NCBI RefSeq assembly: GCF_040183065.1
Contig: NC_091120.1
Location: 179,344,396-179,408,395 of the forward strand
Length of the DNA stretch: 64,000 nt
Source: Periplaneta americana
Lineage: Eukaryota > Arthropoda > Insecta > Blattodea > Blattidae
Direction of reading: 5' to 3'
The position numbers and the translations under genes are program-made. A model generated the notes under the pieces. That model saw only the letters and a list, made by a program, of their open reading frames with translations. It made no database searches and was not told the DNA's origin. Below are positions 1-64,000 of this stretch, one piece after another (the first letter of the stretch is position 1; each line of letters starts with the position of its first letter).

Positions 1-237
1 ACACACAGTCGTTAAATAAGAGATTAAGACTCTAGTAATTTCATGATTCTACTGTACCTGTCGAAAGAATGATTGTGGATCATAGGTGGAATGAATATAG
101 AAAGGGCAGATTTTTCAGAAAATTTCCCGCTATAAGCGAATACTTCATTTCGACCAGCAATTATGAACACTTCTTCGCTATACTAGGTAAGTAAAGTGCA
201 TGGAATTCTGATTGTAGTTTCTTTTTTTAATTTTATG

Positions 238-1505
238 TAGAAACTCTATTGGGGATCATCAGTGCGGTTTTCGGCGTAATAGATCGACTATTGATCAGAT
301 TTTTTGTATTCGACAGATAATGGAGAAAAAATGGGAGTATAAGGGTACAGTACATCAGTTATTCATAGATTTCAAAAAGGCATATGACTCGGTTAAGAGG
401 GAAGTATTATATGATATTCTTATTGAATTTGGTATTCCCAAGAAACTAGTTCGATTAATTAAAATGTGTCTCAGTGAAACATACAGCAGAGTCCGTATAG
501 GTCAGTTTCTATCTGATGCTTTTCCAATTCACTGCGGGCTAAAGCAGGGAGATGCACTATCACCATTACTTTTTAACTTCGCGCTTGAATATGCCATTAG
601 GAAAGTTCAGGATAACAGGCATGGTTTGGAATTGAACGGGTTACATCAGCTTCTTGTCTATGCGGATGACGTGAATATGTTAGGAGAAAATACACAAACG
701 ATTAGGGAAAACGCGGAAATTTTACTTGAAGCAAGTAGAGCGATCGGTTTGGAAGTAAATCCCGAAAAGACAAAGTATATGATTATGTCTCGTGACCAGA
801 ATATTGTACGAAATGGAAATATAAAAATTGGAGATTTATCCTTCGAAGAGGTGGAAAAATTCAAATATCTTGGAGCAACAGTAACAAATATAAATGACAC
901 TCGGGAGGAAATTAAACGCAGAATAAATATGGGAAATGCGTGTTATTATTCGGTTGAGAAGCTCTTATCATCCAGTTTGCTGTCCAAAAATCTGAAAGTT
1001 AGAATTTATAAAACAGTTATATTACCGGTTCTTCTGTATGGTTGTGAAACTTGGACTCTCACTCTGAGAGAGGAACATAGGTTCAGGGTGTTTGAGAATA
1101 AGGTGCTTAGGAAAATATTTGGGGCTAAGCGGGATGAAGTTACAGGAGAATGGAGAAAGTTACACAACACAGAACTGCACGCATTGTATTCTTCACCTGA
1201 CATAATTAGGAACATTAAATCCAGACGTTTGAGATGGGCAGGGCATGTAGCACGTATGGGCGAATCCAGAAATGCATATAGAGTGTTAGTTGGGAGACCG
1301 GAGGGAAAAAGACCTTTAGGGAGGCCGAGACGTAGATGGGAGGATAATATTAAAATGGATTTGAGGGAGGTGGGGTATGATGATAGAGACTGGATTAATC
1401 TTGCACAGGATAGGGACCGTTGGCGGGCTTATGTGAGGGCGGCAATGAACCTTCGGGTTCCTTAAAAGCCATTTGTAAATAAGTAAGTAAGTAGAAACTC
1501 TATTG
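238..1505 (+). mobile_element. 5'-truncated non-LTR retrotransposon (LINE) with TSD
   Basis: The insertion runs from about 252 to 1491 and is bounded by a direct repeat, TAGAAACTCTATTG, at 238-251 and 1492-1505. The 3' end is a short (TAAG)n tail after a brief 3' UTR. The TSD, 5' truncation and simple-repeat tail are the standard outcome of target-primed reverse transcription. The same family recurs at 1660, 5994, 19547, 43030 and 48366 in this window, so it is a prolific element. Clade is uncertain; the RT and C-terminal domain look RTE-like to me. Confidence 0.92.
254..1465 (+). CDS. LINE reverse transcriptase, C-terminal part (partial)
   Basis: This is the RT half of a LINE polyprotein that would copy element RNA at the nicked target. 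The frame is open from the truncation point at 254, before the first ATG at 320, so the ATG is not a real start. Counting from that ATG, the finger/palm motif [12 protein letters not shown] is at residues 14-25, GLKQGD at 73-78 and the catalytic YADD at 114-117. The C-terminal tail has the RWAGHVARM and [10 protein letters not shown] motifs typical of this RT type. The endonuclease half is missing because of 5' truncation. There is no frameshift or stop, so the copy is young, but it cannot mobilise itself. Confidence 0.9.
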
Positions 1506-1568
1506 ACAAAAGTTACATGGGACGAAAAATAAAATATTTTGAACAAATGTAAAAAAACATAATAATAT

Positions 1569-1571
1569 TAC

Positions 1572-1616
<45 letters not shown>

Positions 1617-1658
1617 TAATAATAATAATAATAATAATAACAACAACAACAACAATAA
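1569..1658. repeat. (AAT)n microsatellite with AAC interruptions
   Basis: About 90 bp of AAT triplets, with a short AAC run near the right end. It sits directly against the 5' edge of the decayed LINE at 1660. The leucine-rich reverse-strand reading frame through it is spurious. Confidence 0.9.
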
Positions 1659-1659
1659 T

Positions 1660-2372
1660 AGAAGTAAAGAGATAAGTTTGGAAGTAAATCCCGTAAAGAT
1701 AAAGTATATGATTATGTCTCGTGACCGGAACATAGTACGAAATGGAAATATAAAAATTGGAAATTTATGCTTTGAAAAGGTGGAAAAATTAAAATATCTT
1801 GCAGCAACAGTAACAAATATAACTGACACTCGAGAGGAAATTAAAAAGCAGAATAAATATGGGAAATGCCTGTTATTATTCGGTTGAGAAGCTTTTATCA
1901 TCCAGTCTGCTGACAAAGAATCTGAAAGTTAGAATTTATAAAACAGTTATATTGCCGGTTGTTCTCTATGGTTGTGAAACTTGGCCTCTCACTTTGAGAA
2001 AGGAACAGAGGTTAAGAGTGTTTCAGAATACAGTACTTGGGAAAATATCTGGAGCTAAGAGGGATGAAATTATAGGAAATGGAGAAAGTTACACAACGTA
2101 GAACTGCACGCATTTTATTCTTCACCTGACATAATTAAGAACATTAAACTCAGACGTTTGAGATGGACAGATCATGTAGCACGTATGGACGAATTAAGAA
2201 ATCCATAAAAGTGTTAGTTGGGAGACCTGAGGCAAAAAGATCTTTGGGGAGGCCGAGACAAAACTGGATTTGAAGGAGATGAGATATAATGTCAGGGACT
2301 GGATTAATCTGGCACAAGATAGGGACCGATAGCGGGCTTATATGAGGGCGGCAATGAACCTCCGGTATTTAT
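1660..2372 (+). pseudogene. Decayed LINE RT fragment, same family as 254-1465
   Basis: This matches the last two thirds of the neighbouring RT, from the LEVNP motif to the AAMNL-like C-terminus. It has a frameshift near 1850 (KQNKYGKC in one frame, [11 protein letters not shown] in the next), another near 2090 and further damage beyond 2200. No (TAAG)n tail is visible. It is clearly older than the adjacent copy, which inserted about 170 bp away. Confidence 0.85.
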
Positions 2373-3337
2373 AAAAGTTATGGCAAGGTGTCTGTTTTTA
2401 ACGACACCATTTAATTATTTTTACATTTTTGAAATCTTCAGGTCTCAAAACACACAAAATCATATTGGATAATTTATAAACTATTATTTTATAAAACTGC
2501 CTCTACTTCATGATTCAATGTAGGCCTATATGTATTTGCACAACAAAGAGTAATGCTTCAGATTATGAATTTATCGCTATGGAGAATGAAGGAGACCTGA
2601 ATTTAACAATCTAAACAAAGCAAATAAAAATAAACTGAATAACAATGCTTCTTGAATGGTCCCAAGGTCCACGATTTCAAGCCATTAGATTTCTTCTTGT
2701 AATGCTATTTGAAGTGAAGGGTCCATCAGGACCGATCATGAGACCAGGAAAAATTAAAAGAAAATATAAATATTAGGGATGAGCTGCAACAGATCAACCG
2801 AATAGTGTTACTAAAAACCTTAATCAATTTTCAAAACAGACATGCAATGTTTGGCAATGAATAGGGACCATTTTCATCACTTTCTGTAAACTATATATGA
2901 CAAAATTAGAACATTGTTCAATATTGTATTTAATAATTTTATTTATTTCCATTTTGTGCCTTGTATTAATATTGCAGTAAAATTTCAATGGTGCATATCC
3001 ATTTTGTAAGTCATCAATGTTTGTTTTATTATGAATGAAATGTATTTTTATTATTATTTCGTACGTTTTGATTCCTGAAGAATCCAAAAATTGAAAAATA
3101 TGTACATGATGTCATTTAAAAGACAGACTCTGTCTTTACAAATAAAAAAACAATGTTTTTAAAACATGTACAAAATATTCCTTTTACCCCTTATACCTTA
3201 TTATGTAGAGTTTCTTTATGAAATAAAAAACAAGAAGCTACAAGCAATGTTCAAGTTTTATTCATATACAGTATATTCTTATTTGAGAATCTCTATTGAA
3301 TAATGTGTATTCCATGACTATGTAGTCATCATGTAGA
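2373..3337. other. AT-rich stretch with no recognisable gene
   Basis: I see no conserved coding frame, long repeat or RNA gene. The short open frames here have no recognisable motifs. Confidence 0.5.
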
Positions 3338-3425
3338 AAATTTCGTTCCGGCACTGTGAATCGAACCCAGAACCTCTCAGGTTGGCGCGCTGATTACTTT
3401 TAACCAAATTACCTGTGCAGGAACG
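3338..3425 (-). mobile_element. tRNA-derived SINE head (reverse strand)
   Basis: On the minus strand there is an internal box-B-like sequence (GGTTCGATTC) about 50 nt downstream of a degenerate box A. The final GTTCC and GGAAC segments pair as an acceptor-like stem. The anticodon arm is degenerate, so this is a tRNA-derived repeat and not a tRNA gene. Confidence 0.5.
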
Positions 3426-3521
3426 AATGTTTCCCCATTAATAGTACATAGAGTTTGTTCTAACACTTCAGGTAACGAGGAGTCTGAATTTAAATTTTAT
3501 GTTTAAAAGCTATTTCGACTG

Positions 3522-3872
3522 CCTCCGTGGCCTACTGGTCAGCATGCTGAATTCCAGATATGGAGGTCCCGGGTTCGATTCCCGAGCTCGGCTCTCGGTG
3601 AATTTTTCTTGAAGAAGAAAAATTGCTTGGGTGTCTAGAGTCTAGAAATTTGTATGATTGTGAGTGTGATTGTGAGTGTGCCCGGTTAATATTAATTAGC
3701 CTATCTTCAAAAATATATAATAGAGTATATCAGGACTGTCGCTGGGCAGTAACCTGAACACACGTTTCAGCGTCACATTGTTGACAAGTAACTCCATCAG
3801 TTAGCACAGCCATAAAGCACTAATAGATGCTATAGAGTTAACATTAACGAGGGAAAAAAAGAAAGAAAAAAA
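3522..3872 (+). mobile_element. tRNA-derived SINE
   Basis: The head at about 3526-3598 has a box A (GTGGCCTACTGG) and a box B (GGTTCGATTCC). A roughly 270-bp body follows and ends in an A/G-rich tail with GAAAGAAAAAAA near 3850-3872. Pol III internal promoter boxes plus an A-rich tail are the SINE signature. The 3' limit is approximate. Confidence 0.65.
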
Positions 3873-4284
3873 CCATTTCTTTAGCTTCCAGAAAAACGTG
3901 AGAAACTCCAGTCCTTAAGTCGAACCAGATACCATAGAATTACAAGCCAGACACAAGTGAAACCCACACAAAATCCGCAAAAATACCTGCATATTTTCAG
4001 TTCAGTCTTTACGCAATCTTGTGACGTAAAAAGACTTATAGCAAAATTGTAATATGGCGGCGTGCCATCCGTACGGTTTACACCTGTCGCAATCTAATTA
4101 ATTGATCGAACCTCGAGTGTTCGTCTGTTGTGAAGGTGACATACTGTACGTCATGAGGAGACACTACAAGAAGCAGAAGGTTTTACGTGAAGTTTCAGGA
4201 TAAAGCAACATAAAATCACATAATGCTTTGCTTTGGTCAAGAGAGATTACTCAGTTTTAATGTTTTTGAAAACTTAACAGTTAC

Positions 4285-4811
4285 AGCGTATTCCGAATCT
4301 CACCGGTCCGGTGGCATCAATGACGTCACGTTGCAGCGAAATAAGGAACAAAACTGCTGGAAGGATCGATGGCTGTCATGGCGACTGTACAAGTTGTTGT
4401 CTGTGCTACGCTAGCAAAATTTAGCGAAATTTTCGTACTGCCATCTCGTTCAAAGAAAAGATAGCATAAACAATTTATTTCTTGAACCGGTAGTAATAAC
4501 TAGTCCGTTGACATGTTCGCTCATAAGCCATTAACATATAGTTTTTACGTTGTGCTCATTACAAACAATACAGCAGAACTAAAGCAGAACACACCGCCAT
4601 GACACAACAGTGCACGATGTCATTCGTCTGCTAATTCCCGCCGTATACAAGAACCAATCAGATTCACTGATGGCGGCTGATGGAGACTGCCACCACCTCT
4701 GTAAGTTGATGGCACCGGTGCGACACCGGTGGAGCATCAATGACGTCATCGGTGGAATTCGGAACACCGTGATGCCATCGGATTGCTCACCGGTGAGATT
4801 CGGAATACGCT
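4285..4811. mobile_element. Non-autonomous DNA transposon (MITE-like) with TIRs
   Basis: The left end AGCGTATTCCGAATCTCACC is matched by its reverse complement at about 4790-4811. A second shared block just inside, with GGTGGCATCAATGACGTCA-like words, appears at both ends. The interior of about 530 bp has no transposase-like frame. No TSD was clear enough to assign a superfamily. Confidence 0.65.
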
Positions 4812-4959
4812 CTTATCTTACTTTTTAAGCATGAAAATTTGTGAAGTATTTTGTTTAACCGGACAGCGTTTACCTGATAATCCAAAATGTATTTAAAATA
4901 TACAATTCACTTGACGATATGTGTCAGAGAAAGAATAATAGCTTGTATACATCTATGTA

Positions 4960-5093
4960 TGCAATAGAGAGGAAAAGGAACTGGCCACCATACTCCATCA
5001 TCTCCTGGCTTCGTTGCCTAATGAGTGATGCCTTAATGATGACATTAGGTTCAAACCTGTCTTCGGACAGTTAACTAAACAACAACAACAACA
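4960..5093 (+). mobile_element. Probable LINE 3' UTR fragment with (AAC)n tail
   Basis: The segment containing TGATGCCTTAATGATGACAT, then CTGTCTTCGGACAGT, ends in an (AAC)n run at about 5078-5093. CTGTC.TTCG.GACAG forms a small perfect hairpin just before the tail, a layout common at LINE 3' ends. There is no RT sequence, so family is unknown. Confidence 0.45.
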
Positions 5094-5974
5094 ATGAAGT
5101 TTTGGATGCATGTATTTTTCTCTCATGTGAACAATATACTACTTTTTTAAAATATAATATTTATTTCCTACTAAATGTTTAAAAAAATATTAATATTATT
5201 TTTTTAAATAAACCATATTATATTTTACATTGAAGGTATCAGAGTATGTTGTTCATATGTGAAAGCTGTACGTGCAAGTAAAGTTTCTTTATAGTAAGAC
5301 TTATATTGCGATACTAGGTTGGCAAATGCTCTATAACAGAGGCGAGGGAAAGTTCGAGACTCGAGACTGTTATGTATACTTAACGCCCGTGTATTGCATA
5401 TTCTTTTTTGCACAATCATAATTTATGCCTTTATTTTATTTATTATGTATTTTAGTTATGTATTAATTCTGAACTGAACGTTTGTAATTGTATTAATGGC
5501 AATATATAATTTTCTAGGTGACCGTGTTTTTATATTCTTTTGTTTTATTTGTTGGATACGACTGTCTTTTATGTGTATGCATTGTTCAAATAAATAAAAA
5601 GCTATTGCAATATATGAAATTGAATGACAGTTTTATCCCATAACATTTAATAATTGTTCAAATTTCACGTTCAATTTTAATGTTAATAAATAAAGTTACA
5701 GCTTGTTCTTTCAGAGTTTTTGTTATTTTTTAATTTACAAGTGACTGTATGTTATGTTTGTGGAGAATTTACTTACAACATAGCTGTGTTTAAGTAATTT
5801 ACTTACTGCACTGTTATTTCCAACGTTTCTGCAGTAACCATTGAACGTATTGTATCTTCAAGTTATACAGCGTGCAACAATGATGGTAAGTATGCAAAAA
5901 GAGCATGATTGTGCAAAAAAAATTTACTTTTTTTTTATTTTATCAGGTGAATCAATCCAGCTGAACAAAATACT

Positions 5975-6419
5975 CCACAAATTTTCATACTTACTTACTT
6001 ACTTACTTACAGGCTTTTAAGGAACCCGGAGGTTCAGGGGAAGGAAACATTGATCACCAATTAGGAACAGGATTCTTTGTACATAAAAGAATAAAATCAG
6101 CAGTAAAAAAGGTCGAATTTATCAGTGACAGGTTATCGTATTTAGTAATAAAGGGTAGATGGTGCGATATCGTAGTTATAAATGCTCACGCCCCTACAGA
6201 AGAGAAAGACCACCATATAAAGGATAGCTTCTATGAGGAATTGGAACACACTTTTGATCAGTTACCTAGATATCACATGAAAGTTTTATTGGGGGATTTC
6301 AACGCTAAAGTAGGACAGGAGGATATTTTTAAACCAACAATTGGAAAAGAGAGCCTACACGTATGTAGTAGTGTCAATTGAGTTAGGTTAGTAAACTTCG
6401 CCACAAATTTTCATACTTA
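5975..6419. mobile_element. LINE copy with internal inversion (twin priming) and TSD
   Basis: A 19-bp direct repeat, CCACAAATTTTCATACTTA, lies at 5975-5993 and 6401-6419. Between the copies, 5994 to about 6037 is the reverse complement of the LINE 3' end, with the (TAAG)n tail. The rest, to about 6408, is the same LINE family's endonuclease region in forward orientation. A 5' part inverted relative to the 3' end inside one TSD pair is the diagnostic product of twin priming. Confidence 0.88.
6040..6408 (+). pseudogene. LINE apurinic-like endonuclease (EN) fragment
   Basis: The frame beginning with GNIDHQLGTGFFVHKRI reads for about 120 codons. It contains NAHAPTEEKD and the metal/catalytic-site motif LLGDFNAKVG, characteristic of the APE-type endonuclease domain of LINEs. 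One in-frame TGA interrupts it near 6379, followed by VRLVNFAT. This gives the N-terminal domain missing from the RT copy at 254-1465. Confidence 0.85.
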
Positions 6420-6480
6420 TAAAAAATCTCTTAAGCTTTAAAAAAAACATTAAAATTACTTATATTTAGTGATGTATTAA

Positions 6481-6655
6481 AATTGAGTACCGGGTCTTTC
6501 TCGGGGGTAAAAGGCGGTCAGAGCGTGGTGCCGACCACACCACCTCATTCTAGTGCCGAGGTCATGGAAAGCATGGGGCTCTACCTCCATGCCCCCCAAG
6601 TGCCTTCATGGTATGTTACGGGGATACCTTTACCTTTTTTTACCTTATAGATAGT
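6481..6655. repeat. Probable interspersed repeat with ACCTTT-type tail
   Basis: A GC-rich island (GAGTACCGGGTC..., GGGGCTCTACCTCCATG) in otherwise AT-rich DNA. It ends in a TACCTTT-like simple repeat at about 6628-6655. I recognise the style as an insect interspersed repeat, but no second copy is present here and I see no coding frame. Confidence 0.4.
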
Positions 6656-7526
6656 GTATATTACGCATACTATTTTTATTTTCAAACAACCTACAAGTTA
6701 TGAAAAAAAATATTTAAATACAGTATAATATACTAGCGAAAGGTTAGACCTACTCCCTAAAAAATTTGGATTAGTTTCAAAATCTCTGTATAAATTTATC
6801 GAAACTGTAGAACTTTTCATATAGGTCAATTGGATTGAATCAAAATAGACTGAGCTAAGGAATACGTCTTTAAAGTACTAAACATTATGCTTTGATACAT
6901 TCTGTGTAGTATATAGTGGCATTTGACCCATTTCGAATGCAAACCACCAGACGCCGAGCAAATCGATAACTGGTTACAGCGGTTTAAAAGTCATGCTTCT
7001 AATGCAATTAACGGTCCCCATTGTGAACTGAAAGAAACTCGACTCCGAACCCTCCTGTCTGCAATTGTGTTTTAATACGGCCAGAAAATTAAGATACTTT
7101 GCAAAGTCTCTCGCGGAATGAAGTGGGGAAGAACAATGGGACGCTAATTCCCGCAACCCGCTTCTTAGAAGAGAAAAAAAAAATACAACCATAGCAACAA
7201 ATTCACAGAAATTGCGACACAGCGAGCCTTGCAGCTGCAGTCTATATTCTTCCACTCAATTAGAAACATTCGTTCCATTTAACGTTGAAAACATTGTTAC
7301 AACGAAGATTGTAATTTCTGTAAATTTAACTTCTTAACCGTTTGTTAAGCGTACAAAACAGGCATACGTCATCCAAGAGTGAAATAATTATCTCTGTAGG
7401 TCAAAGAAGTTAAAAAATTAGCACGGGAAAGAAGTTCTGGTTTTCCCCGTGCTCATGAAATAAGTCAGACACGTCCAAACTTGTTTGTTACTCCAATTTT
7501 AGAGTAGATAAGATCTTATGCGATAG

Positions 7527-10345
7527 AATTGTAGAGGAGTACAAGCAGCTGCAACTAGATTTTCAATCACAATTATTATAGAGGAGTAGAAGTAATCGCA
7601 ACTAGCTTTTCAATCATAATTATTATAGAGGAGTAGAAGTAGCCGCAACTAGCTTTTCAATCTTAATTATTGTAGAAAAGTAGAAGTAGCTGCAACTAGC
7701 TTTTCAATCATAATTATTGTAGAGGAGTACAAGCAGCTGCAACTAGCTTTTCAATCACAACTGCTGTAGAGAAGTATAAGTAGTCGCAACTAGCTTTGCA
7801 ATCACAATTATTGTAGAGGAGTAGAAGTAATCGCAACTAGCTTTTCAATCATAATCATTGTAGAGGAGTAGAAGTAGCCGCAACTAGCTTTTCAATCTTA
7901 ATTATTGTAGAGAAGTAGAAGTAGCTGCAACTAGCTTTTCAATCATAATTATTGTAGAGGAGTACAAGCAGCTGCAACTAGCTTTTCAATCACAACTGCT
8001 GTAGAGAAGTATAAGTAGTCGCAACTAGCTTTGCAATCACAATTATTGTAGAGGAGTAGAAGTAGTCGCAACTAGCTTTTCAATCCTAATTATTGTAGAA
8101 AAGTAGAAGTAGCTCCAACTAGCTTTTCAATCATAATTATTGTAGAGAAGTAGAAGTTGCAGAGGAGTATAAGTAACTGCAACTAGTTTTTCAATCAAAA
8201 CTAATGTGGAGGAGTAGAAGTGGCTGCAACTAGCTTTTCAATCATAATTATTGTAGAGGAATAGAAGTAGCTGCAACTAGCTTTTCAATCACAACTGCTG
8301 TAGAGAAGTATAAGTAGTCGCAACTAGCTTTGCAATCACAATTATCGTAGAGGAGTAGAAGTAATCGCAACTAGCTTTTCAATAATAATTATTGTAGAGG
8401 AGTAGAAGTAGCCGCAACTAGCTTTTCAATCTTAATTATTGTAGAAAAGTAGAAGTAGCTGCAACTAGCTTTTCAATCATAATTGTTGTAGAGTAGTACA
8501 AGCAGCTGCAACTAGCTTTTCAATCACAACTGCTGTAGAGAAGTATAAGTAGTCGCAACTAGCTTTGCAATCACAATTATTGTAGAGAAGTATAAGTAGT
8601 CGCAACTAGCTTTGCAATCACAATTATTGTAGAGGAGTAGAAGTAGTCGCAACTAGCTTTTCAATCATAATTATTGTAGAAAAGTAGAAGTAGCTCCAAC
8701 TAGCTTTTCAATCATAATTATTGTAGAGAAGTAGAAGTTGCAGAGGAGTATAGGTAACTGCAACTAGTTTTTCAATCAAAACTAATGTAGAGGAGTAGAA
8801 GTGGCTGCAACTAGCTTTTCAATCATAATTATTGTAGAGAAGTAGAAGTAGCTGCAACTAGCTTTTCAATCGCAACTGCTGTAGAGAAGTATAAGTAGTC
8901 GCAACTAGCTTTGCAATCACAATTATTGTAGAGGAGTAGAAGTAGTCGCAACTAGCTTTTCAATCATAATTATTGTAGAGGAGTAGAAGTAGCCGCAACT
9001 AGCTTTTCAATCATAATTATTGTAGAGGAATAGAAGTAGCTGCAACTAGCTTTTCAATCACAACTGCTGTAGAGAAGTATAAGTAGTCGCAACTAGCTTT
9101 GCAATCACAATTATTGTAGAGGAGTAGAAGTAATCGCAACTAGCTTTTCAATCATAATCATTGTAGAGGAGTAGAAGTAGCCGCAACTAGCTTTTCAATC
9201 TTAATTATTGTAGAGAAGTAGAAGTAGCTGCAACTAGCTTTTCAATCATAATTATTGTAGAGGAGTACAAGCAGCTGCAACTAGCTTTTCAATCACAACT
9301 GCTGTAGAGAAGTATAAGTAGTCGCAACTAGCTTTGCAATCACAATTATTGTAGAGGAGTAGAAGTAGTCGCAACTAGCTTTTCAATCTTAATTATTGTA
9401 GAAAAGTAGAAGTAGCTCCAACTAGCTTTTCAATCATAATTATTGTAGAGAAGTAGAAGTTGCAGAGGAGTATAAGTAACTGCAACTAGTTTTTCAATCA
9501 AAACTAATGTGGAGGAGTAGAAGTGGCTGCAACTAGCTTTTCAATCATAATTATTGTAGAGGAATAGAAGTAGCTGCAACTAGCTTTTCAATCACAACTG
9601 CTGTAGAGAAGTATAAGTAGTCGCAACTAGCTTTGCAATCACAATTATCGTAGAGGAGTAGAAGTAGTCGCAACTAGCTTTTCAATCATAATTACTGTAG
9701 AGGAGTAGAAGTAGCCGCAACTAGCTTTTCAATCTTAATTAGTGTAGAAAAGTAGAAGTAGCTGCAACTAGCTTTTCAATCATAATTATTGTAGAGAAGT
9801 AGAAGTAGCTGCAACTAGTTTTTCAATCAAAACTATTGCAGAGGAGTATAAGTAACTGCAACTAGTTTTCCAATCATAACTATTGTAGAGGAGTAGAAGC
9901 AGCTGCAACTTCCTTTTCAAGCACGACTATTGTAGAGGAGTTGAAGCAACTCCAACTAGCTTTTCAATCATAAGTATTGTAGAGGAGTTGAAGCAGCTCC
10001 AACTAACTTTTCAATCATAACTATTGTAGAGGAGTAGAAGCAGCTGCAACTAGCTTTTCAATCACAACTATTGTAGAGGAGTAGAAGCAGCTCCAACTAG
10101 CTTTTCAATCACAATTATTGTAGAGGAGTTGAAGTAACTCCAACTAACTCTTCAATCATAACTATTGTACAGGAGTAGAAGTATCTGCAACTAGTTTTTC
10201 AATCATAACTATTGTAGAGGACTAGAAGCAGCTCCAACTAACTTTTCAATCATAACTATTGTGGAGGAGTAGAAGCAGCTCGAACTAGCTTTTCAATCAT
10301 AACTATTGTAGAAGTTTAGAAGTGGCTGCAACTAGCTTTTCGAGC
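7527..10345. repeat. 47-bp satellite array, about 60 copies, with higher-order structure
   Basis: The monomer, containing CAACTAGCTTTTCAATCA and TTGTAGAGGAGTAGAAGTA, repeats every 47 bp. Some monomers carry a 17-bp extension (GAAGTTGCAGAGGAGTA). The variant ACTGCTGTAGAGAAG recurs at 7759, 7994, 8293, 8528, 8874, 9062, 9297 and 9596. The spacings are multiples of 47, or that plus 17. The right-hand third (after about 9830) is more diverged. The period is not a multiple of 3 and no long frame survives, so it is non-coding. Confidence 0.97.
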
Positions 10346-11340
10346 ATGAATTTTAAATTAATTGTTGTTCATCCACTAGTGTTTCAGTAGCCAGTGGGAA
10401 ATGGTAGTATCTGTCCAGATTGGAGCCAGTAAAGCGTATCGGCACACGACAGTTAGAAGAACGAAAGCGCAATTGCAACACGTTACTGTTAAGAAGAGGC
10501 TAATTAGTACGCTTCGGTTACTAATTAAATTTTGTGTTGGGATTAGTTGAATATAAATCAGTTGTCATATGGCGGACGTCCTTGAAAGTCTCTCTCTCTC
10601 CAAATATACATAATAATGATGAAAATAACATTGTGTATTACGAACTATACGCAGTAAAATCATTAAAAAGTATACAAATATTTTAAGGAAGGAAGATAAC
10701 AATGCCATAATCCTCTTGCTAAAGCAACAGCTGCGATAATGATGAGATTTCTTAAAGATATATTTCTGAACTCTTGAGTAAGAGATGGTATAAACGGCTG
10801 TGATTTCAGTTAACTATTCAATTTATTTACGCTATCTCCAAAACCCTCGGATTCTTACCGGCTGACAGAGTCCAGATTTCCTAGGAACTCAGCAGTTAGC
10901 GAACTATCCCTAGGATGTACTGGACAGACGTTCCATTCAATTTCCGGAGTAGGTATGTAAGTCTGTGGAAGGGGACTCAATTCAGATCGAGGGCTGTCCA
11001 GGGTTAGACATTGTTACGTTCGTTCATATGCAGACCTACACTTTTGCTCAACAGAGACCGAGCCTATAAAGGATTTATGAGAGAGAAAATTTCGACTTGG
11101 TCACCAGGATGATATGTAAGTTTTTATTCAACAGCCTTCCCCAACAAAATATGTTATTCATAAACAATAAGGCTAGGCCTATATGATATAAAAAATGAAA
11201 CTCAAAACATTGTATTATTTAGGGCCAAATTAAAGAAGTATCTAATTTCTCTCGCCTTTTATTCTGTAGGTGAATTCAAGATATTCAACAGCGCTTCATG
11301 CATTATCACTAATTCAGACGCTAAATAACCTAAGGCAGGC
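10346..11340. other. Sequence with no recognisable gene
   Basis: It lies between the satellite and the large palindrome. I found no conserved frame, tRNA-like boxes or long repeat. Confidence 0.45.
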
Positions 11341-11427
11341 ATGTCAATTGATTATTAAATAAATATATAATAAATTTCAATCTTAAGACATATCAACTTG
11401 CAAATGTTTATTTGCTATGTAATAACA

Positions 11428-11465
11428 ATATGAACGTTTTCGCCGTTTAGGGCATCTTCAGATAT
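11428..11465 (-). ncRNA. Minimal hammerhead ribozyme motif (left arm)
   Basis: Read on the minus strand: stem I strand AUAU, core CUGAAGA, stem II GCC/GGC closing a CUAAAC loop, core GAA, self-complementary stem III AACGUU, cleavage-site C, then stem I strand AUAU. This satisfies the CUGANGA...GAA core with U16.1 and an allowed H17. The palindromic stem III suggests cleavage as a dimer, as known for short retroelement hammerheads. Activity is untested. Confidence 0.65.
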
Positions 11466-12329
11466 AACAAAAAACATATAATCTGAACCTATAACAGTAA
11501 ATTATGCAAATGACAAAGAATAGAAAACAATATATGTAATACATAAGATTCATGAGCTATATGTAAATATGACATAATGCAGGATGAATATAGAGATAAT
11601 CTTTGGATTTTAAAATTAGACTAGACGAATATTTTATACATATAGCTCATGTTACAATTAAATATACAATGGTTAAAATTTGTCAATGATGTTAAAATTT
11701 AAAATTTATAATGATGATAATAAAATATTTTAGAGTAATCATAGCTGAGAATTGTCGTGAGTTACAAGATAGTTTGCGTAGCTGATGTTCGTGTATTTTG
11801 TAATTGTTTCATTTAGAGAGATCGTTGGCTTTTGAAATGGATGTTGTTTGACGATTGGTGACTACTCTAATTTGACATCCTATTACGTGTCAATAAACGT
11901 GATGACTCGTAATAGGATGTCAAATTAGAGTAGTCACCAATCGTCAAACAACATCCATTTCAAAAGCCAACGATCTCTCTAAATGAAACAATTACAAAAT
12001 ACATGAACATCAGCTACGCAAACTATCTTGTAACTCACGACAATTCTCAGCTATGATTACTCTAAAATATTTTATTATCATCATTATAAATTTTAAATTT
12101 TAACATCATTGACAAATTTTAACCATTGTATATTTAATTGTAACATGAGCTATATGTATAAAATATTCGTCTAGTCTAATTTTAAAATCCAAAGATTATC
12201 TCTATATTCATCCTGCATTATGTCATATTTACATATAGCTCATGAATCTTATGCATTACATATATTGTTTTCTATTCTTTGTCATTTGCATAATTTACTG
12301 TTATAGGTTCAGATTATATGTTTTTTGTT

Positions 12330-12367
12330 ATATCTGAAGATGCCCTAAACGGCGAAAACGTTCATAT
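12330..12367 (+). ncRNA. Minimal hammerhead ribozyme motif (right arm)
   Basis: Forward-strand mirror of the left-arm motif, with identical core, stem II, palindromic stem III and stem I. The predicted cleavage site is after C12363. Conservation in both arms follows from the palindrome and is not independent evidence. Confidence 0.65.
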
Positions 12368-12719
12368 TGTTATTACATAGCAAATGAACATTTGCAGGTT
12401 GATATGTCTTAAGATTGAAATTTATTATATACTTATTTAATAATTTACCAGGCATATTGATATATAAAATGAACTGTAAAAAAAATGTCAATTGATGCCC
12501 ACAGGAGCAAGCGCGCGCCTTAGAGCCCAGGAGAGCCTGAGCGCTTTACAGCGGAAAGGAAAGAGACAGACGAAAGAGGTGGCATATGCCGCTTGGACGA
12601 GCTATATTCAGGGATGGCCAGCACTGATTCAATAGACAAAGGGAAAATAACTTATTAAAACTGTATCCATGTTAATTTTTAGATTTGCCTGAGAAGTATA
12701 AATGCATTATAAGAATGTA

Positions 12720-14008
12720 CTCCCTCTGTCCCATAATAATTGTCCTGTATGCTTTTATTTCTTGTCCCATAATAATTGTCCGATGTCCATAATTTTACAC
12801 TGGCGTTTACATAGGAGCAAAATGAAACACATGAATGAGTAATACAACTGTATTACTCCAGAATCAGTACAAAATTGTCACTCAATTAGCAAAAGAAAAA
12901 AATTAGTAGTCAGGGATCTGTATAAATTGGCCAATCATTGAGCCAAAAAAAGAACATGAATACTACTTGTACAACTTTATGACTCCAGGATCAGTACAAA
13001 TTGGCTAGTCATTGAGCCGAAAATAAATACTCCTAGGAATGCAACTTTATTAACTCCAGGAGTAATACAGATTGACCAAGAACTGAAACAAAGAAAAACA
13101 TTCTCCTACGAGTAAAGACGAAAAGAAACTTCCTGTTATACCGGGAAGGTTGTCATTTCAACAGTTTGCCTAGAACCACAGACCTACTGCTGCAGTGCTA
13201 CTGTAGCCTCGTCGTAAATGTTCCGAGGACACTCCAAGCCAGATGGCAGGATGTTGAGGTGGTCCAGGTGCTGTTGTTCCCGTCATTGACTGAATTGCCC
13301 GGAAGTACCCCAGATCTAAAACATTCATATCCAGATTGTTTGGCGGTTGGCACACGAGTTCCAAAGTGTTTCCACTGGCTGCTGCAGCGTCCATCCAGGT
13401 GCTGCTGAACTGATACCTGAATTCAACCTGTGCGCGGTCCAGGAGGAATTTTGCATTTACTGCTGGGATTAATTTGGTGATGGGAATGAATCCATTTTCC
13501 AAAGCTTGCCGCCCCCGTTGCCAAATGCAGCGTGCTGTTCTTTTACTGACATGAAATTTCTCGGCCGAACCTGTTATGGCACCTTTCTTCACTACGTCAG
13601 CCGTAGTGTTTTAAAAAAAAACCTTATACAGCCTGCCGTCCACTGTCTGTAAGGTTCTTGCTACCCCTGTCATTCACTACCGCCAGTTGTGTTCCCAGGA
13701 TGTCCAAGTCTGTTCAAACTTACGTACTCACTGCAGGAGTATGCTCTACTAACGATTTCCAGTTTGCTTTGCTACACTGGTTTGTACATAGTGCCATACC
13801 GGTGAGTTAAAAACCAATACCCACTTTCGGTAATCTTCTGGGCGGTGTGTGTTGCTTGTCTCAATAAGATCACGTTATTGCCCTGCATAACCTTGTGCAC
13901 TGATCTACTGGGCTTCTCCTCATGCGTGCACTTCTCGTTTGCCCCGTCGTCTGTAATTACTGCAATACCATTTCGGCGTACCGGACAATTATAATGGGAT
14001 AGAGGGAG
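12720..14008 (-). mobile_element. Mariner-like element with Stowaway-type TIRs and TA TSD
   Basis: The ends begin CTCCCTCTGTCCCATAATAA (left) and CTCCCTCTATCCCATTATAA (right, reverse complement). Both are flanked by TA at 12718-12719 and 14009-14010. CTCCCTCYGTCCC termini are the hallmark of plant Stowaway/mariner elements. The left end carries a second partial TIR copy at about 12763. Between 12840 and 13100 there are four degenerate repeats around ACTCCAGGATCAGTACAAAT. A transposase remnant lies on the minus strand. Confidence 0.85.
13170..13672 (-). pseudogene. Remnant of plant-type (DD39D-like) mariner transposase
   Basis: The minus strand encodes an N-terminal helix-turn-helix-like segment (KNLTDSGRQAV, then AITGSAEKFHVSKRTARCIW). 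It passes abruptly to a C-terminal catalytic segment, QPPNNLDMNVLDLGYFRAIQ. The latter resembles QPPNSPDxNVLDLGFF, the third-D region of plant mariner transposases. The middle of the catalytic domain, including the first two aspartates, is absent, and the N-terminal part has a stop/frameshift near 13620. The gene is dead. The family match is from memory of motifs. Confidence 0.75.
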
Positions 14009-15142
14009 TAAGTTTTAATTGTAATGCTCATTTTTCACAAGTTTGATTTTTTTATTCAAAAGAAATATTTTCTCAACTTTTCGTATAGAAAAGTGAAATT
14101 TTCAGGTATAGGCCTATTTATTTAGTAGCTTTACAGAATGTTTTCGTAAATCTAATATACCGTATATACTTACGTATTACTGAAGATAGTGTATTGAAAA
14201 TTTTGAAAATATTCGCATGGAAATTGTTTGTAAGGAAATGAATTAACAAAGCAACTACTGTTACATCATAAGCAAAAGATACGTGCCCATGTGTTGTAAA
14301 AATGTCAGCTATATAGCTTCAGCAGATTTCGAGAAAATAATTTAATATTCTGATGATAGGAAGTTGCTCACAAATATCACTTTAAAAGCATAATGCGATA
14401 AGAGTTTTGTTATGTAATATTAGTTACACTTAAAACAGATACAGTACCTAGGTCACTTTTCTTTGTACTGTAATATTGTTTTGATTAGTTTATTGATTAC
14501 TTTTGTAAGGCTAAAGATACCATCAATATAAATTCCAACTTATCATGTCATACTCAGTCTCTTTCTTTGGAATATCACTTTCTTTATGAATGATGTGTTT
14601 CATCCACTTAATACAGTATAATATTATACTACTATGGAATTTAAGTGAATATTCCTTCTTAACTCTCTATTATGTTATTAAGATTTAAAACACAACTGCA
14701 ATATTAAGAAATCAGTGTTAGTACTTTAGTTTTACAGACAATATAGATAATATTAAACAGAAAGAAGCCATATAAAAATAACGACATAAAATTTCACGTT
14801 CCGTTTGAAGTTTGTGCACCACTGCTTTCTTAATCCAACAGGTTGCTTACTCATATACACAATCCTTCCTCTTTCCACACTTAGCGCTTGATGCCCGCGC
14901 ACGACGTCAAGGTCAGAAAAATGCGCTTGCTTTGACATCACTGACCTAAGTTGTTGATACAGCGTCGTAAAATAATCTACTTAAAAAACAATGTCCTCCT
15001 TTTTGAAGCTTTGATCCTCTTTTTTTATCGATGTGAATCCGGTCACTCTATGTCTTCTATTCATCTCAAATAAAAACCTTTGTCACAGCGAAAAAACGCT
15101 ACGAGCTTCTCCATCAACTCAATATAAAATATTCTTTTCGGA
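14009..15142. other. AT-rich stretch without recognisable gene
   Basis: No conserved coding frame or repeat structure was seen. A short reverse frame at 14753-14941 has no known motif. Confidence 0.45.
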
Positions 15143-15185
15143 ATATGTATGATAAGTACGTTCTTGTGTTAAATTTTAACGTACC

Positions 15186-15227
15186 TTGTTAACATGTTTC
15201 GACCTACTTTCGGTCATCTTCGGAACT
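15186..15227 (-). ncRNA. Degenerate hammerhead-like motif, Penelope-like left flank
   Basis: Minus strand: GUU, CCGAAGA, stem II GACC/GGUC, GAA, palindromic ACAUGU, U, AAC. It follows the same plan as the motif at 32522 but has C instead of the invariant U4 of CUGANGA, so catalysis is doubtful. The right flank (about 16028-16068, plus strand) has the same substitution. Confidence 0.5.
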
Positions 15228-15316
15228 GGTCGTTTTTGATCTTGGCGCCTCTTGTTTCCTGTGTGGGTGCGTTCGTAGTGTAGAGTCAAAGAGTCAACCA
15301 CCCCACACAACACAAA

Positions 15317-15899
15317 CAAGCTGTATTCCGAACAATGGTACACAGACTACTCAACATACCAACGAACCAACAGGATTACAACCAAGAACTAAACACAATC
15401 AAATACATAGCACAAGAAAACGGATACAACCCCAACATAATAGACAACAATACATAAGACAAAACAAAACCACAAAAAACAGAAGAATACAACACAAACA
15501 CAAGAACACAAAAAATACATCACACTAACATACGAAAACAAAAACACACATAAAATTGCAACCTCATTCAAGAAATTAAACTTCAACATCGCATACAGAA
15601 CAAATAACACTCTACAAAAACATCTCAACACACAAACAAACAAATACAACCACACAGGAGTATACAAACTCAAATGTAACACCTGCAACAACTTCTACAT
15701 AGGACAGACAGGCAGATCATTTCAAACACGTTACAAAGAACACATCACAGCCATAACAAAATTACAAAACACCTCCACATATGCAGAACACTTCACAAAT
15801 CCCAACCACATCTACAGAGACATCAACACAGACATGGAAATACTGCACATCCAACCAAAAAACCAGAAACTCAACACACTAGAACAATATGAAATATAG
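15317..15899 (+). pseudogene. Penelope-like polyprotein C-terminus with GIY-YIG endonuclease
   Basis: The first segment reads AVFRTMVHRLLNIP and TIKYIAQENGYNP, stopping at 15455. After a frameshift, from about 15516 a second frame runs through YITLTYENKN to the GIY-YIG domain. That domain has GVY at 15657-15665, a CNTC pair, YIG at 15696-15704, GRSFQTRYKEH, and LNTLEQYEI. This nuclease cuts target DNA for Penelope-like retrotransposition. An in-frame TAG at 15897 precedes RHTKTHPNDILNTQLNF, which looks like the true C-terminus. The RT domain is absent. Confidence 0.85.
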
Positions 15900-16984
15900 A
15901 GACACACGAAAACACACCCCAACGATATTCTCAACACAACTCAATTTCAAAACACATACACTCTTTGACTCTACACTACGAACGCACCCACACAGGAAAC
16001 AAGAGGCGCCAAGACCAACAACGACCAATTCCGAAGATGACCGAAAATAGGTCGAAACATGTTAACAAGGTACGTTAAAATTTAACACAAGAAAGTACTT
16101 ATCATACATATCATAAAAGCTGTGTAATCAAGATGTATAAAATAGCCTTATTTCATTAAGTTACATTATTTGCATCCTGTTATACACAAGCATAGTGACC
16201 TAATCCCCACCACGAAAGGAAATGAGATGCTGCCACAACGTGCTGGAATCTGGAACGCATTGGGTTTGCGACTTACCACGCTTCTCAACTGAGCGCCGGC
16301 CGGGGCCGATGTAATCCTCTGTAGAGTCTGGACCGCAAGTCGGACTAACGAGTTGCGACCCGGTAGCCTTTGTTTAGCAGGTATTAACAATTGAGCTACG
16401 AACTCTGGACCACCGGCTATCGATCCTCTTTCCTACTCTCCAACTGCAACCGCACACAATCCGTGTCTCGCGTGTGCCTAATCCGGCGAAGACGTGGAAT
16501 GCTAGCAGCAGCGGTCGTAATACAGTGGATGGACATCGCACTCCACCGCATACGAATCAAAGCTTTCGCAGGTTTCATGATCGAAGACCGTCCGCGGGAG
16601 GGTTTTAAAAAGAGAAAAAGATAACACAAAGAAAGGGGTTATACTGGTGACAGACTACAGTCGCTAATCGCGATTAGCTCCGATCGCGATTACCGAAAAT
16701 GTGGTGACACACTAGGTCCCGTCTGGTCAACAGCTGAATTACCATAGAGCAGACGTCTCCAAAAGCGTACTCACAAGTAAGCCCCTGAACGGAACCGAAG
16801 GCAGTACGTAATGAGCCGCTCCGCCTCACCCATCCCCAACTGTACTGTACTCAATGTTTATGCACAAACGAAGAGCAGTGGCGGACTGCCATTATCATTG
16901 TGTTGGTCGGAGTGTTCGACCGTTTCACAATGTCTTCTAGTCATGGACGTAGTACATTCAAGGATGAATAGGAAGAGACTTTTT

Positions 16985-17790
16985 TTTTTTTAGTTAGTGG
17001 GGAGAATGTGAAATGCTTAATTTGTTCGAAAATTCTTAAGGGTGTGTTAAAATTCAACATGCGACGACAATACTCGACTCTTCACAAAGAATATCATACA
17101 ATTACAGGCATGTTGGACATGTGAAAATAATTTATTTTGGGGCTATCTGTATAATTGTTGGTTATACATAATAATCAGTATATTACAAAACGTTTACACT
17201 CAGTTCCGCATGACAAACATATAGTTCTTCGTTTAATTTTAGGTGAAGTGCGTAGGCCTACAAATATTTTGATAAATATAAAACAAGAAAATACAAACAC
17301 AAATTACACACGTGTCCTCAGTCTTAAGCAATAAAAGCTTCTTGCTAGCTATGTTCTAGCTTGGAATATTGAAAAGTCAATGAAGCCCTTTACAGAAGCA
17401 TCATTTGTAAAATCGTGCATACAGGACGTTACTAAAATACGATGTCCAGAACAAAGTCAAAGTTTGAGAAAATTAAATTGTTTCCAATTACAGTTCAGAG
17501 AAGCAAATTCAAGATTGTAAATGTAATTGAATCTGAAGTCGAAACCACAATTAACCAGTTTGTAGCTTACTCACTTGCATTGGACGAAAGCACAGATAGA
17601 AATGACAAAGCTCACCTAGCCATTTTCATCCGAGGAGTTAATGAACATTTTACTGTGTCTGAATGTCTTCTAGATGGAATTACAAAATACAACTGGAGAA
17701 GATCTTTTCCAGGCACTGAAAGGCACCATAGAACAGAAGAGGTTTAATTTGCAATGGCTTGTGTCAATAGCAACAGACTTCATAGTATGT
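16985..17790 (+). pseudogene. hAT-superfamily transposase remnant (ZBED/GTF2I-repeat type)
   Basis: A BED-like finger segment reads VKCLICSKILKGVLKFNMRR with a following HKEYH (about 17005-17110). Downstream, in changing frames, come KPFTEASFVKSCIQDV, then NQFVAYSLALDESTD and HLAIFIRGVNEHFTV, then TTGEDLFQAL and LVSIATD. The DESTD and SIATD aspartates correspond to the first two catalytic positions of this hAT type. The C-terminal dimerisation region is missing. Several frameshifts make it a pseudogene. Confidence 0.75.
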
Positions 17791-18216
17791 CAAAATAATA
17801 CACAAACGTATGATATTTCTTATTCTTTTGATATTATTTGTAAACATAAGCACACCGTTGCCGCGATCCCCCACTGATCGCTCCCATCTGTTGAGGTACG
17901 AGTCTCTTTCCCTTACAGCACACTGTGTTCGGCGGGCTGCATCGAGAGCACGAAATACGATACGCTTTTTGGAGATCTCTGCCATAGAGGAAACAATTTT
18001 CTCTATGTACATACGTATATGTTTGTTTCCCTCCTGGACAACACCTAAAGCTCATACTTTCTTTTGATGTTTGTTCATTGTTTTTTTTTTTTTCCTTTTT
18101 TTGTTGTTTCTTGCAGCTTGATATGGGAATTTATTAGTTAAAATAATTATATGCTTTAGAACGTAAACTGATACAATTTATACGATGAAAGAGTAATGGA
18201 ACGGAGAAAAATTCTC

Positions 18217-18287
18217 TCCGGCGCCGGGATTTGAACCCGGGTTTTCAGCTCTACGTGCTGACGCTTTATCCACTAAGCCACACCGGA
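18217..18287 (-). repeat. tRNA-like cloverleaf of SINE, left arm
   Basis: A 71-nt fold: 7-bp acceptor TCCGGTG/CGCCGGA, 4-bp D stem GCTT/AAGC, perfect 5-bp anticodon stem TCAGC/GCTGA and T arm CCGGG-TTCAAAT-CCCGG. The loop ACGTAGA would give anticodon GTA, but position 33 is C where functional tRNAs have U. Its repeat context also argues for a SINE head and against a working tRNA gene. Confidence 0.75.
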
Positions 18288-18294
18288 TTCCACC

Positions 18295-18340
18295 CCGGGA
18301 TCCGACGGAATAAGACGGCGCTTATTCCGTCGGATCCCGG
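18295..18340. repeat. Perfect 20-bp-arm palindrome
   Basis: CCGGGATCCGACGGAATAAG is followed by the 6-nt loop ACGGCG and its exact reverse complement. It lies just inside the left SINE arm of the composite insertion, so it could form a strong RNA or DNA hairpin. Confidence 0.9.
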
Positions 18341-18487
18341 CCAACTAGTCACTCATTACACATTACATGTGTGGACTTCGGTCCTAGGTTCATAGATATC
18401 TATGACGTAGTGCAGAGGGCGGCCACTACAGGGAACCCAAGAGTTGGAACTTAAAACTGAGACGATTCTTCCGACGCCGGGGTGGAA

Positions 18488-18558
18488 TCCGGTGTGGCTT
18501 AGTGGATAAAGCGTTAGCACGTAGAGCTGAAAACCCGGGTTCAAATCCCGGCGCCGGA
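18488..18558 (+). repeat. tRNA-like cloverleaf of SINE, right arm
   Basis: Same 71-nt cloverleaf as the left arm in opposite orientation, with one change in the anticodon stem (TTAGC, giving a G-U pair). Box B (GGTTCAAAT) is intact, so a pol III internal promoter may be retained. Confidence 0.75.
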
Positions 18559-19028
18559 GAGAATTTTTCTCCGTTCCATTACTCTTTCATCGTATGATGA
18601 CGCAGAATATCTGCATGGAAATATCATATGTACTTCGGTACATTATAATAATATATATGATACAATTTATATAATTACTATTTATATTATTTTGAAAAGA
18701 GATTTCATAACCTATAAAATTTATATCATCATGCCAAAAATTTATATTATTTTGTAATAAAACATATTTTTAAAATCAACCCTAAACTCAACGATAGCTT
18801 CGTAATGGAGACTGGAATTGAAAATCTGAAAAAGAAACCAGTTCCAGTTTGTAATCCATTATTTACTGAAATGAAACATCTTTCAGCAGACTTCTATTGC
18901 TCTCTCTCTCTTTTTGTTCTGGAAACAGGATTTAGCTCCTGATCGCGATCGGGACGGTGACACACTACAAACCCAATCGCGATTAGGTCGATAATCACGA
19001 TTAGTGACTGTAGTCTGTCACCAGTATT

Positions 19029-19297
19029 AAGTATTTTCTTATTTGGTTCTTCTTCTTCAGTAGGTGCTACAACTTCGTCGAAGTTTTGGCCTTCTCAATT
19101 AATTTACGCCATTCCTTTCTGTTATGAACAAGGTTTGGCCAATTCTTTACATTCAGTGTTTTCAAATCGTTGGTTATGTTTTCCTTCCATCCACTTTTTG
19201 GTCTTCCTTTTGCTCTTTTACTGCTGGGGTTCCATTTATATATTTTCTTAACTGTTTTACCTTCGTCCATACGATTGATATGGCCAAACCATGCCAT
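19029..19297 (-). pseudogene. C-terminal end of a second LINE family RT
   Basis: Minus strand: MAWFGHINRMDEG, KIYKWNPSSKRAKGRPKSGW, then NWPNLVHNRKEWRKLI. This is the C-terminal region after the RT domain in RTE-like LINEs (WxGHxxRM, GRPKxxW, RxxWR). It ends in a short 3' UTR with a GAAGAAGAAG tail. It differs from the main family, so a separate element. It is strongly 5' truncated. Confidence 0.75.
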
Positions 19298-19534
19298 CCC
19301 TTGCGCTTTGATATAGTTTACTATGTGTTGGTTTTTATTTGGTTATTTAACCTCTAATTAGGTATGTGGGGTGGCCATAACATCAGTGATTCTGAAAATA
19401 ATGTTGTCTACACTGCTGGCGGACTTATCACCTTCTTAAAAAGTATCATTGTTGGTGCTGAAACCGTTAGGTCAATTTTATTGCCACTTGTTCACTTTCA
19501 TTGCGGCATTTGAATGACTGGGATGCTGTTAACA

Positions 19535-20308
19535 ATCACGTAGGCTTACTTACTTACTTACAAATGGCTTTTAAGGAACCCGAAGGTTCATTGCCGCCCT
19601 CACATAAGCCCGCCATCGGTCCCTATCCTGTGCAAGATTAATCCAGTCTCTATCATCATATCCCACCTCCCTCAAATCCATTTTAATATTATCCTCCCAT
19701 CTACGTCTCGGCCTCCCCAAAGGTTTTTTTCCCTCCGGTCTCCCAACTAACACTCTATATGCATTTCTTGATTCGCCCATACGTGCTACATGCCCTGCCC
19801 ATCTCAAACGTCTGGATTTAATGTTCCTAATTATGTCAGGTGAAGAATACAATGCGTGCAGTTCTGCGTTGTGTAACTTTCTCCATTCTCCTGTAACTTC
19901 ATCCCGCTTAGCCCCAAATATTTTCCTAAGCACCTTATTCTCAAACACCCTTAACCTATGTTCCTCTCTCAGAGTGAGAGTCCAAATTTCACAACCATAC
20001 AGAACAACCCGTAATATAACTGTTTTATAAATTGTAACTTTCAGATTTTTGGACAGCAGACTAGATGATAAAAGCTTCTCAACCGAATAATAACACGCAT
20101 TTCCCATATTTATTCTGCGTTTAATTTCCTCCCGAGTGTCATTTATATTTGTTACTATTGCTCCAAGATATTTGAATTTTTCCACCCCTTCGAAGGATAC
20201 ATCTCCAATTTTTATATTTCCATTTCGTACAATATTCTGATCACGAGACATGATCATATACTTTGTCTTTTCGGGATTTACTTCCAAACCGATCACATCA
20301 CGTAGGCT
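19535..20308 (-). mobile_element. 5'-truncated LINE inside the piggyBac-like element
   Basis: The TSD ATCACGTAGGCT lies at 19535-19546 and 20297-20308. On the minus strand the copy (19547-20296) starts near the LEVNP motif and ends in the (TAAG)n tail. It is the same family as 252-1491. Confidence 0.9.
19571..20292 (-). CDS. LINE RT C-terminal fragment (partial)
   Basis: The frame is open from [15 protein letters not shown] through [20 protein letters not shown] and [11 protein letters not shown] to the terminal AAMNLRVP. The upstream 24 codons of the longer open frame (to 20365) belong to the host piggyBac-like element and are not LINE protein. The catalytic YADD lies upstream of the truncation and is missing, so this fragment cannot function as an RT. 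Confidence 0.85.
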
Positions 20309-20395
20309 ACCTTGTTTTATATTTGCTAAAGAGTTATTTTCACAAGCAGATGATCTTTTTCCCAAGATTTGTGATTTTATTCAGAACTTCATAAT

Positions 20396-20571
20396 GTCCA
20401 ATGAATAGCAAAGATCAGAACACTTCTGAATGAAGTAGGCCTATTAGCAGATGATGACGTAATTACTTGTGAAGAATCAGATCACAATGAAGCAGAGAAC
20501 TGTGAATTTAGTGATCATATGACTGAAAGTGAACAATCTGACAGTGATGGTAGTGGTATAGGTAATGGTTA
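20396..20571 (+). pseudogene. Possible piggyBac transposase N-terminal acidic region
   Basis: The frame reads TLLNEVGLLADDDVITCEES, then DHNEAENCEFSDHMTESEQS and DSDGSG, stopping at about 20571. An Asp/Glu/Ser-rich N-terminus containing SDH is characteristic of piggyBac transposases. A second, tandem version of the EFSDH segment follows at about 20627-20690 with a stop. No catalytic domain remains. The assignment rests on composition plus the TTAA context. Confidence 0.5.
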
Positions 20572-20691
20572 GACTACAAATAAAATATTATCAATAATTA
20601 CAAAAGTTAGTTATTTGTGAGAAATCAGATCATGGTGAAACGGAGAATTGTGAATTTAGTGATCATGTGACTCAAAGTGAATAATCTGACG

Positions 20692-20750
20692 GTGGTGGTG
20701 GTGATGGTGGTGGTGGTGATGGTGGTGGTGGTGGTGGTGATGGTGGTGAT
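20692..20750. repeat. (GGT)n with GAT interruptions
   Basis: About 59 bp of GGT triplets with scattered GAT, growing out of the tandem repeat of the acidic coding remnant. Confidence 0.9.
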
Positions 20751-21543
20751 TGTGAAATAACACATTGTTCTAGTTTAAAACAAATCTTGGTGAAAATACC
20801 TAAAAAGTTTCTAGGTTTTAAAAAGTGATTATTCTTTTTCATTGAATTTTCTTATCGAACCCAAGACCTTCCTCTAACGAAATTAATAGCATTTGCTCCT
20901 TAATGCACTAAGTAACGACAATGACTTTGTTCAAGATATTTGAAGCATCTTATGTCCCTAATAACTGTTTTGAAGTTGGGGTGCTCTGAACACCCCACAT
21001 ACCTATCTACATAATCTTTATCTACATACCTAATTAAAGATTAACGACGTTGTATCAACTACTAAGTTATTTAGCGTCTATGGGATTGGTGATAGAGAGA
21101 TGAAGCCGGGGATTCGCCAAAGATTACCTGACATTCACCTTACGTTTGGGGAAAACTTCGAAAAAAAAAACAACCAAGTAATCAGCCCAAGCGGGGATCG
21201 AACCCGCGCCCGAGCGCAAGTCCGGATCTGCACGCAAGGGTCTCCGCCGAATCAGCTACGCCAGTGGCTCGTTAAGTATTAATATGGCAGTAGATGTATA
21301 TAATGATAAATAATAAAGGGACGTGTAGACAAATAAATGTAAAGACTGAAACCCAGTTGTACGATCGCGAAATAAATTTTGGAATAGCTATTCGTGGAAT
21401 AGCTTAATTATAGAATAAACGGAGCTCTGTGTTGTATGACGTTCGTTTATTCCAGAGTTATCTATTCCATAGCAGAGTTGGAACAGAGGTTGACAATACT
21501 TTAGATGGTGTTTTGTTCATAAAGTGCATTCACAATACCAATA

Positions 21544-22761
21544 TCTATATATATAATTTGAACTGGTAATGGAAATTATACGAAAACGGCTGAACGGATT
21601 TTAATAAATGGCCGCTCATTTTGAAGCTTGGAACCCAACGTTTTTCGGAAAAGTAGTAGTTTTCAATGAAATGTCAATTTTCCTACATAATTTTCCTATT
21701 TTCCAAAATCCATCTGTTGTCAGTTTTGAGAACTAATTTTATACAATCACGGCCTACTTGATTGAATTTCAGAATAAAACACACACTACAATAAACAATA
21801 GGCTATTACACGAAGGCCATGACCTGCAGGATTGCCGACATATTTAGAGCTCAATTCAATTTATTATTAAAAACTGATTCTGCAGTGTATAATTTTCTGA
21901 GTACAGCTGTGTATTGGATATTCAAATCTACGAAACTTGAGGTGGTTTGATGACATTATTACCATTAAAAATTAAATATTATTATAGTTAATATTATGAT
22001 GCGTCTATTTTTCATTAATTGTACATAATACTGATGCTATAGTGATGATATGAAAGTGGAAAGTTTTGAGGTTATGTAAGTAAATGTAGAGAATATCTTA
22101 ATTTAGATCTTCATTTCTATAATTTACTGAGTGACTGCTATATATTGTTATTAAAAATCAATAATTTTTATACTTATTAACCCAGTGGGGTTGGGTCTTT
22201 TTCATATACTTAATGACGGTATAGTGTAGATATTGATATGTGTCATTGTCTTCAGTATTGGCTCGAGAGAGCGCAAGAATTACAGTTCGTAAGGAAAGAT
22301 CAAAAGGTATTACTTACTGATAAAATAAGAGGCCTAGAAAATTTTGTAGTCTCCAGATCATTTCAGCAAGATCTCTTAGTAGGATAAAATGATTTTACGC
22401 TCTACATTTCAAGTTCTACATGCAGCAGCTATACGAAAATGCTATTGTTCGAAAGCTTAGCAAACCAGACATTTTTTTAACTTTTGCCTACAATCCACAA
22501 TGGCCTGAAATAGCTACTGCTATCGTCCTGACATTGATACTTGCGTTTTCGCGTTGAAACTCAAAAACTGAAGTTGGATAGGTTCAAGAAAAAGTATTTG
22601 GCCTAAAAAAAATCCATGCAGAGGGAGTATGTTTCATTATCATGGAAGTAAATAACTATCAAAAAGACAAGTATTCTTCATTGAAAATAAATATGAAAAA
22701 TTTTTATTTGAACATCTAACGAACTTAGTTTGCAGCAGCATTTGATGCACAAGCCACTAGT
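21544..22761 (+). mobile_element. Degenerate Helitron
   Basis: It starts TCTATATATATAATTTG after an A (21543) and ends CTAGT before a T (22762), fitting A|T insertion and the TC...CTRRT ends of Helitrons. A small hairpin GCAT-TTG-ATGC lies at 22738-22748, 8 nt before CTAGT, as expected for the 3' terminator. A fragment of the Rep/helicase protein is encoded on the same strand. Confidence 0.8.
22405..22530 (+). pseudogene. Helitron Rep (helitron-like N domain) fragment
   Basis: The 42-codon frame contains YMQQLYENAIVRKLSKPDIF and LTFAYNPQWPEI. This matches the conserved QLYxDAMAIV...GKPDLFxTFTCNPxWPEI region of Helitron replication initiators. About 20 codons on, in another frame, VFALKLKN corresponds to the next conserved VFRLKLK. 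It is a short broken remnant. Confidence 0.82.
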
Positions 22762-23159
22762 TTTTTTTATATTTCTGAACATATTATTACTATTCTGTCT
22801 ACAGCGTTTATTATAAAGTAATGAATGACTCTGAAGAAATTATAAATCAAAACTATAAGATAGAAGATACATTCTAGTTGAAATAGCAAATGGCTATAAC
22901 AAGGTGCTAAAAAACTGATGTCATGTCATAACGTCTGTCGAAAGGAAAGAACATGGGAGTCTGTAGCTAGGTTATTTAATGCTCAGAATAATATTTAAAG
23001 GCATGCAGAACGTAATACTGATATAATAATATTACAATATTGGCTTATGAATTTGTTTAAAATTTAATTTTAATTATTTACAAATTAGAATTTATTTACA
23101 ATGATAATGTGAACTACTTTTACCAGTCTGTCATGTGTTGCAAATCATTGTTAATACTA
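22762..23159. other. AT-rich interval without recognisable gene
   Basis: It lies between the Helitron 3' end and the mariner. Nothing identifiable. Confidence 0.4.
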
Positions 23160-24533
23160 GTACGCATAAAACAGTGTCCATTTTTAGTCAAAATTTTTCG
23201 TCATACTAATTTCATACATCAGGTTTATTATGCCTATTTCCGTTTGTTTCCCGCGTTCTCAAAAATGTATCATACAGTAATTCACAGCAATGTTTCAGAT
23301 ATTTTTCAACATAGCCACCATCAGAATTGAGACACTTGTATCGTGGGATCAACTTTTGTATTCCTCTGTCGTAAAACTCTGCCGCCTTTGAATGGAACCA
23401 GCGTATGACAGACGTCTTCAGCTCTTCGTCGTTGCCAAAACGCTCACCGGAGGACAGGAATTTCTTGAGGTGCAAGAAAACGTGAAAATCGCTGGGAGCA
23501 AGATCAGGACTGTAGGGTGGATGATCAAACAACTCCCAGCCAAATTCCGTCAAAACAGCTGCTGTGCGCCGAGCCGTATGTGGACGAGCATTGTCATGGA
23601 GGAGCACAACACCTGCAGTAAGCATTCCACGCCTCTTGTTCTGAATGGCACGTCGCAATTTTCGCAGTGTTTCACAGTAACGGTCAGCGTTCACTGTTTC
23701 ACCTCTTGGAAGGAAGTCAATGAGCAGACTGCCCTTCCTGTCCCAGAGCACTGTGCACATCACTTTCCGTACCGACAGCGTCTGTTTGAATTTCGTCCCG
23801 ACCAGAGATCCACTATGCCGCCAATGCATTGACTGCTGCTTGGTTTCCGGGGTGAAGAGCGAAATCCAAGTCTCATCGCCCGTGACGATCCTGTCGAGGA
23901 ATTCGTCGCCGTCATCGTGATACCGTTGCAGAAATGTCAGTGCTGCTCCTAAACGTTGCATTTTGTGTTCGGGCCTGTCAGGTTTTTTGGCACCCACCTG
24001 GCACACACTTTTTTGAACAGCAGGTTGTTAGTGACAATCTCATGCAACAAGGATCGCGATATCTGCGGAAAATGGCTGCTCAGCTCCGTAATCGTGAAGC
24101 GACGGTTCTCCATGATGCACTGCCGCACCAGCTCAACACGATCATCACTGATGAGGGACGGTCGTCCACTGCGCTCTTCATCATGGACATTTCGACGACA
24201 TTCGGAAAACTGCCTACACCAGCGACGCACCATCTGCTTACTCATGATGTTCTGCCCATAGACCTGTCAGAGCTGCCGATGAATTTCAATTGGCGCAATG
24301 CTTTGTGCATTAAAGAACCTTATCACCGACCGAACCTCGCAGGCGGCGGGAGAAGGAATAAGAGCTTCCATTTCGGACCACTGCTGCCACGCTACTGGCA
24401 CCAGACGGGAGCTGTCCGGCTGGCAATGATTGATACGTCATAGATCTGTTACGCATGCGCAATTGACACGGCTAATTACTTTTACTTTCAAGGGGAAAAA
24501 ATCGGGAAACTTACTTTCTGGATGCGCTTCGTA
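23160..24533 (-). mobile_element. Mariner-family DNA transposon
   Basis: The right terminus, read on minus, starts TACGAAGCGCATCCAGAAAG next to TA, in the usual mariner TIR style. The partner end near 23160-23190 is diverged and only approximately placed. One transposase gene fills the element. Confidence 0.75.
23212..24371 (-). pseudogene. Mariner transposase, near full length, one stop and one frameshift
   Basis: Starts at ATG 24371-24369 (MEALIPSP). HTH regions include FFNAQSIAPIEIHRQL and MSKQMVRRWCRQFSE. An in-frame TGA is codon 35 (24269-24267). A frameshift near 23975 follows KKVCARWVPKNLT. The second frame carries the catalytic triad: TGDETW, HDNARPHTARR and YSPDLAPSDFH, with 34 residues between the last two aspartates (D34D). 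It ends near KYLKHCCELLYDTF. Total length is about 385 codons, slightly over the typical mariner. It encodes a cut-and-paste transposase acting on TA sites, inactivated here. Confidence 0.92.
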
Positions 24534-24916
24534 TAATTTATTCTCTAGAAAACAAATTAACAGCGAGTGAAAGTATGGAATAGCTTATTCTAAAGATATC
24601 CTCCGGATAATAAACTATTCCGAGTTCGTACAACATATTTCTCGCGTAACCATGGAATTAACTTTAACTGGACTTCATTCCCTGTTCGTACAACTGGGCC
24701 TGAGTCAAATAAAGGATAGTTGTCGAATAGGTGAATGAACGAGAGGAAAAAAATCAATGAACACAAGGAGAAAGAAATGGAAAAATAAGTGAGTAAATAA
24801 GATAAACGTATGGAGAAGTTTATTAATAGAATGAATAGATGGACAAAAAAGGACTAATGGAAGAGAACGTGGATAGACCTAATACATGAAGCAGAAAATG
24901 GACAGAAAATGTATGG

Positions 24917-25460
24917 TTGGATGTAACGATGGATGGATGCATGGATGGGTGGATGGATGGATGGATGGATGCATGGGTGGATGGATGGATGGATGGATGC
25001 ATGGATGGATGGATGCATGGATGGATGGATGCATGGATGGATGGATGGATGGATGGATGGATGCATGGATGGATGCATGCATGCATGGATGGATGGATGC
25101 ATGGATGGATGGATGGATGGATGCATGGATGGATGGATGGATGCATGGATGGATGGATGGATGGATGCATGGATGGATGGATGCATGGATGGATGGATGC
25201 ATGGATGGATGGATGGATGCATGGATGGATGGATGCATGGATGGATGGATGGATGGATGGATGCATGGATGGATGGATGGATGGATGCATGGATGGATGG
25301 ATGCATGGATGGATGGATGCATGGATGGATGGATGGATGCATGGATGGATGGATGGATGCATGGATGGATGGATGGATGGATGCATGGATGGATGGATGG
25401 ATGCATGGATGGATGCAGGGATGGATGGATGGATGCATGGATGGATGGATGGATGGATGG
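24917..25460. repeat. (GGAT)n tetranucleotide array with GCAT variants
   Basis: About 540 bp of GGAT/ATGG repeats in which ATGC units appear every few repeats. The array has no stop codons on either strand, so long open frames (MHPSIHPS-type and WMDGWMDA-type) appear in many frames. These are artefacts of the repeat. Confidence 0.97.
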
Positions 25461-25490
25461 ACAGATAGTTACATAAATAAATGGCTAGTT

Positions 25491-25624
25491 TTGTAAATCA
25501 GTGATGATCAACTCGTGCTCGTTGTGCAAGAGCACCCTTTGTGCACACGAGCAGTATGTGAGAGTGCACATGAGTGCACACAGTGCTTAGTAAGAGAGCA
25601 GAGTTGGTCACCACTGGTGCAAAT
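25491..25624. mobile_element. Short hAT-type MITE
   Basis: The 118-bp unit 25499-25616 has inverted ends CAGTGATGATCAACTC and CAGTGGTGACCAACTC. The flanking 8-mers TTGTAAAT (25491-25498) and GTGCAAAT (25617-25624) match at 6 of 8, as for an aged hAT TSD. No coding capacity. Confidence 0.65.
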
Positions 25625-26849
25625 CACTACGTGGATAAATATACGGAAAAAGTGAATTAACAGAATGATGCCAGGATATGAGAAATAGTTTATCTACAGT
25701 AATCTCACTAGAGATTTTGACGTATTAAGAGAAAATCAAAACTCGAGTGGGATTTAATTGACTATTACACGATTAGAAGAAAGTATAAAAAGACTGGAAG
25801 AAATAAACTAACTCTAATACAATAAAATATTAATTGACTTACTAAAATAGTAAACTGTCTTCAAAATGTATCTATTATTGTACCATTTCATCATAACAAG
25901 ATCGGCTGTTCTCTTGTTACCAGTTGTGACAACTATACAATCTTCATTGAATTCTATGAACGATTACTAGTCAAGAAGGCTTTGTTGATTCAGTTTCTTT
26001 TTATTGAAATAGTTGCATTCCACTTCAATTATCAATATTTATTAAACAATCTCTGATGCGTTACTATTCATAACCTCATACAACAGAAGCTATAACAAAA
26101 TATAAACAAGATAAAAGATAGAAAAGTTTTAATAATTGAGGACAATGAAATAAACATGAATCATTTCAAAAGCTACAATTATTGAAAGTACGATGTTGGC
26201 AAACAAACAAACAAATCTTAGGGAGGTGAAAAAATGCTCGGGATATGATAAAAATCGTAGGATAACCAGCCATGATTGGTTAAAACACGTTGTTCCGTAC
26301 AGTTTTATTGGTCAAAAGTAATATGACGTAGTAAAAGTGTAATAGTTTAATTAAAAATGTAATACGCAAAAGTATAGACTGATACGGATAAACGAAAGCA
26401 TGAAGTTGTGGATAGATAGGGCGTGAATGAATTAATTAATTAATCTATCAACAAATGCTTAATATACAGAGGTGAGACATGAGTGGATAGATGAAATGAT
26501 TGGCGACGCACGGAGGGGGCTGGTCTAGGAGGGAGGGAATTGTCTGCTCGAAACCTGTGTATGCAGCGAACCTTAGTGTAGTCAGCCGTTTGGGAATGCG
26601 CCTAGCTTGAGGGTTAGTGCAATAGATCGTTACAAGTCACAGTGCTGGGCTATAATCCCTCCCTCCAGGAAATTCCATTCCATTCTAGACAAATTCATGC
26701 TGCAGGAGAGCGACCATTTTCCATGTCAAAGAGTAGCCTATACATATCAGCCGGAATCCAATCAGAGGTAAAAGTGAACCTTTCGAAATACCGATTAGCA
26801 TGTCCATGAAGGTGATGCCAGGAACGTTTGAAACTTACAATACCAATAT
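25625..26849. other. No recognisable gene
   Basis: AT-rich sequence. I saw no motif-bearing frame, RNA gene or long repeat. Confidence 0.4.
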
Positions 26850-26851
26850 AG

Positions 26852-28010
26852 ACTAGGTTTGATTTCTAAATCGAGCTCTAGACCACGACCATGGCTTTAA
26901 ACCGCGTTTGGATTTATGAAACGAGGTCTTTTTCATTTTTCTGAGCCATGGCTCGAAACCATGGTCTGAAGCAGAGACCACGGCTGGGGCAGGTTTAAAA
27001 CCACGGCTTATGTATACAAGATGGAGGTAGTAGATCAGCTGGATGATTATCAAAGGAAAATTTGTATCTACGGGTATTAAATCCCTGGATTAGAATGATG
27101 AGAGACAGGAATAATCCTTTGTAACTATATAATGACGATGATTTCATATAAATATTTCGATTTTAGAAGGAATCAACGCAAAATTTAGCAAGAATGCTAA
27201 ATAATAATCTGCAACGAAATGCAAGAGGCGGCAGGTTGACAATTTTTTTTACACTTTGTTGCTTTGAGGGAAGTAACATAAAATATTTTATATTAATTTT
27301 ATACATTTATGTCTATAAGATGATTAAACTTAATTCTTAGTCTTTACGGTAGTTTTTGACATTTCATTTAATACTCGAAAATGATGCGGAGTTACAAGAA
27401 TATGAAGCAAACTTGATTTTGTCTTCTTATTTTAAGTTTTATGCTATTGGGGCTATGTGAAAATAGAACCATACCAAATTTTAGTTTCAATTGAAATTTT
27501 AATCCAGTTAATATTTAGGTTATTAATTCCATATAACAGAGTTTCCAGGCAATTAATGTTGGTAGTAGTTATGAACAATTGATAAACTACAACATAAACG
27601 CTCAACTTGTGCTATTTATTTGGTGAATATCATTCTGATACCTAAAACTCCGTTCCCTATTAAATACTAAGCATTGCTAGTATTAAACGCACATAGTCTA
27701 TATTCTGTAAATTAGTAAATATAGCATAACAATAACTTAGCTGAGAACAAAAGAATGTGACTTAATGCAATTCAATAAAAATATTAATCCCGATATTAAT
27801 TTTTTTTCTAAAATCGACTGTTTATCGGCAATAAAAATAGATTCTTAGCTGCGTTGCCATATATAAAACGCACGAATCTCGGTTTCTTCTCAATCCGCGT
27901 CTCGACTTCGTTTCAGAAATCGCATAAGGATTCAGACCTCGAATCGCGGTTTAAAAGCCGAGGTTTGGAACCAAGATTTCGTCCATGTTTTAGAAATCGA
28001 CCCTCAAACA
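26852..28010. mobile_element. Possible TIR element with ATTTCTAAA ends
   Basis: Left GGTTTGATTTCTAAATCGA and the reverse complement of the right end (GGGTCGATTTCTAAAACATG) are similar. Both sides carry GGTTTAAA/CCGCG words and AACGAGGTCT-like words. The similarity is imperfect and no TSD was seen, so this is tentative. Confidence 0.35.
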
Positions 28011-29214
28011 CTCAAAACCTACTGCACGAAGTATATGACTCGATTTGTGACAAATCCTCAAACCTGGGAATTTCAATAAATACATTACTATCTAATCTAC
28101 AAATACCGATATTCAATAGTGACGAAATTGTTATTAACTTTATAGCACTGGAGCTCGAAGGGTTACAACTGTGCGGTGGTGCAACATGCAAATAAATTTC
28201 GTTGCAGGACTCGCTAATGGAAGAATCTGCTGACCTTGCCCTTGTTAATGGCTGAATTCTTAATTGAATCCTCTCCCTCAGCCATCTTGCAACCGAAATC
28301 TGCGCGCCGACTTGAGAATAATGACAGCCTCAAGATCATAAAATGCAAGTGAAACTTTCCACTGCGATCTGATGTCATGTCGCTTAATCGGCGAAGACTT
28401 CCGTTTCATCACGAAAACTTTAATTATTTTTCTTAATTTTTTTCTATCGTTTGTTTTCACCGAAAGATGTGGTATAGAATTTGCATCAAGACAACTATTG
28501 TTTTATTTTCACTTACGTCCACTGAACTTAAAATGTCCTCAACCTTTCTGTAAAATTAAAAAAAAAAACGTATTTACTCGAATATAAAACGCCATCGATT
28601 ATAGGACGCTCCTAATTTTTTAAAGTACGCGAATATTAGACCCATAAAAATACCGGCTAATAGAATTCTAGTGCCATATTCTAAGCTAGACAGAAATAGT
28701 TTATTGCAGATAAGAGATGGAACAGATTAGCCATGTCACTGTGAGAAAGACAACGGACTGTTTCCGTGATAGACTGAGACATTGTTTGTCTGTGAATGGT
28801 TCACATTTTGAGCATCTGTACTAAAGTTTGGTTAGTGATAGTGCTTTGTTTATTTTTATGGCTTTCTCAACATGATTTTACATACTTATTTGTCTCAAGT
28901 TTGAAGTCCACGAAACAAGTTTAATAAATGGTTAAAAGACTTGAAATGGATGAATGAGTAAAATTTCTACACATTCATATATAAAATTTAATGGAGAATC
29001 GGAATATGTAAATTTTAATATAGGTAGTATGCAATTCAGTACAACGGGGTCTTTTGTTCTGGCGAGAATCCAAGTCCCGCATGCCGGTAAGGCATCATGT
29101 CACAAACACTTTCAAGTCTGAGTATTTTTGACAGAGTAAATATTATTCAACGTCTTTAAAACGGTACAAATGTTAAGGATATTGCTGGAGATAGTTAGGT
29201 AATATTTATTTTTA
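28011..29214. other. No recognisable gene
   Basis: Nothing supported. A TTTACTCGAATATAAAACGC word near 28571 resembles ends of some insect repeats, but no partner was found. Confidence 0.35.
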
Positions 29215-29440
29215 TTTTTTCTTTATTTATTTAACGCTTTATTTGCTGATTTATTTCTTTATTGATTTATTTTCTTATTTATTCCTTAATTCATTAATTC
29301 ACTCATTCATTTCTTCCTTCATGACTTCACTCACTCACTCCTTCCTTCATTCATTCATTCATTCATTCATTAGCTTATATATATTTATTCATTCATTCAC
29401 TCAATTTGTTTATTCGTATATTAATTCATTCATTTATTAT
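29215..29440. repeat. Degenerate TTCA/TTTA-rich simple sequence
   Basis: Runs of ATTC, TCAC and TTTA tetranucleotides, giving an artefactual His/Ser/Phe-rich frame. Confidence 0.85.
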
Positions 29441-29720
29441 TGTATTTTTCTTGAGATATATATATATTCTAGGAAATAAAATTAATTTCTATTAAAGTTG
29501 TATCAGATTCGTTTTTTATAACCAAGTAACAACTCTTAAATACCCATTCCCGTATGATCGATTTTTACTGTCCATAACATTCCTTGACTTGCATGCCCTA
29601 CTTCAGTGGTACTCAATCTTTCTTGCTAGCGTACCTACAAAATATATTTGTACCCCCACACTGCGTTGCAATTATATAAGAATTAACAAAAGACTATGAT
29701 CGATGCTGTACTAAAAATAA

Positions 29721-29723
<3 letters not shown>

Positions 29724-29771
<48 letters not shown>
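29724..29771. repeat. (ATT)n microsatellite
   Basis: About 48 bp of ATT triplets immediately left of the Helitron-like element. Confidence 0.95.
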
Positions 29772-29773
<2 letters not shown>

Positions 29774-30754
29774 TAGCCGTACCCGTGCGCTCCGCTGCAT
29801 CCGTTAGAAATAAATATAAATTAATTACATAATTAAAATAGGACATTTGATCCAAGGAACATTCGTGTTTGATAGAAGGATAAATCGTTTATTATGTTAC
29901 TTAATTTAAATTGTATTAAAAAATTAAAAATTTTTATCCAGAGACCACTCATTTGGTTATAAAAATTATTTTAGGAAATACAGGAAACGAATGTACAGAA
30001 TAGCCTATCAAGTTTTCTGTGCATAAGAAGCTATTTTAATCTTACCTGTCCTCGATTCACTCAGAAGTTACTGTAATAACATTATAGCATTACGTCAATC
30101 TAGAAAAACTACACTTTCCAATGGTGAATTAATAATTAATTATACAAATCGGTTAATTTAGCTTCCGATATTACTCGTACTTCATACAAACACAGAAACA
30201 TTCTCTGTAGGCTATGTTTCATAGCTTTTGATTGTTGTTGTCCAAAACCCCTTATAGACGAAGTCATTTGTTTTTTATTTCATTACACCGCCTTAGATGG
30301 CGTCGTTATTGTGATTTTCAAACTCATTTATCTCATTAAATATCAGTCCTATCAAAATTTTGCATAGAATAAAACTTATCGGAAATTATTTTTAAAGAAA
30401 CTTTTGTTATGTAATATTGTTCATGAAAATTAATAATAAGGGAGATATTTCGATTTATTTAATTCAAGCCCCCTTATAACCCCCCTTTTAAATAAAATAT
30501 TTTGAATGCCATATAGCCTAAATTCTAAATTACAACGAACTTAATTTATATTCCAGTTTTCATATAACTCGGTCAGCCATTATCGCGTGAAAGGGTAACA
30601 AACATCCAGACAGACAGACAGACAGACAAACAAAAATTTCAAAAAAGCGATTTTCGGTTTCAGGGCGGTTAATTATATATGTTAGGACCAATTATTTTTG
30701 GAAAATCGAAAATTACCAGAAAAATTTCGGCTACAGATTTATTATTAGTATAGA
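29772..30754 (-). mobile_element. Helitron-like non-autonomous element
   Basis: On the minus strand it would start TCTATACTAATAATAAATC and end in GCACGGGTACGGCTAGT, i.e. TC...CTAGT ends. A GACA microsatellite lies at about 30608-30630. (ATT)n flanks both sides (29724-29771, 30755-30818). No Rep sequence is visible. The 3' flank is A, not the T expected for a standard Helitron, so confidence is moderate. Confidence 0.5.
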
Positions 30755-30769
30755 TTATTATTATTATTA

Positions 30770-30818
<49 letters not shown>
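30755..30818. repeat. (ATT)n microsatellite
   Basis: ATT triplets with one CATT interruption, immediately right of the Helitron-like element. Confidence 0.95.
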
Positions 30819-30819
<1 letters not shown>

Positions 30820-32040
30820 CAGTAGTTATTGATACAATAATAATGGTAATGATTTCCGTAAAATGTTATTCAAGCAAGGGAAAACAAGAGTTGATATTCC
30901 AAAAGAAACTATAATATAATGCAGTAATTATCAACAAGTATAATAAAATAAATATGTCATTATTTTTGCATAAGTAATAAGTGGGATGCGTAACCCTGGA
31001 GACAACCGCGTACCCCCCGGCGGTATGCGTACCATAGATTGAATACCACTGCTCTATCTTGAGATGATGCCTACGGATTGCAGGGGAGTTGTTACGCGTG
31101 TTATCTGTAAGTAGGTGAACATTGATTTTCTACTAAATCGACGGAGCAGTGTACTAAACATTATCGAAATCGGTACTCCCGAAAACGTGCCCCTTCTTGT
31201 TGCTAGTTCATATTAACTACCTTAACCCAATAGAACACACATGGAAAAGAAAAACATACCAATATGCAAAAACATATGGTTCAAAAGACACAGATTCCGC
31301 ATGCGCAAGGTTTCGATATTCTTCGATTGTCGTCCATTTGCATCATTCTCCACAGCCATTGGGATTGCAACCAGTCACCTCACGAGTTTTGTTCTATGGT
31401 TCAGATCAGAACTCGCAAATCATCAAATTTTTCAGTACCTACTACCCAAGCCAAGACAATATTTAGGTATCATAAAACCGAAGACCTATTTTTATACTTG
31501 TTTGAAACTTTACTCCCGGCCGTTACGTTCACCCTGGCCATGTAAATCTTACTCCAATAAAGCTAGACCATAAAGCTGGACGTCGTCACAGCTCAATTCA
31601 AAGAGCAGATCGCGAGATACGAAAGGAACGATATCTGAGAGGAATCTAGACGCCTGCACTTCAATTCTTCCTTTTCCTACTATCAAACATGTCGTCCAAA
31701 CTTACTGCATCTGAGTTTTCTTTTTATACATAGGTACTCCAACGACGTAGAGAAACTCCAGAGTCTTGGAGAGCTATAAAAATTTAAATACCGGATGTTC
31801 CACAAAACTCGCGTTATGCCCGGATCATAAAATGTACCGGATGTGCCACAAATCTAACCTTGTCATTTCCCTTTGTTACTGGGTCGTGTTTGGATAGAAG
31901 AATACTACTAAAATTGGTAATCAAATCAAATAATATCGAACAAGGTAGACTCACAACCTCTGCTTTCTGTTTTACTTCTGTATTGATTTATTTTAAGCAT
32001 CGTCCTGTTCTTAATGTCTGATCAAAGAGATCTTTCAAAT
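30819..32040. other. No recognisable gene
   Basis: Overlapping short frames around 31197-31573 lack known motifs. Nothing can be supported. Confidence 0.4.
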
Positions 32041-32059
32041 AGCCATTTTATAACAGTAT

Positions 32060-32114
<55 letters not shown>

Positions 32115-32375
32115 TTTGTGCTGGATAACACCCATAGGCCAAGAAAAGTCCAGCATAGTGATACAATTAATGCAATAAAATTAACAACTATGGTACAAAT
32201 TAAATAATTGAGATAACAACAAAATGAAGAACATAGATTACAATGATTAATTTAACATTCTTACTGCATGGTTATAAATATAATCAGTGTGATAGTTATA
32301 TACAATAGAAGCGATTTAATACAGTTATATGAACACTTTTTAATGATTGAATAAAATTAATAAAATCGGTTAAAA

Positions 32376-32417
32376 ACCATACATGTTTCGGAGGAATGCT
32401 CCTCCATCTTCAGTGGT
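32376..32417 (-). ncRNA. Minimal hammerhead ribozyme motif (left arm)
   Basis: Mirror of the motif at 32522-32563, on the minus strand and with the same stems and core. Confidence 0.72.
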
Positions 32418-32521
32418 AGTACCACGATGCTGGTACAGATGTTCGACAGCGTAACGTAGCTTAAGGAAGACTGACTACGCTACGTTACGCGGTCGAACAT
32501 CTGTACCAGCGTCGTGGTACT

Positions 32522-32563
32522 ACCACTGAAGATGGAGGAGCATTCCTCCGAAACATGTATGGT
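32522..32563 (+). ncRNA. Minimal hammerhead ribozyme motif (right arm)
   Basis: Order: stem I strand ACCA, core CUGAAGA, a spacer U, stem II GGAGGA/UCCUCC with loop GCAU, core GAA, palindromic stem III ACAUGU, cleavage-site A32559, stem I strand UGGU. All invariant core bases (C3 U4 G5 A6, G8 A9, G12 A13 A14, U16.1) are present and the GUA cleavage triplet is permitted. The 6-nt self-complementary stem III implies dimeric cleavage, as known for short retroelement hammerheads. Confidence 0.75.
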
Positions 32564-32790
32564 TTTTAACCGATTTTATTAATTTTATTCAATCATTAAA
32601 AAGTGTTCATATAACTGTATTAAATCACTTCTATTGTATATAACTATCACACTCATGAACACTGTTGTATCGGACCTAACTTATGTAATTTAATAATCAG
32701 TGTGGTTGTGAAAATATAATTTATTGTCAATTAATACACCGAGGTCTCTAATACAATCTTTCTGTTAATTAATACATTTTTATATTATAG

Positions 32791-33490
32791 TTAGATTTTA
32801 GTGTAGAGGTAAGTTTTGGATTCATTAATCATCATCCCGTTTTCAACTGACCAATTGGTAATTGAATTAATGTCATCCTGAAGAAATTGACAGTCAGCAT
32901 TACTTTTGATTTTAAGAAAAATTTTAAGATCGTCAGCGAATAATAGATAGTCAGAACTTATTCTTTTGCAAATATCGTCAATGAAGATTAAAAATAGAAG
33001 AGGTCCTAAAGTTAAGCCCTGAGGCACCCCACAAATTATATTAAATGAATCAGAGAAAGCAGTCTAAATTCGTACACTTGATTGTCTATCGTGTAAATAA
33101 TTTTCAAACCAGTTTACGTAGCTTACCGATAGTCCTAGATTATTTAATTTAGACAGTAAAATAGAGTGCGTAACTACATCAAACACCGCACTTAAAACAA
33201 AATATATTGCATCTGTTTGGGATTCAACAACTGGTACTACCTGATTCAAATAAGAGATTAGGTTAGGTATAGTAAATTTGGATTTAGTAAATCCGTGTTG
33301 TGCAGAATTTAATTCGTTTTTTACAAAAAAAAAAAAAAAGTAATATGCTTGTGAATTATAGTTTCAAAATTTTTTTGAGAAATTATTTAAAATAGAGTTA
33401 CGTCTTCAGTTACTAACTACATTCCTTTCGCCATTTTTAAAGACAGGAATATCTGCTGCGTGTTTCCAGTATGATGGAAATACCCCAGTT
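32791..33490 (-). pseudogene. Jockey/CR1-type RT pseudogene
   Basis: In N-to-C order on minus: SLKTGVFPSYWKHAADIPVF with NVVSN (33406-33490), then DAIYFVLSAVFDVVTHSILL and NWFENYLHDRQSSVRI (33064-33249), then PQGLTLGPLLFLIFIDDI and the catalytic FADDLKIF (32791-33027). These are RT motifs of jockey/CR1-type LINEs (normally PQGSVLGPLLF). Frameshifts, stops and an (AAT)n run at about 33508-33555 break it. Confidence 0.85.
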
Positions 33491-33507
33491 TTCAAGCTTA
33501 AGTTAAT

Positions 33508-33514
33508 AATAATG

Positions 33515-33555
<41 letters not shown>
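33508..33555. repeat. (AAT)n microsatellite
   Basis: AAT triplets inside the decayed LINE. The Ile-rich minus frame through it is spurious. Confidence 0.9.
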
Positions 33556-33558
<3 letters not shown>

Positions 33559-33871
33559 TGATGGGATATTATTACAAATAATTGCCACTTAGCTACATTG
33601 TATCTCGAAAATTTGAATAAGCACTTAAGTCTTTCATCAAATTACTGCTATTATTTTCTCTTTCCGGATATTGTCTTCACTTCTTTTCTGCTTCATTTGT
33701 TTTCTTTGTTTATTTATTTCATGTCAGTTTTCATGTCTTCATTTCTTTCTTGCCAAGATACTCAAAACTGATTTTTCTTTCTCCCTTGATTTCTTTCCTA
33801 TTCTGAATTTGTTCATTTATTTCTCATCTCAGTCTTCTACTTTCTTCCTGAATAACAATTTTATTTCTTGA

Positions 33872-33960
33872 ATAATTTCGGATACCCGGCTCCGGAACAA
33901 TTTTTCCCTCGAAATTATTCAAATGAACTTTACAGGGAGTTATACCTGAAATCTTGATTT
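33872..33960 (+). mobile_element. SINE fragment (3' tRNA half plus tail)
   Basis: GGATACCCGGCTCCGGAAC is followed by AATTTTTCCC and a tail with CTTTACAGGGAG and ACCTGAAA. The same head/tail join occurs in the composite at 34916-35354. It gives the normal order of head and tail for this SINE family. Confidence 0.65.
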
Positions 33961-34900
33961 GCATTTTATTTCTTTGTACCTTCACTCACTACATTCCTCT
34001 CTTCGGCTGATAACACAGCACCTTACTCCATATCAAATACCTTTACACTCAACATAACTCTAATAGGAAACGTTTACCCATACAGCGCACTTCGCTTTGG
34101 TTTTCTAGGAAGTGTAACAATAAATTAGTAACGTGTGCACTAGCAAACGAGTAATTGATTGCCGGTTCGAGTTGGCCTTGATAATATCACGCTTACCACG
34201 CGACAACATGATTCCTCGATTATTCCATCGATTCTTGCACAACAGACGAAGGTTCACCAATTTACTACACTTTGACACGAACGCAACTGTCCAGATGCAC
34301 AGCATTTTATAATTAGTAATGATAGTCAATGAAAAACGAAATTGCCAGGAACTATAAATTGTAGAGAAAACAAAAGTCATTTCCACTGCCAGGTTTTTTT
34401 TTTATTGACAATAAACATAAAATGTAACAAAGATATGCACCAAGAAGTAGCTAATGCAGGTTTATCATAAATGAAGGCATTGATTTGTAACGCTGAACAT
34501 AGACATACTGAGAAAACAGTGCACTCACTGATTCACTCACTTATTCACTCATTTATTTATTTATTTATTCATTCATTTATTCAAATATATATATATTTAT
34601 TTATTTATTTATTTATTTACGTGTTTATGTACAGGGACATCATTTTATTTTACTAACAGTTTTAATATTAACCTGGCTATACCTTTCGATTAACGGTTGA
34701 GAACCTGAAACACCGTTTGCTACCCCCCCCTTCCACGACTGGTTCGATGATACTGGCCTAAAATACAAATAAATCACTTTACTAGGTATAGGAGGGAAGA
34801 AAAGTAGTTCATCCATTTACGTAAACTAGGAAATATCCCAATTATGAGTTTGTTAATTTTCATTAGGTTTTTGTTTAATCAAAATACAGTACTGTATTAA

Positions 34901-35369
34901 CAATAAGTGTTTTTATACAAATCTGGCTTTCAGGTAGTAGCTCCCTGTAAAGCAGGTTTGAATAATTTCAAGGGAAAATTGTTCCGGGGCCGGGTATCGA
35001 TCCCGGGACCCTTCGCTTAGCGCGCGAACGGTCTACCGACGGAGCTACCCCAAGAAATTATTCAAACCTGCTTTACAGGGAGCTACTACCTGAAAGCCAG
35101 ATTTGTATAATACATTCGTTACTGGAGGTACATTAACAGAAAGCCACAATTTAAAGTCACACAGTATAGTGTGCACTCACAGTTGAGTTCTGGCGTCTTG
35201 TCAGCTCATGTGAGTTGTATGGATATAAAAGGAAAAATTGTGACTGTGCTGTGTATAGTTCCTGGGGTAGCTCAGTCGGTAGAGCGTTCGCGCGCTAAGC
35301 GAAGGGTCCCGGGATCGATACCCGGCCCCGGAACAATTTTTCCTTGAAATTATTCAATAAGTGTTTTTA
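34901..35369. mobile_element. Composite inverted-SINE insertion with 15-bp TSD
   Basis: CAATAAGTGTTTTTA is duplicated at 34901-34915 and 35355-35369 around a 439-bp insert. The insert holds: a minus-strand tail plus tRNA-like head (34982-35051), an inverted second tail (about 35053-35112), about 145 bp of unique sequence, then a plus-strand head (35261-35332) with a short tail. Copy B keeps the uninterrupted site AACAATAACTGTTTTTATTC near 36757, so insertion as a single unit is demonstrated. Confidence 0.88.
35261..35332 (+). repeat. tRNA-like SINE head
   Basis: GGGGTAGCTCAGTCGGTAGA (box A, D arm), anticodon arm TTCGC-GCGCTAA-GCGAA, T arm CCGGG-ATCGATA-CCCGG, and a CTGGGG/CCCCGG acceptor. 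The T loop has ATCGATA in place of TTCGANA and position 33 is C. It is a SINE promoter and not a tRNA gene. The inverted partner is at 34982-35051. Confidence 0.7.
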
Positions 35370-36484
35370 CTCACGAACTGAATTATCCATGCGAACGTAT
35401 TCATTATGCAATGTATATTATACTGTCTACAGCACATTAGCGTGCAATATAGAGAATGAAATTAAATTGAAAAATAATCGTAATATGGATATTTAAACAC
35501 ATTTTTGAAAATGTGTGGCTTCATTTCGATACAGGCTTCAGTTTTAATTTGCATATTATCGCACTATAGGCTATTGCATCTAATTCCAATTACCAGTTTC
35601 GTTCTTCATGTAGTAGTAACTCATGTAGAAATAATTCTGTGAAAACATTGTCTTTGAAGACTATCTTAATATTCAGATTTTGGATATTGATGGCTTTTTA
35701 TTAAAGAACATGAAAAGAAAACAGGCTTCGTTATGAAAACAAAAACAGTTCACCCAATACAAGGAGCCAAAAAGTTTGGAAGAAAGATCTGCAAGTTCTT
35801 CATTTATTAAAATCGCAATTTTCTGATTCCTTGTAATCTGTGGGATTGGATTCTCTGGTACCATATTCATAACAAAAGCAGTTTACCTTTAATGTTATTC
35901 AATCACGTACCATCAAGTTCCGAAATATCGAACAATAGTCTCTAAAAGCAGACATTTCAATTTTATAATTAAATCTTGCGCAATTATAAAACCACAAAAA
36001 TAACTTTTCCACGTGATTTGTCTGAATATAATCACGGTTTTTAAATGAACACGTTATAAAGTCAGTTACCATAGTAACAGATTGATTTCAAAGCTGGTAT
36101 CTGTGAAAGGAATCTGTTGAATACAACGTACAATGTTGCAACTTGTGTACAATAGCACCAGTGGGACGAAGGAATGGCTGTTTTACTTTGTGTAATCAAA
36201 TCTAACACAAAGATCCATTGAAAACCAAGCGCCTGGCTACAGGTTGTTTATAAAATTGCTGTACACTCTCTACAATAGTAAGAACTCCACAAATTCGATG
36301 GACTACCACAACATCCGTGTTTTAAATATGAAGAAAGAAAATAAAGTCGAATTATCCCTTGAAACAGGGACAGATAATAGAGATGAGTCAAGTAATCTTG
36401 GTTTACCCACTCCACATTACACTCCTGTTTATACTCGTATAAAAGACGGCAAAAGGACACTGCGAAACGCAGTAGAAAATAATA

Positions 36485-37586
36485 CAGGGACATCATTTTA
36501 TTTTTACTAACATTTCTAATATTAACTTGGCTATACCTTTGGATTAACGGTTGAGAACCGGAAACACCGTTTGCTACCCCCTTCCACGACTGGAGTTCGA
36601 TGATACTGGCGTAAAATAAAAACAAATCACTTTACTAGGTATAGGAAGGGAGAAGAAAAGTAGTTCATCCATTTACGTAAAGTAGGAAATATAGCGATTT
36701 TGAGTTCGATAATTTTCATTAGATTTTTCTTTAATCAAAATACAGTACTTTATTAACAATAACTGTTTTTATTCACGAACTGTATTCAGTATGCTGTGTA
36801 TATTATACTGTCTACAGCACATTAGCGTACAATATAGAGAATGAAATTAAATTGAAAAATAATCGTAATATGGATATTTAAACACATTTTTGAAAATGGT
36901 GGTCGTTCTTTTCGATACAGGCTTCAGTTCCTTTTTGAATATTATCACACTATAGACTATTGTACCTAATTCCAATTACCAGTTTCTTCCTTCGTACTAG
37001 TAACTCATGTTGAAATAATTCTGTACCTACTCTATAAAAGAGTACCTTACGTACTGCAAATTCAGTCTTCACTTCTGCCCGATCCGAAAAAATAAAATTA
37101 CTCAGACATGCTATCTACTGTCCGTTCAAGTGGTTTTGTCGCAGGGTGGTAGAAAGGAGGGAAATTACATGACAATTAATTAACTAGGCCATTTTATTTA
37201 AGTTATTTTAAACAGCTGTATAATATTACGCAGACGTCCAATTCCTAACACAAATTAATGTTTTCAGAAAAGAGCTAAGACAGCCAAGCCTCTAGCCTTT
37301 ACAGAGGGGATGGGGGAAACCAGGATGCGACATAGACAAACGGACGACAGTACCTGTGCGAGAATATGATTCAATATTGAAAGCTCTTTCGTCACTGGAA
37401 AACGCGAACATATTTCTGGAACGTACTATACTCACTAACTCAGTACTATTTGTGTTTACTATGAGCGTAAGGTGACTTTGACTGTATATGCTTGTTTCTG
37501 TGTGGAGAACAGTTGGAAGTTTACTAGTAGAGGGGGTGGGAGTGAAGTACAATAAAAATTGAAGTAAAAATAAAATGATGTCCCTG
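36485..37586. mobile_element. TA-target DNA element, complete copy B
   Basis: Both ends begin CAGGGACATCATTTTATTTT, identical over 24 bp, and are flanked by TA (36483-36484 and 37587-37588). Length is 1102 bp. TA target and TIR suggest the Tc1/mariner/pogo group. No transposase motif is seen, so it is probably non-autonomous. Confidence 0.85.
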
Positions 37587-37588
37587 TA

Positions 37589-38349
37589 CAATTTATTTAG
37601 ATATAGTATTATATTAGTAAACTAATAAATTGTATCAATTGAAATATAATGGTGACCAACTTAACACCATTTACAATAATTCCAGTCATTAAGTTCATTG
37701 ATTTATTGACCAATGACAAACTACATGATAGTTTTATGCTCAAAACTAACAAGTGATACCTTTTTACCAATAAGTTCAATTTGTTCTATTCCAACATAGT
37801 GGTAAGTTTAACCCTCCTACTACCAAGAAGGGAAATAGAATTAGACCACCCCATGTATTTGTCCGTTTTATAGTATATGTACTATTAATTTGAATTAACA
37901 ATAACATAAATAATTAATTTTATTTAAGGTGTAATTCATATTATTCTTGTGGAGCGATCTTGTTATCCCACTTGATAGTCTGTCATAAAAATTCTGAAAT
38001 ATTAAATGTAATCTGTAGCTAATTTTCTTAATTTCTGAGTTTGTCTGCTTCGAAACTATTTTACTTTGTGTTATTTGTAACAATTTTTATATTATTATAT
38101 TATCATGACCTTATGTTCCTAATTTTTTATTTCTGTGTGTTGTGGTTTTCTAAGAGTGATTTTCTTAGAAATGATTATTACTGGAGCTTTTTTTCGAGAT
38201 GCTCGTTGTAGTATACTGTAGGTGGTGTTCGAATATTGAAATTTCGACGAACTAAAATTTATTTTATTAGGTTTATATTTTTATTTATTTTACAACTTTT
38301 TTGTCTTATTTTATCATAAACGAATGTTTTTAAGATGCTCATGATTGTA
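37589..38349. other. AT-rich stretch without recognisable gene
   Basis: Nothing supported. Confidence 0.4.
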
Positions 38350-39296
38350 TACAGAGTGATTCACGAGGAAAGGTAAAAAATTTAGGATACGATAGCTTAG
38401 GCCATTTTGAGTGAAAAGGTTCATATGAACATAGGTCCGTTTTCGAACGATGGCGGAGCTAGATGCATTTTTTTGGTAAAACGTCTCGCCCCAATGTGAA
38501 TCAGACGTTACTATATGCTGCTGACGTGAGACAAGATCACCGATGAATGACGTAAGATTGGAATCTGCATTGTGAGCGATGTAGATAAGAGAAGAGAAAC
38601 AAACCGGGTGGTGGGGCATTACAAATGTCACAACAAATACGCTATCACTTATCGGTTCACAGCAGTTCACTCAGCTGCCTAAAGTACAGTAGTTATACAG
38701 GTACAGTTATCGGAAGTGTTAAGTTGTTTTTTTCAAGATGCCTTAGAAATTTTCGACTGCAGAATACGTTTGTGTATGTTTATGGTTTGAGCGATGGAAG
38801 TACATTGCATGCCGTAGCTGAATATGAACGACGCTTTCCGAACAGAAGGGTACCATATCGAAGAGTATTTACTGTCTATGGGGTTGGATGAAAGACTTGG
38901 TATAGCAAAGGAAGGGGGAAACAAGAGAAGCGCTAATCGGCCGTATTTTGGATGCGGCATAAAGACAGCCACGTGTAACTCTCCCGAGCGATGAGCGCGA
39001 TTCACGCCCGAGCGCAACAGCGCTTTGAAGCAGAAGGAGGTACCTTTGAAAATGTGCGAAAACATCGACCCCGACTTGTACAATATTAGATATGTATGCA
39101 TACGTGAATATAAACTTTAAATTTGTCCGTTATCAGTCTCTAAATGCGTGTTAGTACAATGTAATCTCAGATGTTTTTGTGAAATTAAAGAGCCATATCT
39201 CCGTAACCGTTCGAAAACGGACCTATATTCATATGAACTTTTTCACTCAGAATTCACATCCTAAATTTTTTACCTTTCCTCGTGAATCACCCTGTA
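38350..39296 (+). mobile_element. Deletion derivative of an HTH transposase element, about 100-bp TIRs
   Basis: The ends CAGAGTGATTCACGAGGAAA and CAGGGTGATTCACGAGGAAA extend as inverted repeats for about 100 bp. Both are flanked by TA. The interior keeps the start and the end of a transposase gene. Confidence 0.85.
38738..39088 (+). pseudogene. Transposase with DUF4817-type HTH start and C-terminal end, middle deleted
   Basis: The N-terminus reads KFSTAEYVCVYVYG and AVAEYERRFPNRRVPYRRVF, the HTH domain pattern (xxFSxxEyxdmhxxyG...A...Y..RyP.R..P....F) I know as DUF4817 in insect transposases. After about 150 bp of damaged sequence the frame SAIHARAQQRFEAEGGTFEN resembles the C-terminal end of the same transposases (RAQ.C...GGHFE). 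The catalytic DDE core is gone. A stop after MP and several frameshifts are present. Confidence 0.65.
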
Positions 39297-39879
39297 TATG
39301 ATATTCGAATATTTCAGTCTCAAAAATTAACTGAAATAATTTCCAATGTATGTTACAATATTGCGATTTTCATTGGCTGTAAATGTTTTATACCATATAA
39401 AAACTATAGAATTGAGAAGTTTGTCTTGACATCGAAAGAGGGCAAATTTAAATTTACTGTATATGTTACCTCATAGTGCCATCAGTAACATATCTAAGTC
39501 CATTAATTTTGGTAGGCTATACATGTTCAACAAAATGCAACAGGACTTTTGAATCCTTCTGTATTTTAAAAAATAGGATGATTAATTTATATTTTACATT
39601 TTTATAATTCTGTAGTCAATAATACAAAAATTGTTTCATTCCAAACGCTTAACAAAGATCAGTATATGATTTTGATAGGGGAAAAAATTGTTGGCGCTCT
39701 CGGAACTTTTACAGTCGATGCACAATGATGGGCAATCTATTCTAAGCATCGAAACTCATTTTCGATCAAAGAGGCGCTTAGATACTTTGCCTTGCAGAGG
39801 ACGATATGTGTTAACAATAAAAGGACAAATATTTTATAGTCAAGACAAAGCAAGTACAGAAGTATAGAAGACTTTCTCC

Positions 39880-40560
39880 CTTTAAAATCCAGCAAAATAT
39901 CGCGACCAAAAAATTATTAAAAAGTGTATTTGTAAATCTCCATCCTTTAAATTTGCTCCAAAAAAGAATTATCAAAATTTGTCTATATAAACCTTTTGAT
40001 TACCCAATAAAATTAATTTTTCAGGAATTTGGTGTATCAAATCTAGAACAAATTTATAAACAAACATTGCTGATTTACTTCCATAAAAATCACAATAAAT
40101 TTAAATTTGATCCTCATGAATACATAGGAGACAAAACTACAGTTTCTTTCTAAATACTCCCAAATGCCACACAACTGCTGGATTAAAACATAGCATGAAT
40201 TTTGGACTCAAAATATATAATGCATTAATTAGAGCTTACCCTGAGCTAAGTAACTTAACACACATAGATTTAAGAAACAAATCAGATTAATTATTTAATT
40301 GTTTAAGCTAATTGAGTTAAAAATTGATACTCTAATGTTCATGTACTTTTGTACTTTATATTGTATATAGACCCTATTATAACATGCTGTATGTATTTTA
40401 ACATTTATTAATGTTATTGTGCTCAATAAACTCTCTTAATTTTGTGATATATTGTGTATAACTGATCTGAACTGCTCCCGAGCACGAGCTTCTGCTCTTT
40501 CGGGCTGCAATGCCTAATGTAGCTCAAGTCAAAAGTATTCAATAAATAAATAAATAAAAT
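39880..40560 (+). pseudogene. CR1/jockey-type LINE C-terminus and 3' UTR
   Basis: The frame LLQKRIIKICLYKPFDYPIK followed by LIFQEFGVSNLEQIYKQTLL is the post-RT C-terminus of CR1/jockey LINEs (LQKRxIRxI...). It degrades after 40150. The 3' UTR contains a hairpin region (CCCGAGCACGAGC, TTCT, GCTCTTTCGGG) at about 40475-40503 and ends in an (AATA)n tail at about 40534-40560. Confidence 0.75.
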
Positions 40561-40989
40561 AAAATGAATAAAATTCCGTTTTCCGAAAATCCTTACATTC
40601 CTGATTAAGAAGTATTAGGCAAGATAAAACTATCAAAACAAATTCAAAAATAACATCTTTCCGAAACAGAAAGCAATTATGCAAGTAATAATCGGGAAAC
40701 AGGTAGTTCCATTATGGATAATGGCTTACCAAAAGCACGAGAGCGAATAGATGTCTGACGTCACTTACCTGAAACAAAAGAGAAACGGTATTAGAGTCTG
40801 CAGCAGACGTCACTAATAAATCGATGTTTGTGGGGGTAGGAATTAAATCGTTGCTAGGATGTTCTCTAGCTCGTTATGGGAGTTGGGGCAGGTAATTTGC
40901 GGGATGCAGTTCATTATGTTATGATAAAGTTGTAATATTAGCCTATCTGTGCCGTGATGAGTTTTAACCCTTTATAGAACGAGGATTAC

Positions 40990-41586
40990 TACTGGGTGTT
41001 CAGTTCAAAATGTGTCTTGGCTCGCTGTATGCCGTCATGTGGCTAGCTGATGAGCCTAGAGAATTCAATCTTCCTACACTTCCGCAGCTCAGGTGTATAA
41101 TCTAAGAGGCAGAGAAGTTGGCTAGCAAGTACGGTGTTCATTCTGAAGAGTACGTGCCGATACGTACGGTAACGCCGGTAGTGGCAGAAATGTGAACTGT
41201 TTGGAAATACGTACTGTCGGGATATGGGGAGATGGTTAAGACGATTACTTACGTATTTGTTGGCATTAGCTTCGACGGTCAACATGGACACGGAGCATTT
41301 GATTTGTGTTGTGGAATGTTACCGTACGCAACCGATGATAACAAATACCCTGCGTACGACTTGCCGGCGCAAAACACAGTTCGAAAGAGGTTATGGTAGC
41401 ACACAGACCGTACAGACCGCCATCTGTTGCTACGACGTTCAAGTTATACCGTACACGTTCTCAAGTTCAGATTGAAGAACGCCTTAAATAATAGGCAACT
41501 TCTCTAACATATAAACTGAAACTCGCTTCAAATCGGTGACCCAACAACAGTGACGTCATGACACACTTTGAAATGAACACCCAGTA
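40990..41586. mobile_element. TIR element with TA target
   Basis: The ends CTGGGTGTTCAGTTCAAAAT and CTGGGTGTTCATTTCAAAGT are inverted, with TA on both sides. The unit is 593 bp. A short interior frame starts MDTEHLICVVECYRTQ, which may be the N-terminus of a lost transposase, but I cannot confirm it. Confidence 0.75.
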
Positions 41587-43029
41587 TATGTTACCAGTCG
41601 ACATGGGTGGCTTCTGAAAACAAAGCAATATTATACAACCAGTGACGAATATTCACAGCATGCACTGCGCACTGTCTATAATTCAAATTATTATTGTTAT
41701 TACTATTTTATTTATATAGGGTGTTTAAAAAATGATTCCATATTTTTAGAGGAGGTAGTATGCACCAAAACAAGAAAAAGGTGTAACAAACATGGGTCCT
41801 AAAACGCATACCTTAAGGGACACCAAAGACTGAATTTTTGGCCAAAATGGTAAAAATAAATATTTTTGGTTTTTTTACATAAATAATTGAGGGGTTTGCC
41901 GGAAAAAGGGCGTATACGTCAATATGACGAATTGAGATATATGCAATCTAAGATTTAAAACGCACCTGAATAAAATGTTATACAGATAGTGAACAAAATT
42001 ATACATTAAATTAAAAATCTTAGCGAGGATAAATGTTTTGTAGCATTTAGGCAATTTATATTATTAAATTTCCTTATATTTGTACCATATAAAACTTCGG
42101 TCCATACGCCCTTTATCCATATAATGATTTGCTTAGGAGATTTAATGTAGATTTCAGATTTAAATTTCACACGGAATTGAAACAAAGATACATTTTATGA
42201 CATTTATTATCTACTTCTAAAGTAATTTACATTATTTCAGATATACTGAGTAGACATTAAGTACGCAAAGCAAAATCTCTGAATATAACAGAAAAAGAAA
42301 ATCTCCATTTTGTGTGAACATAAATAAAATTTATTCTTTGTATAATCCTGATAACAATAATCGCAAAAATCTGAATATTGTAACAAAATCTCTTTATGAA
42401 ACATAAAATATTTCCGTCTGAATCTCTGAGTTTCATAAGTTTGTTTATTCTTAAAGCAAGGACAATAATGAACATAAAAAGCAGTCAAAGGAAACAACTG
42501 GACTGACTAAACTGAATATTTGCTTAGTTTCTACCAAGAGAAAGCACACACAGGACAGTATGCGGTAATGCGCGGCACTAGCTCTGCTTGTAGACTGACA
42601 GACTAAATCACGCACGCACGCAGCCCTGTCCTGCAGATATGTACAGTACAATCAAAACAAAATTTCGCTACTATAATTATTCACTACATTTTAAACTGTT
42701 TTCCCGAAGAAGGGCGTAGAGGTCTATCCGCCTTTCTTCCCGCAAAGCCCTCAATTACCTGATACCTGTGTTTAACATTCTGTCCCGTATTTAACCCCCG
42801 CCTATTATTTTTAAAGAACTGGTCACAATTTTTAAAATGATACGCGCAGCTCGTTTAAACCTACTACAGCCACTAAAAATAAAGTTTTCTCAGAACTACG
42901 TTTCTGATCAATCATAGAGTTCCTAGTGGTTTCCATTTGCTCCGATTTAAATGAAACTTTTCACAAATACTCAGCATACTCCAATGTACAAAGCTGTGCA
43001 TGGAATCAAGGCTTCACTGAAAACTTTTT
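41587..43029. other. No recognisable gene
   Basis: A possible transposon end (AGGGTGTTTAAAAAATGATT near 41720) has no visible partner. Overlapping minus-strand frames at 42237-42497 have no motif. Confidence 0.4.
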
Positions 43030-43843
43030 ATGTTACGAAAATGGAAGTATAAGGGTACAGTACATCAGTTATTCATAGATTTCAAAAAGGCATATGATTC
43101 GGTTAAGGGAGAAGTTTTATATAACATTTTTATTGAATTTGGTATTCCCAAGAAACTAATTCGATTAATTAAAATGTGTCTCAATGAAACTTACAGAAGG
43201 GTCCGTATAGGCCAGCTTCTGTCTGATGTTTCTCCAATTCACTGTGGGCTAAAGCAGGGAGATGCACTATCACCTTTACTTTTTAACTTCGCTCTAGAAT
43301 ATGCCATTAGGAAAGTTCAGGATAACAGACAGGATTTGGAATTGAACGGGTTACATCAGCTTCTTGTCTATGCGGATGACGTGAATATGTTAGGAGAAAA
43401 TCCACAAACGATTTAGGAAAACACAGAAATTTTACTTGCAGCAAGTAGAGAGATAGGTTTGGAAGTAAACCCCGAAAAGACGAAGTATGTGATTATGTCT
43501 CGTGACCAGAATATTGTACGAAATGGAAATATAAAAATTGAAGATTTATCCTTTGAAGAGGTAGAAAAATTCAAATATCTTGGAGCAACCGTAACAAATA
43601 TAAATGACACTCAGGAGGAAATTAAACGCGGAATCCCTAAATATGGGAAATGCTTGTTATTATTCAGTTAAGAAACTTCTGTCATCTAGTAAGCTGTCAA
43701 AAAAAATCTGAAAGTTAGAATGTATAAAACAGTTATATTACCGGTTATTCTGTGTGGTTGTGAAAATTGGACTTTCTCTTTGAGAGAGGAACATAGATTA
43801 AGGGTGTTTGAGAATAAGGTTCTTAGGAAAATATTTGGGGCTG
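43030..43843 (+). pseudogene. LINE RT fragment truncated at both ends
   Basis: Same family as 254-1465. It starts at the [20 protein letters not shown] region, keeps GLKQGD and YADDVNML, has an in-frame TAG at 43414-43416 and frameshifts near 43640 and 43705. It stops abruptly after RKIFGA. There is no 3' UTR or (TAAG)n tail, which is atypical for target-primed insertion. Confidence 0.88.
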
Positions 43844-44201
43844 ATTTATAACCAAGATTCCGCTGATACTCAACGAGCTATTTACTAGTAATTTCATCCT
43901 CAATAATAAAGTTAACCTATGGAATTATTTATTATTCTTAACCCTAGAACATATAGGTGGGGTCATATTGACCAGAGCTATTTTAATTTTTGCAACAAAT
44001 CACGTGATGATATTTTGTTGTTTTTTACTGTCATACAAATTCATGACATTTTGTGTTGCAAAGACGGTAATGTGAAAAATGACAAAATAGCTATTATTTT
44101 ATCGGATATTAATATCTAGGGGCCAATTTAGCTCCACGTATATGTTATAAGGTGATGGTATTAGATACCATTTTACACAGAACACATAATAATAGTTATT
44201 T

Positions 44202-44463
44202 ATTTTATTTTAGTTGGTTATTTAACGACGCTGTATCAACTACTAGGTTATTTAGCGTCGATGAGATTGGTGATAGCGAGATGAGATTTGACGAGATGAG
44301 GCCGAGGATTCGCCATAGATTACCTTGTATTCGCATTACGGTTGGGGAAAACCTCGGAAAAACCCAACCAGGTAATCAGCCCAAGCGGGGATCGAACCCG
44401 CGCCCGAACGCAGCTTCAGACAGGCAGGCAAGCGCCTTGACCGACTGAGCCACCTCGATGGCT
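44202..44463 (-). mobile_element. tRNA-derived SINE, intact copy
   Basis: On the minus strand the head at 44463-44376 has box A (GTGGCTCAGTCGGTCAAGG) and box B (GGGTTCGATCCCC). The body contains the TTAGCGTCGATGAGATTGG and CCTCGGAAAAACCCAACC blocks (given in plus orientation). It ends in an A/T-rich tail. A near TSD (ATAATAGTTAT / ATCATAGTTAT) flanks it. It is the uninterrupted counterpart of the SINE split at 19331-21272. Confidence 0.82.
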
Positions 44464-45034
44464 AATCATAGTTATAATTTGAAAAAAATTTACACAATTT
44501 TACATCATGGTTTATGTTATGTTGATTAATTTTTGTTATGTTGCCAGTCTGAATACTGTATGAACAGTGGTGCCAGTGACTTAAATTTTTGATGCCGTAA
44601 TTTAAGTATTTTTGCGACCGGGCTTTAAATCCCCAGAGTCCTCATTTCAGGACATTTCTACTGTAATTAAAACATACACTCTTACTTCTTAATATAAATT
44701 AACGATAATTGGATAACTGATAATCTGCCTTGTATTATTAACTCAAGCGAGTATGTTTTCCCGCGCTAATCCCAAGTATATATACAAGAATTTGACTTCA
44801 GACTTTCAGGTCCGAGATGAGCTGGTCTCTGCACTAAGGCGACCTCTGTTCCACGGCCAGGAACATGTCTGTGGAGATTAGTAAGACCCGCTGCGGTGCA
44901 CTATCTCGCCTATGGATTTGGATAGGGAGGGCCCAGATTAAATAAATGGTGTTACGTCATGTCTGGAAGTTGATGGGGCAGGAAGATCCACCGCAATGTG
45001 CTACCTGTTTTGCTATTTTGGAAACATTACTGTA
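44464..45034. other. No recognisable gene
   Basis: Nothing supported. GC content rises near 44800-44960 without a motif-bearing frame. Confidence 0.4.
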
Positions 45035-45045
45035 AAAGCAGCAGC

Positions 45046-45082
<37 letters not shown>

Positions 45083-45093
45083 ATAGTAGTAGT

Positions 45094-45131
<38 letters not shown>

Positions 45132-45178
45132 TAGTAGTAGTAGTTGTTGTTGTTGTAGTTGTAGTAGTAGTAGTAGTT
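45035..45178. repeat. (AGT)n/(AGC)n trinucleotide microsatellite
   Basis: About 145 bp of AGT, GCA and TTG triplets. Poly-Ser, poly-Val and poly-Leu frames over it are artefacts. Confidence 0.95.
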
Positions 45179-45442
45179 TGCCTGACAGAGTTAAGACCAT
45201 GAGGCCTTCTCTTCCACTCAACCAGGTTTCAATATATGAAATACGAAATTAGATTACAAAACAACACAAAAGAAAATACCTTAGAAATTACATAAAATAT
45301 AGCAGAAAATTACAATAGTCAAGATCAGTTACATAATATAAAATTACAAATAGTCGAGATCGGTTACATAATATATAAAATAAAGTAGAAAATTACACAT
45401 AATCAAAATCAGTTACATAACATAAGGGGAATATACACAGTC

Positions 45443-45443
45443 A

Positions 45444-45488
<45 letters not shown>

Positions 45489-45489
45489 A
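45443..45489. repeat. (AC)n microsatellite
   Basis: About 20 AC dinucleotides. Confidence 0.97.
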
Positions 45490-48166
45490 ATTTATAAGAC
45501 CTAAAATGCTCGAGATAAATTCGACGATTAATTCACTTGAGATATATTATACAGTTAATATAGGCCTACTAATAGGAGAATACATGTTGGTTACAAGACA
45601 CAAAATGTTGATTAGCAAAGTCTTACTAAATGGCATACAAATACAAATGATTAAGTAATATATCAAGATAATAAAAAAAAAGAAAAGAAAAAAAAAGAAG
45701 AAGAGAGAGAGGAGAAAAAAAGTAACAACTTGGTCATTTAAGACTATTTAGAAACTTCCGCAAGAGTCTAGTTCTGTTCATTAAAAACATTTCTAAGTAG
45801 AGTGTGCTTAAAAGATTTTAGACTCCGACTGCTCCTGATTTCCTGTGACAAGGAATTCCAGGAACGAGTTGTGTGTATTGTGAATGAAGCAGAGTAGAGA
45901 GATGTTTGATGGAATGGAATTGATAGAACAAGGTTATGCTGTGAACGTGTATCACGGTTGTGGTGGTATGCTAAAAGTGTGAAGCGAGGAACTAGGTAAA
46001 TAGGATACTATACTACTTTTTTTATATTTTTTTTGATAGACTTCAAAATGAACTGACAAAACATTGAGAAAGAATAATCGTAAATTCTTTAGTACATGGC
46101 GAATGGTGGCGTAACTGTGTAATTGCATGTCACAAAGTATCACCATAAAGTTTCGCTTATCTATTCAAGAACAAAAAAAAATAAAATAAATAAATAAAAT
46201 AAAATATAACGAACTCTATATTTGGGTGGACTTAATTGAAAGGTTTTTTTTAAGAACCAGTCGAAAAAATGCAAATTTGACATATTAAGCATATATAAAT
46301 GTATTTATTTTTGATAATAATTGTAACATAGGTTCAGTTGCAGAAAGGTTCAATTTAAATAATAATGATGATAAAATATATTTATTTAACATATATTTTG
46401 TATTTTCTGTCGTTTTAAAGCATGGGGTCAAGGTGACCACACCTACATGTTCAAGGAAGAAGAAAACATCGATATATTGTAGGGTTACTTCTCATCTCCT
46501 ATTGCGTTGTATTGTCAGATTTGCGTAGGCAGTGAATTAAGTCCAGTCGATTACCCATCAATCCGAGATGACAGGATTGAAAGTCACGCTGTTCGTATCT
46601 GGGATCTACAGCTATAACAACGCCCCTTTAATTTCCAGTCGCGCTGCGAGATGGCATCGCGGCAGTCGTCAATGGCTTGATCGCAGGAAATGGGGGTTTG
46701 ACGTGTTATCACGTGAGCGGTGTGCGCGCGCACGCGACGGAACCGGAAATTGCCAGCGCCATGGTTAATGTCCATTACGGGTTTCCTGAACCCACAATGC
46801 ATCTCAATACAGCTTTCAAGTGACAACATAAATAATATGACAACATGATCTGCCGCCAAGAGTGCCGCAGCTGCCCGCTGATTACGTCATGGCCTTCACC
46901 GTAGGAATGTGTGTGTAGCGCATAACGCAATGCCGATCTGATTTATATCGTTGGACCACTGCCTATGCTGCAACAGAATGCTAAGAAATAAACTCTAGTT
47001 TAGGGGTTATGTGTAGTACAACTTCACGTCACCAGTATCGTGCTTTAGCTTTTACAGACTTATGTAATAATAAATTATTTTATTCCTTGCTACATTTCAC
47101 AGTTTTCTTCTCCTTCTAATATGTTCCTTGTTTCTTTCTCTCTTGCCTATTTTCCTCCTCACTTTTTTCCAAATTATTTCCTCCCCTTAACTTTCTATAG
47201 GGGGGTCGGGGTAATTTAGGTACAGTGAGATAATTTGGGTATATGTTTCATTATCATTATTATCATTAGGGTAGATGAGGGTAAACAAATGCTGTGAGAA
47301 ATACAAAACTGTCAATATAAAAATTTTAATTCGGGGGAATATTTAAACTAACATGTTGGCTAACTTACAAAGCAGTTTGGCGCCAAATAGGAGTAACTAC
47401 TTAGTTGTGAACGAATGTTTTGTAAGAGCCTACAAAAAAAGTTGATAAAGAATTCTGCTTCACCTTCATTTTTGGAATTGTAAGTAAACGTACAGTGCTA
47501 TTTTTTAAGAATATGTTGTTTTTATGAGTAATGTATAGTAGTTAACATTTATTACAATGGTTTTGAGATCTCCCATAACCTCAGTACATTAAATTATAAC
47601 GTGTTTACATTTGCCCCATAGTTTTAATGTTTGGGGGGTAATTGTAAACATGTTTTACTATGGTTACATTTCGTACTTTTCAGTAATCAAAGAGACCCCC
47701 ACCCAACTACACCGTGGAGAATTTAGAGAGGGTTGTCAGAGATGTGAAAAATAGTAACTACAGTTATCGTGAAGCTCAGGAGAGGTACTGAGTTCCTATA
47801 TTGTCATATATCATAGGTTAAAGACACGAAATGTACCAGTGACCAAAATTGGAGTTGGAAGGAGTACAACTCTTTCTTCTGAAACAGAACAAAAAATGTT
47901 CAGTGTCTGATAGCCCGTGCGAAAATTGGTGTTTACAATTACCCTCCTCTCAAAGGGTAAATGAAAACAGGTGGGGTAAATGTAAACTAGCAATTAAAAG
48001 AAGAAAAAAAGTCAACCTTATTATTTTAAACCCATTTTCAGGGAAAAGAAAGATCTAAAAATAACAGATTGTTTCTTTGTCATGCCTACCGTTACTGAGG
48101 GTTGTGTAATGTTGAAATATATATTTTAAATCAGTGAAAAGTGTTTACAATTACCCTGGTCCACGC

Positions 48167-48167
<1 letters not shown>
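45490..48167. other. AT-rich stretch without recognisable gene
   Basis: Short simple A-rich runs (45670-45720, 46176-46206) and no motif-bearing frame. A GC-richer patch at 46570-46860 has open frames on both strands but no domain I recognise. Confidence 0.4.

Positions 48168-48210
<43 letters not shown>
48168..48210. repeat. (ATT)n microsatellite
   Basis: About 14 ATT triplets. Confidence 0.95.
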
Positions 48211-48213
<3 letters not shown>

Positions 48214-48365
48214 GTCGTTTTCAATTTATATACGGTTTTTTTCGATAGTGAAACATTGGAATCATGACATTTCATATTAGACTAAACGTACAATATCAAA
48301 TTCTTTTCGATTTTTGAACCACAAAATTGTGAACACATATAATATTTTACCACGAGCCGCCACTG

Positions 48366-48757
48366 CCTCTTAGCCCCAAATATTTTCCTAAAAACCTTAT
48401 TCTCAAACACCCTTAACCTCTGTTACCCTCTCAAAGTGAGAGTCCAAGTTTCACAACCATACAGAACAAGCGGTAATATAACTATTTTACAAATTCTAAC
48501 TTTCAACTTTTTTGAGAGCAGACTGGATGACAGAAGCTTCTCAGCCGAATAATAACAGGCATTTCCCATATTTATTCTGAGTTTAATTTCCTCCCGAGTA
48601 TCGTTTATATTTGTTACTGTTGCTCCAAGGTATTTGAATTTTTCCACCTTTTTCAAAAGATAAATTTCCAATTTTTATATTTCCATTTCGTACAATATTC
48701 TGGTCACAAGACATAATCATATATTTTACCTTTTCGAGATTTACTTCCAAACCTATC
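48366..48757 (-). pseudogene. LINE RT fragment truncated at both ends, flanked by a 10-bp repeat
   Basis: The minus strand reads from the GLEVN region through [20 protein letters not shown] and [18 protein letters not shown] to IFGAKR. Frameshifts occur near 48660 and 48425. The end lacks the usual last 100 residues and tail. GCCGCCACTG occurs at 48356-48365, touching the 3' breakpoint, and again at 49062-49071. Confidence 0.85.
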
Positions 48758-49071
48758 TCTTGTATATTGATTATTTATTTATATATTGTTAAATTAAGGA
48801 CATCACTCGTTGTGTTCGTTTTGTATTGAAATGAATAGTGTCATTTATATTAATTTTAAAGGTTCACTACTTAAATGCTACAAATTTATGTTTCGGTAGG
48901 TGATGATGGGAGGAAAGTTTTGGAAAATCTAAAGCAGGCTAGGTGCAAAGAAATCTCAAAGAAACTTCCGACAGAAAATCTAGCATAATCATATACCTTG
49001 AAACGACATAACGCATTATAAATACAATGAATTTATTACAATCTTCTTTTAAAATTACAGTGCCGCCACTG

Positions 49072-49719
49072 ATAGACTTTCCCACAAGCAAAGAATGTCA
49101 ACAACTCTACGCAGAAGTCAATCATCCCCAATAGAATTGGAGTGAGGCTGATGTCATATTTCCCCTACTTACGGGTTCTGGAGGCCTGATCTAGACTGTG
49201 CAAAATCCCAAAATTCTCGCACCACGAAAACTCCCATGCTGTTCCTGAATCGAATGCTTAACCCAGAAGCAGTTACCTTGGCCCCTGTATCGTACAGAGG
49301 TAATAAATAAGAACCAGTATGAACACGAAGCTATAATTCTTGCATATCCGACGCAGGCGCGGACGGCTATAGAAACGGAAAGTAGCAATATTCTGGAAAC
49401 AGGCCGGCAGCGCGGTTTGGCAGGCAGACTTGGCAGCAGGGGCTCCATTCACAGGCCGTCGCGGCGTCGTCAGGGCAACGCGTGATGCTGGGCGTCTTCC
49501 AATTGCAGGGGGGGGGAGGTGTTCATAGCAACATCTGTGATGCACCGAGCCTCAGTCAACCCGTTACGACTTCGCATTGCCAAAGTATTGACTACAACAT
49601 CGGGTTCCTGCGTGTGGTGAGCGGGATGGCGCGAGAGGAAAATATTATTTTATTACGTACGTAAGCCAAGAGCTGATCCTGTACCATTTTAGTCTTGGAT
49701 CTTGAAAACTAATACAGGA
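49072..49719. other. No recognisable gene
   Basis: Nothing supported. A G-run (49507-49515) is the only notable feature. Confidence 0.4.
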
Positions 49720-51060
49720 AGATAATCAAGAATGAAATGTAAGGAGTAATTAAAAGAAGCCGGAAGATAAAGGAAAACGCAGAATGGGAGAGACAGAATG
49801 AAAGAAGAAATTAACAAAGAAGACGAGGAATTGGTTAGATCACTGGCTGAGAAAAAACTGCCTACTGAAAGATGCACTGGAAGGAACGGTGAACGGGAGA
49901 AGAGTTCGGGACAGAAGAAGATATCAAATGATAGACGACAATAAGATAAATGGATCATACGCTGAGACTAAGATGAAGGCAAAAAACAGAAAGATTGGAG
50001 AATGCTGGGTTTGCAGTGAAAAACCTGCCCTTGAGCAGAAAAGAGCGAAAGATTGGCAGAGAGGAAGAAAGTAAATCACGAAGAACGAAGGAAAGAAAGA
50101 AGAAAAGAGAAGAAGCACGCAGGACGGAAAGAGCGAAAGAAAACAGGGAGAAAGAAAGAATGCTGGGAAGAAAGAGGCGAGAGAAGGAAAGAAACGCAGA
50201 AATGAAAGAGAAAGAAAGCAGGAAGAAAGAAGGAAGGAAATAAATAACGCGAAAAGAAAAGAGCAAATGAAAGCAGAAGGAAAGAAAAAAAGAAGAAAAA
50301 GAAGAAAAGAGCGAAAGAAAGAAAGAACATACGAAGGAAAGAGCGAAAGAAAGAAATAAAAAAGGAAAAAAAGAACATACGAAGGAAAGAGCGAAAGAAA
50401 GAAAGGAGAACATACGAACGAAAGAAAGAAAGAAAGAACATACGAAGGAAAGAGCGAAAGAAAGAAAGAAGAAAGAAAGAAATAAAGAAGGAAAGAAAGA
50501 ACATACGAAGAAAAGAACGAAAGGAAGAAAGAAAGAAGGAAGAAAAGAAAGAACATACGAAGAAAAGAAGAAAGAAAGAAAGAAAGAAAGAAAGATGGAA
50601 GGAAAGAAAGAACATACGAAGGAAAGAGCGAAAGAAAGTAAGAAGGAAAAAAGAACATACGAAGGAAAGAGCGAAAGGAAGAAAGAAAGAAAGAAAGAAA
50701 AAGGAAAGAAAGAACACACGAAGGAAAGAACATACGAAGGGAAGGGCGAAAGAAAGAAAGAAAGAATGAAATAGCGAAAGAAAGAAGGAAAGAAAGAGCG
50801 AAAGAAAGCAGGAAGAAATAAACGAGGAAACGAATTCAGAAAGGGAAGAGCGAAAGAAAAGAGAAAGAAAGAAAACAAGCAGGAAGAAAAGAGCTAAAGA
50901 AAGCAAAAACAAAGAAAGAAGGAAAGAGAGAACGAAGAAGGAAACAACAAAAGAAAGCAGAAAGGAAGGAAAAAAGCGGGAAGAAAGAAAAGAATAAAGA
51001 GAGAAAGAAACAAAAAAGGAAAGAACGAAATAAAGCAGGAAGATATACTGTAATGAACGC
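49720..51060. repeat. Polypurine GAAA/GGAA-rich tract
   Basis: About 1.3 kb in which the plus strand is overwhelmingly A and G. GAAAGAACATACGAAGGAAA-like units recur irregularly at about 50322-50735. The minus strand lacks stops, so Phe/Ser/Leu-rich frames up to 307 codons appear in all three frames. None is credible as a gene. Confidence 0.92.
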
Positions 51061-51209
51061 AGGAATGAAAGAGAGAAAGCTACCCGGCCGATTGCATGTA
51101 CGAAGTTACTTTTCTCAAATAAATTGAGTACCGTGCTTAAACAAGCTTCTCAATAAATAGGAAGATACAAAACTCTACAAGACATTGCCTAGTACCCTAT
51201 TTGAAAATA

Positions 51210-51982
51210 ATATTGTAAATTTATTTCAACTCAACAATGTAACTTTATTATCTCAACAATAACTATTCACTCTCTACAATTTAACTTCACCCCCGTCAAC
51301 AATGGGATTTGCTCTCCGCACAGCAACACAGCGTTCGTTATTGCACTCCACAAACGACAATGACAATTTAGTTGGACTATTACGAACAACAAGGAACTGT
51401 TAATCTTAACTAATATTCACAAAGCACTATTTACAAATCAGAACTGTCAGTTCTCAGTTCACAGTTCTTCTAGCTCAGTCACTCGAGTTCATAGTATCTC
51501 GAACCACAGACCTTCAGAGACAGTCCACTGTACTCGAACTCAGGTCCCTCCAACTGCGGTCCACTGCACTCGAACCCAGGCCTTCGGATGCTGACACAGA
51601 TGCGGATGCACACTCGAGTCGAACTCCGGTACTGGCTTGCTTGCTCTGGCTTACTCACTGAATGGCTGAATAAACTGAAAACTGCTCAAGTTCGCTCGCG
51701 TTTCTTCTTTTATAGCAAAATCATAGTTACGAGAAATTTCTACGGGTGTCCTCTCGAATTATCTGGATATCTCCACTTCGGACGGACTTCTCTCGACGAT
51801 TCGGGAGGGTCCGTCCCCCCTTCACTCCGCAAGTAGCAGCTGCGCGCGCTCTCTCCCCTCGCCGCGTTGACGTAATACACCCCCTCTGCCCTTCAGCATG
51901 CAGATGCTCCCCGTACCAGCGTTTCGTCTGCCGCGCGCCCTGTCGGACGCGTGTTCGAACCCCGTTGCAGCTGTCACAATAT
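51210..51982 (-). mobile_element. Probable solo LTR of an LTR retrotransposon
   Basis: On the minus strand the unit 51978-51214 begins TGTGACAG and ends TACA, with ATAT repeated on both sides (51210-51213, 51979-51982). A TATA box (GCTATAAAAG, about 51712-51721) is followed about 30 nt later by an AGTTTTCAGTTTATTC initiator-like region. An AATAAA-like signal lies near the end. TG...CA ends, a 4-bp TSD and a pol II promoter fit an LTR. No gag, pol or primer-binding site is adjacent. Confidence 0.62.
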
Positions 51983-54436
51983 AATTGGCCAAAACTTGTG
52001 GCGTACCCTTCAAACAAACACCAGATGCATATGCTTACGAGCGTAACAGTGGTCACGTTAAGATCTAGTCTGAGCAAAGATAACAAAAATTGCATACTAG
52101 ACTGTGTCTATCAGAGTGCTGCGGTGGAGTTAAATCGCTCGCTTGAACTCGGTCGAATGTCGCACGCTCGAGTGAGATAAGATCGGTCGTGATACGCTCG
52201 TAATAAATAGAAGCACAGTACAAGGTCATCTCACCGACATGTCTCATCTTGTATGGAGGGCGACAGATAAGATACACATGTGTTTTGCTCACACGGTAAA
52301 AATAAGGCTTTATTTTCTGAGTTTATGACAAACGTTGGAACGTACCAAAACAGTAACATGAAGTTATAAATAAAATAGCATGAAAAACTTCGATATACAG
52401 TTATTATTCCTAATTAATAATTATTCAATATTTGATTTACCACATATATAATATGATATGTCCATACATAGTGTTCCGCCTATATAGGCCTACTGTGACA
52501 ATGTAGAAAAGTTTTACAAAATATTATTGATATAGCAGTAGATTAATAACAATATTAGTACAGAGATAATGTCACAGAAAATATAATAAAACGAATAATC
52601 ATGCTGCACAACTATTACAGACGCAAAGATTGATACACCAATTATTAGAGATTATTATTATTATTATTTTTATTATTATTATTACTAGAAAACTTGATAC
52701 ATTTCTTGCATTATCGTGATTGTGTTCTCCGTTTATAATAATTACATTTACATCCAATAACATCTATCGGATGTGGCAAAAACAAAATAACTCCTGTGTG
52801 GGAGAAAAAAAAATTTACCTACAACATTTATATTACATTTTAAAGCAAGTTTTGTAGTTGCACTATGGAGAGGTTAGTTTAACACTGCAAAGTTTTGAAA
52901 TGATAATCATCTATGATGTTACTACACAGTTCATCACTGTAACAAGAATGAATGTCTAACGCTCGGCTTATACCGTTCGAGGATTTATTGCTCGCGACAA
53001 TTTTACCCATCATGCATGTGCGCTACCTATCGGATTATGCTATGAACTACTTGGCGCTCGAGCGAAAACGTCCGATGCAGACCTCTGGTGTCTATAGAAT
53101 ATCAAAGTACTATAAAAAGTAGTCATTTTCGTTTCGCGATTTTTTTTTTTTTTTTTTTCATTTATATCAAAATGAGTCACTCTTAACAAGTGAAGGCGAA
53201 TTTCAAATACGATTTTAAATTACCAGGAAATATCTGTCATTTCGGCTTGAGTTCTACCAATGGGAAATACAGTAACTCAGGCACTAATGAATTTAGGTTC
53301 TCAAGTAACTATATTTTGGATAGCCAAGTTGCTAAGAAAGCTTAAAAATAATTATTTTAGACAACAGAATCCTCTTTGTGAATGTAGCTGCTATACCCTC
53401 CCGCACCTTACAATAAGACACAACCAGGGTCGATGTGTGATAGTCTTTTATTTTGAAACACGCCGGAGGTATTGTCTAAATAAAACATGAGCCCGCACAT
53501 GCGCAGAAAGAGCTTCTTCCTACTTGCTGTCATATCCCATAAAAGCTCCAGCATGACTTCATAATACACTTTCGACCCGATCTCGTCACGACGCTGTTCC
53601 CGCACTGATTATTTGTGACAGCTTTCATTTTCCAGTATTGCCCTTCACACACAAACAATAAAAAACATACTTTTTAGCAAAGTAAAGCTAAATTAAAAGT
53701 GCCAAATGCAGGGACGGCTCAATCGATATATGCGGTGGCTTCTGCGTCACGAGGTACGGCAAGCCCATTTACCGAATTAATGCTAGCAGGGTCCACTGTT
53801 TACAGCCGTAAAATTAACTCCCTGCTTTTGCAGTGGTCACAACTTCCTCTAGCGTCAAGCTATAAATAAAGAAAACAAACTGACCCGGAGTCCTTCACTG
53901 CGGTTCTAGAGACACCATTTTCAGCTATCTAGGATGCTACATGACGCCTACGAACGCCAGAGGACATAGCTACGATCAAATTGAAGAAGGGAAGTGTCAT
54001 CCTAATAGAGAGCCATCAAGTAAGAGGTCCAGGAATTCATAATATAACAACTGTCAATGTAACGAGCACAGTAAATGATTTTTCGAGTTCGTCTTACAGA
54101 TAATCGTGAGATAAGTGTATGTATTTATTCACAATGCAAATGGGTAAATACCCGTTGGCAGTGGTAACTAATTACACTCAAGAATCACAACCAGTCTTTA
54201 CGTCAAGGACGCGACGTAATACATTATCGTGCGGGTTTTTGGTTTTGCGGGCGCTGTTAGTCTCGTTTTCTCGATCGTTGTTCATCTCTAGTATGTAGTC
54301 AAGGGATATATTGTAAGCCTACTATTCTTGCAATAGTAATTTCAAAGTCTTTGTTTTATACATCACATTCATCACATTGAGCATTTCCTATGATGCTGAT
54401 GAACAGATAGTCGTATCTCGGAAGATATTAATTTTA
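51983..54436. other. No recognisable gene
   Basis: It contains an ATT run at about 52650-52685 and a poly-T run at 53142-53158. The short open frames have no recognised domain. Confidence 0.4.
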
Positions 54437-54439
54437 GAA

Positions 54440-54496
<57 letters not shown>
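54437..54496. repeat. (ATT)n, tail of the LINE at 54500
   Basis: About 20 ATT triplets directly after the LINE 3' end (GGGAGAATAATAAT on minus), so it probably began as the element's 3' tail. Confidence 0.9.
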
Positions 54497-54497
<1 letters not shown>

Positions 54498-54499
54498 TC

Positions 54500-55078
54500 C
54501 CTTCAAGGATTAGGTGATATCACCTGTTCCGGTCTCTATCGTCCAGCCACCTCTTGCGAGGTCTACCCAGATCCCTTTTCCCGATCGGGCGATAATTCAT
54601 TATCTTCTTTGGTAGCCTATTCTCTGCCATTCTGTCAACATGATCTTTCCATTTTGTTTTATTTTCTTCTACCATGTCGTGTACTGAGAAAATATTGAGA
54701 TCTGATCTTATTGTTTCATTTTTTATTTTATCGGCTTTAGTGCATCTTCTTACGTATCTCATAAATTTCATCTCTGCTGATTGTATACGTGATTCTTCTT
54801 TTTTTGTTATTGTCCATGATTCAGAGCCATATATAAGAGTAGGTACAGCCATAACTTTATAAAATTTCATTTGAGTTTCTTTTCTCGCTTTTCTTCCTAA
54901 AGTTCTTCCAATTGTTCCACATATCATCTGAAATCTATTAACTTTCTTCTCAATATCTTTCTCATAATTAAAACTAATATCACATCCTAGATAATTGAAG
55001 TGGGATACTTGTTCTAAAATGTTTCCATTTACTATTATCTTAGATCTAACAGGATTTTTCCCTTTAAAAGCCATTATC

Positions 55079-55080
<2 letters not shown>
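54500..55080 (-). pseudogene. LINE RT C-terminal fragment (third family)
   Basis: Minus strand: KIMAFKGKNPVRSKIIVNGN, then VSHFNYLGCDISFNYEKDIE, then VPTLIYGSESWTITKKEESR, WKDHVDRMAENRLPKK and KRDLGRPRKRWLDD. These are the thumb and C-terminal regions of LINE RTs. The frame is open through the (ATT)n upstream, so the open frame's Ile-rich start is artefactual. The element is 5' truncated. Confidence 0.85.
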
Positions 55081-55081
<1 letters not shown>

Positions 55082-55127
<46 letters not shown>

Positions 55128-55128
55128 G
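55082..55128. repeat. (ATT)n between two LINE fragments
   Basis: About 16 ATT triplets. It joins the 5' edge of the LINE at 54500 to the 3' side of the LINE at 55235, consistent with one LINE inserting into the other's tail. Confidence 0.92.
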
Positions 55129-55129
55129 G

Positions 55130-55850
55130 CCTACTATCATCGTTATTATAAGAATCATAATTGCAGTTATATCATCATCATATCCGTCACGTATTAGACC
55201 CTACAGGATCTGTTACGGTCTCATGCCAGCGCTTTCATGGTCTTCCCAATTTCCTCTTTCCTCTTGGTACATAAGTAAGGATCTGTTTAGGCCATCTAGT
55301 GCGATCCATCCTTTCGACATGTTTTTTCCACTGAAGTCGATATTGTTGAACAAAATTAAGTATAGGATCCATTTTTAGTTCCTGCAATATGTCCACATTT
55401 TTACGGTGTTCCAGCAAAGAGCATCCCGCTGTTCGTCTCATGAACCTCATTTCCGCTGTCGTCATCCTTTGCTCATCAGCTTTTCTGATTGTCCATGCCT
55501 CGCTACCGTAAGTGAGGCCCGGTCGAGCTAGTGTTTTATATACCTTTAGCCTTGTATGTTTCTGAACATGGGAGGATTTGAAGACGGTATTAATTACGCC
55601 AGTGATTTTTATAAATTTAGATATTTTGTTCGACATATCTTCATCAGTGATGTAAGAGAGGTTATAACGTAAATAGTTAAAGGAATTAACACGTTCAATT
55701 AAAGTATTATTTACCATGATCTTACTTGGAATTGGATTCTCTCCCGAAAAAGCCATGACTTTTGTTTTCTCTTTTGAGATTTCCATATTGAAATCTGAGG
55801 CGGTTATTTGCAAATTATAAATGGCTCTTTGCAGTTATATTGTGGAGCTA
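55130..55850 (-). pseudogene. LINE RT C-terminal fragment, related to the 54500 copy
   Basis: Minus strand: MEISKEKTKVMAFSGENPIP, then VNSFNYLRYNLSYITDEDMS, ARPGLTYGSEAWTIRKADEQ, QWKKHVERMDRTRWPKQILT and GKRKLGRP. Motif order equals the neighbour's, but the sequences are well diverged, so these are different subfamilies. The open frame ends at GRP (55235). Confidence 0.85.
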
Positions 55851-56714
55851 AATATCTCTTTAACCTTTCCCGAATTCAGAGAGATGCCAAACAAGTATAT
55901 AAACATATCATGAAATCAAAGTCGTCAAAGAAATAGGCCACGGACCACTTCCCTTCCCCCACTCTTTCTCTTCTACTATCACAAAGAACTTGCTAATTTC
56001 TTAGATAACCTGTACTATAATAATTACGGGAAAATAAATATATTGTAAGTTCACAGGGCTAACGGCTTCGAAGCTGGGTACCTGGTTCTAATGAGGTGCA
56101 CTGGTAGCAATTTAAAACATGGGGGCATGAGATAGTTACTCTGCCTGCCATTACAATTCGCTTCAAAATCAAATCCCCAAAGGTAAAAAAAAAAGTGTGC
56201 AACTAAAAGAAGAAAACCATGCTGAAGATAAAATAAAAATAGGCAAAAGTAAGTGGATTAGCACAATATTGTAACAAGTAGTCTTTTCTTTTTTCTCTCC
56301 CCCCCCCCCTCTCGCTGAGAAACAAAAGAAACAACAGCTAATGCAACGCGAAATCGGGTGGTTTGCCAAGAAGACGCACAGCAGTCGCTTGGACTACCAG
56401 CCTGACGTCTCAGCTGCGTCTGCAATAATTTTAAGTCGCTGCACGTCCATCCGATAGGGTTGCACACCACTTCAAATCAATCCCCTCATTGCCATCGACC
56501 TGGGGGGGATGTACTGACCCAGCGCAAGCGGAAAGCTGCATGTGCCCGAAAGGCATCGCAGCGCCCAGTGTCGTTATTTATGCGATACGGCTCTTCGTTT
56601 GTTGTGTCTGCCTGCGCGCCGAACGCAATGTAACTGTCGTAAAGTATTACTATTTATGAGGACATCCACCATAACTTTCTTGTACATACAACGAAAAGGA
56701 TTTCAATACATAAA
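55851..56714. other. No recognisable gene
   Basis: A poly-C run (56297-56309) is the only obvious feature. Confidence 0.4.
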
Positions 56715-56958
56715 TACAGTAGCGTGCAAATTAACCCGAACACGACAAATTTTTACACTTTCTGTCATTGTTGGCCTCACAGCTGCTCATACCGCTTTAA
56801 TTGACATCTGTAGTACGTGTAATTCCATTGTTGAAGGTCTGTCGTTATTTTTTTTATAATATGTGACATTTTGCCTGTCGTTTTGTACTTATAAGCATTT
56901 CAGTTGTGTTGAAGACTTAATACTGCAATCCTGTGTACATTCTGTCGTCTTCACAAAA

Positions 56959-57972
56959 ATGGATACAACTCCACGAAAACGATCTAAAATTATAACATTA
57001 GCAGAGCATTCTTCTATGACACAGAGGCAAATTGCTGCAGAATGTCACATCGGTTTGGCTACTGTTAATTCGATCATAAAACGATACAGGGAGACTGGAT
57101 CCATCACACCCCAGAAAAAAGGAAACTGTGGCCGGAAAAGGAAGACTTCACCTGCAGATGATAGTTTAATTGTCAGGAAAAGTAAATAAAATCATAGACT
57201 AACTGCTGTCGACTTAACCCGCGAGTTAATGGCTACCACTGGGCCGAATATTCACGTCACAAAAGTGCGGCGTAGGCTTTTGGAAGCTGGACGAAGGGCT
57301 CGTAAGCCTATTAAGAAGCAACTGCTAACCCCTGTTATGTGCAAAAAAAACGCTTAATGTGGGCAAAATTACATCAACACTGGACAGTGAATGACTGGAA
57401 GAATGTACTTTTTTCCGATGAGTCTCATTTCGAGGTCCACGGCCACCGTGTTTCTTATGTACGGAAAGGATCCGAAAAAGTAACAGCAGCTCATCTCCAA
57501 CAAGCACCCAAATACCCCCCTAAAGTAATGTTTTGGGGTTGTTTTACACATGAAGGGCCTGGAGCATTAATATCTATCAAGGGAATGATGAATTCTGACA
57601 AATATATTCACTTATTGGAAACCAGAATCATACCCCAGCTGCAAAAATCATTTCCGGATGGCAGAGGTGTGTTCCAACAAGACCTGGCACCATGCCATAT
57701 GTCTCGAAAAACTACAGAATTCTTCAACAAGAAGAATATTCAGGTACTCCCCTGGCCAGGCAACTCATCCGACATCAACCCATTGAGAACTTGTGGTCAA
57801 TTTGCAAAAGAAGAATGCAAAAAATGGATTGTTCTACAAAGGAGAAGATGATTTCTGCCCTCATTGGTTTCACGATGAAGAAATGAAGAATATTTGTGGG
57901 AAATTAGTGGAATCCATGCCAAATCGTCTCAGAGCTGTTATTAGGAACAAGGGAGGCCACATAGATTACTGA
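56959..57972 (+). pseudogene. Tc1-like transposase pseudogene
   Basis: The start MDTTPRKRSKIITLAEHSSM is followed by a paired-type HTH (ATVNSIIKRYRETGSI). Next come an in-frame TAA at codon 77 (57187-57189), a frameshift at the A8 run near 57343, then FSDESHF (first D), QQDLAPCHMSRKTTEFF (second D) and NPIENLWS (E, after another frameshift near 57775). A last frameshift near 57870 precedes GGHIDY and the stop at 57972. The DD34E layout is Tc1. At least four lesions make it inactive. Confidence 0.92.
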
Positions 57973-58023
57973 GGTATGTCTTAGATCCTTTTTTTTTTAT
58001 CCCGTTTGAGTGTTTTTGCGTAA

Positions 58024-60235
<2,212 letters not shown>

Positions 60236-60265
60236 GTTGTTCGGATTAATTTGCACGCTACTGTA

Positions 60266-60534
60266 TCTGGAGGTGATTCTTCACACCAGTAAGAGGAAAG
60301 TGTAATATTTTGTTTTCCTGCTCACAGTTCGAAATATTGTAAATAATTGGTTTGCCGCGTTTAAATTAATGTCATTAGATAAGCGTAAAAATACACTATT
60401 TGTAGTTAATTGTACTTGTTTTGGTTGGTTGGCTGACTGACTTCATTTGATTTCATTTCAATCATTACAGTTTGTTCTCCTTCCCTTTGGTTTGTTATTT
60501 CAGTTTTATTTTTTAATTATTTCACATCTAGTTG
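60266..60534. other. Tc1 right flank, no recognisable gene
   Basis: TTGGTTGGTT-like low-complexity words only. Confidence 0.4.
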
Positions 60535-60633
60535 TTTCGCTTTGGCCTACTGGTTGCTTCGATTTGTTCTAACAGTTGTTTCGATTCAATCTATCAGTTG
60601 CTTCGATTCGGTTTATCGGTTGCTTCAATACGG
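60535..60633. repeat. Seed copies of the 22-bp minisatellite
   Basis: Four to five diverged units of the GTTGCTTCGATTYGGTYYAT type, separated from the main array by the elements at 60636-61487. Confidence 0.8.
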
Positions 60634-61075
60634 TACAGTGGAAGCTCTTAAGTTCGACAGAAATCAAGTTCGACATCCTATAGTTACGTAGGAGTATTAG
60701 ACACGCCTCTATACGGGTACTAAGAAATGATTTTGCCATTTTAATGGGAATTGGTTCTGTATCTTGTAGTGATACTTTTGTTAAAGAAAAAGAGAATATT
60801 TTATTGATTAGGACATCCATATTGATCACTGATTTTAAATTAATGAACTTTTCTATTTGAGAATTGTGCCGTTTGTGAGACGGAACTGTCGAAACCCACT
60901 GTGGTACTATAAGCGCATACACAAGTCTCGGGGCGGGCAGGAAATGCAAGTACAGTACTGTATTCGTTGATGGATACCCAATAAGAATTTGTATTCATTT
61001 CACCTGCCACACCCACTACACTTATTGGACTGAACATTCAATTCTGTTTTGTCGAACTTAGGAGAGTCCACTGTA
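60634..61075. mobile_element. TA-flanked MITE, pogo/Tigger-like ends
   Basis: The ends are CAGTGGAAGCTCTTAAGTTC and, reversed, CAGTGGACTCTCCTAAGTTC, continuing to TTCGACA. Both are flanked by TA. The unit is 438 bp (60636-61073). CAGTGGA.. ends with a TA target resemble pogo/Tigger. No transposase frame. Confidence 0.8.
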
Positions 61076-61084
61076 TATCATCAC

Positions 61085-61427
61085 TGTTTTACTCATCCTT
61101 CACTGTTGCTAGTTCTCGACACTGGAACTCTCTGCCGCCTGAAGTTAAGGACTGGCGAACATTGTCCAACTTAGACAATTATCTTATAACGAGATGCTGA
61201 ACTAATTTACTGTTATGACAAAAGTATTGTATTACATGTTTCAACATATTCACTACATTTTTTATACTCTAGTGATATTTATTTTATTTTATCTGTTTTT
61301 GTTTCATCATATTTCCCGATAATGGTATGTCTATCATGTGATAACTTGAGCTACTTATAATCATCATTTTCCTTGCTGTGTATACCTAATAAATATTGTG
61401 TTCATTGTAAACTTTGTATTTTACTAT

Positions 61428-61432
<5 letters not shown>
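61085..61432 (+). pseudogene. LINE C-terminal fragment and 3' UTR
   Basis: The frame VASSRHWNSLPPEVKDWRTL, then SNLDNYLITRC and a stop, is the common C-terminal motif (xxWNSLPxEV...S...F...L) of CR1/jockey/R1-type LINEs. About 220 bp of 3' UTR follow, leading into (ATT)n. Confidence 0.7.
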
Positions 61433-61472
<40 letters not shown>

Positions 61473-61487
61473 TTTATTATTATTATA
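61433..61487. repeat. (ATT)n, LINE tail
   Basis: ATT triplets at the 3' end of the LINE fragment, directly before the minisatellite. Confidence 0.93.
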
Positions 61488-61489
61488 GG

Positions 61490-64000
61490 TTGCTTGTATG
61501 CTGTCTATACTTCGCTTCGGTTTGGTTTATTCGTTGCTTCGGTTTGGTCCATTTGCTGCTTCGGTTTGGTCCATTGTTGCTTCATTTGTTGCTTCGGTTT
61601 GGTCCATTGTTGCTTCGTTTGTTGCTTCAGTTTGGTCCATTCATTGCTTAGGTTTGGTCCATTTGCTTCTTCGGTTTGTTCTATTCTTTGCTTCAGTTTG
61701 GTCCATTTGTTGCTTCGGTTTGGTCCATTGTTGCTTCATTTGTTGCTTCGGTTTGGTCCATTCATTGCTTAGGTTTGGTCCATTTGCTTCTTCGGTTTGT
61801 TCTATTCTTTGCTTCAGTTTGGTCCATTCGTTGCTTCGGTTTGGTCCATTTGTTGATTCATTTGTTGCTTCGGTTTGGTCCATTCATTGCTTAGGTTTGG
61901 TCCATTTGCTTCTTCGGTTTGTTCTATTCTTTGCTTCAGTTTGGTCCATTCGTTGCTTCGGTTTGGTCCATTTGTTGCTGTGTTTGTTGCTTCGGTTTGG
62001 TCCAATCATTGCTCTGGTTTTGTCCATTCGTTGCTTCGGTTTGGTCCATTCGTTGCTTCGGTTTGGTCCATTCGTTGCTTCGGTTTGGTCCATTCGTTGC
62101 TTTGGTTTCCTCCATTCGTTGTTTCGGTTTGATCAATTTGTTGCTCCGTTTGTTTATTCGGTTTGGTTCACCTTTTGTTTCGGTTTGGTCCATTCGTTGC
62201 TAGGCTTGATCCATACTTGCTTTGGTTTGGTCCCTTTGTTTCTTTGGTTTGGTCCATTTGTTGCTTCGGTTTGGTCCATTTGTTGCTTCGGTTTGGTCCA
62301 TTTGTTGCATCGGTTTGGTCCATTTGTCACTTCGGTTTGGTCCATTTGTCGCTTCGGTTTGGTCCATTTGTCGCTTCGGTTTGGTCCATTTGTCGCTTCG
62401 GTTTGGTCCATTCGTTGCTTCAGTTTCGTCCATTCGTTGCTTCGGTTTCGTCCATTCGTTGCTTCGATTTGGTCCATTCGTTGCTTCGGTTTGGTCCATT
62501 CGTTGCTTCGGTTTGGTCCATTCGTTGCTTCGGTTTCGTCCATTCGTTGATTCGGTTTGGTCAATTCGTTGATTCGGTTTCGTCCATTCGTTGCTTAGGT
62601 TTGGTCCATTCGTTGTTTCGGTTTGGTCAATTTGTTACTTCGGTTTGGTCCATTCGTTGCTTCGGTTTGGTCCATTCGTTGCTTCGGTTTCGTCCATTCG
62701 TTGATTCGGTTTGGTCAATTCGTTGATTCGGTTTCGTCCATTCGTTGCTTAGGTTTGGTCCATTCGTTGTTTCGGTTTGGTCAATTTGTTACTTCGGTTT
62801 GGTCCATTCGTTGCTTCGGTTTAGTCCATTCGTCACTTCGGTTTGGTCCATTCGTTGCTTCGGTTTCGTCCATTCGTTGCTTCGGTTTCGTCCATTCGTT
62901 GCTTCGGTTTCGTCCATTCGTTGCTTTGGTTTCCTCCATTCGTTGCTTCGGTTTGGTCCATTCGTTGCTTCGGTTTCGTGCATTCGTTGCTTCGGTTTGG
63001 TCCATTCGTTGCTTCGGTTTGGTCCATTCGTTGCTTCGGTTTGGTCCATTCGTTGCTTCGGTTTCGTCCATTCGTTGCTTCGGTTTCGTCCATTCGTTGC
63101 TTCGGTTTCGCCCATTCGTTGCTTCGGTTTCGTCCATTCGTTGCTTTGGTTTGGTCCATTTGTTGCTTCGGTTTGGTCAAAATTTGTTACTTCGGTTTGG
63201 TCCATTCGTTGCTTTGGTTTCCTCCATTCGTTGCTTCGGTTTGGTCAAAATTTGTTGCTTCGGTTTGGTCAAAATTTGTTACTTCGGTTTCGTCCATTCG
63301 TTGCTTTGGTTTCCTCCATTCGTTGCTTCGGTTTGGTCCATTCGTTGCTTCGGTTTCGTGCATTAGTTGCTTCGGTTTGGTCCATTCGTTGCTTCGGTTT
63401 GGTTCATTCGTTGCTTCGGTTTCGCCCATTCGTTGCTTCGGTTTCGTCCATTCGTTGCTTCGGTTTGGTTCATTCGTTGCTTCGGTTTGGTCCATTCGTT
63501 GCTTCGGTTTGGTTCATTCGTTGCTTCGGTTTGGTCCATTCGTTGCTTCGGTTTCGTCCATTCGTTGCTTCGGTTTCGCCCATTCGTTGCTTCGGTTTCG
63601 TCCATTCGTTGCTTCGGTTTGGTCCATTCGTTGCTTCGGTTTCGTCCATTCGTTGCTTTGGTTTCCTCCATTCGTTGCTTCGGTTTGGTCCATTCGTTGC
63701 TTCGGTTTGGTCCATTCGTTGCTTCGGTTTGGTCCATTCGTTGCTTCGGTTTGGTCCATTCGTTGCTTTGGTTTGGTCCATTTGTTGCTTCGGTTTGGTC
63801 AAAATTTGTTACTTCGGTTTGGTCCATTCGTTGCTTCGGTTTGATCCATTCTTTATGTGATGCTTCGAATTGGCCTATTCGTTGCTTCGATTTGATACTG
63901 AACTTCAAAAATAAAACAACAAATGTCTCAGGACTCAAGAGGGTATATCTGATACTTCGGTTTGGTCTATCTTATATTTCGGTTTGTTCCTTTCGTTGCT
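61490..64000. repeat. 22-bp minisatellite, about 105 copies, free of stops
   Basis: Unit TTGCTTCGGTTTGGTCCATT plus CG (22 bp), with variants TTTCGTCC, TTTCCTCC, TTTGTTGC and AAAATTTGTTAC. Order is good from about 61510 to 63850. It then degrades, but related words continue to the window edge. Since 22 is not a multiple of 3, every frame cycles through the same 22-residue pattern. Plus frames give SLLRFGPFVASVWSIRC, minus frames MDQTEATNGPNRSNEW. Open frames up to 371 codons result and are not evidence of a gene. Confidence 0.96.

Follow-up and report, generated by a model that had tools for sequence, protein, structure and literature searches.

The near-perfect palindrome at positions 11341–12496 of the window (the whole 64-kb stretch of Periplaneta americana DNA that was analysed), termed E1, probably arose when a non-autonomous Penelope-like element (PLE) with internal deletions inserted once, by two-ended target priming. 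Elements of this kind are known, and the new part is the reading of the mechanism. On balance we favour the general form of this reading, namely that PLEs insert by two-ended target-primed reverse transcription with one fixed, adjacent start per end and with sealing by microhomology, and that this single reaction yields, as by-products, inverted pLTRs, the one-sided tail and hammerhead palindromes.

Anatomy of E1 and its coding relatives

A first-pass annotation of the window had described a palindrome with 535-bp arms around a 20-bp spacer, flanked by a 12-bp target site duplication (TSD). The inverted arms are real, but they measure 542 nt with 6 mismatches and enclose a loop of 10 nt. The TSD was correctly called and consists of two exact copies, of which the left one is overlapped by the left arm at positions 11351–11352. 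A 40-nt tail, which is absent from that annotation, is found on the right side only. As the right TSD begins 40 nt past the arm, E1 is asymmetric and consists of arm, arm and tail. The features of E1 are listed below; coordinates marked U refer to the reference, which is one copy (L009).

11341–11352, no strand: left TSD ATGTCAATTGAT, identical to the 12 bp at 12485–12496
11351–11892, minus strand: left arm, an inverted tailless PLE 3′ region/pLTR (U3265–4195 without U3345–3734)
11428–11465, minus strand: left-arm hammerhead-like motif (descriptor scan)
11893–11902, no strand: loop or joint between the arms, with a 3-nt microhomology
11903–12444, plus strand: right arm, PLE 3′ region/pLTR (U3252–4194 without U3345–3734)
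12330–12367, plus strand: right-arm hammerhead-like motif (descriptor scan), with predicted cleavage after C12363
12445–12484, plus strand: one-sided tail, the start of the PLE open reading frame (ORF), with A residues at its end (match to U1 onward, L009 ORF)
12485–12496, no strand: right TSD ATGTCAATTGAT, identical to the 12 bp at 11341–11352

The match of the right arm to U starts at ~11890 and thus takes in the loop. The tail and the last codons of the arm read NNLPGILIYKMNCK (translated by eye), and the tail corresponds to U1 onward, i.e., to the ORF start, which is the published signature of PLE tails. No open frame of at least 120 aa overlaps E1. Having no coding capacity of its own, E1 is therefore a non-autonomous derivative.

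Two further insertions are present in the window:

15143–16142, plus strand: E2, a second PLE insertion (arms 15143–15294 and 15960–16111, 152 nt, 97%)
15188–15223, minus strand, and 16031–16065, plus strand: E2 motif cores with U4 changed to C (descriptor scan)
15444–15899, plus strand: E2 open frame (stop to stop) with a GIY-YIG motif
32283–32694, plus strand: E3, a third insertion (arms 32283–32463 and 32476–32656, 181 nt, 97%)
32376–32413, minus strand, and 32526–32563, plus strand: E3 motif cores (descriptor scan)

Both carry a tail on the right only, which in E2 follows position 16111 (its end is approximate) and in E3 runs to about 32694. The E2 frame is 43% identical to the L009 PLE over 101 aa, and a Pfam search with it returned nothing at E 0.01. 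With a GIY-YIG frame in E2 and three hammerhead-bearing inverted-repeat elements, the neighbourhood thus points to PLEs. Elsewhere in the window, a tRNA-Tyr-like pair at 18180–18595 is inverted head-to-head (arms of 126 nt, 97%, 164 nt apart), a layout shared with the PLE copies, and is possibly a two-armed tRNA-derived SINE. Nested inverted repeats of 99 and 62 nt lie at 34913–35357, with a tRNA-Ser-like sequence at 35261–35334, and large tandem arrays are found at 61514–63851 (22-bp units) and 7528–10341 (47-bp units).

A search of the cockroach's own genome (3.23 Gb) with E1 gave 1346 first-look candidates, of which the best 40 were scored. Reverse transcriptase (RT) and GIY-YIG sequence is present in relatives of about 98% identity. 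In L010 this sequence, with broken frames, lies between E1-type inverted arms, and in L009 it lies between direct arm copies; pLTRs are accordingly seen in both arrangements. The RT piece of L010 matched Pfam RVT_1 (E 2.5e-9), and its best PDB matches, which are weak (E 0.007), were telomerase RT; the RT piece of L009 had no Pfam match. An RT of the PLE/telomerase-like type is thus found in the relatives and not in E1. The GIY-YIG motifs read GIYMLKC..YIGQTKR in L009 and GVYKLKC..YIGQTGR in E2; a Pfam search at E 0.01 detected no such domain, and the C-terminal GIY-YIG domain that marks EN-containing PLEs was assigned by motif and mutual alignment only. Other short copies share the deletion of U3345–3734 with the E1 arms, and in most of them U3132–3230, a stretch outside the E1 arms, is missing as well.

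E1 thus has PLE arms, a one-sided 40-nt tail from the ORF start (30–40 nt in PLEs), a TSD and coding relatives in its own genome. The Penelope link that had been proposed for it is strongly supported by the arms shared with copies in which they stand beside RT/GIY-YIG sequence, by the PLE tail and by the TSDs.

Ends, joints and target sites of dispersed copies

The E1-family sample comprises 38 loci (37 fetched plus E1) from the best 40 of the 1346 candidates and is not random; each query contributed its 40 best-scoring candidates out of more than 1000. As the queries contained the tail, selection accounts in part for every copy having one or more tails. Nineteen loci are two-armed, 15 are one-armed within the fetched stretch, and four are irregular: L020 continues into the ORF, inverted pieces of the body are found in L024 and L025, and L027 lacks the right end.

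In all 19 two-armed copies the tail is found on exactly one arm, never on both and never on neither. The outer ends of these copies are constant, lying at U4230–4240 for the tailed arm and at U4190–4203 for the tailless arm. The tailed-end alignment of E1 extends to U4246, and the right arm of L035 is the tail alone. The inner ends vary, with 18 distinct values on the left and 19 on the right. In 12 of the 19 copies the tailless arm exceeds the tailed one in length, by 12 nt in L012 and by at least 73 nt in the other 11 (the arm lengths of L019 and L035 were taken from the locus alignments; the joint table gives small pieces for both). The tailed arm is longer in the remaining seven, among them E1 (by 13 nt).

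Seven of the one-armed loci have the tail and eight lack it, and the single-armed tailless copies often have no obvious TSD by eye. Two of the seven, L032 and L034, lie ~20 Mb apart on one contig with an identical E1-family insertion and identical flanks and represent a segmental or assembly duplicate. Two other one-armed loci, L029 and L030, carry inverted stubs of 18 and 26 nt at the inner end, and L019 has a similar small piece. Among the 15 loci of the short E1 subfamily (L029–L043), 10 have an arm end at U3087–3098, away from the hammerhead cut, which looks like an RNA 5′ end.

The exact microhomology at the joints of the 19 two-armed copies has a mean of 2.3 nt, compared to 0.85 nt at random joints, and reaches at least 3 nt in 8 copies (random joints, 8.5%). 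Four of the 19 joints (L012, L033, L036, L039) show 1–33 extra nt and no microhomology. The two arms of a copy, compared with regard to an origin from the same RNA, are each other's best match in 6 of 16 testable copies. A TSD of at least 8 nt was detected in 15 of the 19 copies, compared to 2 of 342 swapped-flank controls; the right end of E1 was set by hand in this comparison.

The E3 family (39 fetched loci plus E3) shows the same one-sidedness. A left arm is present in 30 loci, and its outer end lies at q180–187 in 24 of them (L057 was mis-scored, and another alignment gives 181). None of the 30 has the tail at the outer left end, and all 30 right arms end at q230–237. TSDs of at least 8 nt were found in 24 of the 30, against 20 of 870 swapped-flank controls. 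Symmetric two-arm copies are common in this family, and L052 and L060 have an additional inner inverted piece that carries the tail. One E3-family locus, L067, contains 17 tandem repeats of q13–75 at a spacing of 91 or 80 nt (912–2645), followed by a full right arm.

In the E2 family (eight fetched loci plus E2), five of the nine loci are two-armed. A single arm carries the tail in each of them (in L092 the tail is partial), and the tailless arm is longer in four of these five; the other four loci show one arm within the 1.8–2.0 kb fetched. The match ends of the E2 query are two-peaked, with 25 of 40 non-self rows at q232–240 and 15 at q256–265. This is compatible with two start sites, but it is given no weight, as a deletion in the E2 tail relative to copies such as L085 could stop alignments near q232.

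Long inverted arms with a TSD could also be produced by a DNA foldback or MITE-type transposon, a local inverted duplication or an assembly artefact. We consider an origin of this kind most improbable, since the same anatomy recurs at dispersed loci with their own TSDs, the tail is one-sided and holds the start of a PLE ORF, and coding PLE relatives exist. In E1 itself, the 40-nt right-only tail means that the inverted repeats do not extend symmetrically up to the TSD. A foldback/MITE origin was rejected on the coding relatives and the one-sided tail.

Proposed two-ended target priming

In the published self-priming (snap-back) scheme, one cDNA or antisense RNA folds back and copies itself into an inverted arm. 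It has been proposed for rotifer Penelope palindromes (Arkhipova et al., 2013; PMC3846280), in the accessible part of which self-priming is inferred most likely on an antisense template and the template strand is left open. E1, with arms halting 13 nt apart, and L014 (23 nt) are compatible with a short-loop snap-back, and the small inner-end pieces of L029, L030 and L019 look like its products. Self-priming requires, however, that the copied arm is contained in the template, and in 12 of the 19 two-armed E1-family copies the tailless arm holds sequence that is absent from the tailed arm. Nor does it predict that the tailless arm should have a constant outer end, and the tail is absent from that arm in 19 of 19 copies. 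As the tailless arm is longer in those 12 copies and lacks the tail, neither arm can have templated the other, so that two RNA-templated syntheses, begun at two fixed starts, are required. Snap-back is rejected for these 12 asymmetric copies and is overall an unlikely explanation. For E1 alone it is not rejected, as a single copy with the tailed arm longer by so little does not separate self-priming from two-ended priming.

Two-ended target priming would proceed as follows. The PLE nuclease would make a staggered double-strand cut that leaves protruding 3′ ends of about 12 nt, and each 3′ end would prime reverse transcription on PLE RNA. One end would start at the end of the tail (site 1) and the other ~40 nt further upstream, where the pLTR ends (site 2). 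Both cDNAs would extend inward, halt at independent points and be joined, often via short microhomology, and fill-in would yield the TSD. If their stopping points happen to lie close together, as in E1, the result would be a near-perfect palindrome. What the copies show are fixed outer starts, a single tail in each two-armed copy, TSDs and joint microhomology; that each DNA end has its own start site, that the 3′ ends protrude and that one enzyme complex serves both is our inference.

A precedent is provided by the PLE Poseidon PAc of Anolis carolinensis. In the part of that study accessible to us (PMC11167929), two adjacent internal sites serve as starts for reverse transcription, with the tail being the stretch between them, and in vitro the PLE protein cuts both strands of the target and extends them. 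Two-ended priming is thus the simplest reading. The E1 family resembles PAc in having a tail bounded by two RT starts and a hammerhead upstream of the RT start. The accessible part of the PAc paper draws no connection between two-strand extension and inverted copies, and it gives no difference in start site between the strands, which counts against our reading. Also against it are the longer tailed arm in 7 of 19 copies, the one-armed (15/38) and irregular (4/38) loci, the snap-back-like pieces in L029, L030 and L019, the 4 of 19 joints without microhomology, and the tail-bearing inner inverted pieces in the E3-family loci L052 and L060.

The accessible part of PMC3846280 gives the typical Penelope structure as an inverted pLTR, a TSD and a one-sided tail of 31 bp. 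Like Pen2a of A. vaga (31-bp tail on one pLTR, TSD of 9 bp) and Penelope of D. virilis, the elements described here combine an inverted pLTR beside a direct pLTR with a one-sided tail, a TSD, and GIY-YIG and RT sequence. Unlike these, E1 has no coding sequence at all and its arms are nearly equal. The comparison of inner and outer ends across many copies, made here for the E1 family, goes beyond that work as far as its accessible part extends. In an incomplete literature collection, partly in excerpt, our searches found no two-ended explanation for inverted PLE copies, and the accessible part of PMC12910113 contains nothing on inverted Penelope copies.

The hammerhead motif and the palindrome as a proposed unit

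The first-pass annotation had placed a hammerhead ribozyme in each arm, and the motif is indeed present at 12330–12367 on the plus strand and 11428–11465 on the minus strand. It reads AUAU-CUGAAGA-U-GCC-CUAAAC-GGC-GAA-AACGUU-C-AUAU, with a 4-bp stem I, the CUGAAGA core, an extra U before stem II, the GCC/GGC stem II and the palindromic AACGUU. The elements of a minimal type I hammerhead (CUGANGA core, stem II, GAA, palindromic stem III, H17 and stem I) are all found, and the motif is a candidate ribozyme. A descriptor scan of the 64-kb window, in which U4 may be C and the extra nucleotide is optional, gave six places, two in each of E1, E2 and E3. All six have the extra nucleotide, and stem I has at least 3 bp in five. 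The same scan of 100 first-order Markov random windows gave one match, and none with a stem I of at least 3 bp. In 37 E1-family loci, 41 of 54 motif instances keep the core, stems II and III and all four stem I pairs, a figure that includes inheritance from the source element. Minimal type I (dimer) hammerheads of PLEs were reportedly described by Cervera and de la Pena in 2014 and by Lunse et al. in 2017, and an extra U at this position is said, after de la Pena and Flores in 2001, to be tolerated or even favourable.

The motifs resemble the minimal type I (dimer) PLE hammerheads as described in the accessible part of PMC7761336 in their short stem III, their location in the pLTR and a cleavage that is thought to occur as dimers. 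The extra U before stem II, present in six of six, is a possible difference from the published forms, and the motifs may be active. The Rfam search suggested as a check gave no hammerhead match, neither in the whole window at the gathering threshold nor in 11100–12700 with E up to 10. Matches to microRNA models in Rfam, with scores below gathering, were rejected as a consequence of the palindrome.

We also searched the genome with a pattern of the E2/E3-type hammerhead, CTGAAGATG-N8-22-CGAAACATGT, which gave 2958 + 3017 matches compared to 0 + 0 for the reversed control. Among the 100 matches listed (all on contig C1), there are 21 neighbouring pairs within 2.5 kb, of which 19 are head-to-head. 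Of these 100 matches, 89 have a fully paired stem II (shuffled mean 63, maximum 72; 2000 shuffles), and covariation is seen in that 23 of their 33 distinct inserts are fully paired (shuffled mean 14.6, maximum 21; 5000 shuffles).

In the predicted fold of the E1 transcript, each of the 38 motif bases is paired with a base of the other arm. With the hammerhead buried in the duplex, a transcript of the palindrome itself should therefore not self-cleave. In predicted minimum-energy homodimers, the E3 motif takes the hammerhead fold with stem III formed between the molecules, and neither the E1 homodimer nor the E1 arm end adopts it. In the three window elements the motif lies in the pLTR, 48–88 nt upstream of site 2. 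The probable substrate of the hammerhead is tandem or dimeric PLE RNA, not the palindrome itself. The hammerhead of PAc is active only with the protein and is dispensable for insertion in vitro, as stated in the accessible part of PMC11167929.

These observations bear on the earlier proposal of a non-autonomous retroelement consisting solely of inverted hammerhead repeats, and on the related reading that the palindrome itself replicates, retrozyme-like, and spreads in the form of a 1.1-kb RNA hairpin. The short subfamily to which E1 belongs is amplified and has deletions in common, and symmetric two-arm copies are frequent in the E3 family, both of which would suit such a unit. Like the retrozymes (plant LTR and animal non-LTR; PMC4918200 and PMC7761336, as far as accessible), E1 is short, non-coding and hammerhead-bearing, and its RT is presumably borrowed. 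Unlike retrozymes, in which two hammerheads in direct repeats flank the unit, E1 has its hammerheads inverted. A genome-wide search for copies with the same ends and TSDs had been suggested as a check; the copies sampled have constant outer ends, mostly TSDs of their own, and varied inner ends. The E1 joint was found in no other locus among the best 40 of the 1346 candidates; the relatives have joints placed differently or a single arm. L030 (also listed as L004) matches positions 513–1140 of the query at 94% and aligns about 40 nt beyond the E1 joint, its own joint having inner ends at U3279/U3231 compared to 3265/3252 in E1. The predicted fold of such a transcript would bury the hammerhead, and E1 lacks the region past the tail (first 172 nt of the ORF) that is required by the studied PLE protein according to the accessible part of PMC11167929. 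As a replicating unit the proposed retroelement is thus unsupported; we regard this origin as quite unlikely, and the view of the palindrome as the mobile unit is probably wrong. The palindrome appears to have arisen from a single insertion event of a non-autonomous PLE subfamily that carries internal deletions.

Taken together, inverted pLTRs with a tail on one side occur in many PLE copies, and the published inference that we found for them, in sources accessible in part, is self-priming on an antisense template. The copies analysed here contradict it for 12 of 19 two-armed E1-family copies and for 4 of 5 in the E2 family, and point to a reaction distinct from the one-ended priming of LINE type. 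Two-ended priming can be tested directly with the PLE protein that already works in vitro, and it would explain the origin of long hammerhead-bearing palindromes in animal genomes without any mobility of their own.
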